64,000 nucleotides of DNA from Bdellovibrionales bacterium. Its GTDB lineage: Bacteria > Bdellovibrionota > Bdellovibrionia > Bdellovibrionales > UBA1609. How positions within the stretch are numbered: position 1 is the first letter of the stretch; each line of letters starts with the position of its first letter. Below the pieces are notes generated by a model. The model worked only from the letters and a program-made list of their open reading frames with translations, made no database searches and had not been told where the DNA came from. This document shows, one piece after another, positions 1-64,000 of this stretch. A program made the translations under genes and the position numbers. The stretch lies in the NCBI GenBank assembly GCA_027459485.1, contig DAIDIG010000006.1:62001-126000 (forward strand), read 5' to 3'.

Positions 1-62
1 AGCGATTGTAAAGAGTCTAAAAAACGCGAAGATCATTTAAGCCTTTTTTTAGCTTATTTAAA

Positions 63-91
63 TTGCCTTTGTCTGTCTATGCGAGTAGTAT
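63..91 (+). promoter_or_regulatory. Putative sigma70-type promoter of the suf operon
   Basis: TTGCCT at 63-68 and TAGTAT at 86-91 are separated by exactly 17 bases, the preferred spacing for a housekeeping sigma factor. Transcription would start near 98, ahead of the GTG at 142. The ATG at 79 lies inside this promoter, which argues that it is not the start of the Rrf2 gene. No operator palindrome could be assigned. Confidence 0.45.
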
Positions 92-141
92 TCGGCTCGG
101 TTGTATCGGGATTTTTTAGGGGTTCCAAGAGGTTAGAAGTT

Positions 142-546
142 GTGAATCGGCTCAACCGTAAAATCGAATACGCGTTTATTGCGCTTAAATACATGCGTGG
201 TAAGTACGCTGGTCAGATCACGACCGTCAAGGAGATTTGCGAGGCCACCGGGATTCCCTTTGACGCCACCTCAAAAGTCATGCAGCAAATGGCTCAGGCG
301 AAAATTTTGAAGTCCGAGCAAGGCCCAGCGGGCGGTTATTTGCTCACCAGCGACCTGTCAAAAGTCACTTTACACGAAATTATTGAGCTGACGACGGGCT
401 CTGTAGACGTCGTTCGCTGCTTGAAAAGTAAGCGCGATTGCGAATTTTTGAGAAACTGTAATGTTGTCAGTCCGATGAAAACTTTGAGCCACAAACTGAA
501 CGAATTTTATCAAACTCTTTCGGTCGCCGAAATTTTGGGGAGCTGA
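142..546 (+). CDS. Rrf2-family Fe-S-sensing transcriptional regulator (IscR/SufR-like)
   Basis: About 134 residues from GTG 142, which has AAGAGG nine bases upstream. An in-frame ATG at 79 would add 21 residues unlike the family and would lie within the putative promoter. The winged-helix Rrf2 fold is recognisable from the N-terminal NRKIEYAF segment and the GPAGGY wing. Three cysteines follow with spacing C-x6-C-x5-C (about residues 93, 100, 106), close to the Fe-S ligands of IscR. In this family the cluster state reports Fe-S demand and controls iscS/suf genes. Position as first gene before sufB supports autoregulated control of the suf operon. Which cluster is bound and which DNA site is used cannot be read from the sequence. 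Confidence 0.88.
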
Positions 547-547
547 G

Positions 548-2002
548 ATGACCGATCGTGAAAACAAGACTTCAAACGTCGAGATGATTCAACCGACCGA
601 TTACAAATACGGTTTTGTAACGGACATTGATACGGATACAGCTCCGATTGGTCTTGATGAAAAGGTTATTCGCTTTATCTCCGCAAAAAAAAATGAGCCG
701 GAGTGGATGCTCAATTACCGCCTCAAAGCCTATCGACACTGGCTCAACATGAAAGAGCCGACATGGGCCAATGTACACTATCCAAAAATCGATTTTCAAA
801 AAATTCGTTACTACTCGGCGCCAAAAGCAGCCGGGGCGAAGAAAAATTTCGAGGATCTCGACCCTGAACTCATTCGCACGTTTGAAAGGTTGGGGATACC
901 GCTGCTTGAGCAAAAGCGCATTTCAGGTGTTGCGATTGATGCGGTTTTTGATAGCGTATCGGTGGGCACAACGCAGAAAGAAACGCTGGCGAAGTATGGA
1001 GTGATTTTTTGCTCGATATCCGAAGCTATTCAGGAGCATCCGGAGCTCGTTAAAAAATATTTCGGTTCGGTTGTGCCATATGCTGACAACTTCTACGCGG
1101 CTCTCAACGCCGCCGTTTTTACGGATGGCTCTTTTTGTTACATCCCTAAAGGCGTACATTGCCCGCTTGATCTCTCGACCTATTTTCGTATCAACGCTAA
1201 AGACACCGGACAATTCGAGCGCACCCTCCTCATCGCGGATGAAGGCAGTTACGTGAACTACCTTGAAGGTTGCACGGCGCCCATGCGCGACGAAAATCAG
1301 TTGCATGCGGCTGTCGTAGAACTTGTCGCCCTCGAACGAGCCGAGATCAATTATTCGACGGTTCAGAACTGGTACACGGGCGATCAAAACGGCGTCGGCG
1401 GTGTTTACAACTTTGTGACAAAACGAGGTAAGTGCGTTGGCAAGAAATCTAAAATTTCTTGGACGCAAGTGGAATCGGGCTCGGCGATCACTTGGAAGTA
1501 CCCAAGCGTGATTTTACAAGGCGAAGAGTCGGTCGGTGAGTTCTATTCGGTAGCGCTCACGCACGATTACATGCAAGCCGATACTGGCACGAAAATGATT
1601 CACATTGGTAAAAATTCTCGAAGCACAATTCTTTCGAAAGGAATTTCAACCGGCAATTCGGTCAACAGTTATCGAGGGCTTGTAAAATTCATGCCGTCAG
1701 CTGACGGCGCCCGCAATTATTCGCAGTGCGATTCGATGCTGGTCGGCTCGAGTTCGCGTGCCTGCACCTTCCCGTCAATCGAGAGTAAAAACCCCACGGC
1801 GATGGTGGAGCATGAAGCCTCGACGTCGCGGATCGGCGAAGACCAGCTTTTTTACCTTGAATCTCGCGGCATAGGCAAAGAGCAGGCGGTATCACTTCTT
1901 GTGAATGGATTTTGCCGCGACGTTTTTAAACACTTACCTCTCGAGTTTTCGGTCGAGGCGGTGAAGTTAATTGAAATGAAACTTGAAAATAGTATCGGAT
2001 GA
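548..2002 (+). CDS. sufB: Fe-S cluster assembly scaffold SufB
   Basis: 484 residues, the usual length for SufB. It forms the SufBC2D scaffold on which sulfur from SufS and iron are assembled into Fe-S clusters in the cytoplasm. The protein carries the SufB/SufD beta-helix core, with typical stretches such as [15 protein letters not shown] and the C-terminal ESRGI region that is shared in shorter form with SufD downstream. The start follows the regulator stop by one base, with GGGGAG just upstream. It is first of the contiguous sufBCDS set, so expression should follow the Rrf2 regulator. Identification is firm. Confidence 0.97.
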
Positions 2003-2013
2003 GGAGTTGAGGC

Positions 2014-2763
2014 GTGTTAAAGGTTTCGAAACTGAATGTACAAATAGACGGTAAAGATGTCCTTCGCGATTTATCTTTTAAGGTAAATGCCGGCGAAGTG
2101 CACGCGATTATGGGGCCGAACGGCTCGGGCAAAAGCACATTGAGTAAAATGATTGCCGGCTACCCAGGGTACACCGTTAACTCGGGCGATATCGAATATG
2201 AAATTAACGGCACGTACAAGTCCCTCCTTAAAATGGAGCCGGATGAACGCGCCAAAGACGGCGTATTTTTAGCATTTCAATACCCCGTCGAGGTGCCGGG
2301 CGTATCGAACTTTGCATTTTTGCGAATGGCGTTTAACTCGATTTGCCGACACCAGGGCGCGCCGGAACTCAGTGAAGAAAAATTTCGTAAACTCGTCGAA
2401 GAAAAAACGAAGCTTGTCGAAATGGCACCGGATTTTTTAGAGCGAGGCGTGAATGCCGGCTTTTCTGGCGGCGAAAAGAAACGCAATGAAATTTTGCAAA
2501 TGGCCGTATTGCAGCCTCGTTTGGCAATTTTAGACGAAACAGATTCGGGGCTCGACATCGACGCTTTGCGAGTTGTGGCAAACGGGGTGAATAAGCTTCG
2601 CTCTCCCGATCGAGCTATGGTGCTCATTACGCATTATCAGCGTTTACTGAATTTCATTGTTCCCGATTATGTTCACGTGTTGGCGAACGGTCGTATCGTT
2701 CGCTCCGGCGGGCGAGAGCTGGCTTTGGAGCTAGAGAAAAATGGTTACAATGCCTATCTCTGA
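2014..2763 (+). CDS. sufC: Fe-S assembly ATPase SufC
   Basis: 249 residues from a GTG start with GAGGAG upstream. It is an ABC-type ATPase subunit, cytoplasmic rather than a transporter, that drives conformational change in the SufB-SufD scaffold. Walker A is GPNGSGKST near residue 34, the signature is FSGGEKKRNE, and Walker B ends in LDETDSGLD, the SufC-specific variant (transporters usually have DEPT). The 3' end overlaps the start of sufD by 14-23 bases, so the two are translationally coupled. Confidence 0.97.
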   Translation: MLKVSKLNVQIDGKDVLRDLSFKVNAGEVHAIMGPNGSGKSTLSKMIAGYPGYTVNSGDIEYEINGTYKSLLKMEPDERAKDGVFLAFQYPVEVPGVSNFAFLRMAFNSICRHQGAPELSEEKFRKLVEEKTKLVEMAPDFLERGVNAGFSGGEKKRNEILQMAVLQPRLAILDETDSGLDIDALRVVANGVNKLRSPDRAMVLITHYQRLLNFIVPDYVHVLANGRIVRSGGRELALELEKNGYNAYL

Positions 2764-3796
2764 TTTTGAGATCCCCTCTGAAGTGAGCGAGCTTATATGC
2801 GACTCCCGCAGCACGGATGCCGCGATATATTTTTATAATGGCGAGTGGCTAGAGAACCATTCAAAAATGGGGAGTGGTATTCGCGTCGTTTCTGGCGGCC
2901 CCGAGAAGACGGCAAATATCGAAATCAAGGGTTCAGCTAGCCAGCGAGTGGCCGTTATACACTTGTACGGTAATCGTCGCGAGGCTGCTTTGCAAAAGCC
3001 GTTTTCAGTATCATGCGTTCAAAATTATGATGTGAGTAGCGAAGCTCATATCGTCGAAACTCATTTGGCACTCAACAGTATCGAGTTCACGGTTCAAAAC
3101 GCTGCAACGTTCGTCGTGGAAACGGGCGCACAAGTCACATTCGGCCAAACATTCTGGCTGGGGGACGAGGCAACGTCAAAAAATAAGGTCAATCTGAAGT
3201 TGCATCAAGCCGCCTCATTTAGCGGGTTTGCGCTCAACGTAGGGTCGTCTTGCCTCAACAATGAAATAGAGACGGACCTTTCGGGTAAGAATTCAAGCTG
3301 CGAGCTGCATTCGCTGATTCTGGCAACGCGGCGACATCGTGTGAATACAATTTCGACCGTGCGGCATTCGGTTGCAGACACGAAAAGTGAACAACTGATC
3401 AAATCGATAGTGAACGAAGCGGGTAAAGTACAGTTCACGGGCAATATCAAAATTGCTAAGGATGCGCAAAAGTCAAACGCCCGTCAGCTCAGTCAGACAT
3501 TGCTATTGAGTCGCGGTGGCGAGGCGATCACCGAGCCCCAACTCGATGTCGGCGCGGACGACGTGACGGCCACCCATGGCGCGACGATCGGTCAACTCGA
3601 TGAAGAACAGCTTTTTTATTTGATGAGCCGCGGGCTCGCGCGCAATGAGGCGCGCCACGTCCTGGCACTCGCCTACCAGCGCGAAGTTTTTGATCGAGTG
3701 TCATCTGGTTTTGTAAGAGGGCATCTTGAACGCATTCATTCTCGGCTGCCGGCCGAAATGTCGGCTGAATTTTCAGACGGGGAGAGGGCGTTGTGA
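2741..3796 (+). CDS. sufD: Fe-S assembly scaffold subunit SufD
   Basis: 351 residues, somewhat short for SufD. It partners SufB and SufC in the SufBC2D complex and is implicated in iron acquisition by the scaffold. The C-terminal region (DVGADDVTATHGATIG, then EEQLFYLMSRGL) is the conserved SufB/D core motif. The middle of the protein is poorly conserved, as usual. Two in-frame ATGs exist, at 2741 (GGAG ten bases upstream) and 2750; both lie inside sufC, so either gives coupled translation. The stop codon overlaps the GTG start of sufS by four bases. Confidence 0.93.
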   Translation: MVTMPISDFEIPSEVSELICDSRSTDAAIYFYNGEWLENHSKMGSGIRVVSGGPEKTANIEIKGSASQRVAVIHLYGNRREAALQKPFSVSCVQNYDVSSEAHIVETHLALNSIEFTVQNAATFVVETGAQVTFGQTFWLGDEATSKNKVNLKLHQAASFSGFALNVGSSCLNNEIETDLSGKNSSCELHSLILATRRHRVNTISTVRHSVADTKSEQLIKSIVNEAGKVQFTGNIKIAKDAQKSNARQLSQTLLLSRGGEAITEPQLDVGADDVTATHGATIGQLDEEQLFYLMSRGLARNEARHVLALAYQREVFDRVSSGFVRGHLERIHSRLPAEMSAEFSDGERAL

Positions 3797-5007
3797 AACC
3801 ATCCGAAGCCCGCGGCGAATTCACGGCGCTCGAGCAAAAAATCAATGGCCATCCGCTCATTTATCTCGATAGTGCGGCTACGACCTTGAAACCTCGATCC
3901 GTTGTCGAGGCGGTTTCGCATTTTTACTCGTACGAGGCGGCCAATGTTCATCGAGGTGCGCACGCGTTGGGCGATAGAGCAACCGAGAATTTTGAGGCGA
4001 CTCGCTCATGCATCGCCGAATTCATCGGCGCCCGCGATGTGGACGAAATTGTTTTTACCAAGGGGACTACGGAGTCGATCAATTTGGTCGCGCAAACGTG
4101 GGGTCGACGTTATTTGAGATCGGGCGACGTCGTAATATTAAGCGAAATGGAGCATCACGCGAACATCGTACCTTGGCAAATTTTGCAACAAGAACTCGGC
4201 TTCGAAATCAAATGGGTACCCGTGACCGAATCTGGTGAGCTGAATTTCGATACATATAAGGGGCTGCTCGATAAAAAAGTAAAACTCGTGAGTCTGACGT
4301 ATGCCTCTAATAGCCTCGGGACGATCAACGACATTGCTAAATTCATAGCTGCGGCTAAATCTGTCGGCTCAGTCACGCTCGTCGATGCGGCCCAAGCCAT
4401 GACGGTTGAGGCGATCAACGTGCGCAACCTTGGTTGCGACTTTCTCGCGTTTTCAGCGCACAAGGTGTACGGGCCGTTCGGCGTCGGCATTCTTTACGGC
4501 AGAATCGAGGTACTTTCGGCGTTGCCTCCGTATCAAGGCGGCGGTGCTATGATCGCCGAGGTTACAAAGGAAAAAACGATATTTCTGCAGCCGCCCCAAC
4601 GCTTTGAGGCCGGTACGCCAAACATTTCGGGCGTAGTTGCTTTTGCGCGCGCGATCGAATTCGTGCGCGAGCTTGCTCCTGATAATATTTCACGGCACGA
4701 GCGTGGTCTTACCGAATTACTTTTACAGATGTTGGCAGATGTTGAAGGTGTTCGCTTGGTGGGAAATTCGCGGTCGCGAAGAAACATTATCAGCTTTGTT
4801 TTGGATGGCGCTCATCCCTCCGACGTCGGGCAACTGCTCAACCAACAAGGCGTCGCCGTGCGCACCGGCCATCACTGCAATCAGCCGCTGATGAACCGAT
4901 TCGGCATTTCAGGCACGATTCGAGTTTCGTTCGGTGTTTACAACAATGAGCATGATGTAGAGGCATTTATGCGCGCTCTAATGAAAGCGCGGGAGATTTT
5001 GCTATGA
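3793..5007 (+). CDS. sufS: Cysteine desulfurase SufS
   Basis: 404 residues from GTG 3793, sharing GTGA with the sufD stop. It is a PLP-dependent group II cysteine desulfurase that converts cysteine to alanine and carries the sulfur as an enzyme persulfide. The PLP lysine sits in SAHKVYGP, the N-terminal cofactor region includes LDSAATTLKP, and the catalytic cysteine lies in the short RTGHHCNQPL loop typical of SufS/CsdA. No SufE or SufU partner gene is present in this operon; the Nfu-type protein follows instead. Confidence 0.97.
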   Translation: MKPSEARGEFTALEQKINGHPLIYLDSAATTLKPRSVVEAVSHFYSYEAANVHRGAHALGDRATENFEATRSCIAEFIGARDVDEIVFTKGTTESINLVAQTWGRRYLRSGDVVILSEMEHHANIVPWQILQQELGFEIKWVPVTESGELNFDTYKGLLDKKVKLVSLTYASNSLGTINDIAKFIAAAKSVGSVTLVDAAQAMTVEAINVRNLGCDFLAFSAHKVYGPFGVGILYGRIEVLSALPPYQGGGAMIAEVTKEKTIFLQPPQRFEAGTPNISGVVAFARAIEFVRELAPDNISRHERGLTELLLQMLADVEGVRLVGNSRSRRNIISFVLDGAHPSDVGQLLNQQGVAVRTGHHCNQPLMNRFGISGTIRVSFGVYNNEHDVEAFMRALMKAREILL

Positions 5008-5597
5008 GCCAAATGATACCGATCGCCCCTGATGATGTCATGATTCGCGCCCAAGATACGCCGAATCCGCTGGCGATCAAATTTATCATCAATTATTCAT
5101 TAAAGGACGTCGGCAACGCCACGTTCACGTCGAAAGAGCAATGCGCCGACATGCCGCTCGCCGCCGCGTTGTTTGATATCCCGGGAGTCGAACAAATTTA
5201 TTTCTTTCAAAATACGCTGACTGTGACTCACACGGATGAACTGCCAGCTGAAGTGATCAAAGAACACGTCAAAGCCGTAATCAAAACTCGACTGACCCTT
5301 CACAACCCTGATTTTCAGGCGACTAGTGAAACAGTGGACAGGCCAAAGCCCGATCGATCTGGACTTTCGCCGGAGCTCCAAAAAATCGAAGAGATTTTAG
5401 ACCGGACCATTCGCCCTGGATTGCAATCGGACGGTGGGGATCTTCAAATTGTTGAATTTCAAAATAATAATCTTAAAATTTTATATCAGGGCGCGTGCGG
5501 CGGGTGCCCGAGCGCGATGATGGGAACACTGGATGCCATTCAAGGTATTTTGCGCAACGAACTCAAAAACGACGCAATTACCGTTGAGCCGGTTTAA
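5004..5597 (+). CDS. Nfu-type Fe-S carrier (Nfu_N plus NifU C-terminal domain)
   Basis: 197 residues. The N-terminal half (about 12-95, opening with the AQDTPNPLAIKF stretch) matches the Nfu_N domain. The C-terminal half (about 125-195) is the NifU-like domain with the cluster-binding CGGC motif preceded by LQSDGGDLQ. Such two-domain Nfu proteins accept clusters from the scaffold and deliver them, mainly 4Fe-4S, to client proteins. It overlaps sufS by four bases (ATGA), so it belongs to the operon. The architecture resembles mitochondrial NFU1 and many proteobacterial homologues. Confidence 0.93.
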   Translation: MSQMIPIAPDDVMIRAQDTPNPLAIKFIINYSLKDVGNATFTSKEQCADMPLAAALFDIPGVEQIYFFQNTLTVTHTDELPAEVIKEHVKAVIKTRLTLHNPDFQATSETVDRPKPDRSGLSPELQKIEEILDRTIRPGLQSDGGDLQIVEFQNNNLKILYQGACGGCPSAMMGTLDAIQGILRNELKNDAITVEPV

Positions 5598-5599
5598 AG

Positions 5600-5863
5600 G
5601 TGAGCAGGGTGCAAAAAGGGTTTAACTCCGATATCTCGTACAAGGGAGACACGTACCACGTTCAGACCGAAGACTGGGGGGTGCAAAACCCGTTCTTCGT
5701 GAGTCAGGTATTTCACCACGGCGCAGTCTTGCGTACGATTAAAATACCCTACGCAAAAGTATTGCCGCGCGGATTGGCTTCAGACAAAAGTTCTATTCTG
5801 GTGGCGCTTGAAACGCAGCACTTTTCAATTCTGGACCTTCTGGTCTCAGGTCAGTTGCTATAG
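5600..5863 (+). CDS. Small conserved-looking protein of unknown function at the end of the suf operon
   Basis: 87 residues from GTG 5600, two bases after the Nfu stop, so it is probably co-translated. Ahead of the start there is only a weak AAAGG. The N-terminal segment with SYKGDTYHVQTED, followed by a G-x-V-L stretch, resembles small domains I associate with deltaproteobacterial proteins that have no assigned function; this is recollection, not a search. There are no cysteines, signal peptide or membrane segments. Its place after Nfu hints at an Fe-S role but proves none. A 43-base gap then leads to ftsE. Confidence 0.7.
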   Translation: MSRVQKGFNSDISYKGDTYHVQTEDWGVQNPFFVSQVFHHGAVLRTIKIPYAKVLPRGLASDKSSILVALETQHFSILDLLVSGQLL

Positions 5864-5906
5864 CGGCGGACTCGCCTGAAGCACTTCCGTCGCTTACCAT
5901 AAAAGA

Positions 5907-6566
5907 ATGATTGAGTTTTCTCATGCATACAAAGTTTATTCCGGCACGACGTCACCTATTCATGCGCTCAAGGACATCAACTTAAGAATTGAAAAAGGCG
6001 AATTTGTCTTTCTCACGGGGCCGAGCGGCGCGGGCAAAACGACTTTATTCAAACTTCTTTCCGCTTATGATCGGCCGACTTCGGGCAAGATTTGTGTTTC
6101 TGGTTTCGACGTAAACCAAATGACCTCACAGCAGATCCCCTATTTTCGGCGCCATTTGGGGGTTGTGTATCAAGATTTTCGCCTACTTCGGCAGCGGACG
6201 GTTTTCGAAAATGTGGCTTTGCCTTTAGAAATTCGGAGAGAACGATCGCGCTATATCAAAGCAAGAGTCGAAGAAGTTTTAGAACAAGTGAGTTTGTTCC
6301 ATAAGCGCAATGAATATCCGAACCAACTCTCGGGCGGTGAACAACAACGTGCATCTATCGCGCGCGCGCTCATCCATCATCCAAATGTGCTTCTTGCGGA
6401 CGAGCCGACCGGGAATCTTGACCCTGAACTAGCACGAGAAATTGTCGCGATCTTCGATAAAATCAATGCACAAGGTACGACTGTTTTTATCGCCACTCAC
6501 GATCATGAGCTCGTGAAGAGCCGATCGCGGCGGACGATTGAATTAAAGGACGGAGCGATCGTATGA
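5907..6566 (+). CDS. ftsE: Cell division ATP-binding protein FtsE
   Basis: 219 residues, standard for FtsE. This ABC ATPase sits on the inner face of the membrane with FtsX and switches on periplasmic murein hydrolysis during septation. Walker A is GPSGAGKTT, the Q-loop region is GVVYQDFRLL, the signature is LSGGEQQRASIA and Walker B is LLADEPTGNLD. The ribosome binding site is weak. It overlaps ftsX by four bases (ATGA). Confidence 0.96.
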   Translation: MIEFSHAYKVYSGTTSPIHALKDINLRIEKGEFVFLTGPSGAGKTTLFKLLSAYDRPTSGKICVSGFDVNQMTSQQIPYFRRHLGVVYQDFRLLRQRTVFENVALPLEIRRERSRYIKARVEEVLEQVSLFHKRNEYPNQLSGGEQQRASIARALIHHPNVLLADEPTGNLDPELAREIVAIFDKINAQGTTVFIATHDHELVKSRSRRTIELKDGAIV

Positions 6567-7483
6567 TCAATGCCTGGTCGCACCTTCGGCGTTCCGTTCG
6601 CTTTCAGCCGCTCGTTCAACTCACGACCTTCACGGTTTTAGTTGCAAGTTTTCTCGTGCTGATTATTGCCGTTACTTTTCAGCAGAACTTTGCTTCGGTA
6701 CTTACGCATTGGGGCCGGCAAGTTAAGGTCGATGTCTACATGCAAGACAGCGCGACCGACGTGCAGACTGCGGCGGTCAAAAGCAAAATTGAATCGTCCC
6801 GCTTATTCGCGAATATTCATTATTTTACGAAAGATCAGGCCGCCGCGCGATTCAAAGATCGAATGGGCAAATATTTGCCGGGGTTGCTTGATGATTTGGG
6901 AGCGGATAATCCATTGCCGGCCAGCTTCGAGCTTGAAGCGACTAAAGGCGTCGTATCGCAGCGGGCATACGAGCATCTTCTTGCGTTTGCCAGAGCATTA
7001 AAAAAGCAGGCCGGTGTCGACGATGTGTCATATGGCCAAGGGTGGGTCGAAAACTACGCCTCGGCTCTTCATGCATTTTCCGTTTCAGTGGTTGTTTTAA
7101 TGTTCGTCTTGCTTATCGGCGCGGCCTTCGTTGTGGGCAATGCCGTTGGTAACTCCGTCACACAAAGGCGGGACGAAATTGAGATTATGGAACTATTCGG
7201 TGCGACTCGAAGCATGATCATTCGGCCGTATATATTTGAAGGTTTCGCAATGGGGTTTGCCGCAGCGGCAACAGCACTCATATTCGCGCATGGTCTTTAT
7301 TCGTACGAATACAAAGTCATGAGTCAAAGCCTTTCGTTTTGGAATTTTCAATCCTCTATGCGGTTCTTATCCGCAGCGCGAATATTTTTGGCTCTCTTGA
7401 GCGGCGCCTTTCTCGGGGGGCTTTCCGCTTACTTGTGGGCCCGCAAAGTCGCAACCGGTTGGGCAGCCGCCGAGGCTAAGTGA
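6563..7483 (+). CDS. ftsX: Cell division permease-like protein FtsX
   Basis: 306 residues. A first membrane segment near residues 20-45 is followed by a periplasmic loop of about 120 residues, then three membrane helices in the second half, the typical four-helix FtsX layout. The cytoplasmic loop contains NSVTQRRDEIEIMELFGAT, a family hallmark at the FtsE contact. FtsX has no transport activity in known systems; it passes the ATP-driven signal from FtsE to an EnvC-like activator, encoded next with a short overlap. Confidence 0.95.
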   Translation: MINAWSHLRRSVRFQPLVQLTTFTVLVASFLVLIIAVTFQQNFASVLTHWGRQVKVDVYMQDSATDVQTAAVKSKIESSRLFANIHYFTKDQAAARFKDRMGKYLPGLLDDLGADNPLPASFELEATKGVVSQRAYEHLLAFARALKKQAGVDDVSYGQGWVENYASALHAFSVSVVVLMFVLLIGAAFVVGNAVGNSVTQRRDEIEIMELFGATRSMIIRPYIFEGFAMGFAAAATALIFAHGLYSYEYKVMSQSLSFWNFQSSMRFLSAARIFLALLSGAFLGGLSAYLWARKVATGWAAAEAK

Positions 7484-8544
7484 TGATTCGGTTTTTGAAA
7501 TACATACTGTTTTTAACCCTTTTTGCATCAGCCCACGCCTGCGGCGGTTCGCTTGCCGATAAATATCGCGAAGCCGATGGTCAAATGGAGAAACTCGACC
7601 TGGTGAGCCGCCAAGTTATGAGTTCGCTCTATCAAATCAATTTTCGTATGAACCGCGTAAGTAAAAAGCGGGACCGTCTCAGCACTGAACAGGTTTCGGC
7701 CACGCGCCGTGCTGAACAGCTTGCCAGCGCGATCGTGCAGCTTGAAAATCAGATCGCCAGTCAAAGATCTCATTTATCAAAGCGTCTTCGTGCAATGTAT
7801 ATGATTGGAAATGAAGGTGTCGTACGAACGATTTTTTCAGCCTCAAACGGTGTCGAGCTCGACCAAAGTCTCAGGTACTTAAAGATTATCAGCGAACACG
7901 ACCTTCGGCTGATAAAAGACTACAAGCGAAACGTCGCAGAATTATCGAGAAAAAAGCGGCGTCTTAACGTTCGCGTTCGACATCTTTTACGCGTCCGTCG
8001 AGCTCTGGCATTTCAAGAAAACGAGCTTGCCAGAAATCAAAATTCGAAATCGGATCTGCTCAAGAAATTATCGGTGGCGCGGCGCGCGGCGCTCGAACAG
8101 TTGGCGGCTATTCGGGTACGAGCGGGAGATTCGGAGTTGATGAATTTAATCAACCTGAGCTTTTTTGATCACAAAGGTCAAATGGCATGGCCGGTGAAAA
8201 CCAAACCCGCTGTGACATACGGGTTTATCAAATCACCGCGCTACGGTTACACCCTTGAGCATAAGGGCTACGACTTTCATCTTAACGCTCCTCAAAAAAT
8301 TCGAAGTATATTTTCCGGCGAAGTTTCGTTTGCCGGTGATTTGCCCGGTTACGACCGCGTGGTGATTCTCGATCACGGAGACCACTACTATTCCGTCTAT
8401 GCACATCTTCGTCATGTGATAGTCGCGCCGGGCCAAAATGTGACTCGGGGGCAGACATTAGCTTCAGCCGACCAAGATTTGTACTTCGAGATTCGACATT
8501 TTTCGGATGCGATCAACCCTAAACCATGGCTCAATAGTAAATAG
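7483..8544 (+). CDS. EnvC-like murein hydrolase activator (coiled coil plus degenerate LytM/M23 domain)
   Basis: About 353 residues from ATG 7483, which overlaps the ftsX stop (a GTG at 7480 is the alternative). A signal peptide (about 1-20) is followed by a long charged coiled coil (about 30-200) and a C-terminal LytM/M23 domain (about 240-350). In active M23 enzymes zinc is bound by HxxxD and a distal HxH. Here HKGYDF and YAHL are present, but the last ligand position reads LYFEIR with Tyr instead of His. A missing zinc ligand is typical of EnvC, which activates amidases instead of cutting murein. The ftsE-ftsX neighbours support that role. Confidence 0.9.
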   Translation: MIRFLKYILFLTLFASAHACGGSLADKYREADGQMEKLDLVSRQVMSSLYQINFRMNRVSKKRDRLSTEQVSATRRAEQLASAIVQLENQIASQRSHLSKRLRAMYMIGNEGVVRTIFSASNGVELDQSLRYLKIISEHDLRLIKDYKRNVAELSRKKRRLNVRVRHLLRVRRALAFQENELARNQNSKSDLLKKLSVARRAALEQLAAIRVRAGDSELMNLINLSFFDHKGQMAWPVKTKPAVTYGFIKSPRYGYTLEHKGYDFHLNAPQKIRSIFSGEVSFAGDLPGYDRVVILDHGDHYYSVYAHLRHVIVAPGQNVTRGQTLASADQDLYFEIRHFSDAINPKPWLNSK

Positions 8545-8612
8545 AGCGCGAAGCGAAAATGCGGGCGTAACCGGCTGACGGCGTCTGGCAAATCGACGCG
8601 CGGAGGATCAAC

Positions 8613-9974
8613 ATGAAGCGTATCATTCTTGCCGCTGCACTTGTTTCAACAATCGCGTTTGGCTTTTCGCTCGGCGAATTTCACGTCGCCCACGCCGCGA
8701 CGTCGGATCGTTACGACGAACTTCAGTTATTCGCTAAAGTGCTCAATCTGGTACAAGAATATTACGTCGAAAAAGTGGATACTAAAAAATTGATATATGG
8801 CGGGATAAAAGGGATGCTGCGTGAGCTCGATCCGCACACAAATTTTTTGCCTCCTGAAATTTTCAAAGAATTTGAAAACGAGACGGCAGGTCAATTCGGC
8901 GGGCTCGGTATTGAAATGACAATTAAGGACGGCATTTTAACCGTAATTTCGCCGATTGAAGATACCCCGGCTTACAAGGCGGGCATCAAGCCCGGCGATA
9001 AGATCGTCACAATCAACGGTGAGTCGACAAAAGGGTTAAGCCTCGTTGAGGCCGCTGAAAAAATGAAAGGCCGCCGGGGTTCAAAAGTAATTTTGGGGAT
9101 CTACCGCCCCGGATTTGACGCGCCAAAAGATTTCGCGGTGAAACGAGGGGTGGTTAAAATTCGCTCGGTCAAATACACAGATATGGGCGATGGCTATGCG
9201 TACATCCGTCTCACAAGTTTCATCGAAAATTCGGGCCGCGATATGAAAAAGGCGCTCGCGGCTCATATTAAAAAGCACCATGGCATTAAGGGGTTGATAC
9301 TTGATTTACGGCACAACCCCGGCGGCCTACTTGATCAAGCGGTTGCCATCGCCAATCTCTTTATCGATAAGGGTGTGATCGTGTCGACGATGGACCGCGA
9401 CAAAAAACAGAAGCAAGTGATGTATGCCCATCCGGAAGACGCGTTACCGAAATTCCCGCTCATTGTGCTGATCGACGGTTATTCCGCAAGCGCGAGTGAA
9501 ATTCTAGCGGGAGCGCTACAAGACCATCACAGGGCTCTCATCATGGGGCAGCGGAGTTTCGGTAAGGGATCTGTCCAGTCGGTCGTCAAACTTGGCGATG
9601 GTTCGGGTCTAAAGTTGACGGTTGCCCGGTACTATACACCGAGTGGCCGTTCGATTCAGAACGAGGGCATCATGCCAAATGTGATCGTGCCCAACCTTGA
9701 TAGTGAAATCATTCAGAAGGCGATGATCAAGACAAGAACCGAACGTGAAAGTGACATGCAGGGGCATTTGGCTAATGACGAAGACGATGAGTCGTCGGGC
9801 TCCGCCAAAGCCAAGCCACTCTCAAGCCGAGCTGTTTTAATGCACATTTTTTGGGATGACGAAGCGGCGGCGAAATCGGTTCGTTCGCCGCTTGCAAAAA
9901 TGTTAAGAAACGACTTCCAACTATTGCAAGCGTATAACTACTTGCGTAGCTGGCGAGTTATCAAATCATTTTGA
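8613..9974 (+). CDS. C-terminal processing peptidase (S41 family, CtpA-like)
   Basis: 453 residues, start supported by GGAGG upstream. A signal peptide (about 1-28) indicates periplasmic location. A PDZ domain (about 95-175) with the GLGIEM binding loop precedes the S41 protease domain. The catalytic dyad is Ser293 in YSASASEI and Lys318 in FGKGS, spaced 25 apart as in Prc. Such enzymes clip C-termini of envelope proteins and often regulate murein hydrolases, which fits the location behind ftsE-ftsX-envC. The extreme 3' end overlaps the convergent HAMP gene by nine bases. Confidence 0.95.
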   Translation: MKRIILAAALVSTIAFGFSLGEFHVAHAATSDRYDELQLFAKVLNLVQEYYVEKVDTKKLIYGGIKGMLRELDPHTNFLPPEIFKEFENETAGQFGGLGIEMTIKDGILTVISPIEDTPAYKAGIKPGDKIVTINGESTKGLSLVEAAEKMKGRRGSKVILGIYRPGFDAPKDFAVKRGVVKIRSVKYTDMGDGYAYIRLTSFIENSGRDMKKALAAHIKKHHGIKGLILDLRHNPGGLLDQAVAIANLFIDKGVIVSTMDRDKKQKQVMYAHPEDALPKFPLIVLIDGYSASASEILAGALQDHHRALIMGQRSFGKGSVQSVVKLGDGSGLKLTVARYYTPSGRSIQNEGIMPNVIVPNLDSEIIQKAMIKTRTERESDMQGHLANDEDDESSGSAKAKPLSSRAVLMHIFWDDEAAAKSVRSPLAKMLRNDFQLLQAYNYLRSWRVIKSF

Positions 9975-10415
9975 TTTTGCTTTTAGATCATCGGCCAGGT
10001 CGTTAAGAGCTTGCATAATCGGGCGGAGTTCGTCAGTCGGTCGAAGCGCACGTCTCTCGTCGAAATTGCCTTCGCGCAGATTTTCAATGTAGTGGACTAT
10101 CGCGTACATCGGGCCCGCGACACGGTGGCTGATATAGATGCCATAAATTAAATTAAAAATTAGAGTTAAAATCAAAAACCCAAGAGAAAAATATAACATT
10201 GCACTCATTCGCGATTCGATGGCCATCTGAAATGAATAAGGTAAACCCCGAATTTGCGCGATTTGGGCGCGAACTATCGACATATTGTAGTTGAGATAAA
10301 CAACGCCGGCCCCGACGAGCGCAAGAGATATGGAGATAAAATAATAGCTCATCCGCATCTGCATCGGGCGATTGATCAAGTAATTCTTAGCAGTTCGCCT
10401 AAATTCGTTCACCAA
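9966..10415 (-). CDS. HAMP-domain inner-membrane protein without an output domain
   Basis: 149 residues. Two membrane helices (about 22-44 and 72-94) flank a short periplasmic loop, followed by a HAMP-like segment with the SHRVAGPMY entry motif and a DEL-containing second helix. There is no kinase, methyl-accepting or cyclase domain after the HAMP, so it may work by interaction or be a stand-alone sensor. It lies eleven bases downstream of trigger factor on the same strand and may be co-transcribed with it. The specific role is unknown. Confidence 0.75.
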   Translation of the reverse strand: MVNEFRRTAKNYLINRPMQMRMSYYFISISLALVGAGVVYLNYNMSIVRAQIAQIRGLPYSFQMAIESRMSAMLYFSLGFLILTLIFNLIYGIYISHRVAGPMYAIVHYIENLREGNFDERRALRPTDELRPIMQALNDLADDLKAKSK

Positions 10416-10426
10416 TCCCTCTCAAA

Positions 10427-11728
10427 TCACGATTTGGCTTCGACTTCGACGACGTTCGCTTTAGACAGCAGATAATTAACGACTTTCTCTTCGGTGATTT
10501 GGTACACCAGCCGATTCAAATGACTGCGATCGCCTAAATAATATTGTTCAAGTTTTGCGACCGGCATCCCGAGTTGGGTCGACCATTTCGCGATTTTCTC
10601 GTTAATATCCTGCTTTTTAGCGCGAAGGTCGTTTTTTTCGGCGATACTTTCAACAAGCAGGCTCGAAGCGATCATAAACTCGGCCATATCGTCGAAGTCT
10701 TTATCCCACTTGCGCTTATATTCTTCGCGCTCCGACTGCGGCATACCCTGCTCGGTAAGGCGCTTTTCCGTGTCTTCAATCAGCGCGGCTTTTTGCTGTT
10801 GTTTGAGTGATGGCGGGACCTCGATTGGGTTTTCTTTTACCAACGCGCGAAGCACGCTGTTCTTTACCTTGTCTTGGGCCTTATGATTCTCTTCTGCCGA
10901 AATGTCGGTTTTGATGGCGTCTTTTAATTCATCGACGGTTTTGGCGCCACCGCCGAGCGAGGTCACGAACTCATCGTCGAGCTTCGGCAGCTCTTTTTTC
11001 AAAAGCGCTTTAACTGTGACGGCAAATTGAACGGGTTGACCCGCGATCTCAGTGTTTTTGTAATCGGCGGGGAACGTCAGTGACAGATTTTTCTGCGCCC
11101 CAACGCGAAGGCCGAGAAGACCGTCTTCAAAACCGGGTATGAAATTGCCGGAACCCAACTCGAGCTTGTAGCCGCTTGCTGTAGCGCCCTCAAGAGGCTG
11201 ACCATGCACTGTCCCCGCAAAATCGATTTCGAGAACATCGCCGTTTTGCGCCGGGCGGTCTTCGAATACGGGCACAAAAGTCGCACGACTTGAGCGGATT
11301 TGCTCAAGCACGGTATTGATGCGCTCATCCGAAATATCCACCTTCTCTTTTTCAACCCGCAAGTTTTCAATATTTTTCAGGTCCACCTCAGGGCGAATTT
11401 CGAACTCGGCCGTAAATTGAAATGGAGTCGCCTCCTCAAGTTTTTCAAAATTAACCGTCGGGTCAGAAATGGGGTGCAATGAATGCTCGGTCAAAGCTTC
11501 GTTGTAGGCCTTGTTAATGAGGTCATCCAACACGTCGCGTGTGGCGCGATCGGCGTACATGTTTTTAATCATCGCGAGCGGTACTTTGCCTTTGCGAAAA
11601 CCTTTTATATTGGCGTTTTTTTGGATTCCTTTGTAAACTCGATCGAACGCGGATGAGACATGCTCAGCCGGGACTTCGACGGTCAATTTGCGTCCGAGTG
11701 AGCCCTTTTTTTCCACAGAGGTTTTCAT
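10427..11728 (-). CDS. tig: Trigger factor (ribosome-associated chaperone)
   Basis: 433 residues from the ATG at 11728, preceded by GGAG eight bases upstream; the frame stays open to 11884 but the extra 52 residues are not family-like and the RBS picks this ATG. The N-terminal ribosome-binding domain carries the signature GFRKGKVP near residue 45. A FKBP-type prolyl isomerase domain (about 150-235) and the helical C-terminal arms follow. It binds nascent chains at the ribosome exit. In many bacteria tig lies directly before clpP-clpX-lon; here those genes are about 7 kb away and in the opposite orientation. Confidence 0.95.
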   Translation of the reverse strand: MKTSVEKKGSLGRKLTVEVPAEHVSSAFDRVYKGIQKNANIKGFRKGKVPLAMIKNMYADRATRDVLDDLINKAYNEALTEHSLHPISDPTVNFEKLEEATPFQFTAEFEIRPEVDLKNIENLRVEKEKVDISDERINTVLEQIRSSRATFVPVFEDRPAQNGDVLEIDFAGTVHGQPLEGATASGYKLELGSGNFIPGFEDGLLGLRVGAQKNLSLTFPADYKNTEIAGQPVQFAVTVKALLKKELPKLDDEFVTSLGGGAKTVDELKDAIKTDISAEENHKAQDKVKNSVLRALVKENPIEVPPSLKQQQKAALIEDTEKRLTEQGMPQSEREEYKRKWDKDFDDMAEFMIASSLLVESIAEKNDLRAKKQDINEKIAKWSTQLGMPVAKLEQYYLGDRSHLNRLVYQITEEKVVNYLLSKANVVEVEAKS

Positions 11729-11779
11729 GCATTCTCCTTTTTTCACGGGCGTGTTTACCAAATCGCAGCCAGTATAGAT

Positions 11780-12664
11780 ATGCAATTCCCGAATGAAAAT
11801 CAAAAAATTACGCTCGTAACGGGTAAAGGTGGGGTCGGTAAGTCGGCTGTGGCCGCGGCCCTTGCCGAGGTTTATGCCCGCCAAGGCCTCAGAACCCTAC
11901 TGGTTGAGCTCGGAGAGCGCAGTTATTACCAATACATCTACGAAATGCCAATCCGCTACGAGCCGACCCGAGTTTTCGACCGGTTTTACATTTCATTATG
12001 GAGCGGTGAGAGCGCCTTGCGCGAGTATGTTTACTATCTCATCCGCGTGCGTAAGCTCGTGGATCTATTCTTTGAGAATAAGATCATGCGCACGTTCATT
12101 CGAGCGGCGCCGGCCCTGAAAGAACTCGCTGTTCTTGGCAAAATTACAAGCGGTATCCGCGCCTGGGGGCCGGAGCTCGAATTCGACCGGATTGTGGTCG
12201 ACGCCTTTTCAACCGGGCATTTTCTCGCTCTGTTACAGGCCCCTGCCGGTATCGCCGATTTGATCGAAAGCGGCCCCATGGGTGAGCAGTCGCGTCGAAT
12301 TTGCGAGGTTCTCAATCGCGCGGATCTGGCACAGTACTACATTGTGACCCTGCCCGAGGAGTTACCGGTCGCCGAAGCCATCGAGCTCAAAGCGGCCCTC
12401 AAAGCTCGAGTCGGTATGGAGCCGAAATTGATCTGCAACCGAGTCTATGAAACGGCGCTGACGACTTCGTGGCTTGAGCGGTATTCCGATCAACCGTTTG
12501 CCGAGTTTCTCATCAACACGATGAAAGCGCAGGGTCATGAGACCGCGCAGTTAAAGCAGGCCGCCGGCTCATTCACAACCCTTCCGCTTATATTCAATGA
12601 CCGCGGTCGAATTGTGATCGAACGGTTGTCGCAAGCTCTCGAATCGAAAGTGGAGCGCTTATGA
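11780..12664 (+). CDS. ArsA/Get3-like ATPase, first of a pair
   Basis: 294 residues, divergent from trigger factor with a 51-base gap. A deviant Walker A GKGGVGKS near residue 16, including the signature lysine of the MinD/ArsA/Get3 class, lies at the N-terminus. The switch region around DAFSTGHF replaces the usual DTAPTGH. No arsenic-binding cysteines or arsenic genes are nearby, so an arsenite pump function is unlikely. It overlaps the second ATPase by four bases (ATGA). Paired Get3-like proteins are known in mycobacteria (Rv3679/Rv3680), which assemble together; a similar heteromer is inferred here. Confidence 0.85.
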   Translation: MQFPNENQKITLVTGKGGVGKSAVAAALAEVYARQGLRTLLVELGERSYYQYIYEMPIRYEPTRVFDRFYISLWSGESALREYVYYLIRVRKLVDLFFENKIMRTFIRAAPALKELAVLGKITSGIRAWGPELEFDRIVVDAFSTGHFLALLQAPAGIADLIESGPMGEQSRRICEVLNRADLAQYYIVTLPEELPVAEAIELKAALKARVGMEPKLICNRVYETALTTSWLERYSDQPFAEFLINTMKAQGHETAQLKQAAGSFTTLPLIFNDRGRIVIERLSQALESKVERL

Positions 12665-13725
12665 CCGAAGCGCTGTTTGACCGATTGTTTAACAATAAGA
12701 TCCTGATCTGCGTGGGCAGTGGTGGCGTCGGTAAAACCACCATGAGTGCGAGCCTCGCCGTCGCCGCGGCAAAACGCGGCAAACGAGTTCTTGTGATGAC
12801 GATTGATCCGTCGAAACGGCTCAAGACGGCACTTGGTTTAGAGGACAAAAGTGAATCGACGATCACCCGTGTGCCCAATCAGCAATATGCAGGCGAGCTG
12901 TTTGCGCTGCTTCTAGATGCCGAGTCGATTTTTCGTGAGTTTGTAACGTCATCGTCATCGGATCCGACGCTTGCCGATCGGCTATTAAAAAACCGGCTTT
13001 ACAAACAGCTCTCGACAACTCTTAGCGGATCGCAAGAGTTCACATCCCTGCTTCAACTTTCAAAAATTGCAACGGATGAGCGGTTTGATCTCATCATACT
13101 CGACACTCCGCCGGCTCAGCACGCCGTTGACTTTCTCGAGGCGCCTGAAAAAATCAACGCACTTTTTCAAGACAAAATAGTTCGCTGGTTTATTGGCGAA
13201 GAGACTCACGGCGGGATCATTCAACGGATGATTTCGACCGGGACAAGAACGGTGCTGTCAGCCCTCGAGCGAATGACGGGCAGTCAGTTCATGCGCGAAC
13301 TCAATGATTTTTTTGCCAGTGTTCGTTCGGTGCAGGCGAAAATCAGCCAAAAGACGCAAGCGGTGGAGGCCCTGCTTCACGCGAAAACCACCGCCTTTCT
13401 ACTGGTGACGGGCTTTGATTCGGCGAAGTTAAAAGAAGCTGAAGAGCTGAATACCTATCTCCGATCATCGGGTTTTTCTTTGGATGTCGTGATCATCAAC
13501 CGGGCCTTTGTTCAAAATATCGAAATGACCGAGCCGCAGGACGAGGCTCTCGCGAGCGAATATCAGAGATGGCGTGACTATCACGCGGGGCGAGAAAAGC
13601 TTTATCTGGAATATGCCGAAAAATGGCGGCAGAATTTAACGGTGGTTCGCATTCCCGATTTGAACAGGGAGCTATCGGGTTTACCAAGTTTAGAAGGAGT
13701 CGCCGATGAATTGGCCAAAGCTTAG
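12661..13725 (+). CDS. ArsA/Get3-like ATPase, second of a pair, lacking the signature lysine
   Basis: 354 residues. Walker A reads GSGGVGKTT near residue 20, so the first (signature) lysine that reaches across the dimer in Get3 and MinD is serine here, while the P-loop lysine is kept. MTIDPSKRLKTAL is the typical switch I region and DTPPAQHAVDFLEAP the switch II region. Together with the upstream gene, which has the intact signature lysine, an asymmetric dimer is plausible. It overlaps the next gene, a lipoprotein, by 20 bases, so all are probably co-translated. Confidence 0.85.
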   Translation: MTEALFDRLFNNKILICVGSGGVGKTTMSASLAVAAAKRGKRVLVMTIDPSKRLKTALGLEDKSESTITRVPNQQYAGELFALLLDAESIFREFVTSSSSDPTLADRLLKNRLYKQLSTTLSGSQEFTSLLQLSKIATDERFDLIILDTPPAQHAVDFLEAPEKINALFQDKIVRWFIGEETHGGIIQRMISTGTRTVLSALERMTGSQFMRELNDFFASVRSVQAKISQKTQAVEALLHAKTTAFLLVTGFDSAKLKEAEELNTYLRSSGFSLDVVIINRAFVQNIEMTEPQDEALASEYQRWRDYHAGREKLYLEYAEKWRQNLTVVRIPDLNRELSGLPSLEGVADELAKA

Positions 13726-14821
13726 CAAAGTTTCGATGGCGTGTGCCCTAGTGGTTTGCGGGTGCGCGCATAACACTCCTCAATCAGCGTATCAGGCTTA
13801 TCAGGCGAAACAACAAGTCATCATCAAGCAATTTAACAAAGCCAATAAAATCATGGATGACGGCCAATTTGAAAAAGCCGCCAAAGCCTACGATGATATC
13901 GCACTCAATGACCCCGTCGGCCAGCTAGATCTCATAATAATTTACAATGCCGGTATCGCGTATTATCAGGCCGGCGATTGTAAGACGGCCGGCGAGCGTC
14001 TTCGCGGGGTCGTTCGTTTAGCGGGCAAAATGGCGCCGCAGGTAAAATATCGCGCGCTCATGCAGCTTGCCGACGTGTACACATGCCTCGGCGACAATGC
14101 GAAAACAATCACCACTCTCGTCGAGGCGGAGAGAGGCGGGCATGTGCTGCCGCCTGAAATTCAATTGGCTGAAATCCCGGCGCGTTTGGCCGCCGCATAT
14201 GCGCGAATCGGCAATATCACAGAGGCCCAGCGCTACTACGGTATCGCCGAAAGAGGCTTGAACGAAGTCGGCGTGACGCTTCAACAACAGCGGGATCAGT
14301 CGAAAATTATTGCGCGTATCCTTCTCGAGATGGGCAGCATGCAGCAGCTCAAGCCCGAAACGCTCAAGAGCGCGCAGTACCTTGCCAGCGTGCGGGCCTT
14401 GCAGAAATACTTGTACAAAGCGATCGAGTTGAACGTCGACGGTTCTTCGCAGTCGGCAGCGGATCAAATCGTTCACGCCTATGACAGTATATGGTATTAC
14501 ATCGACCAGAATCAAAAGGCGCCATTGGGCGATCTTGCGGCACGCGAAGAGACAAAGAAGAAGCTCCAAATTGCGGAGCTCGCCGTGCAAGATTTAAAAG
14601 ACCTTTACCATCAGCACATTCCCGACCCAAATGAACCGCCGGTTATATCGCAATTTTTGGGTGAAATGAAAACTCGCGAACTCAAATTTCGCAATTACAT
14701 CGCCGTCAACATTGTTGGCACGAATCTCACTCCTGAGGCGCTACAAGCTCAAAGTCTCAGACGCGAAGGGCGAGTTTTAAACCCAAACCCGATACTCGAA
14801 CAGAAGAAAGTGGACCAATGA
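13706..14821 (+). CDS. TPR-containing lipoprotein
   Basis: 371 residues, ATG 13706 with AAGGAG upstream, inside the end of the ATPase gene. The N-terminus is a lipoprotein signal ending in the lipobox VCGC (lipidated Cys about residue 20). Helical repeats between about 40 and 200 (for example DDGQFEKAAKAYDDIA, then AGIAYYQAGDCKTAGERL) are tetratricopeptide-like, so it probably scaffolds envelope proteins. The C-terminal third has no recognisable domain. Coupling to both neighbouring genes suggests a shared process with the Get3-like ATPases. Function unknown. Confidence 0.82.
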   Translation: MNWPKLSKVSMACALVVCGCAHNTPQSAYQAYQAKQQVIIKQFNKANKIMDDGQFEKAAKAYDDIALNDPVGQLDLIIIYNAGIAYYQAGDCKTAGERLRGVVRLAGKMAPQVKYRALMQLADVYTCLGDNAKTITTLVEAERGGHVLPPEIQLAEIPARLAAAYARIGNITEAQRYYGIAERGLNEVGVTLQQQRDQSKIIARILLEMGSMQQLKPETLKSAQYLASVRALQKYLYKAIELNVDGSSQSAADQIVHAYDSIWYYIDQNQKAPLGDLAAREETKKKLQIAELAVQDLKDLYHQHIPDPNEPPVISQFLGEMKTRELKFRNYIAVNIVGTNLTPEALQAQSLRREGRVLNPNPILEQKKVDQ

Positions 14822-15570
14822 CGCTGCTCCGGCGTTTTTGGCTCGGCTTTACATTTGTGATTTTTGGGTACCGCACATCGCGTACGAACCCAGCGATTAA
14901 AAAATGGGTCATTGCGCCATTCGTGGTCGGGCTTCTTGTGTTACTTGTCGGCAGTTTTCTCGGGGCTATTTACATAGGGCCCAAGGCCGTCCACATTCTG
15001 GTCACCCACCTAGGTGTTCACGGCGGCGTTCACCCAAACTCATTTTTGGCGATGGCCTCATCGTGGCTTCTTCACCTCATTTTATGGGTCGTATTTTTAA
15101 TCCTCTACTTGTTTTTCATTTATGTTTTTGCCTCGATTATTGGCATGCCGTTTTACCGTGTGCTGGCGCAGAAGACGCTTGAGCAGTTCGGTATTGCGCA
15201 GCCTCATCGTGAGTTTCGTGAACGCATTCGGCATTCTGCCAAAATGGTGCTCGTGGCGCTCGAACGAGCCGTGATTTTAGTCTTAGCCGCAACGATTTTG
15301 TTTGCTGGCTCATTTGTGCCGGGTTTGAATTTTGTCACGGCTTTTATCGGATTTATTTTGATCGCGTTTGATATGTCCGACTACGCACTTGAATTGGAGG
15401 GTTACCGATTAGTTCGAAGATTTTTATTTTTACTTGGGGCATGGCCTGAATACTTAGGTATGGGTGTTTTCATCGCCTTGACAGCTTTGGTACCAGGCCT
15501 CATCGTCTTATGCATGCCATTTGGAGTGATAGGGGCCACGCATGTCGTCCATTCAAGACGTCATCCATAA
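14818..15570 (+). CDS. EI24/CysZ-family membrane protein
   Basis: 250 residues with four to six hydrophobic helices (clear ones near 30-55, 80-115, 145-175 and 200-235). The motif region FIYVFASIIGMPFYRVLAQ and the later SFVPGLNFVTAFIGF match the EI24 family, which contains the sulfate permease CysZ. It overlaps the lipoprotein by four bases and the glutamate-cysteine ligase by 29. If it transports sulfate, the link to glutathione synthesis would make sense, but family members outside enterobacteria are poorly characterised. Confidence 0.78.
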   Translation: MTLLRRFWLGFTFVIFGYRTSRTNPAIKKWVIAPFVVGLLVLLVGSFLGAIYIGPKAVHILVTHLGVHGGVHPNSFLAMASSWLLHLILWVVFLILYLFFIYVFASIIGMPFYRVLAQKTLEQFGIAQPHREFRERIRHSAKMVLVALERAVILVLAATILFAGSFVPGLNFVTAFIGFILIAFDMSDYALELEGYRLVRRFLFLLGAWPEYLGMGVFIALTALVPGLIVLCMPFGVIGATHVVHSRRHP

Positions 15571-16759
15571 AAAAATAGTTGAGCGTTACGATCGCGTGAC
15601 GGCGTGGTTCGAAGGGCGGGCCATGGGCCTTGCTTTCCCGATTTACGCGAGTTTCGACATCCGCGATTCCGGTGATAAAATTGCGCCGGTTGATGCCAAT
15701 ATATTTCCGGCTGGGTTCAACAATATCTGCCCGGCGGATCAAGATGCGGCCGGCGATGTCGTGCGCCGCTACATCAAGCGGCATTACGGCGAGCCGAAAA
15801 ATATCGCGCTTTTATGCGAAGAGCACACCGGCAACGGGTTTTATTGGGAAAATATTCGAACGCTTTTAAAAATTTTTACTTTGGCGGGGCACTCAATTCA
15901 CGCCTGTTTGCCGCGGGATCTTTCTTCTCCAATGCCCGTTTCGACAGCTTCTGGAGCGACTGTAACCGTGAGCGCGGCCGTGAATCGCGGCGGTGACATA
16001 TGGGTCGACGAAATACCGATGGATCTCGTGATTTGTAACAATGATTTTTCAGACGGTTATGAAGAATGGAGCCGGGGGATTAAAACTGCATTTAATCCCC
16101 CCCGTGAGCTAGGTTGGTATCGGCGCAAGAAGTTCACATTTTTTCAACAGTACAATCAGCTCGTAGGTGAATTCGCCGATCTTATTGGAGTCGAATCGCG
16201 ACTTTTGCAGGTGGCCACCGACGTATTTTCGCCCTTTGACTCGAACGACCCCGACAGCCGGAGCGAATTGGGCAAAAAGGTCGACGAATTTTTGGCTAAG
16301 ACTGGGGCGCCGTTTTGCTTCGTAAAAAACAATTCGGGGACATACGGGCTTGCCGTTATGCAAGTGTACTCCGGCGCAGAAATTCAGGATTGGAACAACA
16401 AAGTCCGCAAAAAAATGCGCGCGGCTAAAGGCGGTCGCGAAGTTTCAGAAGTCATCATCCAAGAAGGCATACCCACTCGGTTCAGTGAACCCGATGGCGG
16501 TTCGGCTGAACCGTGCATCTACACAGTCGGCGACGGGCTCGTCGGCGGGTTTTTACGTTCACACGCCGAAAAAGGCCCCGATGAAAGCCTTAACTCTCCA
16601 GGCGCTGTCTACAAGCGCCTCTGCGTGTCGGATCTTCTTATAAAGGTGGCCGATTGCCCGATGGAAAACGTGTACGGATGGATCTCCCGCCTCGGCGTTC
16701 TCGCCATCGCGCTCGAAGCGCGAACAGGCGGTATCGAATTCACCGGCTATCGCGATTAG
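15542..16759 (+). CDS. gshA: Glutamate-cysteine ligase (Acidithiobacillus-type GshA)
   Basis: 405 residues; ATG 15542 with AGGGG about nine bases upstream. The sequence fits the TIGR02049-type ligase family rather than the E. coli GshA or plant types. Recognisable stretches are ASFDIRDSG, APVDANIFPAGFNN near the N-terminus, the EEHTGN segment near residue 95 and IIQEGIPT near 308. The enzyme makes gamma-glutamylcysteine, the first step of glutathione synthesis. No gshB is in the window. It is last in the overlapping ATPase-lipoprotein-CysZ operon. Confidence 0.88.
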   Translation: MSSIQDVIHKKIVERYDRVTAWFEGRAMGLAFPIYASFDIRDSGDKIAPVDANIFPAGFNNICPADQDAAGDVVRRYIKRHYGEPKNIALLCEEHTGNGFYWENIRTLLKIFTLAGHSIHACLPRDLSSPMPVSTASGATVTVSAAVNRGGDIWVDEIPMDLVICNNDFSDGYEEWSRGIKTAFNPPRELGWYRRKKFTFFQQYNQLVGEFADLIGVESRLLQVATDVFSPFDSNDPDSRSELGKKVDEFLAKTGAPFCFVKNNSGTYGLAVMQVYSGAEIQDWNNKVRKKMRAAKGGREVSEVIIQEGIPTRFSEPDGGSAEPCIYTVGDGLVGGFLRSHAEKGPDESLNSPGAVYKRLCVSDLLIKVADCPMENVYGWISRLGVLAIALEARTGGIEFTGYRD

Positions 16760-16810
16760 TCGCTCGCGAATAGCCGCGCCGCCGCTCGATTAGAATGGAT
16801 ATGTTCTTTT

Positions 16811-16948
16811 CCCGAAGTTGAACGTCAGCATAAAGAGTCATTTCTGATTGTTAAATCTATTGAGCGGGAGCGAAGGTGACAATCGGAGCAAAACCCGCTT
16901 GAGAGCTCTTCGCAAAGTCGTGGCGAATGTTCGACGTTCAACTTTGGG
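16811..16948 (+). ncRNA. Candidate structured RNA (four-helix fold) downstream of gshA
   Basis: The longest gene-free stretch (16760-17017) holds a nested fold. P1: 16811-16826 pairs with 16933-16948, sixteen consecutive pairs, of which one (16814/16945) is G-U. Inside it, P2 is 16836-16840 with 16845-16849 (one G-U, loop TTTC). P3 is 16860-16868 with 16894-16902 (nine pairs, two G-U). P4 is 16909-16913 with 16923-16927. The G-U pairs become C-A mismatches on the other strand, so a plus-strand RNA is favoured. An alternative helix pairs 16947-16953 with 16984-16990. No known RNA family was recognised. It could be a stand-alone RNA, a gshA 3'UTR element or a tiny terminal-repeat element. Confidence 0.4.
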
Positions 16949-17017
16949 CAGCGAGGATACCTGTTCCCATCGAGAAAGCGCACCGCTGCCTCAAATGAAC
17001 GAGGTCAACCTCACGGG

Positions 17018-18586
17018 TCAGCCAAACATGCGCGCGAGCTCGACAAATGTTCGAACCATTGAGCCCGAAGCGCCTTTTTTCGAACAGTAGTTGAGGCGAT
17101 TGCCGACGTGCCAAGCTGTACCGGCAATATCAAAATGCGCCCACGGGATCTCCTTGTCGACGAACTGCTCGAGAAACGCGGCGGCAGTCGAAGCACCGGC
17201 ACCTCTGTTCGAAGAAATATTGCATAGGTCGGCGTAGGTGCCCTTCATATCGCTGACATGATTGTCGTGAATCGGCATCGGCCAGACGAGTTCGCCTGTG
17301 TTATCTGCCGCTTCTAAAATTTTCTTTCGAAGCTTCGAATCGCGCGTGAACGCGCCCGTGTGGATATTGCCGAGAGCGATCACGCAAGCCCCGGTCAACG
17401 TCGCGGCATCAAAAATTACCGCCGGTTTATGCTCAGTGGCGTAAGAGAGTGCATCCATCAAAATCAGCCGGCCTTCGGCATCGGTGTTATCGACCTCAAC
17501 AGTTTTGCCATTGCGGGCCGTCAAAATATCTCCGGGCTTATTGGCAAGCGGTCCCGGCATATTCTCGGTCGCCGGTACAAACCCGACAGCGTTGATCTTA
17601 AGTTTCAGCTTCGCGATCGCGAGCATGGTGCCGATAACGGTCGCGCCGCCGCATTTATCAAATTTCATTTCTTCCATCGCGGCCGACGGCTTGATACTGA
17701 TGCCGCCCGAGTCAAACGTGAGCCCCTTGCCCACAAAGCAGACCGGCTTTTTCGATTTTGCGGCACCGTTATACTCCATAATGATAAAGCGCGGATCAAC
17801 GGCGCTGCCAAGCGAAACGCCGAGTAATCCGCCGAATTTTTCTTTCACGATGCGCGCGCGATCCCAAATCGTGACCTTGAGAGCCGTGCCTTTGGCTTTT
17901 TTCACGGTTGAATCCGCTAAAATTTCAGGCGTCATCAAATTGCCGGGAGTGTTGCCCAAATCGCGAGTAAAATTCACGCAGTCGACCAGGGTCGACGCCG
18001 TATCGATCGCTTTATCAAAGGCTGTATTTTTCTTTTCGACCAAGAGGTGGAGCTTCGTCTCTTTTGGCTCTTCGTCTTTTTTCGAATCCTCTTTTTTCTT
18101 CGTTTTAAATTTATTGAAATCATATGCGGCTAGGAGTGCGCCTTCGACAAAGGCTTGCGCCGCATCGGCAAGCGAACTTTTGAAAAGCGTTGCGATCGGG
18201 CCGAACGCGATATCGGCATCGGTCACCTTGTTCGACTTTAAGCAGGCCAAAACAGAGGCTCCAAGCCGTCTTAAATCCTCATGCGTTTTGACCTTTTCGT
18301 CGAGGCCGAAAACCGCGACGTTTTGATAGCCATTCAAATCGGCGAGCCGTAAAAAAGTACCGGCCTTTTTTAGATCCTCGAGCGACAGGCCGTTTTCAAG
18401 AATTGAAGCGACGATCTCACTCAGCCTTTTGTCAAGTTCAGGCCCCATCCCGGAAACTTCCGATTTGGTTTTGCCCTTTCGAGCGAAAACGACGACGGTG
18501 GTGCACTTCGGGTCTCGAGCCTTCGCGCTACGGAGACGGACGTTGATCTGGACGGAACTCGCATTTTGGTCGAGGGGCATGGTCAC
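17018..18586 (-). CDS. pepA: Leucyl aminopeptidase (M17 family)
   Basis: 522 residues, start with AAGGAG upstream. The C-terminal catalytic domain contains the M17 signature NTDAEGRL plus GKGLTFDSGG, which supply metal ligands for two metal ions. The N-terminal domain is variable and contains a lysine/glutamate-rich insertion near residues 150-180 (KTKKKEDSKKDEEPKETK), unusual for the family. It releases N-terminal residues from peptides in the cytoplasm, forms hexamers in known cases and can also act as a DNA-binding protein in E. coli. Confidence 0.95.
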   Translation of the reverse strand: MTMPLDQNASSVQINVRLRSAKARDPKCTTVVVFARKGKTKSEVSGMGPELDKRLSEIVASILENGLSLEDLKKAGTFLRLADLNGYQNVAVFGLDEKVKTHEDLRRLGASVLACLKSNKVTDADIAFGPIATLFKSSLADAAQAFVEGALLAAYDFNKFKTKKKEDSKKDEEPKETKLHLLVEKKNTAFDKAIDTASTLVDCVNFTRDLGNTPGNLMTPEILADSTVKKAKGTALKVTIWDRARIVKEKFGGLLGVSLGSAVDPRFIIMEYNGAAKSKKPVCFVGKGLTFDSGGISIKPSAAMEEMKFDKCGGATVIGTMLAIAKLKLKINAVGFVPATENMPGPLANKPGDILTARNGKTVEVDNTDAEGRLILMDALSYATEHKPAVIFDAATLTGACVIALGNIHTGAFTRDSKLRKKILEAADNTGELVWPMPIHDNHVSDMKGTYADLCNISSNRGAGASTAAAFLEQFVDKEIPWAHFDIAGTAWHVGNRLNYCSKKGASGSMVRTFVELARMFG

Positions 18587-18673
18587 TCCTTGGTGTGGGT
18601 AAGATTTCGAATATCATACGGGGTTATTTTGATAAAGCGTTTTCATAAAACTCCCGAAAAGACATGTGTCGGG

Positions 18674-18697
18674 TTTCGTCGTTTTCTACTGACGAAA
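18674..18697. promoter_or_regulatory. Palindrome upstream of clpP, candidate operator
   Basis: TTTCGTC (18674-18680) and GACGAAA (18691-18697) form a perfect 7-base inverted repeat with a 10-base spacer. It lies just upstream of an AT-rich TATATA (18708-18713) that could serve as a -10 box for clpP, whose GTG is at 18736. It is not the CIRCE element and does not look like the CtsR direct repeat. Its position fits a repressor site at the promoter of the protease operon. Confidence 0.4.
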
Positions 18698-18735
18698 TGT
18701 ACGATAGTATATAAGCGTTACGAAATGGAGAACAA

Positions 18736-19362
18736 GTGAGCCAACAATCGTTTCAATCAAATCTGATACCGATGGTGATCGAACAAACTCCGCGCGGAGA
18801 AAGAAGTTACGATATTTACTCGCGCTTATTGAAAGATCGCATTATCATGCTCGGCACTCCCGTCACCGAAGACGTGGCAAACAGTATCATTGCTCAAATG
18901 TTTTTTCTTGAAATGGAAAACCCGGATAAGGACATATCGCTCTACATCAATTCGCCAGGTGGCAGCGTTTCGGCCGGTCTTGCCATTTATGACATCATGC
19001 AGTTTGTAAAGTGCGACGTGAGTACAATTTGCATTGGTATGGCGGCCAGTATGGCGGCGACGCTATTGTCAGCCGGTGCCAAAGGTAAGCGCTATATACT
19101 CCCTAATTCGCGAGTACTTGTGCACCAACCGCTCATTATGGGGAATGGTTTACAGGGGCAGGCGAGCGATATAGAGATCCACGCGAAAGAAATGATAAAA
19201 ACTAAAACACGACTCAATGAAATTCTCGTGAAACACACTGGACAAACGTTTGAAACGGTGACCAAAGCAACTGATCGTGATAACTACATGAGCGCTGAAG
19301 AAGCTCGTGAATTCGGAATTATTGACGAAGTCGTAAACAGCCGCAAATTGGTTCGTACATAA
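18736..19362 (+). CDS. clpP: ATP-dependent Clp protease proteolytic subunit ClpP
   Basis: 208 residues from GTG 18736 with GGAG five bases upstream. It is the serine protease chamber that degrades proteins fed in by ClpX. The catalytic Ser is in GMAASMAA, the catalytic His in VLVHQPL, and the Asp lies in the C-terminal part (KATDRDNYM region). Length and motifs are canonical. ClpX begins twelve bases downstream, so the pair form one transcript. Confidence 0.97.
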
Positions 19363-19373
19363 AGGTATGGATA

Positions 19374-20681
19374 ATGATGAGCAAAGGTAATACGTCATAC
19401 GGTAATTTGTGCTGCAGTTTTTGCGGCAAAAGCCAAAAAGAAGTTAAAAAGCTGATCGCAGGGCCTGGGGTTTACATTTGCGACGAATGCATTGATTTGT
19501 GCAATGACATTATCACCGAAGAGAAAGAACGCGAGGATATTGCCAAGCACAACCTAACGGTGCCGAAGCCGGTTGATATCAAAGCGTTTCTCGACGACTA
19601 CGTGATCGGCCAAGACTCGGCGAAGAAATCCCTCGCTGTCGCCGTACACAACCATTACAAGCGCATCAACAGTTCGCGAAATCGCAAAAAAGATGAAGTT
19701 GAAATCGCCAAGTCGAACATCCTATTGATCGGCCCAACGGGCTCAGGCAAAACGCTTCTTGCCCAGACGATCGCGAAAATACTGAATGTCCCGTTCGCCA
19801 TGGCCGACGCGACGGCTCTCACCGAGGCCGGTTATGTCGGCGAAGACGTCGAGAATGTCGTTTTGAATTTACTTCAGGCTTCAGACTACGATGTTGAGAA
19901 ATGCAAAAAAGGCGTCATTTACATTGACGAAATCGATAAAATTTCGCGCAAAGCCGAAAATCCGTCGATCACTCGCGACGTAAGCGGTGAAGGTGTGCAG
20001 CAAGCTCTGCTCAAAATTCTCGAAGGGACGATTGCCAACCTACCGCCAAAAGGTGGCCGCAAACATCCGCAACAGGAATTTATTCAGGTCGATACGACAA
20101 ACATCTTATTCATTTGCGGCGGTGCATTCGTCGGTCTTGAAAAAGTCGTTGAGAATCGCCTTTCGAGTCGAAGTCTAGGTATCAGTGCTGATATCAAGAC
20201 TAAAGCCGAGCGCAATATGACAGGCGAGAACCTATTGAAAAAAGTCGAGCCCGATGACCTCGTGCGATTCGGACTGATACCCGAATTCATCGGCCGGTTA
20301 CCGGTTGTGGCGGTACTCGACCAATTAACCGAAGATGCTTTGATTGATATCCTCGTTCGTCCAAAAAATGCTCTCACAAAACAGTTCCAAAAGTTGCTAG
20401 ATTATGAGAATTGTCATCTCAGCTTTACGGACCCAGCCCTTCGAGAGATAGCCCGCGAAGCGCTTAAGCGCAACACGGGCGCCAGGGGTTTGCGAAGCGT
20501 GATCGAGCACGCCATGATGGACGTGATGTACGAAATTCCTTCCAAGGGCAACGTGAAGGAATGTATAATTGACGAAGGGACGATTCTCCGCGGGGAGAAG
20601 CCGAAACTGGTCATCAGAACCGAGCGAGAAATGGCGCAATTGGCGACCGCGAAAACGGACGACTCAGCCGAAAGCGCGTAA
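19374..20681 (+). CDS. clpX: ATP-dependent unfoldase ClpX
   Basis: 435 residues; ATG 19374 or the adjacent ATG 19377. The N-terminal zinc-binding domain has the four cysteines CSFC...CDEC. The AAA+ domain carries Walker A GPTGSGKT and Walker [10 protein letters not shown]. The sensor and C-terminal small domain follow. ClpX recognises tagged substrates, including ssrA-tagged proteins, and threads them into ClpP. It ends with two consecutive stops (TAATAA) just before the hairpin that precedes lon. Confidence 0.97.
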
Positions 20682-20684
20682 TAA

Positions 20685-20706
20685 CTCCCTCGGATTAGCG
20701 AGGGAG
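20685..20706 (+). promoter_or_regulatory. Hairpin sequestering the lon ribosome binding site
   Basis: CTCCCTCG (20685-20692), a six-base loop GATTAG, and CGAGGGAG (20699-20706) make a perfect 8-base-pair stem. The right arm contains the Shine-Dalgarno GGGAGG (20702-20707), which sits five to ten bases before the GTG start of lon (20712). Folding would hide the ribosome binding site. No T-run follows, so it is not a standard terminator. Possible roles are a thermosensor-like switch, a coupling device opened by ribosomes finishing clpX, or a protein target. Confidence 0.55.
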
Positions 20707-20711
20707 GCCTT

Positions 20712-23162
20712 GTGACTGCCAACAATCAAAAACTTCCACTGTTACCGCTGCGGGATCTCATCATTTTTCCGCACATGATGATGCCGCTTTTCGTTGGTCG
20801 CGAAAAAAGCATCAACGCGCTTGAAGAAGCGATGACCAAGCAAACGGACATCGTCTTGGCCGCGCAAAAGGACCCGAAGGCGAATGCGCCGCAACCCGAA
20901 GAAATTTTTCGCATAGGCACTATCGGGACGATCATTCAACTTCTGCGCTTACCTGACGGTACGGTGAAAGTGCTCGTCGAGGGCAAAAAGCGTGCGATGA
21001 TCAAAAATTATGTCCAAAACGAAGGTTTTTTCATGGTCGAAGTGGAGCCCATGAAAGAACAAATCGAAAACGTGGTTGAGGCGCGAGCGCTTGTTCGTTC
21101 GATCAAGACGACTTTTGAAACCTATGTGAAGCTCAATAAAAGAATTCCGCCCGAAGTCTTGATGCGGGTCTCAACCATTGAAGAAATTGGTGAGCTTGGT
21201 GATATTATTGTCGCGCAGTTGAACCTCAAGCTCGAAGATAAACAGCGCATTCTTGAAATTACCGACCCCGGCAAAAGACTCGAGGAACTGCTAAATCTCA
21301 TGACCGGCGAAATCGAAATTCTTGAGGTGGAGCGAAAAATTCGCGGCCGCGTAAAAAAGCAAATGGAACGCTCGCAGAAAGAATATTATCTGAATGAACA
21401 GATGCAGGCGATTCAAAAAGAGCTTGGCGAAAAAGACGACTATCAGGCCGAGCTCGACGAACTGACCGAGCGCCTCGAAGAAAAGAAGATGTCGGATGAG
21501 GCGAAAAAGAAGATCAAAAAAGAAATCAAAAAGTTGAAAATGATGTCGCCAATGTCGGCCGAAGCCGCAGTGGTTCGTAACTATATCGATTGGATGCTCG
21601 ATTTGCCGTGGCATAATTATGCAAAAGAAAAACACGATATCGAAGAAGCCCGAAGCATATTGGATGACGATCATTGGGGGCTCGAGAAGGTAAAAGAGCG
21701 CATTCTCGAGCATTTGGCAGTGCAATCGCTTAACAATAAACTGCGTGGTCCGATTCTGTGCCTTGTCGGCCCTCCGGGCGTCGGTAAGACCTCTCTAGCT
21801 CGATCTATCGCGCGCTCACTCAACCGTCCGTTTTCTCGTATCTCGCTGGGTGGAGTACGCGACGAGGCCGAAATTCGCGGGCATCGTAAGACCTACGTCG
21901 GCGCTATGCCCGGCAAAATTATCCAGGCTATGCGCAAAAGCGAATACGGTAACCCTCTATTGCTGCTCGATGAGATCGACAAAATGAGCATGGATTTTCG
22001 CGGCGATCCAAGCTCGGCGCTCCTTGAAGTTTTAGATCCGGAGCAAAATTGCAATTTTCAGGACCACTATCTAGAGGTCGATTACGATTTGTCACAGGTT
22101 ATGTTTGTCACTACGGCGAACTCGCTTCACCCGGTGCCGCGACCGCTGCTCGATCGGATGGAAGTCATTCAACTTGAAGGTTACATAGAAGACGAAAAAT
22201 ACCATATCTGCCAAAAATATTTGGTGCCAAAGCAGATCGAATTGCATGGCTTGAAAGATTACAAAATTAATTTTACTCCGGCGGCGATTCGTGAAGTAAT
22301 ACGCTCGTACACGCGTGAGGCGGGCGTGCGAAATCTTGAGCGGCAGATTGCGACGATTTGTCGAAAACTCGCCAAAGAGATAGTGACTGAAAAAATGAAA
22401 GCCGAACATAAGGGGGGCGGCAAGCGAGCGAAAGTCGTCAAAGCCGGCCTCAAGCCGATCAATGTCTCGCCGGCAAAAGTCACGGAGCTTCTCGGCCCGG
22501 ATAAGAATCGCTTTGGCAAAATCGAAGCTCAAAGCGAGATCGGGCTCACGAATGGTCTTGCATGGACTGAAGTCGGCGGAGATTTGTTGGTTGTCGAAGT
22601 CTCAACTGTGCCGGGCAAAGGTAAATTTACGATTACCGGCCAGCTCGGCGATGTGATGAAAGAATCCTGCTCGGCCGCCATGAGCTATGTCCGCTCGCGT
22701 GGTCCGCTGTTCGGCTTTGATAAAGAAATGTATGCGAATATCGACGTTCACATTCACGTGCCAGAGGGGGCCATCCCGAAAGACGGTCCGTCGGCGGGCG
22801 TTGCGATCACGACGAGCATTGTTTCGTCTCTGACGAAAATCCCTGTGAAAAAGACAGTTGCAATGACCGGCGAAGTCACTCTGCGCGGGCGAGTTCTTGC
22901 AATTGGCGGGTTAAGAGAGAAGATTTTGGCAGCTCACCGCGGTGGCATAAAAATGGTGATCATACCAAAAGAGAATGAAAAGGACCTTAAAGACATCCCG
23001 AAGCAGGTACTGAAAGACATAAAAGTAATTTTGGTCGATCACGTTGATCAGGTGCTTGTGAATGCGCTTGAGATCCGCAGCCCCAAAGAACTGTTTAAAT
23101 CGCGTGGGGAGCGCTCTCTCGGTATTCGAGCGCAATACCAAGGGTCATCTCTGCAGCATTAG
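20712..23162 (+). CDS. lon: ATP-dependent protease Lon
   Basis: 816 residues from GTG 20712. The N-terminal substrate-binding domain begins with [19 protein letters not shown]. The AAA+ module has Walker [10 protein letters not shown] and Walker [10 protein letters not shown]. The C-terminal protease domain has the catalytic Ser in KDGPSAG and the Lys in GLREKILAA. Between AAA+ and protease domains there is a lysine/glycine-rich linker (about residues 560-580). It degrades misfolded and regulatory proteins. Translation is probably controlled by the hairpin just upstream. Confidence 0.97.
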
Positions 23163-23169
23163 TTCAACA

Positions 23170-23198
23170 GTTCAACCCACAAACCTTGTTGGTTGAAC
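23170..23198. repeat. Inverted repeat downstream of lon
   Basis: GTTCAACC (23170-23177) and GGTTGAAC (23191-23198) are perfect complements with a 13-base spacer. A second GTTCAAC starts at 23162, giving a tandem left arm. No T-run follows, so it is a poor intrinsic terminator. A weak promoter-like pair, TTGACC (23207) and TAAGAA (23231), lies between it and the next gene, so it may equally be an operator for the regulator gene downstream. Confidence 0.3.
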
Positions 23199-23257
23199 AA
23201 TTCCCCTTGACCGGCCTATGACAGGTTTTGTAAGAATTTCGGTCCAAGGGGGGTCGA

Positions 23258-24373
23258 TTGGAAGCTCTGGCCGTTAACGGCAGTTTAGAGTCCTTGGCGG
23301 AAGTTGGTAGACTTTACGCTGATCGATGCGATTTCAAAACAGCAGAAACATATTTTTTACGCGCAGCCTCTGGTTACCTGGAAAAAAAGGATTTCGTTAA
23401 TTACCTTCGTTGCATCAATCGTCTTTTACGAGCCTATGCCGAAATGGAAAACCATTCGGCAATCGATGACGTCAAAGAGAAATTGCAAGAATTGATGCTC
23501 AAAGAAAAAGTGAGCCTTGATTCGCGGACCTATTATAGTTTGGGGCTTTGCGCATCGTACAAGGGTCAAAATAAAACGGCGCTTGAATATCTTGAAAAGT
23601 CTCTCGCTGTCGCTCTTGCCGCAGATGACAAAGAGAGTATTTGCTACGCTATCAACGGCATCTCGATCATCTATACGGCGCTCGGGCGCTACGAAGACGC
23701 GCTCAAAGAAATTTATAACCTACAGGTGTTTTTTCAGGTGTTGCCATTGCCTGAACTTCGGCTGTCCAGCCAAATCATGAATGGGCATATCTTGCGCGAA
23801 ATGGGCAAGTTCGACCAGGCCCTTGAAGTTTTCTGGAAGTGCTACGAAGAACTTCGCGAACAGAAAAATCTGCATATTTTTATTTCGCTTCTTTACGCAA
23901 TGGGCGTGACTTATCTCGAGTCCGGTAACCATGATCTGGCGCGCATGTATTTGATGCTAGCAAAAAGCAGCGCGGACCCTGAAAACCTTCGCTACTCCAC
24001 TCGAATTATTGAGAAGCGGTTGGCGCAAATTGGCGATGTGGCAATCGTGGATTACGACCTCGTGTTCGACGCTGTGAACAAACAAATTACTGAGAAGAAA
24101 AAAGGCAAGGTTGATTTTAAAAACCAATTTATTCTGCTCGACCTTTTAAGATTATTCATGAAATCACCTGGCGAGGTTCATTCGAAAGAATTGATTGTAG
24201 AAAAAATTTGGAAGCAATCATATGACCCGCGAGTTCACGACAATAAATTATACGTGACAATTAAACGGCTTCGAAAAATGATCGAGCCGGACTTTGATAA
24301 ACCAAAATACATCTTTCGAGCGAAAAACGGGTACTATTTGAATAAAAACGCTCGAGTGCTGTTGCAAAAATAA
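23258..24373 (+). CDS. TPR protein with C-terminal OmpR-type winged helix
   Basis: 371 residues from a TTG start with AAGGGGGG five bases upstream. Helical TPR-like repeats fill about residues 1-255 (for example TALEYLEKSLAVALAADDKESICYA in two phased repeats). The last 90 residues form a winged helix with the OmpR/PhoB pattern ELIVEKIWKQSYDP and DNKLYVTIKRLRKMIE. There is no receiver domain, so the input is probably a protein or peptide sensed by the TPR superhelix. It sits after lon and may regulate stress or envelope genes. Confidence 0.8.
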   Translation: MEALAVNGSLESLAEVGRLYADRCDFKTAETYFLRAASGYLEKKDFVNYLRCINRLLRAYAEMENHSAIDDVKEKLQELMLKEKVSLDSRTYYSLGLCASYKGQNKTALEYLEKSLAVALAADDKESICYAINGISIIYTALGRYEDALKEIYNLQVFFQVLPLPELRLSSQIMNGHILREMGKFDQALEVFWKCYEELREQKNLHIFISLLYAMGVTYLESGNHDLARMYLMLAKSSADPENLRYSTRIIEKRLAQIGDVAIVDYDLVFDAVNKQITEKKKGKVDFKNQFILLDLLRLFMKSPGEVHSKELIVEKIWKQSYDPRVHDNKLYVTIKRLRKMIEPDFDKPKYIFRAKNGYYLNKNARVLLQK

Positions 24374-24385
24374 TAAGGGGGAGTC

Positions 24386-24889
24386 GTGCGGATTCTTAAA
24401 TATTTTTCTACTTTGATTTTTGTGGGGGTAACTGCCGCCATATTTATGACGACGGTGCCGGCCCATGCGCAGCACGTTTACCCTTGGCCGCCCAATGTAA
24501 GATGTCCGGTCCGCTGGCACCGGTACAGAGGTCGCTATCGCGTCCAAGCGGATATCATCTCTCCATATGGAGGCCACGTTGTTGAGATCAACATTCGACG
24601 TTCCCATAGCCGACTCAACCTTGATTATTTGCAAATCACCCAATATGCCCGTGACGGTAAATTGTACGCTGAGGGAGAAACGTATTTGCCCGTACATTCG
24701 CGATCACTGCGCGAAATAATGCGAGTACCAGGTACGAACCAAATGTATATGGTTGAATTGAACGCCTATACTCGGGAGCAAACGCGCGACTGCGATGAGA
24801 GAAATTTAATAATCGGAATTTCATTTTATCCGATGAACGCATATCGGGTCGAGGTTGCGCCACAATATTTTCTTATTCCGCTTAATTAG
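24386..24889 (+). CDS. Exported protein of unknown function
   Basis: 167 residues from GTG 24386, with GGGGGAG upstream, twelve bases after the regulator. The signal peptide ends in VPAHA (about residue 28). The mature part is rich in Tyr, Arg and Pro and beta-strand-like, with two cysteines (about residues 39 and 131) that could form a disulfide. No family was recognised. It may be co-transcribed with the preceding regulator and the following Dps-like gene. Confidence 0.7.
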
Positions 24890-24903
24890 GTTGGGGAGAC
24901 AAT

Positions 24904-25374
24904 ATGAAAATAGAAATTGGAATTAAAGAGGCCGACCGCAAGAAGATTGCCGACGGCCTATCGCGCCTCTTAGCTGACAGTTATATCCTTTATCTAAAAA
25001 CGCACAGTTTTCACTGGAACGTCGAAGGACCCATGTTCAATACGCTCCATCAGATGTTTATGGACGAATACACCGAGCTTTGGAACGCGCTGGATCTCAT
25101 CGCTGAGCGGATTCGTGCGCTCGGGTTTTACGCACCCGGATCGTACAAAAAGTATTCGGAGTTGTCGTCGATAAGTGAGGCTGAAGATACAATGCCGGCG
25201 CAAAACATGATTCATCAATTGCTCGAAGGGCATGAGGCCGTAGCAAAAACAGCGCGATCCGTTTTGCCGGTTGCGGAGGCCGCAAATGACGAGGCAACAC
25301 TCGACCTTCTGACGCAGAGACTGCAGCTTCATGAAAAAACCGCTTGGATGCTCCGAAGCTTGCTGGCAGGATAA
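24904..25374 (+). CDS. dps: Dps/ferritin-like DNA-protection protein
   Basis: 156 residues, start with GGGGAG nearby. The four-helix ferritin-like fold shows the Dps signature: [12 protein letters not shown], then [18 protein letters not shown], containing the His, Asp and Glu of the intersubunit ferroxidase site. Dps proteins assemble into 12-mers that oxidise and store iron and shield DNA in oxidative stress or starvation. Unusual features are absent. Confidence 0.92.
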
Positions 25375-25397
25375 GCGAAAACAACGGAGTTTTTCGC

Positions 25398-26216
25398 ATG
25401 ACAAAAACGACTATAAAAATTCTCTTTTGCGTCACATTTTTGGCCGCGCTCTCGGCCTGTGTCTCAGCTGGTAAATATAAAAAGCTTCAAAAGAGTGACG
25501 ACGCCACAGCGGCGAGTCTCACTTCGGCCCAAGCAGAAGTTTCGTCTGATGCCAAGCAGATTCAAGATCTGAAGGGCAAAATTCACGACGAGGAGATGAT
25601 CGTCGCGAACCTCGAGGGCAAGCTCGGTAAAAGTAAAAGCGCGAGGCAAAAGCTCGAAGGTAATGTCGCCACAATGAAGCAAGCCCTTCAGGCGCTGAAT
25701 AAAGAACGCGCCGAAGCGGAGCAGCGAATTAAGGAGTTTCAAGAGCTCACTGCAAAGTTTAAATCCCTCACTGACACAGGCAAAATTGCGATAAAAATTG
25801 TCGATGGCCAGATGGTGGTCGCGATGTCGAGTGATGTTTTGTTCCCATCAGGATCGGCTCGGCTTTCGAAGGACGGTTTGGCGACGATTCAACAAGTGAC
25901 GCCACTACTCGTATCGGTGCCAAACCGACGCTTTCAAATTGAAGGGTTCACGGATAATGTCCCGATCAAAACCGCAAAATTTCCTTCGAACTGGGAATTG
26001 GCTTCGGGTCGCGCCATGACCGTTCTTAAAACGATGCTGGATGCCGGTATGCCGCCCGAACGCGTAAGTGCTGCTAGTTTCGGCGAAACCCATCCGATTG
26101 CGCCTAACGACACGGATCAGGGGCGTGCAGCAAACCGGCGGATTGAAATTGTCGTCGTGCCGGATTTATCGACATTGCCCGGCTATAATCAATTGCAAAA
26201 ATTGTCAGGTCCCTAA
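25398..26216 (+). CDS. OmpA-family peptidoglycan-binding lipoprotein
   Basis: 272 residues from ATG 25398 (GGAG eight bases upstream). The lipobox is LSAC (Cys about residue 21). A coiled coil of about 100 residues follows, then an OmpA/MotB-like C-terminal domain (about 140-255) with the peptidoglycan-contact pattern IEGFTDNVP and GRAANRRIEIVV. It probably tethers a membrane to the wall through its coiled-coil spacer. An upstream in-frame ATG at 25344 lies inside dps, has no lipoprotein signal and is not favoured. Confidence 0.88.
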   Translation: MTKTTIKILFCVTFLAALSACVSAGKYKKLQKSDDATAASLTSAQAEVSSDAKQIQDLKGKIHDEEMIVANLEGKLGKSKSARQKLEGNVATMKQALQALNKERAEAEQRIKEFQELTAKFKSLTDTGKIAIKIVDGQMVVAMSSDVLFPSGSARLSKDGLATIQQVTPLLVSVPNRRFQIEGFTDNVPIKTAKFPSNWELASGRAMTVLKTMLDAGMPPERVSAASFGETHPIAPNDTDQGRAANRRIEIVVVPDLSTLPGYNQLQKLSGP

Positions 26217-26233
26217 GATTTGCAAACAAAAAA

Positions 26234-26308
26234 TGGTGCGAACGACAGGGATTGAACCTGTGGCCTTTGCTGTGTGAAAGCAACGCTCTACCACTGAGCT
26301 ACGTTCGC
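26234..26308 (-). tRNA. tRNA-Val, anticodon CAC
   Basis: On the minus strand the acceptor GCGAACG pairs with CGTTCGC, followed by A and an encoded CCA. The D stem is GCTC/GAGC, the anticodon stem TTGCT/AGCAA encloses the loop TTCACAC (anticodon CAC at 34-36, reading GTG), and the T-arm is ACAGG TTCAATC CCTGT. All arms are complete over 75 bases, so it appears functional. Confidence 0.95.
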
Positions 26309-26401
26309 TACTGAGTATCGGTACGTGAACATATCAGCTACTTCCGTTTGCGTCATGCATCAAATTTTGGTAAGTGGCATGCACTGCCTAAGGGGGGCGA
26401 T

Positions 26402-26725
26402 GTGGTAAAGGGTTTACTTATAGTTACGGTCGGGCTCATGCTCTGTGCAGTCACCTATGCCACGGACTACAAACAGGACGTAAGCACAATCTTACAATCG
26501 AAAGACGTGAAGGCCCTAGTGGCACAAAATGATCTGACTATTGTGGGTGTAAACTTTTACAGCAAAGGCCTCTGCGAAAATAATTCGAAGGATTGCCAAA
26601 ATTTTTACGAGGTTCATGCGCGCAGTCACATTGCCGATTGCAATTTTTTGGTGGTTGTTATGAAAAATCAAGCGGCAGTACTGCGCGATTGGGCAAACGG
26701 ATTTCCTGCCTTGATTTGCCACTAA
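26402..26725 (+). CDS. Small exported protein of unknown function
   Basis: 107 residues from GTG 26402, chosen because AGGGGGG lies just upstream; an ATG at 26348 in the same frame has no such site and would precede the signal peptide. The signal peptide ends near CAVTYA. Four cysteines remain in the mature protein (in GLCENNSKDC, DCNF and the C-terminal ICH), which suggests disulfides in the periplasm. No family was recognised. Confidence 0.6.
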   Translation: MVKGLLIVTVGLMLCAVTYATDYKQDVSTILQSKDVKALVAQNDLTIVGVNFYSKGLCENNSKDCQNFYEVHARSHIADCNFLVVVMKNQAAVLRDWANGFPALICH

Positions 26726-26734
26726 CGCGCGAAA

Positions 26735-27199
26735 TTAGCGGCGAATTTTACGAAAAATATAGATAATATCGTGGTGACCGTATCCGCAAAGGTTACTTCG
26801 TGCAAATTCGCGAATTGTCAGGCGGTTGTGCCGCAGCCAAAATAAAGCGGTTCTGCCGGCAGTTATGGCTCGATGTGAGCGAGCACCACAACGAATGACT
26901 TCAAAACCATCAAAAATAAATAATCGCCGCCCCGTGATACGGTAATTGCTGATGACGGTGGCGTGACACACGAGCGTTTGTGCCTGCTGAATCATTCTAT
27001 TTCGGCTAAATCTCAAAGTCATAGTCGACAGTATGTCGACGATTTCGGGAGCTAATTTCGCTCTATCCGTGCAAGCCGTTCGCGTCATCTGCCAAACGCC
27101 CGCATCCAGTGCGGAATCGACGCGGCTATATTGTCGACCCTGCGCAATTGCACAGCTCAGAATCGCCAATGGCAGTACAACAATACGGATGAACTTCAC
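26735..27199 (-). CDS. Exported protein of unknown function
   Basis: 154 residues from GTG 27199. A likely signal peptide (about 1-19, ending in CAIAQ) is followed by a basic, Arg-rich mature chain with four cysteines at about residues 43, 78, 103 and 138, compatible with two disulfides. It converges with the preceding small exported protein, nine bases apart. No clear ribosome binding site is seen. A repeat-rich 160-base stretch lies directly upstream. No family was recognised. Confidence 0.55.
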   Translation of the reverse strand: MKFIRIVVLPLAILSCAIAQGRQYSRVDSALDAGVWQMTRTACTDRAKLAPEIVDILSTMTLRFSRNRMIQQAQTLVCHATVISNYRITGRRLFIFDGFEVIRCGARSHRAITAGRTALFWLRHNRLTIREFARSNLCGYGHHDIIYIFRKIRR

Positions 27200-27220
27200 T
27201 ATTGATTAAGTACCATAGTT

Positions 27221-27327
27221 CAAGCGTGCGGTTCTCCAGACGTAATGAAATCATAATGCTCAAGTGTGCGAATCAGTCGAGATAAGTGATGATTGTTCGA
27301 TTTATTCGTGCAAACTGAAGAACCGCA
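27221..27327. repeat. Repeat cluster between an unknown gene and tRNA-Val(TAC)
   Basis: Two direct copies of the degenerate 14-mer CAAGYGTGCGRWTC start at 27221 and 27261, exactly 40 bases apart. Inverted partners follow: 27227-27235 pairs with 27319-27327 (nine bases, perfect), and 27265-27273 pairs with 27304-27312 (nine pairs including two G-U on the plus strand). The nested order would allow one long imperfect hairpin. Nothing else is seen in 27200-27366. Confidence 0.35.
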
Positions 27328-27366
27328 ATTTTGTAAAATTATTTTGGTCGCCGTAGCCGGGGGGGC

Positions 27367-27442
27367 TGGTAGGACGTGAGGGATTCGAACCCACGACATC
27401 CACCTTGTAAGGGTGGCGCTCTACCAACTGAGCTAACGTCCT
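27367..27442 (-). tRNA. tRNA-Val, anticodon TAC
   Basis: On the minus strand the acceptor AGGACGT pairs with ACGTCCT, followed by A and an encoded CCA. The D stem is GCTC/GAGC, the anticodon stem CCACC/GGTGG encloses loop CTTACAA (anticodon TAC), and the T-arm is GTGGG TTCGAAT CCCTC with one G-C/T imperfection. The gene is complete at 76 bases. It closely matches the standard bacterial valine tRNA in the anticodon arm. Confidence 0.95.
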
Positions 27443-27537
27443 ATCTTTGCAATCATACTGGCTCCGGTGCCGCGATTGCGTTTTGCGAGGCGCAATATGA
27501 CATCAGCTTGGGCCCCTTGTAAAGTCCAAACCAACGC

Positions 27538-28863
27538 ATGAAACGGTTATTTTGGGGAAGCTTGGCAGTTAAGCTGGCGCTGGCGGCGTTTGTGCCGATC
27601 TTTGCCGACGAGGCGTATTATTGGGTGTGGTCGCATCACCTCCAGCTGAGTTATTATGACCATCCCGCGATGGTGGCGTGGCTTTTTTGGCTCGGGCATT
27701 TTCTCGAGCCAATCGCGAATTGTGTGCGCTACCCCGCCGTTATTCTCGGTCATCTGACATTTGCCCTGTGGCTACTCATCATGACTGAAGTTTTGCCGGA
27801 CGACGATTGGCGGACTGAACGGCTATGGTGTTTCGCACTCCTCTACTTGTTTTCACCATTTCTCGGTGTGGGTTCGATCATTGTCACCCCCGATATCCCG
27901 CTTTTGTTCTTCTGGTCTCTCGCGCTTTACATTTTTATAAAAATTGAGAAATCACCGACCGCGTTGGGATATGCTGCCTTGGGTGCAACCCTCGGCCTAT
28001 GTTTCTGTTCAAAGTACAACGCCGTCTTATTCGTACCGGCGCTGCTATTTTACATCCTTTTTGAGCGACGCTGGAACGAAATCAAATGGCGCTACGTCGC
28101 GCTCACGATCGGTGCCGGGTTGCTATTCTGTTTGCCGGTGCTGTTGTGGAATTATCAGCACGACTTCATCTCGTTTCGCTTTCAACTCTCGCACGGATTT
28201 CATAACGCCGAACACAAGCCGGAGTGGATTTATGACTATCTACTTCAAGAGATCGGTTTGTTGTTCCCGCTGACTGTATGGGCGGCCTTGCGATCAAAGC
28301 CGTCGCGTTCAGGGCGAGTGCTCATATATTTTGCTTGGTTCCCATTTGTGTTCTTCTTTTTCTCAGCGCTCAAATCGTTTGTTGAGGCAAATTGGACGAT
28401 CGTGGGGTTCCCCGCCGTGATGGCGATTGCGGTTTTTCATCCGCGCATTCGCGCTTTCACCCGCATTTACGTCACTATGTTCGGCGCGGCATTATTGTTC
28501 GCGGTCGCTGTATTTGCAGTGCCTCGATTACGCGTATGGAGCGGTCACGTAACGAACACGTTTGAGTATGAAGCGCTAGCGCAAAGGCTAAAGACTTATG
28601 ATCCGCTTTTCACGCAAACGCACCAGTGGGCTGCATCGCTTACGTACTATATGAAACGGCCGGTTTACAAACTTCGCGGTATTGATCGCGTCGGGTTTTA
28701 CGAGTTCATCCCCGAGTCAAAACCGAGAGGTCATCATTTTTATCTACTCACTCGCCCAGATGAGACATTGCCGGCATGGCTTTCGGCTCAGCATTGGCAA
28801 GCTCACAAAATTTGGCGTTCAGTTCCCCCGAAGTATGAACTACTTGAGCTCAATCGTGAGTGA
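27538..28863 (+). CDS. ArnT/GT83-like polyprenyl-phosphate-sugar glycosyltransferase
   Basis: 441 residues with about ten membrane helices. The N-terminal region FADEAYYWVWSHHLQLSYYDHPAM (starting near residue 22) is the family hallmark: the acidic DE pair and the YYDHP loop form the catalytic site in ArnT-type enzymes. These integral membrane transferases move a lipid-linked sugar onto an extracytoplasmic acceptor such as lipid A or a glycoprotein. A short periplasmic C-terminal domain follows. It converges with a GT9 enzyme twelve bases away. The sugar and acceptor cannot be told. Confidence 0.85.
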   Translation: MKRLFWGSLAVKLALAAFVPIFADEAYYWVWSHHLQLSYYDHPAMVAWLFWLGHFLEPIANCVRYPAVILGHLTFALWLLIMTEVLPDDDWRTERLWCFALLYLFSPFLGVGSIIVTPDIPLLFFWSLALYIFIKIEKSPTALGYAALGATLGLCFCSKYNAVLFVPALLFYILFERRWNEIKWRYVALTIGAGLLFCLPVLLWNYQHDFISFRFQLSHGFHNAEHKPEWIYDYLLQEIGLLFPLTVWAALRSKPSRSGRVLIYFAWFPFVFFFFSALKSFVEANWTIVGFPAVMAIAVFHPRIRAFTRIYVTMFGAALLFAVAVFAVPRLRVWSGHVTNTFEYEALAQRLKTYDPLFTQTHQWAASLTYYMKRPVYKLRGIDRVGFYEFIPESKPRGHHFYLLTRPDETLPAWLSAQHWQAHKIWRSVPPKYELLELNRE

Positions 28864-28874
28864 AGATACTAAAA

Positions 28875-30071
28875 TTAGGTTAGGTGGTGTGCAACCTTTT
28901 GGTACACGTCTTCGGGAGTGATTGCTTGTAGACACTTGTTGTCTCGACATGCGGTTTTTCGGTGATTGAACGCGCTGACACACGGTGAGCATGAATAATT
29001 CGCATAAAGAGGCGTGAAATTGCCGAGAGAACCGTACAAACTTGGCGTCTCGGGGCCAAAAAAAACGTAAGTCGGGATGTCAGTGAGACTTGCAAAATGC
29101 GCCGGCCCCGAGTCGTTTGAAATCATCATTTTGCATAAAGAGTATAGCCCGGTGAGATCTTCAAAACTCACACGACCCGCGAAGTTGTAGCAGCGGTCGC
29201 GCGACGCCATAATTCGAATCGGGTCGATTTCGAGTGCCTCGCTAGGGGCTCCGGTTAACAGTATGCGCGCATCGGGGTGTGCATCCAGTATCATTTGCGC
29301 AAGTTTCGCATAGTGCAGCTGTGGCCAGCGCCGTTGCGGTAAAAATTCACCGCCCGCACAGTTCATGATAACCCATTGCGCGCGGTCATCGATCGGGCCG
29401 AGCTTATTGAGAGCTGACCGCACGCGCATTTTGGCTGCCTCAGAAACGATCGGCCTTTGCGGTTTAATTTCACTGTCAGAAATCGGGCCTTTGTAATAAG
29501 GGATGTCGTGCTCTTTGGCCAACAAGCTTTTTACTAGAGCCATGAAATTCTTCGCGATATGAATATGCGGGTTGTATGACACCCGTCGAGTGAGGATAGA
29601 GCCGCGAAAGAGACCTTCGGCATGAAACGCATCAAACCCCACTCGCTCGCTCGCGCCGCTAAAAGCCGAGAGGAACGCCGAGTAGCGCGAGAAAAGTTCA
29701 AAATCGATAACCGCATCGATTCGCCGCAAACGGCACCAAACGAAAAACCTCAAACTATCAAACGCAAACGTAAGAAAATTTTTTTCTCGAATCAAATAAA
29801 CATGATCTTTGGGGACGGTGCCCACCATGCGAAGACTCGCGGCATTGCGCTCGAAGATAGCGTAAAAAACTTCGACCTTTTGATCGCGCAGCCAGCGCAA
29901 AGCCGCATCGCCGACAATAGCGCTGCCCATTTCTGAAAGCTGTAAGAATACGGCACGCCGAACCGGCGGGTGGGCGGATGTGACTTTGCTCCGAAATAAG
30001 CTCAAGAATTTCAGCCAGAGGCCCGCGAAGAAGCAGAGCGGGACTCCGACATAATAGTCTATGAAACGCAT
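28875..30071 (-). CDS. GT9 family glycosyltransferase (heptosyltransferase-like)
   Basis: About 398 residues from ATG 30071; an ATG at 30086 would add five. The two Rossmann halves of the GT-B fold are visible, with the GT9 donor-site motif SNDSGPAHFAS and VFFGPETP near the C-terminus, and the GLY/DLTGLYSL helix before it. Members add ADP-heptose to lipopolysaccharide core in the cytoplasm. The C-terminus has cysteines (CSPCVSAF, KTACRDNKCL) that are common in a subgroup of these enzymes. With the convergent ArnT-like gene it suggests envelope glycan synthesis. Confidence 0.87.
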   Translation of the reverse strand: MRFIDYYVGVPLCFFAGLWLKFLSLFRSKVTSAHPPVRRAVFLQLSEMGSAIVGDAALRWLRDQKVEVFYAIFERNAASLRMVGTVPKDHVYLIREKNFLTFAFDSLRFFVWCRLRRIDAVIDFELFSRYSAFLSAFSGASERVGFDAFHAEGLFRGSILTRRVSYNPHIHIAKNFMALVKSLLAKEHDIPYYKGPISDSEIKPQRPIVSEAAKMRVRSALNKLGPIDDRAQWVIMNCAGGEFLPQRRWPQLHYAKLAQMILDAHPDARILLTGAPSEALEIDPIRIMASRDRCYNFAGRVSFEDLTGLYSLCKMMISNDSGPAHFASLTDIPTYVFFGPETPSLYGSLGNFTPLYANYSCSPCVSAFNHRKTACRDNKCLQAITPEDVYQKVAHHLT

Positions 30072-30115
30072 GGTATCGATTGACATGAGTGGCAGCTTAC
30101 TCCAAAACGACCGTC

Positions 30116-30772
30116 ATGGCATCTATCTATGAGCTAGCACAAGTCTCTCACACAACACGCGACGGGGGGTGGCAGGTCGATTTTTTCAAGGGCTTGCCGA
30201 ACGCGAAGTTGAAAATTTTAAATGAAGCTCCAGCCACCGGCCCGGATGGCTGGCCATACCTCCTAGCGGCGATGGAGCCTGGCTCGAATGAATCATTTGC
30301 AAATGTGATGTCCTGGCTTTCGACACGGGGAATCGGCCTAGTGATCAACCCTCACAAAGATATGCCGGATGCCGTTCTGACATACGGTATGGTTTGGAAC
30401 TACCGGCAATCCGGCCGTATTTTTACGACCGAAAATGACACCGAAACTGTCGAGTCGCCTCAGCCGGTGAAATTTGAATTGAATGAAGGGCAAAAAGCTC
30501 ATGTCGGCGGCCCGAGCGAAGAGTACCTACCTGAGTATGTGCGAGCAATTTTAAGGTCTTTTTTTCGTGACAACAATGTTGAAAACCCCCGAGTTTTAGT
30601 GATGAGCACGGATCAAAAAAATTACGACCTATGCTTTTCAATTGAGTCGCTCGGCAACCCAGCTCAAGATGAGCACGGCGGCATTCTCGAGGCACTGGCG
30701 TGGTTTTTGCCCGCACATTATTCTCTCGCCCTTTTGAGCGAGTCCGGGTTACCGAAATTCACTAATCTTTAA
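30116..30772 (+). CDS. Conserved-looking cytoplasmic protein of unknown function
   Basis: About 218 residues from ATG 30116; GTG 30089 in the same frame would lie almost against the divergent glycosyltransferase and is less likely. The protein is acidic, soluble and mixed alpha/beta, with DAVLTYGMVWNY near residue 85 and a C-terminal ALAWFLPAHYSLAL stretch. The C-terminal half is faintly reminiscent of SseB-type domains, but I cannot support that assignment. It converges with, and overlaps by four bases, a PilZ gene. Confidence 0.65.
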   Translation: MASIYELAQVSHTTRDGGWQVDFFKGLPNAKLKILNEAPATGPDGWPYLLAAMEPGSNESFANVMSWLSTRGIGLVINPHKDMPDAVLTYGMVWNYRQSGRIFTTENDTETVESPQPVKFELNEGQKAHVGGPSEEYLPEYVRAILRSFFRDNNVENPRVLVMSTDQKNYDLCFSIESLGNPAQDEHGGILEALAWFLPAHYSLALLSESGLPKFTNL

Positions 30773-31152
30773 GTTATTTCGCCAGGCACAGGCAGTAAAT
30801 CAACCAGGCAGGCGCGCCAGTATTCCGGGACTTCATACGAAAAGTCGACTCCGATAACAAATCGCCCCTTACCGAGGTGGTTGGCCCGAGTGACGCTGCC
30901 GTCAAGGTCGAGGTTCATTTGGGGTAAATATAAAGCCACATGCTGACCCAGCAAAGACTCAAGGTTGAGATTCTGCCGCAATGTTTTGGGAACCAAATCT
31001 TTTCGGTTTATTTCGACCAAAAAACCACTCGTAGACGCATTCACGATTCGGCCTGATTTCGCGATAACCGAATAATTTGTGATAGAGGTAAGATCACTGA
31101 TCAAAATGCCTTCGACTTCTTTGCGTCCAGCAACTCGCCTATCCGTTTTCAT
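30769..31152 (-). CDS. PilZ-like domain protein
   Basis: 127 residues from ATG 31152, with GGGAG four bases upstream; the frame is open to 31182 but lacks a better site. The arginine-rich start DRRVAGRKE, the NASTSGFLVEI strand and the late DLDGSVTRANHLG...GRFVIGVDF fit the PilZ fold. Classical c-di-GMP binders have RxxxR then D/NxSxxG: here RRVAGR and NASTSG are both present. It therefore probably binds c-di-GMP. No output domain is attached, so it may act by protein contact. Confidence 0.8.
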   Translation of the reverse strand: MKTDRRVAGRKEVEGILISDLTSITNYSVIAKSGRIVNASTSGFLVEINRKDLVPKTLRQNLNLESLLGQHVALYLPQMNLDLDGSVTRANHLGKGRFVIGVDFSYEVPEYWRACLVDLLPVPGEIT

Positions 31153-31220
31153 TTGACTCCCTTTCGGTGGGGTGAAATGCATTGCTGCCTAATTTACGTA
31201 TCGGCTGGCCTGGACGAAAG

Positions 31221-31760
31221 TTAAGGATTAATTAATGCAAATCCCATAATAGTACGGTTGGAGACTTCACAGCGGCCTATGCCGGCGAAGGTTAAGCCCG
31301 TGTAACCGTTAATATAAAAGTTAAACAGAAAAACTGTGCATTCATTTGGCGTACGGGTCGATCGAAGTTTCAACCGGATAGCACTGACAGTCTTAGGTTG
31401 GCTGGCACCACGTAGCGCTTTAAACGCCGCTTCCTTTGAGACCCATACGGCCAAGGCATTGTTTTGAAAGTCGAGGAGCTCTTCGGCTGTCGCAAATCGA
31501 GCGGTGGCGTATTGTGAGATAGATCTACCGGCCGGTTCGAGATCAAAACCGACAGAGCGGGACGACAGGGCGAATCCCCCCAGATGTCGCGTGTGCGAGA
31601 CGCTGCAAAAGTTGAACTTTGAGCGGCTTAACAGGGCCTTTTCTACGGCTTGCTTCAATTCGAGACGTTTGCCAGCCCGCCAATTTGAAGAAATAAAATA
31701 TTCGACTGAAGTGCTTCGAAGGCGGATTCGCTTAGACGCTTGGCCGCCGATCAGTGCCAT
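31221..31760 (-). CDS. 4'-phosphopantetheinyl transferase-like protein
   Basis: 179 residues overlapping the nadA 3' end by ten bases. The magnesium-binding and cofactor motifs of the family appear as VSHTRHLGGFAL...VGFDLEP (near residues 53-75; normally GVDIE) and WVSKEAAFKALRG (near residues 106-118; normally WxxKEAxxK). Such enzymes attach the phosphopantetheine arm of coenzyme A to acyl or peptidyl carrier proteins. It is short for an Sfp type, closer to an AcpS-like unit. No carrier-protein synthase gene is adjacent. Confidence 0.78.
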   Translation of the reverse strand: MALIGGQASKRIRLRSTSVEYFISSNWRAGKRLELKQAVEKALLSRSKFNFCSVSHTRHLGGFALSSRSVGFDLEPAGRSISQYATARFATAEELLDFQNNALAVWVSKEAAFKALRGASQPKTVSAIRLKLRSTRTPNECTVFLFNFYINGYTGLTFAGIGRCEVSNRTIMGFALINP

Positions 31761-32695
31761 TGAACCGATTCGCCGGCCGTAATTTTCATCATTCGCTCAA
31801 GCGGCATGCGGGCTCTGTCAATTATTTGCGACGCCACCGAAATTTCAGGCGACAAATCGTGCAAAGCCGCGCGTATTTTTTCAAGCGTATTCATTTTCAT
31901 GTACGGGCATTCATTGCAAGCACAACTACCTTCAGCCGGGGCTTGCACGATCTCGGCATCGGGCCGCGCTTTTTTCATCTGATGAAAAATACCCGGTTCG
32001 GTCGCCACAATAAAAGTCTTCGCAGGGTTCTGTTTCACTTCGGTTAAGAGGCGTGAGGTCGACCCCACTACATCGGCATATTGTAAAACTGCATCGAGGC
32101 ACTCCGGGTGGGCGAGTATAGGCGCGCCCGGGTGAGCTTTCTTGAGTTCGTAAAGTTTTCTCGCCGAAAATAGAACATGAACCTCACAGGCGCCCGGCCA
32201 GAGTTCCATCGGGCGGTTGAGCTTCTTCTGCAAATACGAGCCAAGGTTGCGATCGGGCCCAAATAAAATCGTTTTGCTTTGTGGAATCGAACGAATAATC
32301 GCCTCGGCGTTTGCCGATGTGCAAATCACATCCGAAATGCTTTTCGCCTCGGCCGAACAATTGACGTAGCTGACAAGAACACTGCCGGGGTGTGAGGCCT
32401 TCCAAGCTTTGTACTTCTCGATCGGGGAGTGGGTCACTAGCGAACAACCGGCATTTGGGTCCGGTACGATGACGGTTTTATCGGGAGAAAGAATTTTGAC
32501 CGTCTCGGCCATGAATACGACCCCCGCCATGAGAACGACTGCATGATTTGTTTTTTGGCTGTACTGAGCCAATTGCAGCGAGTCGCCGACAAAATCGGCT
32601 AAATCTTGAATGGCGCCGTCTTCGTAGTAGTGGGCGAGAACGAGGGCATTTCGTTCGACTTTTAGGCTGCGGATCTCATCTATCAGCGTTTTCAC
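31751..32695 (-). CDS. nadA: Quinolinate synthase
   Basis: 314 residues from GTG 32695, preceded by AAGGCGG. It condenses iminoaspartate with dihydroxyacetone phosphate to quinolinate in NAD synthesis. Three cysteines ligate the 4Fe-4S cluster in this family; candidates are in NAGCSLV, GACEVH and the C-terminal CNECPYM. Motifs such as LAHYYEDGAIQDLADF and AHPECLDAV are canonical. nadB and nadC are not in the window. The cluster requirement links it to the suf operon. Confidence 0.95.
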   Translation of the reverse strand: MKTLIDEIRSLKVERNALVLAHYYEDGAIQDLADFVGDSLQLAQYSQKTNHAVVLMAGVVFMAETVKILSPDKTVIVPDPNAGCSLVTHSPIEKYKAWKASHPGSVLVSYVNCSAEAKSISDVICTSANAEAIIRSIPQSKTILFGPDRNLGSYLQKKLNRPMELWPGACEVHVLFSARKLYELKKAHPGAPILAHPECLDAVLQYADVVGSTSRLLTEVKQNPAKTFIVATEPGIFHQMKKARPDAEIVQAPAEGSCACNECPYMKMNTLEKIRAALHDLSPEISVASQIIDRARMPLERMMKITAGESVQWH

Positions 32696-32711
32696 GCCGC
32701 CTTTATACCAC

Positions 32712-33263
32712 TCATTTGCTGTTTAAGCACGCCTGCCCATATTGCTGAAAGTATAGATCACAATCGCCACTGTAGTCCGCACACTGAGCGGTAATCGTGC
32801 CGAACGGGCATTGCTTAACCCCACCATTCGTCACAGTACTTACGAATGACCCTTGAGTGACGAGATTTGAACCCTTATTTAAGGTATAGGAGATGGTGTT
32901 CATACCTATTGCGAGCAAGGGTCTATCGAAAAGAGAATCGACGAGCAAGTCGATTTGACCACTTTCTCCTGTTTTCGGGTTATAGCTTGAGGTTTTTGTA
33001 TCTTGGCTACCGTCTTGGTGGGTGGCGACCAAAACGACTTGATCAGCGTCCACGTTTCCGGCTGTGAATACATCAACGCCGCTCGGAGACGCCACATCTT
33101 GATTGCAAACGTAAGTCTGTGTGTTGATACCGAGCGCGGCTTGGCATTGTACATTGACTGTGCCGCTCAACTGCAGAATTTGCAGATTGTTGCCGTTTTT
33201 AAAACCAGGTGAAGCAAATGCGGGCAATGCAATTAGGATGCCCATAACGATCGTGATTTTCAT
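32712..33263 (-). CDS. Exported protein of unknown function
   Basis: 183 residues with a clear signal peptide (about 1-17, ending in PAFA) and an excellent ribosome binding site (GGGGGG four bases upstream). The mature chain is Ser/Thr/Gly/Asn-rich and beta-like, with six cysteines, four of them near the C-terminus (QCPFG, QCADYSGDC, QACLN), suggesting disulfide bonding. No domain was recognised. It is located sixteen bases upstream of nadA on the same strand. Confidence 0.7.
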   Translation of the reverse strand: MKITIVMGILIALPAFASPGFKNGNNLQILQLSGTVNVQCQAALGINTQTYVCNQDVASPSGVDVFTAGNVDADQVVLVATHQDGSQDTKTSSYNPKTGESGQIDLLVDSLFDRPLLAIGMNTISYTLNKGSNLVTQGSFVSTVTNGGVKQCPFGTITAQCADYSGDCDLYFQQYGQACLNSK

Positions 33264-33317
33264 TTTCCCCCCTCCGCGCGATAAACTTCGCGCATCTTTG
33301 CGTGTAACCTCGAGCGC

Positions 33318-33908
33318 CTAAATTTCACCGCCCTTCAAGGTGGTGATAACCGCTTTTGATGCAGTCCGAAGCGCTTCAAAAACACCAACACCCTCGCGGG
33401 CGCGGCCTTCAAAATCGGGTGCATTGTAAGAATTCAGCGCGTTTCTAAGCTCGGCGATGGGTAATGCATTGGGGAGGTCGCGCTTGTTGTACTGTATGGC
33501 AAACGGCAAATTGCGCAAGTCATAACCCTGTTGTTCAAGATTAAGCTCGAGATTGCGCAACGACTGCAGGTTTTCTTCCATCCGCTCAGCTTGCGAGTCG
33601 GCGACAAATACCACCCCGTCAAGTCCCTTGAGGATCAATCGGCGGCTCGCATCGTAGACGACTTGGCCGGGCACTGTATAGAGGTGAAACCGTGTTTTGA
33701 AGCCGCGAATCTCGCCGATTTCCATTGGCAAAAAATCGAAAAAAAGCGTGCGTTCGACATCGGTCGGTAACTCCACCAGGTCGGAGCGGTCTTGGGCCAC
33801 GCTTTTTTGGTAGATCCATTGCAGGTTGGTTGTTTTACCGCCGAGCGATGGGCCGTAATAGACAATCTTACAGTGGATTTCTTTGGCGTTGTAATTAATG
33901 AACGACAT
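33318..33908 (-). CDS. mglA: Polarity GTPase MglA
   Basis: 196 residues, a Ras-like small GTPase. P-loop GPSLGGKTT near residue 19, a TVPGQ switch II in place of the eukaryotic DTAGQ (the MglA hallmark), and the base-recognition motif NKRD near residue 141. MglA marks the leading pole and drives gliding or type IV pilus motility in Myxococcus and prey entry in Bdellovibrio. It starts inside the recR stop codon (TAATG), so it is translationally coupled to the dnaX-ybaB-recR operon. No mglB GAP gene is present in this window. Confidence 0.93.
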   Translation of the reverse strand: MSFINYNAKEIHCKIVYYGPSLGGKTTNLQWIYQKSVAQDRSDLVELPTDVERTLFFDFLPMEIGEIRGFKTRFHLYTVPGQVVYDASRRLILKGLDGVVFVADSQAERMEENLQSLRNLELNLEQQGYDLRNLPFAIQYNKRDLPNALPIAELRNALNSYNAPDFEGRAREGVGVFEALRTASKAVITTLKGGEI

Positions 33909-34540
33909 TAAACTTCCACCCGATTTTCAAGCGCCCGGCCGATCGTTCGATAGTCCATGTAGTCGATGTCGCCCCCTATTGGTATCCCGTGCGCGAGCCG
34001 GCTGATGCGCAGCGCGCGTACGCTGCCGTCTTGAGCCGTCACACTCAAGCCGCGCAACTGTTTGGCGATATAGAGCGCGGTGGTGTCGCCTTCAAGATCG
34101 GCATCCAATGCCAAAATGATTTCACGAATTGGCTCGTGAGTCACGCGATCTAGAAGCGGTTGCAGGCGAATATCCTTCGGCCCTACGCCGTCGAGCGGTG
34201 AAAGGGTGCCGTGAAGCACATGGTAGCGGCCTCGAAAGGCTCCAGACGTGTCAATACGGGCGATATCTGCGGGGTCTTCGACAACACAAATCGATTCGTC
34301 AGTCCGCTTCGGGTCAAGGCAGTAGTGGCAGAGGCCGTCGTTTTCTGTAAAAGAAAAGCAGCGCGGGCACTCGTGGACGCAGCTTTTCACAGCCTCGAGA
34401 GCCGTGCGCAAGTTGTCGTTATAGTCAGATCGACTTCTCAGGATGTGATAGGCAAGTCGCTGCGCTGTTTTAGGCCCAACCCCCGGCAACTTGGCCAGTT
34501 CGTTGACTAATTTCTCGAGTGAGGGGACGTGTTGAATCAT
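33908..34540 (-). CDS. recR: Recombination mediator RecR
   Basis: 210 residues. It contains the helix-hairpin-helix near LPGVGPKTAQRLA, the zinc finger CVHECPRC...CHYC, and a TOPRIM domain starting at ICVVEDPADI. RecR works with RecO (and RecF) to load RecA at gaps. Start ATG overlaps the ybaB stop (TAATG) and the stop overlaps the mglA start in the same way. Confidence 0.97.
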   Translation of the reverse strand: MIQHVPSLEKLVNELAKLPGVGPKTAQRLAYHILRSRSDYNDNLRTALEAVKSCVHECPRCFSFTENDGLCHYCLDPKRTDESICVVEDPADIARIDTSGAFRGRYHVLHGTLSPLDGVGPKDIRLQPLLDRVTHEPIREIILALDADLEGDTTALYIAKQLRGLSVTAQDGSVRALRISRLAHGIPIGGDIDYMDYRTIGRALENRVEV

Positions 34541-34872
34541 TAAAACATTCCTGGAATGCCAACGCCCCCAGTGATTTTTGACATTTCCGCTTGCGAGGTT
34601 TCACTCGCGGTTTTGAGAGCTTCGTTCGCCGCTGTGACAATCAAATCTTGCAACATCTCGACATCTCCGGCGCTCATGACATCGGGTTTAATCGTGACAG
34701 CCAGAAGCCGGTTGGCGCCATTCACTTTTACGCTCACGGCACCGCCGCCTGAAGAACCTTCAAATTCTTGAGTGGCGAGCTCCTCTTGCGCTTTTTTCAT
34801 TTTCATCTGCATTTGATTGGCCTGCTGCATGATTTTTTGCAGGCTATTGCCGTTACCGCCGAAACCTTTCAT
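34540..34872 (-). CDS. YbaB/EbfC nucleoid-associated protein
   Basis: 110 residues from ATG 34872; a GTG three bases upstream is the alternative. The helical N-terminus with LQKIMQQANQMQMKMKKAQEEL and the later SGGGAVSVKVNG match the YbaB family, dimeric DNA-binding proteins with a possible role in recombination or nucleoid structure. It is placed between dnaX and recR, a very common arrangement. The start overlaps the dnaX stop. Confidence 0.93.
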   Translation of the reverse strand: MKGFGGNGNSLQKIMQQANQMQMKMKKAQEELATQEFEGSSGGGAVSVKVNGANRLLAVTIKPDVMSAGDVEMLQDLIVTAANEALKTASETSQAEMSKITGGVGIPGMF

Positions 34873-36584
34873 CACTCACTCTCCCGTATAGATTTGATCT
34901 CGCTATTAAAGATCGACTTCGCCTCTCTGACAAGGGGGTGTTCTTCAATTTTTCGTCGCAACTCATCTTGCTCGTCTTTTTTCTTTTTCTCTTGGAGTTG
35001 GACGGGGCTTAAGCGCTCGCCCGAGTCTACGGTTTCGACTTTGACCGAATGGCCGGGGCCCCAAAACGTATTGAGATAATTGACGATCTTTTTAAGAAAG
35101 GCCGAATCCGCCACTTGTTCGCGCAAAAACTGATGCTTCTCTGACACGCCGATCTTCGCCTCTTGCCCGTTTAAGCTTAACAGTTCGAGCTGGTCGAGCT
35201 GGGCTGCGATGAGGCCGTTTACTTTTCGCACACGATCGACGAAGTCGCTCCATTTTTCGGCGAGCGAACCGCGAGCTTGAGCAGCTGACGGTGCAGGAGA
35301 TGGTGCCTGTGTTGCGGCAGGTGATGCTTGTGTCGCTGCCGCTATTTCTCGAGCCGGCCTTTCTTCGGACTTGCGCGACGATGCGCTGGCCAGCTTCGGC
35401 TCAGTCGCGCGAGACGGTGCGCCGATCGGCATGGCCTCAACCGCGGGGGCACGACTCTGCGCCCATTCGTCGAGCGAAGTAAACTTCGGCGCAATCGACA
35501 TGCGGAGTAAAATCATCTCGAGCACGACGCGCGTGTCTTGAGCGCGATAGAGATCGCCCGTACCTTTGAGCGCCATATCAAACAGCATATGGATATCTTC
35601 TTCGGTCACGGTCTCGGCGAGCGCGCGCAAATGGTCGATCTCGTCTTTCGGCAAATCGAGCATGGCTTCGGCCCTTTCGCCGCCGATTTTGGCGAGAAGA
35701 AGATGGCGCCACTCCTCTAAAAAATCTTTCATAAAAACCAGCGGATCATACCCCGCTTCAAAAATCGCGGCCGTGCACTCGAGAATTTTCGCCGTGGCCT
35801 CGTCGCCGCCCTTCACGATTGTCGACACGGATTTCATGAGCAGCGTGCGATCGGTGAGACCGAGAGCTTCGGTCACTTTGGCAAGCGACAGGTCGCCGCC
35901 ACAAAAACTCACGACTTGATCGAGCAAACTTTGCGAGTCTCGCATCGAGCCTTCACCTTCGCGCGCGATCGCCCAAATGGCTTCGGGGGCGGCTCGCACT
36001 CCCTCAGCTTCGCAGATTTTACTTAAATGCGCGGCGACGAGCTTCGTCGAGATTTTTCTGAAATCGTAGCGTTGGCAGCGCGAGAGAATCGTATCGGGAA
36101 TTTTCTGCGGCTCGGTCGTCGCCATGATAAACACGACGTGCGGTGGCGGCTCTTCAAGCGTCTTGAGGAGTGCGTTGAACGCGCTCGTCGTCAGCATATG
36201 CACTTCGTCGATGATATAAACTTTGTGTTTGCCAGAAGACGGCATAAAGCCGACCGTCTCGCGCAGCTCGCGAATGGCCTCGACGCCGTTATTGCTCGCG
36301 CCGTCGATTTCGAGCACATCGAGATTTCGCGATTCGGCGATTTCAAGGCAGTCGTCGCAGGCGTTACACGGCACAAAATCTTTGGTTTTCGTGCAGCGCA
36401 GGCTTTTTGCTAAAATTCGCGCCGTCGAGGTTTTTCCGGTACCGCGCGGGCCGGTGAATAGCAGCGCGTGCGGCAGGCGGTTGTGGCGAAGCGAATTGAG
36501 GAGCGTCTGGCTGATGTGCGACTGCCCGATGAGCTCGTCGAATGTTTGGGAGCGCCATTTGCGCGCGATCACTTGATACGCCAT
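34872..36584 (-). CDS. dnaX: DNA polymerase III subunit tau (DnaX)
   Basis: 570 residues from ATG 36584 (MAYQVIARKW is the usual beginning; an ATG four codons upstream is also open). Clamp-loader AAA+ ATPase: Walker A GPRGTGKTS, a zinc knot with four cysteines (CTKTKDFVPCNACDDC), Walker B IIDEVHML and the SRC motif in SRCQRYDF. A proline/alanine-rich linker (about 385-430) precedes the C-terminal part. It loads the sliding clamp and organises the replisome. Between ffs and ybaB, as in many bacteria. Confidence 0.95.
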   Translation of the reverse strand: MAYQVIARKWRSQTFDELIGQSHISQTLLNSLRHNRLPHALLFTGPRGTGKTSTARILAKSLRCTKTKDFVPCNACDDCLEIAESRNLDVLEIDGASNNGVEAIRELRETVGFMPSSGKHKVYIIDEVHMLTTSAFNALLKTLEEPPPHVVFIMATTEPQKIPDTILSRCQRYDFRKISTKLVAAHLSKICEAEGVRAAPEAIWAIAREGEGSMRDSQSLLDQVVSFCGGDLSLAKVTEALGLTDRTLLMKSVSTIVKGGDEATAKILECTAAIFEAGYDPLVFMKDFLEEWRHLLLAKIGGERAEAMLDLPKDEIDHLRALAETVTEEDIHMLFDMALKGTGDLYRAQDTRVVLEMILLRMSIAPKFTSLDEWAQSRAPAVEAMPIGAPSRATEPKLASASSRKSEERPAREIAAATQASPAATQAPSPAPSAAQARGSLAEKWSDFVDRVRKVNGLIAAQLDQLELLSLNGQEAKIGVSEKHQFLREQVADSAFLKKIVNYLNTFWGPGHSVKVETVDSGERLSPVQLQEKKKKDEQDELRRKIEEHPLVREAKSIFNSEIKSIRESE

Positions 36585-36605
36585 GAACCGATTCAACCTC
36601 GCCTA

Positions 36606-36706
36606 AAAGTGGCCGGGTGAACCGCATCACATGGTGCTTCGAGTACCGTTGCTCCCTTTCGGGCCTAGCGGGGTTCGTCGAGGCCGCCATTGTGCGGGCC
36701 CGGCCG
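36606..36706 (-). ncRNA. ffs: Small signal recognition particle RNA (4.5S)
   Basis: On the minus strand the region folds as one long hairpin. Outer helix GGCCGGG (36699-36705) pairs with CCCGGCC (36611-36617). Near the tip lies GGCCCGAAAGGGAGCAAC, matching the SRP RNA apical motif (E. coli GGUCCGGAAGGAAGCAG) that Ffh binds. The size, about 100 bases, is that of the small bacterial form without an Alu domain. It lies 22 bases upstream of dnaX, a classic arrangement. The exact ends are estimated from the pairing. Confidence 0.88.
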
Positions 36707-36712
36707 GGCTCC

Positions 36713-36741
36713 AACATATGCGCTGTCTTAAATTTCAGCAA
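36713..36741 (-). promoter_or_regulatory. Promoter of ffs (and probably dnaX operon)
   Basis: On the minus strand TTGCTG (36736-36741) and TATGTT (36713-36718) are 17 bases apart. Initiation seven or eight bases downstream would fall at about 36705, precisely at the first base of the SRP RNA outer helix. The match of promoter and RNA end supports both calls. Confidence 0.6.
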
Positions 36742-36808
36742 GGTTTAAACGGATATCTTTTGGGTCGATTTTGGCCCGAGGTCGCCTGCTTTTTTAGCTG
36801 GCGGGCGC

Positions 36809-37771
36809 CTACGTTTGCTGTTCCGCCCAGTAGCGATACCCGTTGTGATTTCTGCATAAGATTCTGAGGTTTTCGGTCGCGTTTGACCCTCCCGCAAAGC
36901 GCGGCTGAACATGATCGACCTCGAGGAACCTGGTCGAGCCACAAACTCGTCCCGTGGTTTTATCTCGATACTGGCAGCAGCGGTCTCGGTTCAAGATGTC
37001 CTTGCGTAGGCGAGGGGTCAGCGTTCGCGGCGCGGATACTGGCGGTCGCTCGGTTGCCGTCGCTGCCGGCGCCGTTTTTACCGGCGCCGGCATTTTCACC
37101 GCCACCGTGGCGGTAGAACTCGCGCGCGCGATCACAGCCTTCCGCGTACGGCCAGCGGCCGCCCGTTCAGCCACAATTTTGCCGGCCATCTCAAGCATTG
37201 TCTTTTTTAGACCGCCGCCCGTTTTGTTCGACAAAATATCGCGAGCCTGATTGATGAGCGCCATTTCTTCTTTTGAAAACGTGAGCTCGACCCGCACCGA
37301 TTCGTCTCGTTGGATTTGCTTTCGCTCTTCAATCTGAACCGGCAGGGCAAACTCTTTTGCCAATATTAAATCGGTTTGCTCCCCACTCCTGTGTTCTAAC
37401 TTCTCAAGAATCGCGCGCTGGTCCGATACCTCAATCTTGCGACCGTCTCTTTTTGCGAGTCTCATTGTTCTTTGCAGTTTCGAAATCTGAGCGAGATTCA
37501 AAGTTCCAACTTCGATTTTTTCCGCGACTTCGGGCACACGTTGCAACAGTCTTGCCGCATCGATCCGACGTTGCGCCGCCCCTTCGCTATAGCCGATTTC
37601 TTTAGTGAGATATTCAAACAGTGAAGAGTAGGCCATGGCGAGAAAAGTTTTGCGCCTGTCGATCTCGGCAATGTGCTCGATAATATTTCTCGTAAGCTCG
37701 CGCTCCTCTCGTGCAAGCGATTTAATTTTGTCGGTGAGTTCCGTGTCGTTCAGACTTTGTAGTGCTGACAT
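36809..37771 (-). CDS. DUF222-like/HNH endonuclease domain protein
   Basis: 320 residues; ATG 37771 with GGGGG upstream. The N-terminal half (about 1-180) is helical and resembles the DUF222-like region usually joined to HNH domains. An Ala/Pro/Thr-rich linker (about 210-245) follows. The HNH domain at the C-terminus has the pattern EVDHVQPRFAGG...NLRILCRNHN with metal-binding His residues and three cysteines nearby. This combination occurs in many copies in some Bdellovibrio genomes, I recall, but its role is unknown; mobile or defence functions have been guessed. Confidence 0.82.
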   Translation of the reverse strand: MSALQSLNDTELTDKIKSLAREERELTRNIIEHIAEIDRRKTFLAMAYSSLFEYLTKEIGYSEGAAQRRIDAARLLQRVPEVAEKIEVGTLNLAQISKLQRTMRLAKRDGRKIEVSDQRAILEKLEHRSGEQTDLILAKEFALPVQIEERKQIQRDESVRVELTFSKEEMALINQARDILSNKTGGGLKKTMLEMAGKIVAERAAAGRTRKAVIARASSTATVAVKMPAPVKTAPAATATERPPVSAPRTLTPRLRKDILNRDRCCQYRDKTTGRVCGSTRFLEVDHVQPRFAGGSNATENLRILCRNHNGYRYWAEQQT

Positions 37772-37987
37772 GAGATCCCCCTTTATTTAACCATTCTCAT
37801 ATCACGGTTTTTCGAAACCCGTTTTTGCCGGCTTTTCATTTTTCGCGTGCGCTTTTATAACTCGATTGGGGAGTGCGTGTGAGCATCCAAATTGCCTTAG
37901 GATAAACTCTCGTGTCTCACCGCTGATCCGGCGACATGCGAAAAGCGAAGTGATCATAATGACAATCGGGCAATGTCAAAACTGTCG

Positions 37988-38629
37988 TCAAATTATTTTT
38001 AATTCTCGATGCGCAAGGCCAATAAAAGTTATTGAAACCGCATTTGACGAACGTGGCGAGGTATTCGTTTCATTACTGAGGGCGGCACGATCAAATTCAA
38101 AATTTTGCGAGGCGGTTTGACCATTCGCCCTAAACATCCGTTTCATCCATGAAAATCTCGCGACTATTTCGTCAACCGGAATCTTAACGTATTGGGAATC
38201 TTGACGCCGGTAGAACTGGGTCTTGGCCAGTAGTGTTCGATTGGACAAAATTACGAAAAGCTCCATCTCTGAAAAGGTTGGCGAATCAGGCGGATTCTTG
38301 GTGTTGAAACCGCGAAAATTCGTGAGCCCGTAGAAAGACGCCGCTTTGTGTTCAACACTCAATAGGTGAAAATAACGATTGAATATTTGCTCCATCTTTT
38401 CAAGGCGATGAGTATTGTTTAAAATTACATCCAGATTGTAATGTAGATGTGATGATCGCATTACCATCTGAGAAAATCCGGAATCAAAGTGATCAGCCGA
38501 GCCGTCTCTATGGTAATCAAACAAATTGCGGCTAATCCAATCCCTAACTGAGAGTGCATCTACCTGGGTCGCAAAATCTGATAATGTATCTCGTGGCCCC
38601 AGTGCGCGACTGATCCACGGCATACCCAT
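37988..38629 (-). CDS. Orphan protein of unknown function
   Basis: 213 residues from ATG 38629, or ATG 38623. No strong ribosome binding site and no signal peptide or membrane segment. The chain is rich in Phe, His, Asn and Arg and the DNA is visibly more AT-rich than flanking genes, which suggests recent arrival. No motif was recognised. It is placed between an HNH-domain gene and an SrkA-like kinase, all on the minus strand. The interval 37772-37987 upstream of the HNH gene holds nothing I can name. Confidence 0.55.
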   Translation of the reverse strand: MGMPWISRALGPRDTLSDFATQVDALSVRDWISRNLFDYHRDGSADHFDSGFSQMVMRSSHLHYNLDVILNNTHRLEKMEQIFNRYFHLLSVEHKAASFYGLTNFRGFNTKNPPDSPTFSEMELFVILSNRTLLAKTQFYRRQDSQYVKIPVDEIVARFSWMKRMFRANGQTASQNFEFDRAALSNETNTSPRSSNAVSITFIGLAHRELKII

Positions 38630-38691
38630 TGCTCAAAGCAAACGACGGACCAAATTATTCGGTGATGCCCACAAGCCCCGGCCGCGCGCCC

Positions 38692-39669
38692 TCACACCCG
38701 CGCCGCAATCAACTCCAGCGCCTTGGCTTCGTTCGCCCAATAATCGTATTCGAGAAACTGCGGGAAGAGCTGCGGAAACGACGGGTCTTCCCACCGTCTT
38801 GCGATCCAAGCGGCGTAATACAATATGCGAAGGCCGCGTAACAGCGGGATCATTCGAATTTCATCATCGTCCATGTGACGAAGTTCTTCGTAGCCGCTCA
38901 AAAGTAAATCGAGCTCCTGTTTGCCGATCTCAGACGATTCAGGCTCAGACAAAAGCATCCAAAAATCCTGAATAGCCGGCCCCGTGCAACAGTCATCAAA
39001 GTCGACAAAAAAGAATTCAGAGGGGCGATCGACAAAATCCGTTTTCAAAATGTTACCTCTGTGGCAGTCGCCGTGAATCCGCATTTTTTTGTTTCGTGCC
39101 AACCGCGGCCGGCATGCATTCAAGATGCTCTCGGCCGCCGCGTTGTAGCGGTCCATCACGTCCGGATCGATCCAGCCCTGTAAATAACGAAGGCTTTCGT
39201 CGCCGTACGCTTCGGTGGTGAGCACGGGCCTGTGGGGTGCCTTCTTGGTTGCGCCCACATTGTGCAGGTGCGCCAGCGTTCGGCCGAGACGTCTGAAATC
39301 TTCGGTTCGAAATTCGTCGACCATTCGACCGACGGCACGGGGGAATACGGCAAACCAAATGCCGTGACCGAGGCTGACTGTTTTACCGTCGCGCAACGCA
39401 AACGGAGCAATAACTGGAAGACCCGCTTGCGCCAGGTCTTCGATAAAGCCGTGCTCTTCGAGGATCGCCTGCTCGCTCCAGCGGCCGGGGCGATAAAACT
39501 TCACCACAACGCGGGGTGCTTTGGGTGAGCCAGGTTCGAGATGAATGTCAAAAACGCGGTTTTCGTAAGAGTTGAGCTGGGTGAATTGGCCCGTCGGGAC
39601 GAAGCCCTCCTGCTCAAGCGCGTTCATTACTTCGTCAGGCGTCAAAGAGTAAAAGTCTTCTTTTGACAT
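38692..39669 (-). CDS. srkA: Stress response kinase A-like protein (SrkA/YihE family)
   Basis: 325 residues, the usual size. Kinase-like (APH) fold: the ATP-site lysine is in VVVKFYRPGRW, the catalytic loop is HGDCHRGNIL and the metal-binding motif FVDFDD. It closely follows SrkA of E. coli, a Ser/Thr kinase that limits stress-induced killing. It is divergent from the TIGR02147 gene with a 31-base gap, too short for two separate full promoters, so their control may be linked. Confidence 0.9.
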   Translation of the reverse strand: MSKEDFYSLTPDEVMNALEQEGFVPTGQFTQLNSYENRVFDIHLEPGSPKAPRVVVKFYRPGRWSEQAILEEHGFIEDLAQAGLPVIAPFALRDGKTVSLGHGIWFAVFPRAVGRMVDEFRTEDFRRLGRTLAHLHNVGATKKAPHRPVLTTEAYGDESLRYLQGWIDPDVMDRYNAAAESILNACRPRLARNKKMRIHGDCHRGNILKTDFVDRPSEFFFVDFDDCCTGPAIQDFWMLLSEPESSEIGKQELDLLLSGYEELRHMDDDEIRMIPLLRGLRILYYAAWIARRWEDPSFPQLFPQFLEYDYWANEAKALELIAARV

Positions 39670-39700
39670 TCAATTTTTCTCAATGAAATGATGTTAAGCT

Positions 39701-40609
39701 ATGGAAGTTCAAACGCCACTCCCGATGCCAGAAACCGAAAATCACGAACCAGTTCTCGGCCGTTATACCGACTTCCGGCTGTATCTGCGAGACTTTTATG
39801 AATTCAAAGTGCGGCAGAACCGCAATTCATTCGGCAGTTACAATTATAAAACGTTTAGCGCGGCGGCCGATCTCAAATCGCCGAATTATTTGAAGCTTAT
39901 TATCGACGGCGAAAGAAATTTGTCGGCGGCGACGGCGCGCAAATTCGCCCGCGCTATCGGGCTGGATCGTGAATCGACCGACGAATTTTTGTTACTTGTT
40001 CAGTTCGGCCAAGCGCTTGATCCGCTTGAGCGCAATCGTTATTTGCGCGAACTGAGCGAATTTCGCCTGAAACGACGGCTGAAAAGTGGTGAAGTCTCAA
40101 GTGAAAAGCTCGAGACGGCCCCGCGATGGGTAAGCTGGGTGCTTCATGCACTCGCCGATCAGGCCGGAGCCGACTTTTCACTCGATGGCCTGCGCGAACA
40201 TTTGCAGGGTAAAGTGACGGGCGAAGATATTCGAAAAGCACTCCAGAGACTTTTTGATACCGGCGCCTTGCAACTCGATGCCGAAACGGGCCGGGTGAAA
40301 AAAGGCGTTGTGCCGCCGAACCAAGAAGAAATCCCATCCGACATGATTCGAAAGATTCAGGCAGAACTGATGTACCTTGGTATGGAATCGCTGCTCAACG
40401 GCCAAGCCAATGAGCGCGAAATCGGCACGCTCACGGTTTGTTTAACTGAAAGTGAATTTGAAAAATTGCGCTTTGAACTTCGGCATTTGCGAAAGCGAAT
40501 TTTAAAAGACGCTCTTGTCGAACGCGAACGCTCCCCGGGCGAACGCGTTTATCAACTGAACATCCAACTCTTCCCCCTCACGTCGCGGTCTCAGAGAGTC
40601 CGCTTATAG
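39701..40609 (+). CDS. TIGR02147-family protein (DUF4423)
   Basis: 302 residues. The N-terminus YTDFRLYLRDFYEFK begins the TIGR02147 family, found mainly in Fibrobacter and Bdellovibrio relatives and often in several copies. The next section has the HTH-like segment with SPNYLKLIIDGERNLSAATARKFA, and the DUF4423 C-terminal part follows (about 115-290). Regulators of this type are poorly studied. This is the strongest single taxonomic pointer in the window. A short GC hairpin with a T-run overlaps its stop codon. Confidence 0.85.
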   Translation: MEVQTPLPMPETENHEPVLGRYTDFRLYLRDFYEFKVRQNRNSFGSYNYKTFSAAADLKSPNYLKLIIDGERNLSAATARKFARAIGLDRESTDEFLLLVQFGQALDPLERNRYLRELSEFRLKRRLKSGEVSSEKLETAPRWVSWVLHALADQAGADFSLDGLREHLQGKVTGEDIRKALQRLFDTGALQLDAETGRVKKGVVPPNQEEIPSDMIRKIQAELMYLGMESLLNGQANEREIGTLTVCLTESEFEKLRFELRHLRKRILKDALVERERSPGERVYQLNIQLFPLTSRSQRVRL

Positions 40610-40618
40610 GCGGTTTTT
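40600..40618 (+). terminator. Weak intrinsic terminator of the TIGR02147 gene
   Basis: CCGC (40600-40603) and GCGG (40610-40613) make a four-pair stem with a six-base loop followed by TTTTT. The stem overlaps the stop codon. The convergent regulator gene ends two bases further, so the sequence may serve only one direction. The stem is short, so the call is tentative. Confidence 0.35.
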
Positions 40619-40619
40619 C

Positions 40620-40970
40620 TTAACTGGCGGCAAGCCGTGGGATGAGTACCTGCCCGGCGACGAGCCGGTCGGGCACGTCGGTTTCAAATCGTGCGCTGTG
40701 GACGGTAAACCGAAGCGACTCCTCGGCAGAGCGACTGCCGTTCATCTGCGCTTCGATGGCGCGATCGATAAGGTCATCCAGGCTAATCCCGAGCGTTTGC
40801 AGGAGTGAGTTGAGATCCCCCGCGCGGATTTCGGTGTGCTCGCAAAAGAACCGATTGACGGAGATACGAGACATCGAACATCGTTTTGCGATTTGATCTT
40901 GGGTGAGTCCTTTGAGCTTAGCGAGTACGGCTAGCTTCTTACCAAGACCTTTTTCCTGCGATCCACTCAT
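40620..40970 (-). CDS. XRE-family helix-turn-helix regulator
   Basis: 116 residues from ATG 40970, chosen for the AAGGGGGG just upstream; the open frame extends to 41051 without a better start. An HTH of the Cro/C1 type lies at about 10-65: LKGLTQDQIAKRCSMSRISVNRFFC. The C-terminal 45 residues are unique. It converges with the TIGR02147 gene. Autoregulation is likely for such genes but no operator was seen. Confidence 0.83.
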   Translation of the reverse strand: MSGSQEKGLGKKLAVLAKLKGLTQDQIAKRCSMSRISVNRFFCEHTEIRAGDLNSLLQTLGISLDDLIDRAIEAQMNGSRSAEESLRFTVHSARFETDVPDRLVAGQVLIPRLAAS

Positions 40971-41088
40971 GTTACCCCCCTTAGCCACGGCGGCGGCCCC
41001 CCCGCTGCCCTGTGCAAGCCCCATTGCTTGCACACAAATACACAGTAGCAAAAGCTATACCAATGTTTTTGGGGTCAAAATGTTACTA

Positions 41089-42372
41089 TTAATCGGACGA
41101 CGACTGGGGCGAGCCGAATTCCTTATCGAGTGTGCCCACTCTAATTTTGTTGGCGAAGAGAGAAAACGCGAGATATCCACCAAGAGTGGGAACTTGCGAT
41201 AGCCACGGCGGGAGATACTTCGGTGGCAAAATCACACCGGCATCATAAAGCGGTGCGAGTTTTTCGGCGTCGTCGAATGTCATTCGACCCGAAAATAAAA
41301 TTCGGGTGAGCCATAACTTTTTCTTTTTCATGGCCCAACGAAAAAACGAATGCGCGCGAAGAAGGCCGTCGAGATAGACCGAATCTTTAGTGAAAACGTA
41401 GCGACCGTTGGGGTCGCCACCGCGAAATATTCTTTGCGCCGAGCTGAAGCTTTCGTGCTGGCTCTGGCCGTTTCTTAAAAAAAACTCAAAAACTTCGATA
41501 AAGTTCGCGCCTTCGAGCGCCATATTCACAGCCAGTACGCGTAGAGCGATCCGTTTGAGGCGCCCGAGATCGATGGCGCCTGTTATGAGTTCCGCAAAAG
41601 TCGCGAGGCCTTCTTGTGTTGCGGTTGTGCGAGGTGAGCCCGCGCCTAAACAGGTGAGATGCTTTTGATATTTGCCGTTGATGGCGGTAAGCGTGTGCAC
41701 AAATATTTCGTGCTCGAGGAGCTGTTTAAAATCGTAGGGCGAAAAGCAGGTGCCGGATCTGAGGCGAACACGGCTGACTCCCGCCGCCGCTTTCGGCACG
41801 AGATTTTCATCGACGTTAACGGTGATTTTATCATCGGTAAAGACCTCGGCTATTTCCTTTTCGAGTTGGTCTTTTATTGTTTCGGCCAGAACGCAGAGAT
41901 CTTGTTCATCTACATTGTGGTAGTCGTTGAACTGGTCGGCGATTTCGATGAAGAATCGCGCCGCGTCTATATTGGAGTATTTGCTGCCCGAAACGAGATC
42001 GCCGGGCCGGCCGTAGAGTTCAACCGAATAATTCAACATTTCGGGTTTGCCTAAATGTTCAGCGAATTTATGGCCAAGCCAGTAACTGCGCGAGGTCTGA
42101 TTCAGAAATTGCGCGAGCGGGTGCGGTGCCGTTGTCGCGGCCATAATTTCATCGAGTGCCTTCAGTTGTTCGCCGTGTCGCCTTTGGGGATAATCCACAT
42201 GCGGGATGATCTTCTCGCCTCTATTGTAGGCCGTAAGAAATTCCTCTTGTTTGTTTTTCGGCCATTCAATCATTGTCAGAATTTTAAATTGAATGGCAAT
42301 GGCGAATAGACGCTTGTCTACTTCTAATAAACGCTTGAGGTCTGGGTCGGCTTGAGCGGCGTCGAAATCCAT
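41089..42372 (-). CDS. DUF1704 / MATCAP-like putative metallopeptidase
   Basis: 427 residues. The C-terminal half belongs to the DUF1704 family ('QEGLA motif'). The putative zinc site is HEIFVH near residue 220 (HExxxH), with Glu in QEGLATF some 35 residues later as third ligand. Eukaryotic members (MATCAP/KIAA0895) are tyrosine carboxypeptidases acting on tubulin; the bacterial substrate is unknown. It is the third gene of an apparent hppA-septation-like-DUF1704 operon, fourteen bases after its neighbour. A soluble, cytoplasmic enzyme by sequence. Confidence 0.85.
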   Translation of the reverse strand: MDFDAAQADPDLKRLLEVDKRLFAIAIQFKILTMIEWPKNKQEEFLTAYNRGEKIIPHVDYPQRRHGEQLKALDEIMAATTAPHPLAQFLNQTSRSYWLGHKFAEHLGKPEMLNYSVELYGRPGDLVSGSKYSNIDAARFFIEIADQFNDYHNVDEQDLCVLAETIKDQLEKEIAEVFTDDKITVNVDENLVPKAAAGVSRVRLRSGTCFSPYDFKQLLEHEIFVHTLTAINGKYQKHLTCLGAGSPRTTATQEGLATFAELITGAIDLGRLKRIALRVLAVNMALEGANFIEVFEFFLRNGQSQHESFSSAQRIFRGGDPNGRYVFTKDSVYLDGLLRAHSFFRWAMKKKKLWLTRILFSGRMTFDDAEKLAPLYDAGVILPPKYLPPWLSQVPTLGGYLAFSLFANKIRVGTLDKEFGSPQSSSD

Positions 42373-42386
42373 CTAAGAAAATCTTC

Positions 42387-42983
42387 CTATTTAAGTCTTT
42401 GTGATGGCAAGAGTTCAAAGCGATAAAAGGCACGATAGATGATGCGCGAAAACAAAATCGAGACTACGACCATGCCGGCTAGGCTGGCATTGCCGACGAC
42501 CATGCGAAACGCCAGATCCTTTTCGATCGAGTGGTGCATATTGTACTGAAAATAGACGGCGGCTTTGCCAATTAAATAAATCGCCCATAACACCATGTTG
42601 GCGCGAACCAGAAATAGCCGATCGGGGTGATCGAATTGGTCGGCCTTGCCGATTTGAGCGATTGCTTCGATCAACATACTGGGGTCATAGGCCATGTATC
42701 CGAACATGCCGGCGCTAATGACGTTTGTAACGACGGGTTCGAGGCGCACAAACAAACCTTTGGCAAAAATCAAATCGAGAGTCGAAAAGACCAAAGTCAT
42801 GACGACCGTGAAAATAAATAGCTTGCCGATGGGCTTGCCGCTTTTTTTAAGGCGAATGATTTCGAAAGCTGTGAAGACGAGCGTCGTGACGACGGCGGGT
42901 CTTAAACCCCAGAAGTGATTAACGACGTAGAAGACAAGGGCGGGAGCAATGTTGCCCAAAAGGGCGATTGTTCCCGCCTTCAT
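42387..42983 (-). CDS. Intracellular septation-like (YciB/VC0807-type) membrane protein
   Basis: 198 residues with about six hydrophobic segments (near 7-25, 28-43, 53-70, 85-100, 125-145, 160-185). The segment order and GNIAPALVFYVVNHFWGL start resemble YciB (IspZ) and the related VC0807 family. The function is unclear; YciB affects septation and envelope integrity in E. coli. It begins seven bases after the hppA stop, so it is likely co-transcribed. Confidence 0.75.
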   Translation of the reverse strand: MKAGTIALLGNIAPALVFYVVNHFWGLRPAVVTTLVFTAFEIIRLKKSGKPIGKLFIFTVVMTLVFSTLDLIFAKGLFVRLEPVVTNVISAGMFGYMAYDPSMLIEAIAQIGKADQFDHPDRLFLVRANMVLWAIYLIGKAAVYFQYNMHHSIEKDLAFRMVVGNASLAGMVVVSILFSRIIYRAFYRFELLPSQRLK

Positions 42984-42989
42984 ATCAAA

Positions 42990-45449
42990 CTACGCCTTTG
43001 CAGCCACGCCCTTAACAGCGGTTTTGCTTTTAGAAGCCTCGCTGCTGATGCGCATGCCGTAGAACGAGCGAGCCACGAATACAAGACCCGTAATCAAGAA
43101 AATCACACCCAAATACATGGCGAGGTTGCCCGGTGCCGAGTGCGCGATTTCAACCGCGAGAAGGCCGAACAACGTCGTGAATTTGATAATGGGGTTAAGT
43201 GCGACAGATGACGTGTCTTTGAACGGATCACCAACCGTATCGCCGACAACCGTCGCAGCGTGGAGTGGCGAACCCTTTTCGCGAAGGTCGACTTCGACCA
43301 CTTTTTTAGCGTTATCCCAAGCTCCACCGGCGTTGGCCATGAACATAGCTTGGTAGAGACCAAACGCTGCAATCGAAATCAGGTAGCTCGCAAAGAAGGT
43401 GGCATCGAAGCACGCGAACGCCAATGCAAATGAGAAAATGACCGCGAATACGTTGATCATTCCGCTTTGCGCGTAGCGTGTGCAGATGTGAACCACCTCT
43501 TTCGACGACTCAACCGAAGCTTTTTCGGCGGTATCAAGACGGATGTTTTGTTTGATGTACTCAACCGCGCGATACGCACCGGTTGTAACCGCTTGCATCG
43601 ATGCGCCAGTGAACCAGTAAACGATCGCGCCGCCAGTGATGAGGCCAAGCAATACGCGAGGATCAAGTAGATCAAGCGTCAAGTGCATGAGCAAGATGAT
43701 TGAGAAAATCATGGTGGTCGCACCGATCACGGCCGTACCAATCAGCACCGGTTTAGCCGTCGCTTTAAAGGTATTGCCTGCGGAATCGTTTTCTTCGAGA
43801 TAGGCTTTGCCGTGATGGAAGTCCGGCTTGAACCCGTGCTGTTTCTCAATTTCAGCGGCAGCCGTTTTATTTTGCTCGATTTGAGACAATTCAAATACGG
43901 ACTGAGCGTTATCGGTAACGGGGCCGTAGCTATCGACCGCGATCGTTACGGGGCCCATCCCCAAGAAACCGAAAGCGACAAGACCAAATGCAAATACGGC
44001 AGGGTAAACCATGAAGCTGCCGAGACCGAGATTGCTGGTGAAGTACGCGATAAACATGAGGCCGACAAGTGTCATGCCCTTCCAAAACGCGGAGAAATTA
44101 CCGGCTACCAATCCCGACAAAATCGTGAGTGAAGCTCCGCCTTCGCGCGATGCGGAGACGACCTCGCGGACGTGAATCGACTTTGCTGAAGTGAAAACCT
44201 TCGTCAGTTCGGGGATCAAAGCGGCGGCGATCGTACCACAGCTGATGATGGTCGAGAGCTTCCACCACATATCGCCCAAATTGTTTAAAAGAATATAACT
44301 GAGCGAGTAGGTGACGCCGACTGAAATAATCGAGGTCAACCAAACGAGGGTTGTAAGCGGAATTTCAAAGTCAAATTTCGATTTTTCGCCAAAGGCAATG
44401 CGCGAGAAAAAGCCGTTGATCCAGTATGCAAGTACCGAAGTGATCACCATCACGGCGCGCATCGCAAAAATCCAGACGATAAGCTGAGCTTGCAGTTCAG
44501 CCGCATTACCTTGCGGGAGCAAATCGCCGTTTGCTGCGCGAGTCATACCGACCGCGAGCACGATGAAGCTGATTAAAGCGACGCCCGTCACGCCGTACGT
44601 TTCAAAACCATCGGCTGTAGGGCCGACCGAGTCACCGGCATTGTCGCCTGTACAGTCGGCGATCACGCCCGGGTTTCGCGCGTCGTCTTCTTTAATGTTG
44701 AAGACGATTTTCATTAAATCAGAACCGATGTCGGCGATTTTCGTGAAAATACCGCCGCAAATGCGAAGCGCCGTTGCGCCTAACGATTCGCCGATCGCGA
44801 ATCCGACGAAACAGGCTCCCGCACTTTCGCCCGGCACCCATTTCAAAATGATGATCATAAGAGTGAGTTCAACGCAGCAGAGGAGTGTGCCGATCGACAT
44901 TCCTGATTGGAGCGGAATTGCCATTACATTGTAAGGTTTGCCGGTCAAAGACGAAAACGCGGTACGGCTGTTGGCGAAATTATTGATTCTCATACCGAAC
45001 CAAGCCACACCGAACGAGCCAAGAATTCCGAGAACCGACCAGCCGATAATGACGAGAACTTTCGATGCGACGAGACCTTGCAAAAAACCAAAGTAGTAAA
45101 CGATACATGCCGCGATGATGGCTTCGAGTGCGATAAGAAACTTGCCTTGCGTGATCATATAAGTCTTGCAAGTTTCATAGATGAGCTCGGAGATGTCGCT
45201 GAGGCTTTTATGAACCGGCAAGTTGCGCACGCGGACATATTCAACAAGCCCGAACAGAATCCCCGCGATTGCAACTCCTAAACAAATCGTGAGAAGCCCT
45301 TGCCCCGACATCGTGTGGTGAAAAATGTCGAAATTCAAATCCAAGCTTGGGATCTTAAGATCCGCTTCGCCGGCAAACGCCGGTAGGGCGAAAAAAGAAG
45401 AAAAAAGCGCAAGCGTGCACCACGCAGAAATGCTTCGAATTAGACGCAT
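42990..45449 (-). CDS. hppA: Membrane-bound pyrophosphatase (HppA), divergent
   Basis: 819 residues with about 16 membrane helices and an N-terminal signal-like extension. It couples pyrophosphate hydrolysis to H+ (or Na+) pumping. The active-site Asp ladder is retained as D-C-T-G-D-N-A-G-D near residue 265, but the surroundings differ from the consensus (DNVGDNVGDCAG there). A Lys in GNTFKAT, at the position that decides potassium dependence (GNTTKA in potassium-independent enzymes), suggests a K+-independent pump. An upstream GAGGAT serves as ribosome binding site. First gene of a three-gene operon. Confidence 0.93.
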   Translation of the reverse strand: MRLIRSISAWCTLALFSSFFALPAFAGEADLKIPSLDLNFDIFHHTMSGQGLLTICLGVAIAGILFGLVEYVRVRNLPVHKSLSDISELIYETCKTYMITQGKFLIALEAIIAACIVYYFGFLQGLVASKVLVIIGWSVLGILGSFGVAWFGMRINNFANSRTAFSSLTGKPYNVMAIPLQSGMSIGTLLCCVELTLMIIILKWVPGESAGACFVGFAIGESLGATALRICGGIFTKIADIGSDLMKIVFNIKEDDARNPGVIADCTGDNAGDSVGPTADGFETYGVTGVALISFIVLAVGMTRAANGDLLPQGNAAELQAQLIVWIFAMRAVMVITSVLAYWINGFFSRIAFGEKSKFDFEIPLTTLVWLTSIISVGVTYSLSYILLNNLGDMWWKLSTIISCGTIAAALIPELTKVFTSAKSIHVREVVSASREGGASLTILSGLVAGNFSAFWKGMTLVGLMFIAYFTSNLGLGSFMVYPAVFAFGLVAFGFLGMGPVTIAVDSYGPVTDNAQSVFELSQIEQNKTAAAEIEKQHGFKPDFHHGKAYLEENDSAGNTFKATAKPVLIGTAVIGATTMIFSIILLMHLTLDLLDPRVLLGLITGGAIVYWFTGASMQAVTTGAYRAVEYIKQNIRLDTAEKASVESSKEVVHICTRYAQSGMINVFAVIFSFALAFACFDATFFASYLISIAAFGLYQAMFMANAGGAWDNAKKVVEVDLREKGSPLHAATVVGDTVGDPFKDTSSVALNPIIKFTTLFGLLAVEIAHSAPGNLAMYLGVIFLITGLVFVARSFYGMRISSEASKSKTAVKGVAAKA

Positions 45450-45541
45450 AGGGAAAAATCCTCGTGTTTTGGTTAGTCGTTAATATTTTTAACTGCTTAG
45501 GCAATCCGTTGGCCCTGAGGCGTTCAGAAATAAAGGGGACT

Positions 45542-46207
45542 TCATTTTGAGTCAACAACACGTTGCGCAAACCAAGCGTGAAGATAATCGCTTTCAGGGA
45601 ACCCAACTAGAGGGGCATGGTCGGCGCTCGGCCCAAATTGCGCCAAAATTTGAATTTTGCTTGAGCCAGCCGCGCTTTCGATCAACTGCTTGTATTCCTC
45701 CGGTCGCATGTGGTGTGAGCAAACGCAAGACACCAGTAACCCGCGCGGGTTGAGGCATTCAACCGCCATGCGGTTCAGTTCAAGGTAGCCCCTTCTTGCC
45801 GCGGGCAAGGCTTCTCGTGATCGCACAAAGCTCGGCGGGTCGAGAATAATCAAGTCGGCTGTGTGGCCGAGTCTTTGTTGTTCGCTTAGCCACTCGAAAG
45901 CATCCGCATGTACAATGGTAACTCGCTCCTTCGCTAAGGCGTTTAAGTCGATATTTAATGTTAAAATTTCAAGTGCATCGCGGGATTGGTCCACCGCTGT
46001 GACACTCAGGCCGCGATCGAGAAGAGGTAGGGTGAACCCTCCATGATAACAAAAGACGTCCCAGGCCGTTTTAAGATTCAACTGTTTGGCCATTTCGGCA
46101 GCCCGATGGTGATTATCACGCTGATCGAGATAGGCACCCGTTTTTTGCTTAGGCGAGTCGGGCCGAAACTGCCACTTGTAACCATTCCAATTTAAAATGT
46201 GGGCCAT
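45542..46207 (-). CDS. C-terminal methyltransferase half of a split RlmI-like rRNA methyltransferase
   Basis: 221 residues; ATG 46207 with no clear Shine-Dalgarno. The class I SAM methyltransferase domain has QKTGAYLDQRDN (start of RlmI catalytic part), YHGGFTLPLL (SAM binding) and the catalytic-region LDPPSFV. It lacks the PUA-like domain, which is encoded just upstream in a different frame overlapping by 16 bases. Taken together the two frames cover a full RlmI-type enzyme, which methylates 23S rRNA cytosine. Either a real two-part enzyme, a coupled or slipping translation, a mutation, or a sequencing error. Confidence 0.75.
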   Translation of the reverse strand: MAHILNWNGYKWQFRPDSPKQKTGAYLDQRDNHHRAAEMAKQLNLKTAWDVFCYHGGFTLPLLDRGLSVTAVDQSRDALEILTLNIDLNALAKERVTIVHADAFEWLSEQQRLGHTADLIILDPPSFVRSREALPAARRGYLELNRMAVECLNPRGLLVSCVCSHHMRPEEYKQLIESAAGSSKIQILAQFGPSADHAPLVGFPESDYLHAWFAQRVVDSK

Positions 46208-46788
46208 CGACGGCGAATTGCACGGGGGTCGATGATTTCGAGCCCTTCCATTTTTCTCGCGGGCGAATTGCGCATTAACGTGAAGCGCGGGGTGATCCCG
46301 AATTTTTCACCGAATGCATCAGCGAGCAGATCGCGAATGGCAAACCAAAACGTTTCGACGGGGGCCGTCGTTATCTGGCAGACGAGCGTGTCTTTGAACA
46401 CGTCAACGGTGAGACCCGGCACTAAATCCGTTTCAGAAAAAATCCAGCGAAGCACGAGATCGTCGCCAGGCTTAAGCGCTTTGGCCATTTTCGTCTCGAG
46501 CGTTTTTGCGAGATGAAGTTTCAGCCAATCGCCAAAATAGGCGCGAAACTGATCAGCGTTCGTGATGACTTCGAGACGTGAATTTTTCATCCAACCCGAC
46601 TGTTGTGGGCCGAATCTCCTGAGACGTAAAAAACTTTTTGGCGAACAAAACCACCAGTTGTCGCCGAAAAAAACGAGCGACGGGCGCTCCGGCAAATCTT
46701 TTTTTCGAATGATTTCGGCCGCAGTCAACCACGGGTGGCCGCTTTGCCATTTCTTAAAAGCGTTGGGAGTGATCAGACCTCTTTTCAC
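46192..46788 (-). CDS. N-terminal PUA-like half of the split RlmI-like methyltransferase
   Basis: 198 residues from GTG 46788 (AGAG upstream). It starts like RlmI with a PUA-type RNA-binding domain (FKKWQSGHPWLTAAEI) and the middle domain that precedes the SAM domain, ending shortly after the conserved EGLE. The reading frame stops at 46192, fifteen bases past the ATG of the downstream frame. To read through, a ribosome would need to move one base backward. No classic slippery heptamer is seen at the overlap. Confidence 0.7.
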   Translation of the reverse strand: MKRGLITPNAFKKWQSGHPWLTAAEIIRKKDLPERPSLVFFGDNWWFCSPKSFLRLRRFGPQQSGWMKNSRLEVITNADQFRAYFGDWLKLHLAKTLETKMAKALKPGDDLVLRWIFSETDLVPGLTVDVFKDTLVCQITTAPVETFWFAIRDLLADAFGEKFGITPRFTLMRNSPARKMEGLEIIDPRAIRRRWPTF

Positions 46789-46808
46789 GATCTCTATTTA
46801 GAATCGGC

Positions 46809-47477
46809 GTGACAAAACCGCAAGTCGAAGCGACTCTAAATTCGATGAATGCGCTCGTAACCGGTCTTACTGATTTTGCGCTGGCCGCGGCTTGCCTTAT
46901 TTTTAGTTGGAAGCTCTGGAGTCAACACGCCACCCGCAAAGGGCTCAATCAAAGCTTTTTCGGCCTTTTTATTGCAACTGCTTTGGCGGCTATTGCAGGC
47001 GGCCTTCGCCATACCTATCCGCTCCACTCGCATGCGTCTTTGCGCGCCGGGGTGGCCGTTTTGGTGCTCGCTGGAGTGGCCGCATACAACGTGTGGTTGA
47101 TTGATGTGCAACTCATCCTTGGCGGCGATCGATCCGTTCGCGTAGCGAGATGGATTTTTCGTGTCCTTTTCGTATTGTACATGGCAGCGATGTGGTCCCA
47201 CCCGCGATTCAGCACCGCGATTCTTTCGTATTTCCCCGCCGCTGTTGTGCTGTTTGTTATCGCGGTTTTGCGGGCGCGACATGCGAAAAATCGATTTTAT
47301 TTTTTCGGCGTCGTCGGCCTTCTGCTTTGCTTTTTAGCGGTCTGGGCGAATATCACGCAGTTTCATATAGACAAGGTTTATCTCACAAGCGACGTGCTCT
47401 ACGATATTTTCGAGGGGTTCGGACTTTGGGGGGTGTACCTATTCGGCAGTCGAGTTTCGCGCTTGGCGAGTTTATAA
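46809..47477 (+). CDS. Seven-helix membrane protein of unknown function
   Basis: 222 residues from GTG 46809 (or ATG 46845, after twelve residues). Seven hydrophobic helices run from about residue 15 to 215, with conserved-looking GLRHTY between helices 2 and 3 and WANITQFHID between 6 and 7. The layout resembles small seven-helix families of unknown function in Gram-negatives. It diverges from the methyltransferase gene by twenty bases. Confidence 0.65.
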   Translation: MTKPQVEATLNSMNALVTGLTDFALAAACLIFSWKLWSQHATRKGLNQSFFGLFIATALAAIAGGLRHTYPLHSHASLRAGVAVLVLAGVAAYNVWLIDVQLILGGDRSVRVARWIFRVLFVLYMAAMWSHPRFSTAILSYFPAAVVLFVIAVLRARHAKNRFYFFGVVGLLLCFLAVWANITQFHIDKVYLTSDVLYDIFEGFGLWGVYLFGSRVSRLASL

Positions 47478-47494
47478 GCGACGGACGTGTCGTG

Positions 47495-48697
47495 CTAAGT
47501 GGACTCTGGCAAATTGAAGGAAAATCGCGCGCCTTGTTTTGGACGGCCAATCGCCGACACGCTGCCGCCGTGAGCTTCAATTATCGTGGCGACGGAAGCC
47601 AATCCGAGTCCCGTTCCTGAAAAATCCGATTGATTGTGAAGGCGACCGAGCGGTTTAAAAAGCTCCGGCGATCGCGAGGGATCAAATCCGTCTCCGTTAT
47701 CTTCGACGAAGTAGTGTTCTTTGCCATGATCGATTTGCTTACCAAAAATGATGCGCGAGCTCGGCTTGCGACTCGAGTATTTAAACGCATTGGAAATCAA
47801 GTTTTCCAGCGCCAATCGAATAAGATCCGGATCAGCAAATGCTTTTAGATTCGGTGTTACGACCGCGTCGACTCGGCGATTCGGATTACGTAATTTATAG
47901 TCTTCAATTAACTCCTCAGCGATAGCTGAAAGATTCACGACTTTTTTGCAAACCGATTGATGATTGAGGCGGAAAAACGCCAGCATCCGTTCCACTTGTT
48001 TATTCAGCTTTTTGCCCGTGCGTAAAATAGATTCCAAATACTGCCGGCTTTTGTCATCTAATGCGCGGCCATTTTCAGTTTGCAAAATTTCGGCGAAGCC
48101 CAGCATCGTGAATAGCGGATTTTTTATGTCGTGCGCAAGCGAATGAAGCTGAATTTCGAGCTGCTTTTGCCTGGTTAAGAGTTCAGCGCGCTCGGCTGAG
48201 CAGTGAAGGATGTTTTTCTTAAGCGTCATGTTCTCAATAGCGATGGCTGAGATATCCGCTAAAGTCCGTAGCAACTTAATTTGGTCATCAGTCGGAGTGT
48301 ATTCTCGAGCCCAATAGGTGCCGATCGCCCCTAAAGGAGCGTCTTCGCGAATCGGAACCATGCAGAGGCTTTTAACAAATGTCGGACGGTAGGCGTCGTG
48401 CGGTATTCGCGCATCTTTATAAATGTCGGGTATGCGCACGACTTCCTGATGGTTCATGCACCAGCCGCTGATGCAGTTTTCGAGCGGAAAACGTCGCCCG
48501 CTCCACAATGGAGAAATGGCGTTTTCGTCTACATAGTAGCAAAGTTCTCCGTGTTCTCCGTCCCGAATTACAAAGGTCGAACCATCCGAACCTGCAATTT
48601 GACGAGCAGCCTCGGATACCTCACGAGTGATCGATTCGAGGTTCTCAGCGGCGGATAGCCGTGCGACAGTCTTAATTAAAAGCGCGGATGCCGGCAT
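47495..48697 (-). CDS. Soluble GAF-domain sensor histidine kinase
   Basis: 400 residues without membrane segments. A GAF domain (about 10-155) is followed by a short coiled helix and a HisKA dimerisation domain with the phosphorylated His189 in LAHDIKNP, then a HATPase domain: the N box is ENLISNAFKYS, then EDNGDGFDP and GTGLGLA. The signal sensed is unknown; several cysteines in the GAF domain could bind a ligand. No response regulator is adjacent. It overlaps no gene; a 116-base gap precedes fabH. Confidence 0.9.
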   Translation of the reverse strand: MPASALLIKTVARLSAAENLESITREVSEAARQIAGSDGSTFVIRDGEHGELCYYVDENAISPLWSGRRFPLENCISGWCMNHQEVVRIPDIYKDARIPHDAYRPTFVKSLCMVPIREDAPLGAIGTYWAREYTPTDDQIKLLRTLADISAIAIENMTLKKNILHCSAERAELLTRQKQLEIQLHSLAHDIKNPLFTMLGFAEILQTENGRALDDKSRQYLESILRTGKKLNKQVERMLAFFRLNHQSVCKKVVNLSAIAEELIEDYKLRNPNRRVDAVVTPNLKAFADPDLIRLALENLISNAFKYSSRKPSSRIIFGKQIDHGKEHYFVEDNGDGFDPSRSPELFKPLGRLHNQSDFSGTGLGLASVATIIEAHGGSVSAIGRPKQGARFSFNLPEST

Positions 48698-48813
48698 GGC
48701 TCAAATATAGCATAACAATTGAGCTGACATTAAAGTTTTGTCATGAAATCTGGCGGCGAACGTCGCTCGGGTCAAAGTGTCTCAAATGCTAATGTTTGGC
48801 CCAGGGCCGGACA

Positions 48814-49815
48814 CTAAAATCGAAGTAAATTTGCTCCCCAGGTAAAACCGGCGCCGAACGCGACGAAAGCGACTAGATCACCGCGTTTGATTTTGCCAAG
48901 CTGTACGGCTTCGTCGAAGGTAATCGGAATTGTCGCCATCGTCGTATTGCCATAGCGATCGAGTGTGTGGTGCGTTTTTTCAAACGGAATGCCGAGTTCG
49001 CTCAAGACCATTTGGTTAATCCGCATGTTGGCTTGGTGAGCGACAACGAAATTGAGATCTGAAGGCTTCATATTATTGCGGCCGAGCAGTTCAATTAAAA
49101 CTTGGCACATGCGAGTGACGGCGTTTTTAAATACCAGCTTGCCATCCATATGCGGGTAAATCGCGGTATCGAGCGACAGTTTGTCGGAGATTCGCGGAAA
49201 ATCGTTCGAAGACGGCTTCGTCACAGTAAGAACTTCAGCAAATTTGCCCTCGCTATGGAGGCAGCTGTCGAAAATATGAGGAGAATTCTCGTCGCACGCT
49301 TCTACAATCATAGCTCCGGCGCCGTCGCCGAAAAGAACGGAGACATCACGCCCGCGCGTTGTGAGATCAAGACTCGTGGAGTGGACTTCCGATCCCACTA
49401 TTAAAATGCGTTTGTATTGACCGGAACGAACCCAGGCATCCGCGAGCGATAACGCATAGACGAACCCGGAGCACTGATTGCGAATATCTAATGCTGGAAC
49501 AGGTTTTGAAAATCCCAGTTCGCGTTGAAGCAACACCCCCGTACCTGGGAATAGATAGTCAGTAATCAAGGCTCCGAAGACTATCATATCGATATCGTCG
49601 GCTTTGAGGTTCGCACGTTCGAGTGCCTGGCGGGCGGCGGCGACGGCCATGCTACATGTGGTTTCGCCGGGAGATACCCACCGACGCTCCTTAATTCCGG
49701 AGCGCTGCTGAATCCATTCGTCACTCGTATCCATGTACGACTCGAGTTCTTTATTCGTCACGATTCGGCGCGGGACAAACATCCCCGTCGAAACAATACG
49801 CGTGCGGGCGCCCAT
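48814..49815 (-). CDS. fabH: Beta-ketoacyl-ACP synthase III (FabH)
   Basis: 333 residues from ATG 49815 (GGAG five bases upstream; the in-frame GTG at 49821 overlaps that site). Catalytic Cys in NQCSGF, His in VAHQANMRI, and Asn in GNTTMATIP, the complete triad. It starts fatty-acid synthesis from acetyl-CoA and malonyl-ACP. There are no other fab genes nearby, so it could be one of several copies or act in a special pathway. Follows oligopeptidase B ten bases downstream. Confidence 0.94.
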   Translation of the reverse strand: MGARTRIVSTGMFVPRRIVTNKELESYMDTSDEWIQQRSGIKERRWVSPGETTCSMAVAAARQALERANLKADDIDMIVFGALITDYLFPGTGVLLQRELGFSKPVPALDIRNQCSGFVYALSLADAWVRSGQYKRILIVGSEVHSTSLDLTTRGRDVSVLFGDGAGAMIVEACDENSPHIFDSCLHSEGKFAEVLTVTKPSSNDFPRISDKLSLDTAIYPHMDGKLVFKNAVTRMCQVLIELLGRNNMKPSDLNFVVAHQANMRINQMVLSELGIPFEKTHHTLDRYGNTTMATIPITFDEAVQLGKIKRGDLVAFVAFGAGFTWGANLLRF

Positions 49816-49825
49816 GGTCACTCCT

Positions 49826-51919
49826 TCAGCGGTTCAAATTTTCAAGGTGCAGCACAAACGCGTACGCTAGTGCTGTGTCCTTCAAAGATTGATATCGCCC
49901 CGTGACGCCTGAATGTCCAGCCGACATTTCGGTTTTAAGTATGAGTAAGCGATCGGGTCGTGTCGTATGGTCGCGCAATTTGGCGAGCCACTTGGCGGGT
50001 TCCCAATATTGGACTTGCGAGTCGTGATACCCGGTCGTGATCAGGATGTGCGGGTATGGTTTGGCCGCAATATTGTCGTAAGGTGAATAGGATTTGATAT
50101 AAAAGTAATCGCCGCGACGGTTCGGATTGCCCCATTCTTCGTATTCGTTTGTCGTAAGCGGCAGCGAATCATCAAGCATAGTTGTGAGCGCGTCGACGAA
50201 AGGTACGGCCGAAACTATACCGTTATACAATTCAGGCTTCATATTGGCGACAGCGCCCATAAGTAGGCCGCCGGCACTCCCGCCCATCGCATAAACATGG
50301 CCGGGTCGACCCCAACCGCAAAGAAGCAGGTGCTGAGTCACCGCTATAAAATCTAAAAACGTATTCTTCTTCTTTTTCAGTTTGCCGGTTTCATACCAAC
50401 GTCGACCCATTTCACTGCCGCCTCGAATATGAGCGGTTGCAAAAATAAACCCTCGATCGAGAAGACTGATCGCGGCTCTTCTGAAATAAGCGTCGCTATT
50501 GAGCCCGTACGAGCCGTAGCCGTAAACGAACAACGGATTTTTGCCGTCTGAACTCGCACCCCCCGACGAGGTTTTCACGCGGTCTTTTCGGTAAACGAGT
50601 GAAACTGGCACTTTAACGCCATCGTGACTTGTGGCCCATAGGCGTCGCGACACGTACTTTCGTGCATCGAACGATGGCACTTCAGCGACTTTTATTTCGG
50701 CCGAATGCCGTGTTTTAAAATTAAAGCTGTAGGTAGTTTCTGGGCGATTTGGAGATTCATAGACATAGCGCACTTCAGCGGAATCATACTCGGCATTTGC
50801 ACCGAACTCGACTGTGTATGTCGGGTCGGGGAATCTGATTGAGCGCAAACGCGGTCGGGCGCCTGCTCGAGAGTTTTTACGCGAAAAATAGGACATCTGC
50901 GGTAATCCGTCTTTTCGTTCAAGAAGAACGACCCAGTCGCTAAATACGATAACATCTTCGATGAGTACATTTTTTCGGTGTGCGACCAACTCCCGCCAAA
51001 AGCGCTGCGCGATACTCGATTTTTCGGCTATTAACAGCCGAAAATTTTTTGCCCGTTTGTTTGAAAGAATAAAATAGACATCCCCCCCGTCGAAAACCGA
51101 ATACTCGTGCCTGGTGCGTCGGCGGCAAAAATTTCGAAAATGAGGGTGGCTGTCGAATGCGCTGGCAACTTGCCACTCCGAAGTCATGCTGCTTTCGGAG
51201 TTGATATAAACCTCGTTTTGAGTGAGGCTCTTGCTCAGATGCGCAAAAAACTTTTCGTCTTTTTCAATATAGACTAATTCCGGTTTCGTACCGCCACCGA
51301 TCTCATAGCGAAAGATTCGATCAAAACGCAATGTTTTCCGATTCTGCCGCCCGAACAATATGGTTCGATTGTCATTGAGCCAAACGGCATTGCCCGTAGT
51401 GTCGGGAATAGTTTCTCGCAAAACTTCGCCGGTGATTAAATTCTTAAAGTGAATCGTATAAAAGCGTCGACCAACGGTATCGGCCGTATAAAGCAGCCAA
51501 TTTTGATCATGCGATATAGACACATCACTGACATCGAAATACTTATGCCCTTTCGCGATAACATTGACGTTTAGGATGACGACTTCTTTGCCTTTCGGCT
51601 TATTTTGAACCGCTCGTTTTCGGCAATAAATAGGGTATTCGAAACCTTTTTTGTATTTCGAATAATAGAAAAAATCTCCCATCCTGTAGGGGGCTGAAAC
51701 GTCGTCTTCTTTGATGCGCCTCTTGAACTCGCGAAATAAAATTTGTTGAAGTTTGCGCGTCGAATGGAGCTTTCGCTCTGTGTATTGATTTTCAGCGCGC
51801 AAAAATTCTAGAACAGGTTTTGAATCGCGGGCGCGTAGCCAAAAATAAGGATCTTCGCGCCGGTCGCCGAACTTATTTAAAATTTTAACTTTGCGTGGAT
51901 GTTTCGGCCAATCCGTCAC
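49826..51919 (-). CDS. ptrB: Prolyl oligopeptidase family peptidase, oligopeptidase B-like
   Basis: 697 residues from GTG 51919, which overlaps the upstream gene's stop (GTGA); E. coli PtrB is 686. The N-terminal beta-propeller precedes the alpha/beta-hydrolase domain with catalytic Ser in GGSAGGLL, Asp in YHDSQVQYW and His in AGHSGVTG. These enzymes cut short peptides after basic residues. In operon with HxlR regulator and fabH. An extended open frame upstream to 52042 is not needed. Confidence 0.92.
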   Translation of the reverse strand: MTDWPKHPRKVKILNKFGDRREDPYFWLRARDSKPVLEFLRAENQYTERKLHSTRKLQQILFREFKRRIKEDDVSAPYRMGDFFYYSKYKKGFEYPIYCRKRAVQNKPKGKEVVILNVNVIAKGHKYFDVSDVSISHDQNWLLYTADTVGRRFYTIHFKNLITGEVLRETIPDTTGNAVWLNDNRTILFGRQNRKTLRFDRIFRYEIGGGTKPELVYIEKDEKFFAHLSKSLTQNEVYINSESSMTSEWQVASAFDSHPHFRNFCRRRTRHEYSVFDGGDVYFILSNKRAKNFRLLIAEKSSIAQRFWRELVAHRKNVLIEDVIVFSDWVVLLERKDGLPQMSYFSRKNSRAGARPRLRSIRFPDPTYTVEFGANAEYDSAEVRYVYESPNRPETTYSFNFKTRHSAEIKVAEVPSFDARKYVSRRLWATSHDGVKVPVSLVYRKDRVKTSSGGASSDGKNPLFVYGYGSYGLNSDAYFRRAAISLLDRGFIFATAHIRGGSEMGRRWYETGKLKKKKNTFLDFIAVTQHLLLCGWGRPGHVYAMGGSAGGLLMGAVANMKPELYNGIVSAVPFVDALTTMLDDSLPLTTNEYEEWGNPNRRGDYFYIKSYSPYDNIAAKPYPHILITTGYHDSQVQYWEPAKWLAKLRDHTTRPDRLLILKTEMSAGHSGVTGRYQSLKDTALAYAFVLHLENLNR

Positions 51920-52425
51920 TTGCCAGCCGCTTCTAACGGTGATTCGGTCGGGTCCGCAGATATCTGCAGAGAAGACATTTCTTCGGCACGACGATTGGCA
52001 GTTGCGATCAAAGTGGTTCGAAAAGTTCGGCCCCACTCGCAAAGAGCATTCAACGCGGGCTCGAGGCTGCGGCCAAGGTCTGTGAGAGAATACTCGACCC
52101 GCGGTGGAACTTCGTAAAACATTTTTCGGTCGATGAGGCCGTCTTGCTCCAACTCGCGCAACTGTTGGGCCAGCATTTTCACTGTGATGCCTTTGATTTC
52201 GCGCTTGAGCTCACCGAAACGTTTCTTATTTTCTCGCAAATGCCACATAATCACCGGCTTCCATTTGCCGCCGATAACGCGAATGGCAAGCTCAACCGGG
52301 CAGTGAATAGACGACAAGGCACGCTTTGATCCACCAGTTTTCATTTTCTTAACGAGGTCGAGTTCTTGCTCACTGATGTGACAGGGGGTCTTGTCGGTAG
52401 GGGGCTGTGTTGCATTGTCTAACAT
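51916..52425 (-). CDS. HxlR-family transcriptional regulator
   Basis: 169 residues from ATG 52425 with GAGGAG seven bases upstream. The winged helix shows the family hallmark IGGKWKPVIMWHL and the ITVKMLAQQLRELEQDGLI recognition helix, then YSLTDLGRSL. HxlR regulators often respond to reactive aldehydes or other small molecules. The cysteine in IHCPVELA, just before the helix, is the redox-reactive Cys in several relatives. It shares its upstream region with the peptide transporter gene. Confidence 0.92.
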   Translation of the reverse strand: MLDNATQPPTDKTPCHISEQELDLVKKMKTGGSKRALSSIHCPVELAIRVIGGKWKPVIMWHLRENKKRFGELKREIKGITVKMLAQQLRELEQDGLIDRKMFYEVPPRVEYSLTDLGRSLEPALNALCEWGRTFRTTLIATANRRAEEMSSLQISADPTESPLEAAGK

Positions 52426-52501
52426 TAAATGACTCCTCAATTTTTTCGTTCTTGATAGTATAGCGCCTGTTGCCCATATTATGTTTTTTGAAAGCAAAAC
52501 A

Positions 52502-52576
52502 AGCATAGCTCTGTTGTGGCTTGATGAAAAGTTAAATGTCGCTAACAGAACCGTGCGTCGCTATGCTAAAGCTATG
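52502..52576. promoter_or_regulatory. GCTATG repeats between hxlR and the peptide transporter gene
   Basis: AGCATAGC (52502-52509) is inverted to GCTATGCT (52560-52567). GCTATG recurs at 52571-52576, eleven bases (about one helical turn) after the first direct copy at 52560. The spacing suggests a protein-binding array for the divergent HxlR regulator, although a promoter for the transporter could not be fixed. Tentative. Confidence 0.3.
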
Positions 52577-52592
52577 TGATTTGGGGGGAAAA

Positions 52593-54092
52593 ATGAAAAC
52601 AGCAGCCGTTGCCGCCGAGGCTAATGAAGCCTCCGGCTTTTCTTTGCCTGATCTAGTCGCCGCCAAACTTCGCGGCCGCGAGTTCTTAGGTCATCCAGTC
52701 GGTCTATACGTTTTATTTTTAACCGAGATGTGGGAGCGATTTTCATACTACGGCATGATCGCCCTTTTAGTCCTGTACATGAACGACTATCTGCTGACGA
52801 ATGCAACCCGAGCGCACCAGGTTTTTGGTTACGACACCCTTGCTCACTTAATCACTGTGTTTTTTAGCGCCCTCCCGTTTTTCGGGGCGCATTTTAGCAA
52901 GCTCAGTGTTCAGCAGATGAGTTCGCAAATTTACGGCTTATATACCTGTTTCGTTTACGTTACGCCGTTTTTTGGGGGATTGTTAGCCGACAAGCTTTGG
53001 GGTCAGCATAAATGCGTTTATCTGGGCGGAATTTTAATGGCCATCGGGCATTTTCTGATGGCTTTTGAAAGATGCTTTTTGTTTGCACTTTTGTTTCTCG
53101 TACTAGGTTGCGGCGCCATTAAGCCGAATATTTCGACCCAGGTTGGGAATTTGTACCCCAAAGGCGATGGGCGCCGCGATCGGGCCTTCACAATTTTTTA
53201 CATGGGGATAAATATTGGAGCCGTTTTGGCGCCTTTCATTTGCGGCACACTCAGGCACGTCGTTGGTTGGAGATATGGATTTGCCTCAGCGGGCGTGGGG
53301 ATGCTTCTTGGCCTTGTCGTTTACTACCTTGGGTCTGGTTTGGTACCACGTCAGCCGGCCAAAACGAAAGCCGATCTCGAAAAAGGGATCGACCGTGAAA
53401 TTCAAAACAGCGCGGCCTTCGAGCGACCGGTCAAGCGACCGCTGACAAGTTTGGAGTGGCGCCAGATTTGGGCGCTTGTCATTTTGTGCGCGTTTAACAT
53501 CGCATTTTGGGCCGTGTACATGCAGCAGAGTAACACGCTCATGCTGTGGTCGGCGCAGCGAACGAACTGGCATTTTTGGTTTTTTAATATTCCGCCCGAA
53601 TGGTATGCGAGTTTCAACCCGGCATTTATCATCATGTTTGCACCGCTTCTCGATATTTATTGGGGTTGGCAATCGAAGCGCGGGAAAGAACCGTCAACTG
53701 TATACAAGATGGGAATTGGCTGCTTACTTTTAGGTTTGTCTTATTTCATTATGATGGCGGCAGCGCAATTTGTACCAGCGAGTGAGCGTGGCAGTGTGAT
53801 GTGGTTGACCGGCACAACCGTGATTTTTACCTTGGGTGAGCTGTACTTGTCGCCAACCGGGCTGTCGCTTGTCACCAAAGTGGCACCAGGCCCGCTACTA
53901 AATACAATGATGGGTTGCTGGTTTTTCTCCTATGCTGTCGGGGATTGGGTCAGTGGCGATCTCGGGATGTTTTACAATGTGATGACGAAGCATCATTTTT
54001 TTCAGCTGCTTGCGGGGATCGGAATCGTCACAGGTTTCATTTTCTTTTTGCTCAAACGCCCGCTCAGTCGTAGCATAGGTGCCGACATATGA
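52593..54092 (+). CDS. POT family peptide transporter
   Basis: 499 residues from ATG 52593 (GGGGGG ribosome binding site); an upstream ATG at 52536 is less likely. The hallmark LTEMWERFSYYGMIALLVLYMND lies near residue 45, containing the proton-linked ExxERF-like motif. About twelve to fourteen membrane helices follow. It imports di- and tripeptides with protons. Its stop overlaps the cytochrome gene by four bases (ATGA). Confidence 0.93.
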   Translation: MKTAAVAAEANEASGFSLPDLVAAKLRGREFLGHPVGLYVLFLTEMWERFSYYGMIALLVLYMNDYLLTNATRAHQVFGYDTLAHLITVFFSALPFFGAHFSKLSVQQMSSQIYGLYTCFVYVTPFFGGLLADKLWGQHKCVYLGGILMAIGHFLMAFERCFLFALLFLVLGCGAIKPNISTQVGNLYPKGDGRRDRAFTIFYMGINIGAVLAPFICGTLRHVVGWRYGFASAGVGMLLGLVVYYLGSGLVPRQPAKTKADLEKGIDREIQNSAAFERPVKRPLTSLEWRQIWALVILCAFNIAFWAVYMQQSNTLMLWSAQRTNWHFWFFNIPPEWYASFNPAFIIMFAPLLDIYWGWQSKRGKEPSTVYKMGIGCLLLGLSYFIMMAAAQFVPASERGSVMWLTGTTVIFTLGELYLSPTGLSLVTKVAPGPLLNTMMGCWFFSYAVGDWVSGDLGMFYNVMTKHHFFQLLAGIGIVTGFIFFLLKRPLSRSIGADI

Positions 54093-54574
54093 AGGGCTAT
54101 TTGTCTCTATTCTGTTTTTTGTTTGTGATTTGCGCGTGGGGCCATGCCGGCGAAGTGAATACTCAACCGAACGCCAACTTGAGCGATCGTATGCTCCCTA
54201 GCGAGATGCCGGCCCTTATGGCTCTTAGGCCCGTGTATGACGCCAAGATTAAACCGATTTTTGAAAAGAAATGTTTCGATTGTCATGCGCCGAAGAGGCG
54301 TACACTCCCGTGGTATGCGAGTCTGCCCATTATTAAAGGCATGATTCAAGACGATCTCCATGGCGCAACCGAGCATTTTGACATGACGGATGGAGTGCCG
54401 TTCGGGGGCCAATCATCGCTAAAAAAAGATCTTAAGATCTTAGATAAAGTCGTCAGCCACAACCGCATGCCACCGACACTTTATAAGCTTATGCACCCGA
54501 GTCATGAGCTCACCCCTGAAGAAATGAAAACAATAATAGATTGGATTGCCCTCGGCCAATCGCATTTACAGTAG
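54089..54574 (+). CDS. Exported heme-binding (c-type cytochrome-like) protein
   Basis: 161 residues. A signal peptide (about 1-20) is followed by one CxxCH heme site, CFDCH near residue 68, and a later Met in RMPPTLY as possible axial ligand. The spacing and HPSHELTPEEMKTIIDWI C-terminus fit the 'heme-binding' domain of periplasmic c-type cytochromes. It is translationally coupled to the peptide transporter, an unusual partner. Its role could be electron transfer or a sensor function for uptake. Confidence 0.85.
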   Translation: MKGYLSLFCFLFVICAWGHAGEVNTQPNANLSDRMLPSEMPALMALRPVYDAKIKPIFEKKCFDCHAPKRRTLPWYASLPIIKGMIQDDLHGATEHFDMTDGVPFGGQSSLKKDLKILDKVVSHNRMPPTLYKLMHPSHELTPEEMKTIIDWIALGQSHLQ

Positions 54575-54595
54575 TCAATGACTTAAGGAGTCTTC

Positions 54596-55972
54596 ATGTC
54601 AGAATCTGTGTCTCACGTTCACAACGTTGAACGCGCGGCCGAAACAACGGCGCTCACTCGACAACTCGGTCTGTGGTCGGCCGTTTTCATGTGCATGGGC
54701 AGCGAAATCGGCTCCGGCGTATTTCTGGTTTCGTCCGACATTGCTAGTGCTTTGAGTTCGCCGATGGTCGGTCTTTTAGTTTGGCTCGCGGCGGGGGCCA
54801 TCTCGTTAGCGGGAGCGTTGCTGTTTGCCGAATTGGGGACGATGTTCCCACGCGCGGGCGGTCAATATGTGTTTCTGCGCGAAGCGTACCATCCGCTTGT
54901 GTCTTTTCTTTACGGTTGGACGAATATTTTTGTCATTCAAGCCGGCACGATTGCGGGCGTCGCCGCGGCGTTTTCTAAATTTCTGATGCCGTTCTTCCCC
55001 ATGGTGCGAGTCGGGCGTGAAACGTCGGCGACAATTATCATCATTGTGTTGACGGTATTGAATTTCGTTGGCATCAAACGCGGCGCTCAACTGCTCGATG
55101 CGGTGACTTCGTTCAAAGTCGTCGCGATTCTCGGGTTGATTGTTTACGTTTTATTCTGGAGCCCGCATGGCTCCGTTTCGCCGATGCACTTTTCGTTGGG
55201 CAATTCGACGTTTTCAGCGTTTGGCGTCGCCCTGCTTGCCGCATTCTGGGCATTCGACGGTTGGTACGCCATCACCTTCGTAGCGGGAGAAATGAAAAAC
55301 CCGGCGCGCGATATTCCGCTTTCATCGCTTATCGCCATCATCGGCACGACCGCACTCTACGTTTTGTGCTCGTACGCCTACTACAAAGTTCTGCCGTCGG
55401 CGCAAATCGCGCACTCGTCGTTCGTGGCGGCCGAGGCTGTCAAAATTTTGGGCGGCGATATGGCTGTTCGAATACTCGGTATCGTGGTGATCGTATCCGT
55501 TATCGGGTGTCTGAATGCGACGATTATTTCGGGTGCTCGGGTGATTTACGCGATGGCGAACGACAACGTGCTGCCGCATAAATTGGCGGTGGTGAACCCA
55601 AAAACTCACTCGCCGAATCGCGCCCTCACACTGCAAATGATATGGAGTATCCTACTTGTGTGGAGCGGCACATACGATCAGCTTTTCACTTACGTGATTT
55701 TCGCCGGGTTTATGTTTTATGGTCTCACAGCCGCAGCGGTGATGTGGTTACGCCGGACAAAGCCGGCGCACGATCGGCCGTATAAAGTGCCGTGGTATCC
55801 GGTTTTGCCGATCGTTTACATCTTGTTTACCATCGCCTTTACAATCAATTCACTTGTTGAAAGACCGAAAGAGTCGATGGCGGGTCTTTTGATTGTTGCG
55901 ACCGGTTTACCGGCATTTTATGTGATGAAACGGCTGGCAATGAAAAAGCCGATCGCAAATGCGGTGACATGA
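54596..55972 (+). CDS. APC-family amino acid permease
   Basis: 458 residues, ATG 54596 with GGAG eight bases upstream. About twelve membrane helices; the first begins with MGSEIGSGVFLVSSDIA, the conserved broken helix (GxG) that contacts the substrate. Resembles the LAT/AdiC-type antiporters and ethanolamine-type permeases. The substrate cannot be determined. The 3' end overlaps the opposing rhomboid-fusion gene by 55 bases. Third gene of a likely uptake operon. Confidence 0.9.
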   Translation: MSESVSHVHNVERAAETTALTRQLGLWSAVFMCMGSEIGSGVFLVSSDIASALSSPMVGLLVWLAAGAISLAGALLFAELGTMFPRAGGQYVFLREAYHPLVSFLYGWTNIFVIQAGTIAGVAAAFSKFLMPFFPMVRVGRETSATIIIIVLTVLNFVGIKRGAQLLDAVTSFKVVAILGLIVYVLFWSPHGSVSPMHFSLGNSTFSAFGVALLAAFWAFDGWYAITFVAGEMKNPARDIPLSSLIAIIGTTALYVLCSYAYYKVLPSAQIAHSSFVAAEAVKILGGDMAVRILGIVVIVSVIGCLNATIISGARVIYAMANDNVLPHKLAVVNPKTHSPNRALTLQMIWSILLVWSGTYDQLFTYVIFAGFMFYGLTAAAVMWLRRTKPAHDRPYKVPWYPVLPIVYILFTIAFTINSLVERPKESMAGLLIVATGLPAFYVMKRLAMKKPIANAVT

Positions 55973-57618
55973 TTGATTTCGAGCGCGACTCCGGTTGTGA
56001 TGCATCCGAGAAGAGCCGACACGATCACCGCGCTAGCTAAGATCCCGCGATATTTTGTCATGTAAGCCGTTGCGCCGATGCAACTGAAAATCCCGAGAGA
56101 ACAGCCGATGTCGACTTCGTTCAAGAATGCGGGCAAGGCGGCGGGCCAAAAAAGCTTCAACATCGGGAACATCGCCAGCGACGTCAAAACGTTTGAAAAC
56201 ATTGAACCCGCCAAAAATGCGATACAGGTCACGGTTGATCCGATAATGACTTCGCAAAAAGCAACCAAGGTAAATAAGAGGACGAGGTTGAAGCTAAGGT
56301 GAAATAAATTCCAGTGGAGAAGCCCTGGTAAGACCAACGTCGCGAGACTGTTCAGCGCCGAGTGCGCGTGGAACATGTGATTCCAAGAATAAACGTATCG
56401 CCACTTGATGTAAGACCGAATTTTTCCCTGATTGTTCATCGTGAGCACATAAACCATGATATTGGTTGCGATCAAAGCCAGTGTGATCGGCATACGCGAA
56501 ATGGCCTCGAGCCAATTCGAAGGTAGCGGCCGGGCGAGCAATTCATTAGGCAAAAGCTTTTCGACAAAGGGCCGCAATTTCGGCTTTTTCAAAGAATGAG
56601 CGAGGGTGGCGGTTAACGTTCGAGCGAAACCACCGGGATAAATAGCGCGAAATAACCCATACCAAGCCCGCCATGAGACTCGCGCAGTTGCCGATACTAA
56701 AAAAAGCGGGCGCCACTCGTTCGGCGAGAATTTTTCTTTGTAAGCATGCAAAGACTGAAAGCCGTATACGGAATTTCCGCGTCGAAAAATAAAATCAAGG
56801 GCGCTGTATAACTTCGGTCGGGCGGATCGTTCAGCGGCGCTCAGGCCGGCAAGCGGTGCCATGCCGAGGGTGATATTCGTTACGCCTTGCCTTTCGAGAT
56901 GCGCAATCGCTTCGATGATTAAAAGTTCAGTCGTGCCGAGTGGCGCTTCCGGGTCGCGAATGAGATCGACCAAATACCAAGCTTTTCGTTGTTGAGTGGG
57001 TACCGCGGCAAGGTAGCCATAAATTTGACCCTCAAACATTAGCATAAAATATTTCTTAAATTTCATGAGGGCCCAAGGGTCGAGACGGTTTAGAAAACCA
57101 AGTGGAACAGAAAGTCGTGAGCCGAGCCACCTGGCGTTAAGAGACTCGAGTTCTGTAAACTCGTCGGCGCTTAAATTTGACGGTTGAAATTCGGTAATTC
57201 TAGCTCCGCGCCGAGAGAGCTGACGTGCTACTGGCAAAGCACGCAATCGGTCGGAGCGCGTGATACTCCCGTCGAGATGAAACCATGGCTCAGTGCCAAT
57301 TTGGACGACAAATTTTTCGCCCGCGCGCAACTGCTCGGCAAGCTCTTGTGAAACCGGTAATATAACGGCGTCTTTGCGCCTCGCCCGAGCGGCGACACCG
57401 AAAGCATCAATGAGCGGCAACCATAGATTCTTATCGCCAACTGGGTCGGATGCGCCGATCCACGCCGTCGGCGTTTCGACATATGCAATAACAGCAGTGT
57501 CTTGGCCGTTGGACCATTCGAAATGCTTGTAGTCTCGATACAAAGTGAGAAACGCAGTTGAAGCGCTTGCATACTTCGAATAAAAATCGATGAGTTGATC
57601 GCGCATATCAAGGCTCAA
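55918..57618 (-). CDS. DUF2156 (lysyl-phosphatidylglycerol synthase-like) domain fused to a rhomboid protease
   Basis: 566 residues from TTG 57618 (GGGAG eight bases upstream). The N-terminal part (about 1-320) matches DUF2156, the double GNAT domain of MprF-type aminoacyl-lipid synthases (IGASDPVGD, AWYLVDLIRDPEAPLGTTELL, LGMAPLAGL). Six hydrophobic segments (about 378-565) form a rhomboid module. Residues aligning with GlpG catalytic and oxyanion positions are all present: H440 and N444 in HWNLFHLSFN, S507 in GCSLG, H550 in NHVTAFAIG. The fusion order differs from MprF, where membrane helices come first. It overlaps the upstream receiver-like gene by four bases. Substrate unknown. Confidence 0.8.
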   Translation of the reverse strand: MSLDMRDQLIDFYSKYASASTAFLTLYRDYKHFEWSNGQDTAVIAYVETPTAWIGASDPVGDKNLWLPLIDAFGVAARARRKDAVILPVSQELAEQLRAGEKFVVQIGTEPWFHLDGSITRSDRLRALPVARQLSRRGARITEFQPSNLSADEFTELESLNARWLGSRLSVPLGFLNRLDPWALMKFKKYFMLMFEGQIYGYLAAVPTQQRKAWYLVDLIRDPEAPLGTTELLIIEAIAHLERQGVTNITLGMAPLAGLSAAERSARPKLYSALDFIFRRGNSVYGFQSLHAYKEKFSPNEWRPLFLVSATARVSWRAWYGLFRAIYPGGFARTLTATLAHSLKKPKLRPFVEKLLPNELLARPLPSNWLEAISRMPITLALIATNIMVYVLTMNNQGKIRSYIKWRYVYSWNHMFHAHSALNSLATLVLPGLLHWNLFHLSFNLVLLFTLVAFCEVIIGSTVTCIAFLAGSMFSNVLTSLAMFPMLKLFWPAALPAFLNEVDIGCSLGIFSCIGATAYMTKYRGILASAVIVSALLGCITTGVALEINHVTAFAIGFFIASRFIT

Positions 57619-58742
57619 GCGATGGGCTCCCTAATATGAAGCTGAGAAATCTCTCGAATCTGCGGGTGCATCGGGCAGTAATTCAAAGCATCTTTGAAAA
57701 TCTCATCGCTGCTTTTAATGCGGATTCGGCCAAGATGCGCGGCCGGGGTGCAGGGGTTTAAACGTAAAGCTGATTCATAAGCTGAAAAAGCTTCGCCTTC
57801 GAGACCGAGTTTTTCATAGGCGTGCCCTACAGTTTCAGAAACCTCCCAAAAATTCGGGTACATCAATTTCACGCGCCGCAGGTCGGATTTGGCGAATTTA
57901 ATGTTGCCGTGTTTTATGATATCGCGAAATTGTCTGACCTTCTCTCGAGCCGCCCACCGACTAATTAGACGATTTGATGTCAGCTTGAGCAGCGCCGTCC
58001 AACACGTAACTAGGTTTGTTGAATACCCCTGAAGATCGAAAAATATTTCGCTGTATTGGCGCAAGGCTCGAGTTTTGCCGGGATCTCGAGATAAAAATAC
58101 GATCGGGGTCAAGCTACCGTGGTGGGACCTTTTAAATTTAGCAGCCCAATTGACCATATCATCTGTTGCGCAGTCCTCACATATCAATATCGTGCCGATT
58201 CGGGCCCCGTGCTTTTCTAAAAGTGTTTTGAGTTCAATTGTATTTTTGACCTGCTCAACGGCGTGCCAATGCGAGCGGGGTCCGGCTTCGAACAAAGCCT
58301 CTAAAGCGTCGGCGTGTCCGCGAGTGGAGACAAGAACCAAAATGTCTCGAAATCGCGCCCGCTGTTCGTTCGCTTTTTGAATCGCCTGGTGGAGCTGTTT
58401 GGCGCCGAGAGGGCGCGAGACAACGGAGTCGATGCGGCGAAATCGGGCCGATGGCGCCCGTGCAGCGACTTCACCCCCGAATGCTCCGTCAGCTATAAAT
58501 ACAAATGGCACAAGATCGACGTCCGGCCTATTGCGAAATATTGAAAATAACTGAAAACGGTTAGGATCCGTCGGGTCGAAACAAGCGATGACGAGTTGAA
58601 GGCGGCTCTTTTCGCGCTCGACATAATAGCGCAAATGGGCAAGCGAGCGAGCTGGTAAAATTTGGCCGTAACCGAAATCAAGTAAGAGTCTTTCAAGTAC
58701 GCCTAATGTTTGTTTGTCTAAGCTGTAGATAATGGCCGACAA
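57615..58742 (-). CDS. Double degenerate receiver plus TPR protein coupled to the rhomboid fusion
   Basis: 375 residues from TTG 58742 (GGAG ten bases upstream). Two receiver-like domains (about 1-125 and 130-255) are followed by a helical TPR-like region (about 270-375; EAFSAYESALRLNPCTPAAHL). Domain 1 keeps an acidic CFDPTD where the phosphoacceptor should be, but the helper acidic pair and the Lys (VSRPLG, normally KP) are altered. Domain 2 keeps ICEDCATDD but is also atypical. It may be a scaffold that reads phosphorylation or proteins. The 3' end overlaps the rhomboid gene by four bases. Confidence 0.7.
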   Translation of the reverse strand: MSAIIYSLDKQTLGVLERLLLDFGYGQILPARSLAHLRYYVEREKSRLQLVIACFDPTDPNRFQLFSIFRNRPDVDLVPFVFIADGAFGGEVAARAPSARFRRIDSVVSRPLGAKQLHQAIQKANEQRARFRDILVLVSTRGHADALEALFEAGPRSHWHAVEQVKNTIELKTLLEKHGARIGTILICEDCATDDMVNWAAKFKRSHHGSLTPIVFLSRDPGKTRALRQYSEIFFDLQGYSTNLVTCWTALLKLTSNRLISRWAAREKVRQFRDIIKHGNIKFAKSDLRRVKLMYPNFWEVSETVGHAYEKLGLEGEAFSAYESALRLNPCTPAAHLGRIRIKSSDEIFKDALNYCPMHPQIREISQLHIREPIA

Positions 58743-58813
58743 GCGAAAAACTCTCCAACGTCAAAGCTTCTACTTTAATTGATTATGAGCTGTCGATCGA
58801 ATACATTACAATA

Positions 58814-59566
58814 GTGTCGATCATTCAGGCCATATTATTCTCATTACTAATGGCAATTGCGAAGGCGGGCTTGGGCGATAACCGGCTCAGTGGAGTCAAA
58901 GGCTTCTACACGCCCCGCATCTCGAGTCTCATCGCGCAGGTCGAATCGGGTGATGCCCCGAAACCACAGTCATCTATCGAGCTGACTTGTTACCGTCACC
59001 CGTCAGACAAGTACTACATCGGCGTCAAACAAGTTCTTTTGATTCATGCGGCAATTGAAAAGGTGAAGGCAGTTCTCGACGATATCAACAATTATGATCA
59101 TTTGTTTCCGGGTTACAAAGATGTTCGTGTCGTCAGCCGCAATGGTGCTGACCTTCTCACTTACTGGGAGCAAACCGCGCCTCTGCCGATTATCCCGAAT
59201 ATCAAATACGAAATTTTGTACCACATCAGTGAACTGAAAAATTCGGCGCGGCTCTATCGTTATCAGTTATACAAACCTACGCGTATCACGGCCAGCGACG
59301 GATTTATTTTGATCAGGAGTGTGGACGCGGCCACGACTTCTTACGTGGAGTATGATTTTTTTAACGCCAATTGGGGTGCCGCTAAAATTTTAGGTGCGAA
59401 AAAAATCTGGCGAGACTCAGTCGAAGGCCTGGCGTTATCAGACCTTGCCACCAAACTTCGCGCTGAGAATGATTCTTGGTCGGACGAAAGGTCGCGTCGT
59501 GAGAGCCGTAAATGGCTGAAGAGAGAGCAAGTCGAAAACTGCGTGAACCATCGAATCGCGTTGTAG
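58814..59566 (+). CDS. Exported START/SRPBCC-type lipid-binding-like protein
   Basis: 250 residues from GTG 58814. The N-terminal hydrophobic segment (about 2-20, ending in AKAG) looks like a signal peptide. The central part (about 65-215) matches the START/polyketide-cyclase fold with the hallmark KVKAVLDDINNYDHLFPGYKDVRVV. Such domains bind lipids or hydrophobic ligands. It diverges from the double-receiver gene by 71 bases; possible functional link to the lipid-modifying-like DUF2156 protein next to it is inference. Confidence 0.75.
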   Translation: MSIIQAILFSLLMAIAKAGLGDNRLSGVKGFYTPRISSLIAQVESGDAPKPQSSIELTCYRHPSDKYYIGVKQVLLIHAAIEKVKAVLDDINNYDHLFPGYKDVRVVSRNGADLLTYWEQTAPLPIIPNIKYEILYHISELKNSARLYRYQLYKPTRITASDGFILIRSVDAATTSYVEYDFFNANWGAAKILGAKKIWRDSVEGLALSDLATKLRAENDSWSDERSRRESRKWLKREQVENCVNHRIAL

Positions 59567-59592
59567 CTGCAGTCAAGTGCGCGGCGCGAGTG

Positions 59593-60429
59593 CTACAAAT
59601 CAAACGCGAGGCCGGCGTAGGCGAACTGTTGAGTCGCGCACTTGTACTGCAGGTATTTCATTCGCGGGTCATTGCCATTGTAGTATCCGATCAGGGCGCG
59701 CATGCCTTGGGTATGCCCTTCGCTGAAGTGATCGGCGGCGGCAAAACCCGCTTGCACGTTCACGGTCATATTCATGTCCTTGACGCCGCCTTCGACGAGG
59801 CTTGCCGCAAAATAAGGTCGGATTTGCTGCGGAGTCGGCGACGCGCCGAGCGGGTACCATTCGGCAAATTGTTCGGCCCAGAGAAATTTCATGTTCGGGT
59901 GTGACATGAAATATGGCTTAAGCCCCGCACCCAAACGCCAACGCCGGTCGATGTCGTGCACGACGCGCATATCGAGTGATTCATTGCCCACGTCGACGTA
60001 CATCAGGCTCGGGTCGGCGATGTTGTCAGAAATATGGCCGGATTCGTGCGTCCAGATAATCGCCATTCTCCACGTTTTGGTGAATTCCATGTCATAGCTG
60101 AGCCCGACGCGCGCATCGATGGTTTCGAATTTGGTTTCGGTCATTCCGTTTGCGTCCTGTAATCTGTAAGATGCGTTGGCAGAGCCGTGAATAACCAACT
60201 GACCCGGATACTTAAGGTCGGGAAACCCGAGAAGAGCGACGGCGCCGCCCAGAGCCCCCCACGCATTGCCGCCGCTTCGCCCGTAGAGTTCGGATTGCGG
60301 GTCGAAAAACAACCCGTAGGATTCATATTGACCGAAATCGGATTGCGGATTGATGACAAGTTTCGCAAACGCGACGGACGAGATAAACAATGTAATAAGA
60401 ACGGCCAAAGTCACAATTTTAGTTTTCAT
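59593..60429 (-). CDS. Outer-membrane protein, DUF1207-like
   Basis: 278 residues. The signal peptide ends at VAFA (about residue 22). Alternating polar and hydrophobic strands, a THESGHISDN motif near residue 120 and a C-terminus ending in Phe-Asp-Leu fit a beta-barrel. The HESxH motif and the final QQFAYAGL resemble DUF1207 proteins. No ribosome binding site is apparent. It diverges from another outer-membrane protein. Substrate unknown. Confidence 0.7.
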   Translation of the reverse strand: MKTKIVTLAVLITLFISSVAFAKLVINPQSDFGQYESYGLFFDPQSELYGRSGGNAWGALGGAVALLGFPDLKYPGQLVIHGSANASYRLQDANGMTETKFETIDARVGLSYDMEFTKTWRMAIIWTHESGHISDNIADPSLMYVDVGNESLDMRVVHDIDRRWRLGAGLKPYFMSHPNMKFLWAEQFAEWYPLGASPTPQQIRPYFAASLVEGGVKDMNMTVNVQAGFAAADHFSEGHTQGMRALIGYYNGNDPRMKYLQYKCATQQFAYAGLAFDL

Positions 60430-60471
60430 GTGCTTAATTAAACGAAGAAGTTACGAGTTTGTCATTAGGTA

Positions 60472-61728
60472 TTGTCAGTGAGACTGAGACTCGTTACGAT
60501 TCGAAAATGCATCGAGGGTACCAAACTGAAATATAGAAACCTATTTTGTATCGTGGCTTTATTATGGGGTGGTTGGACATTTGCGCAAGGTCTCATCCCG
60601 GTGCAGGAACTGCCTCAGTACGCCCCGGATAAGGCGGCCTCGATTGACAATATCAATTTTGATTTTCACGGCGGTGCCGTGCTTTGGTACTACCGGCCGA
60701 ATCAATCCTATATCGATGAAAACTTTAATATCAATTTCACCTACGTCGACTTCGATGCAGTATACAAGAACTACGGCGTTCACGCCGAGGCAAGATTCAG
60801 TAGCCCCAAATACCGTGGGTACTACAAGGGCGATGTTTGGTACCAAGAGGCGTATGGCTATTACCGACTTCAAAACTCCATTCTTAAAATCGGCAAAGAA
60901 TATACGCATTTTGGCAAGTTCTGGGATGGCTCGTATTACGGCAATGTGTTGTACTACGACGGGCTTTTGCTCAATCCTGACAACGGCATTTCATGGGAAG
61001 GGCAGCTTCATAATTCACATGGTTGGCAAGCGAATTATTACTTACAATATTTTGTGATCGACGGTGGGACGAACGGATCTCTCGACCCGTTTGGTGAAAC
61101 GGGTGAAGGCGGGCTCAACGGCGAAGAAACGGGCGACGGAGCGCCGATCGACCCCGCGTGCATCAACAGTAACGGCAATTTTATCTATGGCTGCCAGTCG
61201 GGTCGCGATTCAATTTCAATACCGGGTGCGCATCGACGTAACGAAGCGATCGCGCGGTTCAATCAAATTTGGTCGCTATCTCACCACAACACTCTGACGT
61301 TCGGGTTAAATTACGAGTATTTGCTCGCCGATTTATCGCCTCTTTTGCCGCGGCGATTTAACGTCAATCGTTATGGAGTCGACACCTCATTTTCGCATTT
61401 AAATTTCTCGGTATTTTTTGAGTGGGTTCACCAGCAAGGGTACACGGTGACGGATTATCCGCTTGAAGACAATCCTTCTAAAAACATCGACTATTATTGG
61501 GCGGGGACAAGCTACAAGTTCGGCAAATACGTCGCGTATTTTAATTACAGCGACGGCTTCTACCATGATGAAGACATCCATGACATCACAGAAATCCCCG
61601 GCGTCAGTTATCAGTTAAACAAAATATTCTCTGGAGCGCTCGAATTCGCCAATTGGTATCGGACTCAGGCCGGCAGCTTCAGCGTCAATGACAATAGCCT
61701 GAATCTCATCTTGCGAGCGGATATTTAA
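60472..61728 (+). CDS. Porin-like outer-membrane protein
   Basis: About 418 residues; the start is uncertain (TTG 60472 or GTG 60478). A hydrophobic signal segment ending in TFAQ (about residue 39) is preceded by an unusually long basic stretch. The mature protein is Tyr- and Asn-rich with many amphipathic strands, typical of a 16- to 18-stranded beta barrel, ending near NLILRADI. A Gly/Glu-rich loop with two cysteines (about 210-245) may be an external loop. The channel substrate is unknown. Confidence 0.72.
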   Translation: MSVRLRLVTIRKCIEGTKLKYRNLFCIVALLWGGWTFAQGLIPVQELPQYAPDKAASIDNINFDFHGGAVLWYYRPNQSYIDENFNINFTYVDFDAVYKNYGVHAEARFSSPKYRGYYKGDVWYQEAYGYYRLQNSILKIGKEYTHFGKFWDGSYYGNVLYYDGLLLNPDNGISWEGQLHNSHGWQANYYLQYFVIDGGTNGSLDPFGETGEGGLNGEETGDGAPIDPACINSNGNFIYGCQSGRDSISIPGAHRRNEAIARFNQIWSLSHHNTLTFGLNYEYLLADLSPLLPRRFNVNRYGVDTSFSHLNFSVFFEWVHQQGYTVTDYPLEDNPSKNIDYYWAGTSYKFGKYVAYFNYSDGFYHDEDIHDITEIPGVSYQLNKIFSGALEFANWYRTQAGSFSVNDNSLNLILRADI

Positions 61729-61770
61729 TCACCTTTTATCAAGAAGCACGGCTGGCTGGTGGGCACGACA

Positions 61771-61818
61771 CAAACGAACTCGAGGTCGTTTGACAACCCG
61801 CCGCGTGTGGCGTAACTG
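61771..61818 (+). promoter_or_regulatory. Promoter and overlapping palindrome of the deoC operon
   Basis: TTGACA (61790-61795) and TAACTG (61813-61818) are 17 bases apart, a strong -35 and fair -10. A perfect inverted repeat CAAACGA (61771-61777) / TCGTTTG (61786-61792) with an 8-base spacer overlaps the -35. This is the classical position for a repressor (for example of the deoxyribonucleoside type). The interval 61729-61861 holds no gene. Confidence 0.6.
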
Positions 61819-61861
61819 TGGCTCGAGTAATAAGCTATGAAAGCCACGCTGGGGGAGCGAT

Positions 61862-62821
61862 ATGCGTAGCGTTTCAATGACCGACAAAGCCGGGCGTACG
61901 CTCGCGCTTCTTGTACCGCCGGTTGACGAAGTCGGCGCGACCGAACGGGCGGAATTTTTCACCAAACGAAGTATCAAAAAAGAATCGAAAATTCATGCGC
62001 TTTATCTCGCCATTTCGATGTGCGATCTAACGACGTTAGAGGGCGCCGATACTCCGGGGCGGGTTCGACAGATGTGCGAAAAAGCGCGACATCCTGTTCC
62101 GCCAGATGTGTTTCAATCTGTTGCGGGGCAAAAAAATCTACCTCCGATTCCGTCTGTCGCGGCTGTGTGTGTGTATCCGTCTATGGTGTCGACGGCGGTC
62201 AAAGCGCTCGCGGGTAGTGCGATCAACGTCGCGTCCGTGGCAACGGCCTTCCCGTCGGGGCAGGCGCCATTGAAGGTGAAATTAGACGATACGCGATTCG
62301 CGGTTTCTGAAGGTGCGAATGAAATAGACATGGTAATCAATCGCGGAGCATTTTTGTCCGGTGACTATCAGCTGGTGTTCGATGAAATCGCCGCGACCAA
62401 AGAGGCGTGCGGTGAGGCGCATTTAAAAGTGATTCTCGAAACCGGAGAGCTTGGCTCGCTCGATCGCGTTCGATTGGCCTCTGAGATTGCCATGCGCGCG
62501 GGCGCCGATTTTATCAAAACATCGACCGGCAAAATTCAACCGGCCGCGACTTTGCCGGTGACCTTAGTTATGCTTCAGGCGATTCAAGATTTTTATATGA
62601 AAACCGGCAAAAAAATCGGCATGAAACCGGCCGGCGGCATTCGCACGGCTAAGCAGGCGATCCAATATCTCTGCATGGTGAACGAAACGATGGGGAGTGA
62701 TTGGTTAACTCCTGATTTATTCCGATTCGGTGCAAGTGCCATGGTGAATGATATTTTAAAGCAGATCTTTAAAGAAGCGACCGGCCGTTATTATTACGAT
62801 CGTGTTTTTTCGCTCGACTAG
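61862..62821 (+). CDS. deoC: Deoxyribose-phosphate aldolase
   Basis: 319 residues from ATG 61862, with GGGGGAG upstream. The TIM-barrel aldolase splits deoxyribose-5-phosphate into glyceraldehyde-3-phosphate and acetaldehyde. The Schiff-base Lys is in FIKTSTGK, the second Lys in GMKPAGGIR, and a conserved EIDMVIN precedes them. It is longer at the N-terminus than the short E. coli-type enzyme. Followed within seven bases by an aldehyde dehydrogenase, the usual partner that would handle acetaldehyde. Confidence 0.95.
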   Translation: MRSVSMTDKAGRTLALLVPPVDEVGATERAEFFTKRSIKKESKIHALYLAISMCDLTTLEGADTPGRVRQMCEKARHPVPPDVFQSVAGQKNLPPIPSVAAVCVYPSMVSTAVKALAGSAINVASVATAFPSGQAPLKVKLDDTRFAVSEGANEIDMVINRGAFLSGDYQLVFDEIAATKEACGEAHLKVILETGELGSLDRVRLASEIAMRAGADFIKTSTGKIQPAATLPVTLVMLQAIQDFYMKTGKKIGMKPAGGIRTAKQAIQYLCMVNETMGSDWLTPDLFRFGASAMVNDILKQIFKEATGRYYYDRVFSLD

Positions 62822-62827
62822 AGGAAT

Positions 62828-64000
62828 ATGAAAATGACCACAAAGCGCGCATTAGATAAGAAGTCAAAAGCCCAAGCGGCGAAGATTGCACCCGTTGAGA
62901 AATTGCCGAAACAAGCGAAGACCGGCGCTATGAAATTCGAATACGCTCCTTCGCTTGAATCCACCGATATAGTTCGTATCGAAAAGCGCAATCGGCTTTT
63001 CATCGGCGGCAAATTCATCGAGCCTTCGAGCGAAGCGTACTTCACCTCAATGAACCCGGCTACGGGCGAACGCCTTGCGGATATCGCTGAAGCAGGTGAT
63101 GCCGATGTCGATTTGGCCGTCAGAACCGCTCGCAAGACTTATGAAAATGTTTGGTCAAAAATGAGCGGGCGAGAGCGCGGCCGTTATTTGTTTCGAATCG
63201 CGCGGCTTATTCAAGAGCGCTCACGCGAACTGGCCGTTCTTGAAACTTTGGATAACGGTAAACCGATTCGTGAATCGCGCGATGTCGATGTGCCGCTCGT
63301 CGCGGCCCATTTTTTCTATCACGCCGGCTGGGCCGATAAACTGAATTACGCTTTTCCGGGCCAAAATGTTTCTCCTCTGGGTGTCGTCGGGCAAATCATC
63401 CCGTGGAACTTTCCACTACTCATGGCGGCATGGAAGATCGCGCCCGCGTTGGCGTGTGGTAACACGGTTGTATTGAAGCCGGCTGAAACGACGTCACTAT
63501 CAGCCTTGCTGCTAGCGCAAGTATTTCAAGATGCCGGTTTGCCCGATGGGGTCGTCAATATCGTGACGGGTGCCGGGGCCACGGGTGCGGCCTTGGTGAA
63601 TCATCCGGATGTCGACAAAATCGCATTCACCGGCTCAACCGATGTTGGCAAAATTATTGCGCGAGCTGTCGCCGGCACAAAAAAGCGACTCACGCTAGAG
63701 CTCGGGGGCAAGTCGGCCCATATTATTTTTGAAGATGCAGCTCTCGATCAGGCGCTTGAAGGGGTCATCAACGGCATATACTTTAACCAAGGGCATGTTT
63801 GTTGCGCGGGTTCACGTTTGCTTCTTGAAGAATCAATCGCAGAAGAATTTGTTGCGAAGTTAAAAAAGCGAGTCGCGAAATTGCGTGTTGGCAATCCGCT
63901 TGATAAAAATACGGATATCGGCGCGATCAATTCTGCCGGCGAGCTCAAAAAAATTAAAAAGCTGATTCAACTCGGTAAAGACGAGGGCGGTGAATTTTTT
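62828..64000 (+). CDS. Aldehyde dehydrogenase (partial, cut at window end)
   Basis: 391 codons are open from ATG 62828 to the last base with no stop. An alternative ATG lies two codons downstream. After an Ala/Lys-rich N-terminal extension (about 1-55), the NAD-dependent dehydrogenase fold begins. NAD-binding features are PWNFPLLM and FTGSTDVGK; the general base Glu is in LELGGKSA and the catalytic Cys in GHVCCAGSR. It probably oxidises the acetaldehyde produced by DeoC to acetate. The remaining C-terminal part lies beyond the window. Confidence 0.93.
   Translation, partial: MKMTTKRALDKKSKAQAAKIAPVEKLPKQAKTGAMKFEYAPSLESTDIVRIEKRNRLFIGGKFIEPSSEAYFTSMNPATGERLADIAEAGDADVDLAVRTARKTYENVWSKMSGRERGRYLFRIARLIQERSRELAVLETLDNGKPIRESRDVDVPLVAAHFFYHAGWADKLNYAFPGQNVSPLGVVGQIIPWNFPLLMAAWKIAPALACGNTVVLKPAETTSLSALLLAQVFQDAGLPDGVVNIVTGAGATGAALVNHPDVDKIAFTGSTDVGKIIARAVAGTKKRLTLELGGKSAHIIFEDAALDQALEGVINGIYFNQGHVCCAGSRLLLEESIAEEFVAKLKKRVAKLRVGNPLDKNTDIGAINSAGELKKIKKLIQLGKDEGGEFF

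Follow-up and report, generated by a model that had tools for sequence, protein, structure and literature searches.

A divergent rhomboid-like domain fused to an MprF-type synthase domain in Bdellovibrionota

MprF, as described in excerpts of two papers, carries a cytosolic synthase domain that uses phosphatidylglycerol and aminoacyl-tRNA, as well as a membrane domain that moves lipid across the membrane (PMC8131360, PMC11980842). The portions available of a third paper state that active rhomboid proteases display GxSx and A/GH motifs, and that a WR motif is present in loop L1 in about 80% of members (PMC12615303). The roles of rhomboids in bacteria are largely unknown, according to the accessible part of PMC7231995, and in mitochondria the rhomboid PARL is tied to a START-fold lipid carrier, STARD7, as outlined in an excerpt of PMC9928583.

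Here we describe a gene that joins the two types of domain. It is located on the minus strand at positions 55918..57618 of the window, the 64,000-nucleotide stretch of a Bdellovibrionales genome analyzed here, and encodes 566 amino acids in an open frame with a TTG start, preceded 8 nt upstream by the sequence AGGGAG. Its 5' end shares 4 nt with the upstream gene, and the plus strand over the same interval contains many stops. A sequence-only reading had placed a DUF2156 region and a rhomboid in one frame between these coordinates, and it was right on both counts: the frame has these coordinates, although it runs on the minus strand, and PF09924 and PF01694 each match above the Pfam cut-off. 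A chance frame or an assembly chimera is ruled out by the recurrence of the same arrangement at 33 loci in 29 genomes; the gene is a fusion of an MprF-type synthase domain with a rhomboid domain. The architecture had been called unfamiliar, and our own searches agree in that no published description was found, with the proviso that domain-architecture databases and most subscription papers, which were beyond reach, may list it. Queries combining rhomboid with DUF2156, PF09924 with PF01694, or rhomboid protease with lysylphosphatidylglycerol and MprF returned no paper joining them; the titles and opening lines of abstracts on rhomboids, phosphatidylglycerol and fusions mention no such protein; and a query for rhomboid protease and Bdellovibrio yielded only a paper whose title concerns transport proteins of other bacteria.

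The synthase domain, of the dual-GNAT type, covers residues 15-308 (positions 56695..57576, minus strand); the Pfam-A search matched PF09924 (LPG_synthase_C/DUF2156) with E=4.9e-38 and 131.3 bits, as compared to a cut-off of 27.5, over profile positions 6-297 of 298. When the fused protein alone was searched against PDB sequences, MprF structures were retrieved (best 7f47, 8.3e-22), with no rhomboid among the matches. The protein scored 131.4 bits with the NCBIfam MprF equivalog, below its cut-off of 600, and 2.3e-9 with the LysX profile, also below cut-off. Like MprF, in which PF03706 and PF09924 are combined, the fused protein joins its synthase domain to a membrane domain within one chain; however, Pfam finds no PF03706 flippase domain in it, a rhomboid being present instead, and the membrane domain lies C-terminal to the synthase domain rather than N-terminal as in MprF (the order seen in L088, an MprF among the loci retrieved below). 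LysX-type fusions also possess a PF09924 domain, but no tRNA ligase domain was found by Pfam in the fused protein. Stand-alone LPG_synthase_C proteins with the same PF09924 domain occur in relatives, ten of which form a separate, starred group in a tree of the GNAT region. The profile search of the window's own genome found no second PF09924 protein. The PF01694 search of the same genome gave three other rhomboids, with 86-95.5 bits, and 26.1 bits for the fused protein; a single stand-alone protein of the PF03706 flippase family is encoded elsewhere.

A scan of genome contigs with the fused protein identified one relative, L006, which has the same proteins as genome G005. With a profile made of four fused proteins, matches were obtained in 4/140 genomes of the order (E<=1e-15), 5/143 of the class (E<=1e-10) and 34/368 of the phylum (E<=1e-10). 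The phylum matches amount to 40 places, namely the window, L006 and 38 neighborhoods, for each of which the open frame was taken. Seven were dropped before residues were counted: L072 (222 aa, at a contig end), five of 351-403 aa that lack a full membrane module (L074, L076, L084, L086, L089), and L088, which is an MprF with PF03706. A GNAT domain followed by an alignable C-terminal membrane module is thus found at 33 loci, window included, in 29/368 genomes, and the fused architecture is conserved across much of the phylum. Among viral contigs 57 stretches were matched, none of which holds a relative of the fused protein, and none of the 90 plasmid records matched covers 80% of the query. The 33 loci fall into group 1 (21 members, including that of the window) and group 2 (12 members). 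In the tree, a quick one of 49 rows with 22/46 inner branches left open and some long rows, group 1 forms a clade with 88% support, and group 2, counted with its truncated relatives, makes up a starred clade of 15.

The C-terminal module (residues 366-566, positions 55921..56523, minus strand) is considerably more divergent. Its Pfam-A match to PF01694, at residues 425-546, reaches 23.6 bits, barely above the cut-off of 22.6, and the NCBIfam GlpG profile matches weakly, below cut-off. Crude hydropathy of residues 372-566 displays several hydrophobic stretches that are compatible with six helices but do not separate them, and AlphaFold2 models from two-row alignments were unusable (pLDDT of 40.0 for the whole protein and 44.3 for the module). 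Alignment A2 holds the C-terminal domains of 16/21 group-1 members; L053, L062, L063 and L068, which are degenerate or carry an extra domain, and L071, obtained later, stand outside it. PF01694 matches 15/16 A2 domains at E<=1, and the A2 profile retrieved from the PDB the GlpG homologue 2nr9 (E=6e-7) and the GlpG entry 4njn (3.1e-4), with both alignments confined to the first half of the domain. Comparison of A2 by hhalign with an alignment of GlpG from E. coli and two of the rhomboids in the window's genome gave 97.8% over 207 columns, in which 11/11 named positions pair with GlpG positions, including S507 with S201 and H550 with H254. Of the group-1 members outside A2, L062 matches PF01694 above cut-off (28.1 bits), and none of L053, L063, L068 and L071 matches a rhomboid family of Pfam at E<=0.1.

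For group 2 the signal is fainter. Alignment A3 contains 8/12 members, of which 5/8 give weak PF01694 matches, the best at 2.3e-4; in L085 and L087 Pfam finds no rhomboid domain at E<=0.1, and no rhomboids appear among the PDB matches of the group-2 profile. With hhalign, A3 reached 42.8% when compared with canonical rhomboids, as opposed to 98.3% with A2, so that group 2, taken by itself, appears only weakly rhomboid-like. The profile and profile-profile comparisons rule out an artefactual rhomboid match for group 1, and do so less strongly for group 2. The C-terminal domain is most likely a genuine, though divergent, rhomboid.

We then compared the module to GlpG residue by residue. It has the equivalents of GlpG H145, H150, N154, E166, G170, G199, S201, H254 and G261, each in its paired position. 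On the minus strand, the codons lie at 56314..56316 for His435 (H145; kept at 20/33 loci), 56299..56301 for His440 (H150; 27/33), 56287..56289 for Asn444 (N154; 13/33), 56098..56100 for Ser507 (the catalytic serine S201; 28/33) and 55969..55971 for His550 (the catalytic histidine H254; 29/33). Ser507 occurs within G505-C-S507-L, a GxSx motif paired with GlpG S201. The sequence-only reading had written the first motif as His-x5-His-x4-Asn; each gap is in fact one residue shorter, His-x4-His-x3-Asn, and since H145, H150 and N154 of GlpG give the same x4/x3, its statement that the spacing equals that of GlpG holds. Its further claim that all key GlpG residues are kept is borne out for His440, Asn444, Ser507 and His550, but breaks down elsewhere: in the alignment GlpG G202 is replaced by Leu508 and G257 by Ala553, Asn549 precedes the catalytic histidine, and the WR motif is misplaced.

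Conservation across the loci is focused on the putative active site. Ser507 and His550 are kept together at 27/33 loci; in group 1 (n=21) Ser507 is kept in 18, His550 in 19, both in 17, His440 in 17, His435 in 20 and Asn444 in 13, and in group 2 (n=12) Ser507, His550, the pair and His440 are kept in 10 each, with His435 and Asn444 in none. Ser507, His550 and the H150 equivalent rank among the best conserved positions of a region whose mean column conservation is 35%. Indeed, of the ten best conserved among 201 C-terminal positions, seven belong to the 11 GlpG signature positions (hypergeometric 1.6e-8, a value that serves as an illustration, the 11 positions having been picked after earlier alignments and position 508 being conserved as Leu, not Gly).

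Other features would speak against activity. The position after the catalytic serine is Leu in 25/33, Asn in 5/33 (L064, L065, L067, L069 and L071, all of group 1) and Gly in 0/33; the residue before the TM6 histidine is Asn549, where A or G would be expected in active rhomboids; WR occurs only at 406, 29 residues before His435, and is not paired with GlpG W136-R137; and loop L1 is largely gone in L006. In addition, the dyad is missing at 6/33 loci (L053, L063, L066, where Ser is replaced by Thr, L068, L085 and L087). The fused protein thus differs from GlpG not only in the Leu, the Ala and the displaced WR but also in its large N-terminal GNAT domain and in having several relatives that lack the dyad. 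By a rough count on the quick tree, the 33 rows require at least 5 changes of state in the Ser/His pair, so that some members look like pseudoproteases.

The gene neighborhood offers further clues. Upstream, with the 4-nt overlap, lies a receiver-like/TPR gene (57615..58742, minus strand), which adjoins 14/21 group-1 fused genes and 0/12 of group 2, the upstream side of L058 not being visible. It is followed by a divergent START/SRPBCC-like gene (58814..59566, plus strand), encoding a signal-like N-terminus and found in 18/33 neighborhoods (12/21 in group 1, 6/12 in group 2), and by a DUF1207-like gene (59593..60429, minus strand), also with a signal-like N-terminus and found in 9/33 (7/21 and 2/12); absences are soft here, as the stretches vary in length and several stop at contig ends. 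The five Asn-after-Ser members have none of the three neighbor genes, two of their stretches being shorter than 7.2 kb. Co-occurrence across genomes is strong: profile matches over 368 genomes (32 START-like, 21 DUF1207-like) overlap with the 34 fused-profile genomes in 25 cases versus 3.0 expected for START-like and in 16 versus 1.9 expected for DUF1207-like. The p-values of these overlaps call for caution, since some of the 34 owe their place to MprF or stand-alone matches, kinship is ignored, and the profiles were built from neighbors of the fused gene (18/20 START-like and 9/9 DUF1207-like neighborhood matches). The association is not complete: a START-like match is missing in 9/34 fused-profile genomes, and the fused gene is missing in 7/32 START-like genomes and in 5/21 DUF1207-like genomes, the latter being the five lowest-scoring.

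The explanation we favor, at about even chances, is that the protein tethers a lipid aminoacyltransferase, dependent on tRNA, to a rhomboid that remains proteolytic in most lineages, including that of the window. It would be a bifunctional inner-membrane protein. By analogy with the MprF synthase domain, its dual-GNAT domain should act in the cytosol and use aminoacyl-tRNA to aminoacylate a lipid of the inner leaflet, which is probably phosphatidylglycerol, judging from the family. The rhomboid would occupy the place that the flippase holds in MprF and, judging from residue conservation, may act as a Ser-His intramembrane protease in most lineages, with a site that faces the periplasm if the topology is that of GlpG. 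The products of the linked receiver/TPR, START-like and DUF1207-like genes may act together with it in a process involving envelope lipids. A proteolytic role is preferred because the Ser/His pair is strongly constrained, and catalysis best explains why Ser, His and the H150 equivalent stay constrained across such divergence; some lineages nevertheless appear to manage without catalysis, since the dyad is lost there. Relatives of the same design hint that lipid modification may be coupled to the cleavage of membrane proteins, and the attachment of a rhomboid to an enzyme that modifies lipids, together with the linkage to envelope genes, would indicate a process in which to seek rhomboid function.

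A possible, if rather doubtful, alternative is that the rhomboid fold is a non-proteolytic module, which would thin or distort the bilayer and thereby bring lipid to the GNAT domain or help the aminoacylated lipid across, doing the job of the flippase. MprF does join the same synthase domain to a lipid flippase/scramblase, in the excerpts of PMC8131360 and PMC11980842; inactive rhomboids, derlins among them, thin membranes, as stated in the available part of PMC12615303; and the neighbor genes look lipid-related. Each of the six loci without the dyad retains at least one of these neighbors (all three are kept at L053 and L063, two at L068 and L085, and one at L066 and L087), which keeps a scaffolding role, the second option of the sequence-only reading, alive, at least at those six. 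A pure scaffold, however, has no need for Ser, His and the H150 equivalent, which are all among the best conserved positions, and the genome also encodes a stand-alone PF03706 protein of the flippase family. Proteolysis is set at even chances and the non-proteolytic module lower since the constraint fits catalysis, but some lineages have lost the dyad. The rhomboid would also add a second type to the membrane partners of MprF-type synthases, and the repeated loss of the dyad beside retained neighbors lets protease and pseudoprotease be compared, as a natural experiment, inside a single system.

It seems unlikely that the one protein links lipid aminoacylation to intramembrane proteolysis while START-like and DUF1207-like proteins carry the modified lipid toward the outer membrane, as a bacterial counterpart of PARL-STARD7. 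The rhomboid would then sense or use the altered membrane and cleave or release a partner on the periplasmic side. Both systems associate a rhomboid with START, the link here being a neighboring START-like gene. PARL is not known to have a GNAT domain. By eye, the N-termini of the START-like proteins resemble ordinary signal peptides, which differs from PARL-STARD7 and led us not to favor the START-like protein as a rhomboid substrate.

We consider it quite improbable that the rhomboid part is a mere anchor for the GNAT domain, its conserved residues holding the fold: truncated relatives that dispense with the membrane module (L074, 383 aa; L076, 370 aa) and the repeated loss of the dyad would agree with this, but conservation is concentrated on catalytic and signature positions, against a column mean of 35%. 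GNAT-fold aminoacyl-tRNA transferases that act on peptides or proteins do exist, such as FemX and leucyl/phenylalanyl-tRNA-protein transferase, and here a GNAT domain is fused directly to a protease domain; yet aminoacylation of proteins, for instance of new N-termini made by the rhomboid, instead of lipids is very improbable, as the closest sequence relatives are the lipid-acting MprF domains and the two active sites should lie on opposite sides of the membrane.

Regarding the putative partners, PF00072 matches the receiver/TPR relatives above cut-off in L060 and L061 and weakly in L052, and was absent from the L006 copy (E<=0.1) and the window copy (E<=1). The latter has only a TPR match, below threshold, and may at most be a decayed receiver. 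In the START-like family 8/18 members match Polyketide_cyc2 and 6/18 Polyketide_cyc, weakly, and the family profile retrieved polyketide cyclase structures from the PDB (7.7e-4, over about 45 positions). Of the DUF1207-like family, 3/9 members match PF06727 at E<=10, that of the window with 20.0 bits, below the cut-off of 22; the family had no match in the PDB, and no literature on DUF1207 was found. Its signal-like N-terminus and aromatic C-terminus lead us to guess that the protein may reside in the outer membrane. A conserved H-x-S-G-H motif raised the idea that it may be a PagL-like deacylase, but PagL is absent from the Pfam families that matched. At L062, where a sequencing error at the stop is possible, a DUF1207-like part and the fused protein share one open frame of 880 aa.

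Among the group 2 fused proteins, those of loci L070, L073, L075 and L077-L083 all retain the catalytic Ser and His and the equivalent of H150 (GlpG numbering). At the position of H145 they carry Tyr or Phe, and they are without N154. These proteins are a second, more distant rhomboid-like type. The genome of the window also encodes an ordinary rhomboid (locus L003, 1048-2043, plus strand), in which the TM2 motif is separated from the first hydrophobic segment by roughly 130 residues. The start of its gene overlaps the preceding gene by 4 nt.

At its 3' end, the fused gene (minus strand) overlaps the amino acid permease gene (plus strand) tail to tail by 55 bases (window 55918-55972), and the codon for His550 is located inside this overlap.

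Regarding the neighboring genes, no receiver match was found in the window's receiver/TPR protein (57615-58742, minus strand); the receiver/TPR proteins of the related loci L060 and L061 retain a full receiver, including the Asp, which suggests decay of the domain along one branch. The DUF1207-like proteins (window 59593-60429, minus strand) have in common a conserved H-x-S-G-H motif and an E-T-x-D-x-R motif, as seen in their alignment (A5), and both motifs could be catalytic. In a further relative (locus L062 of genome G353, 7075-9714, minus strand), a single open frame of 880 amino acids contains both the fused protein and its DUF1207-like neighbor, which represents either a genuine three-part fusion or a missed stop; a signal-like stretch separates the two parts.
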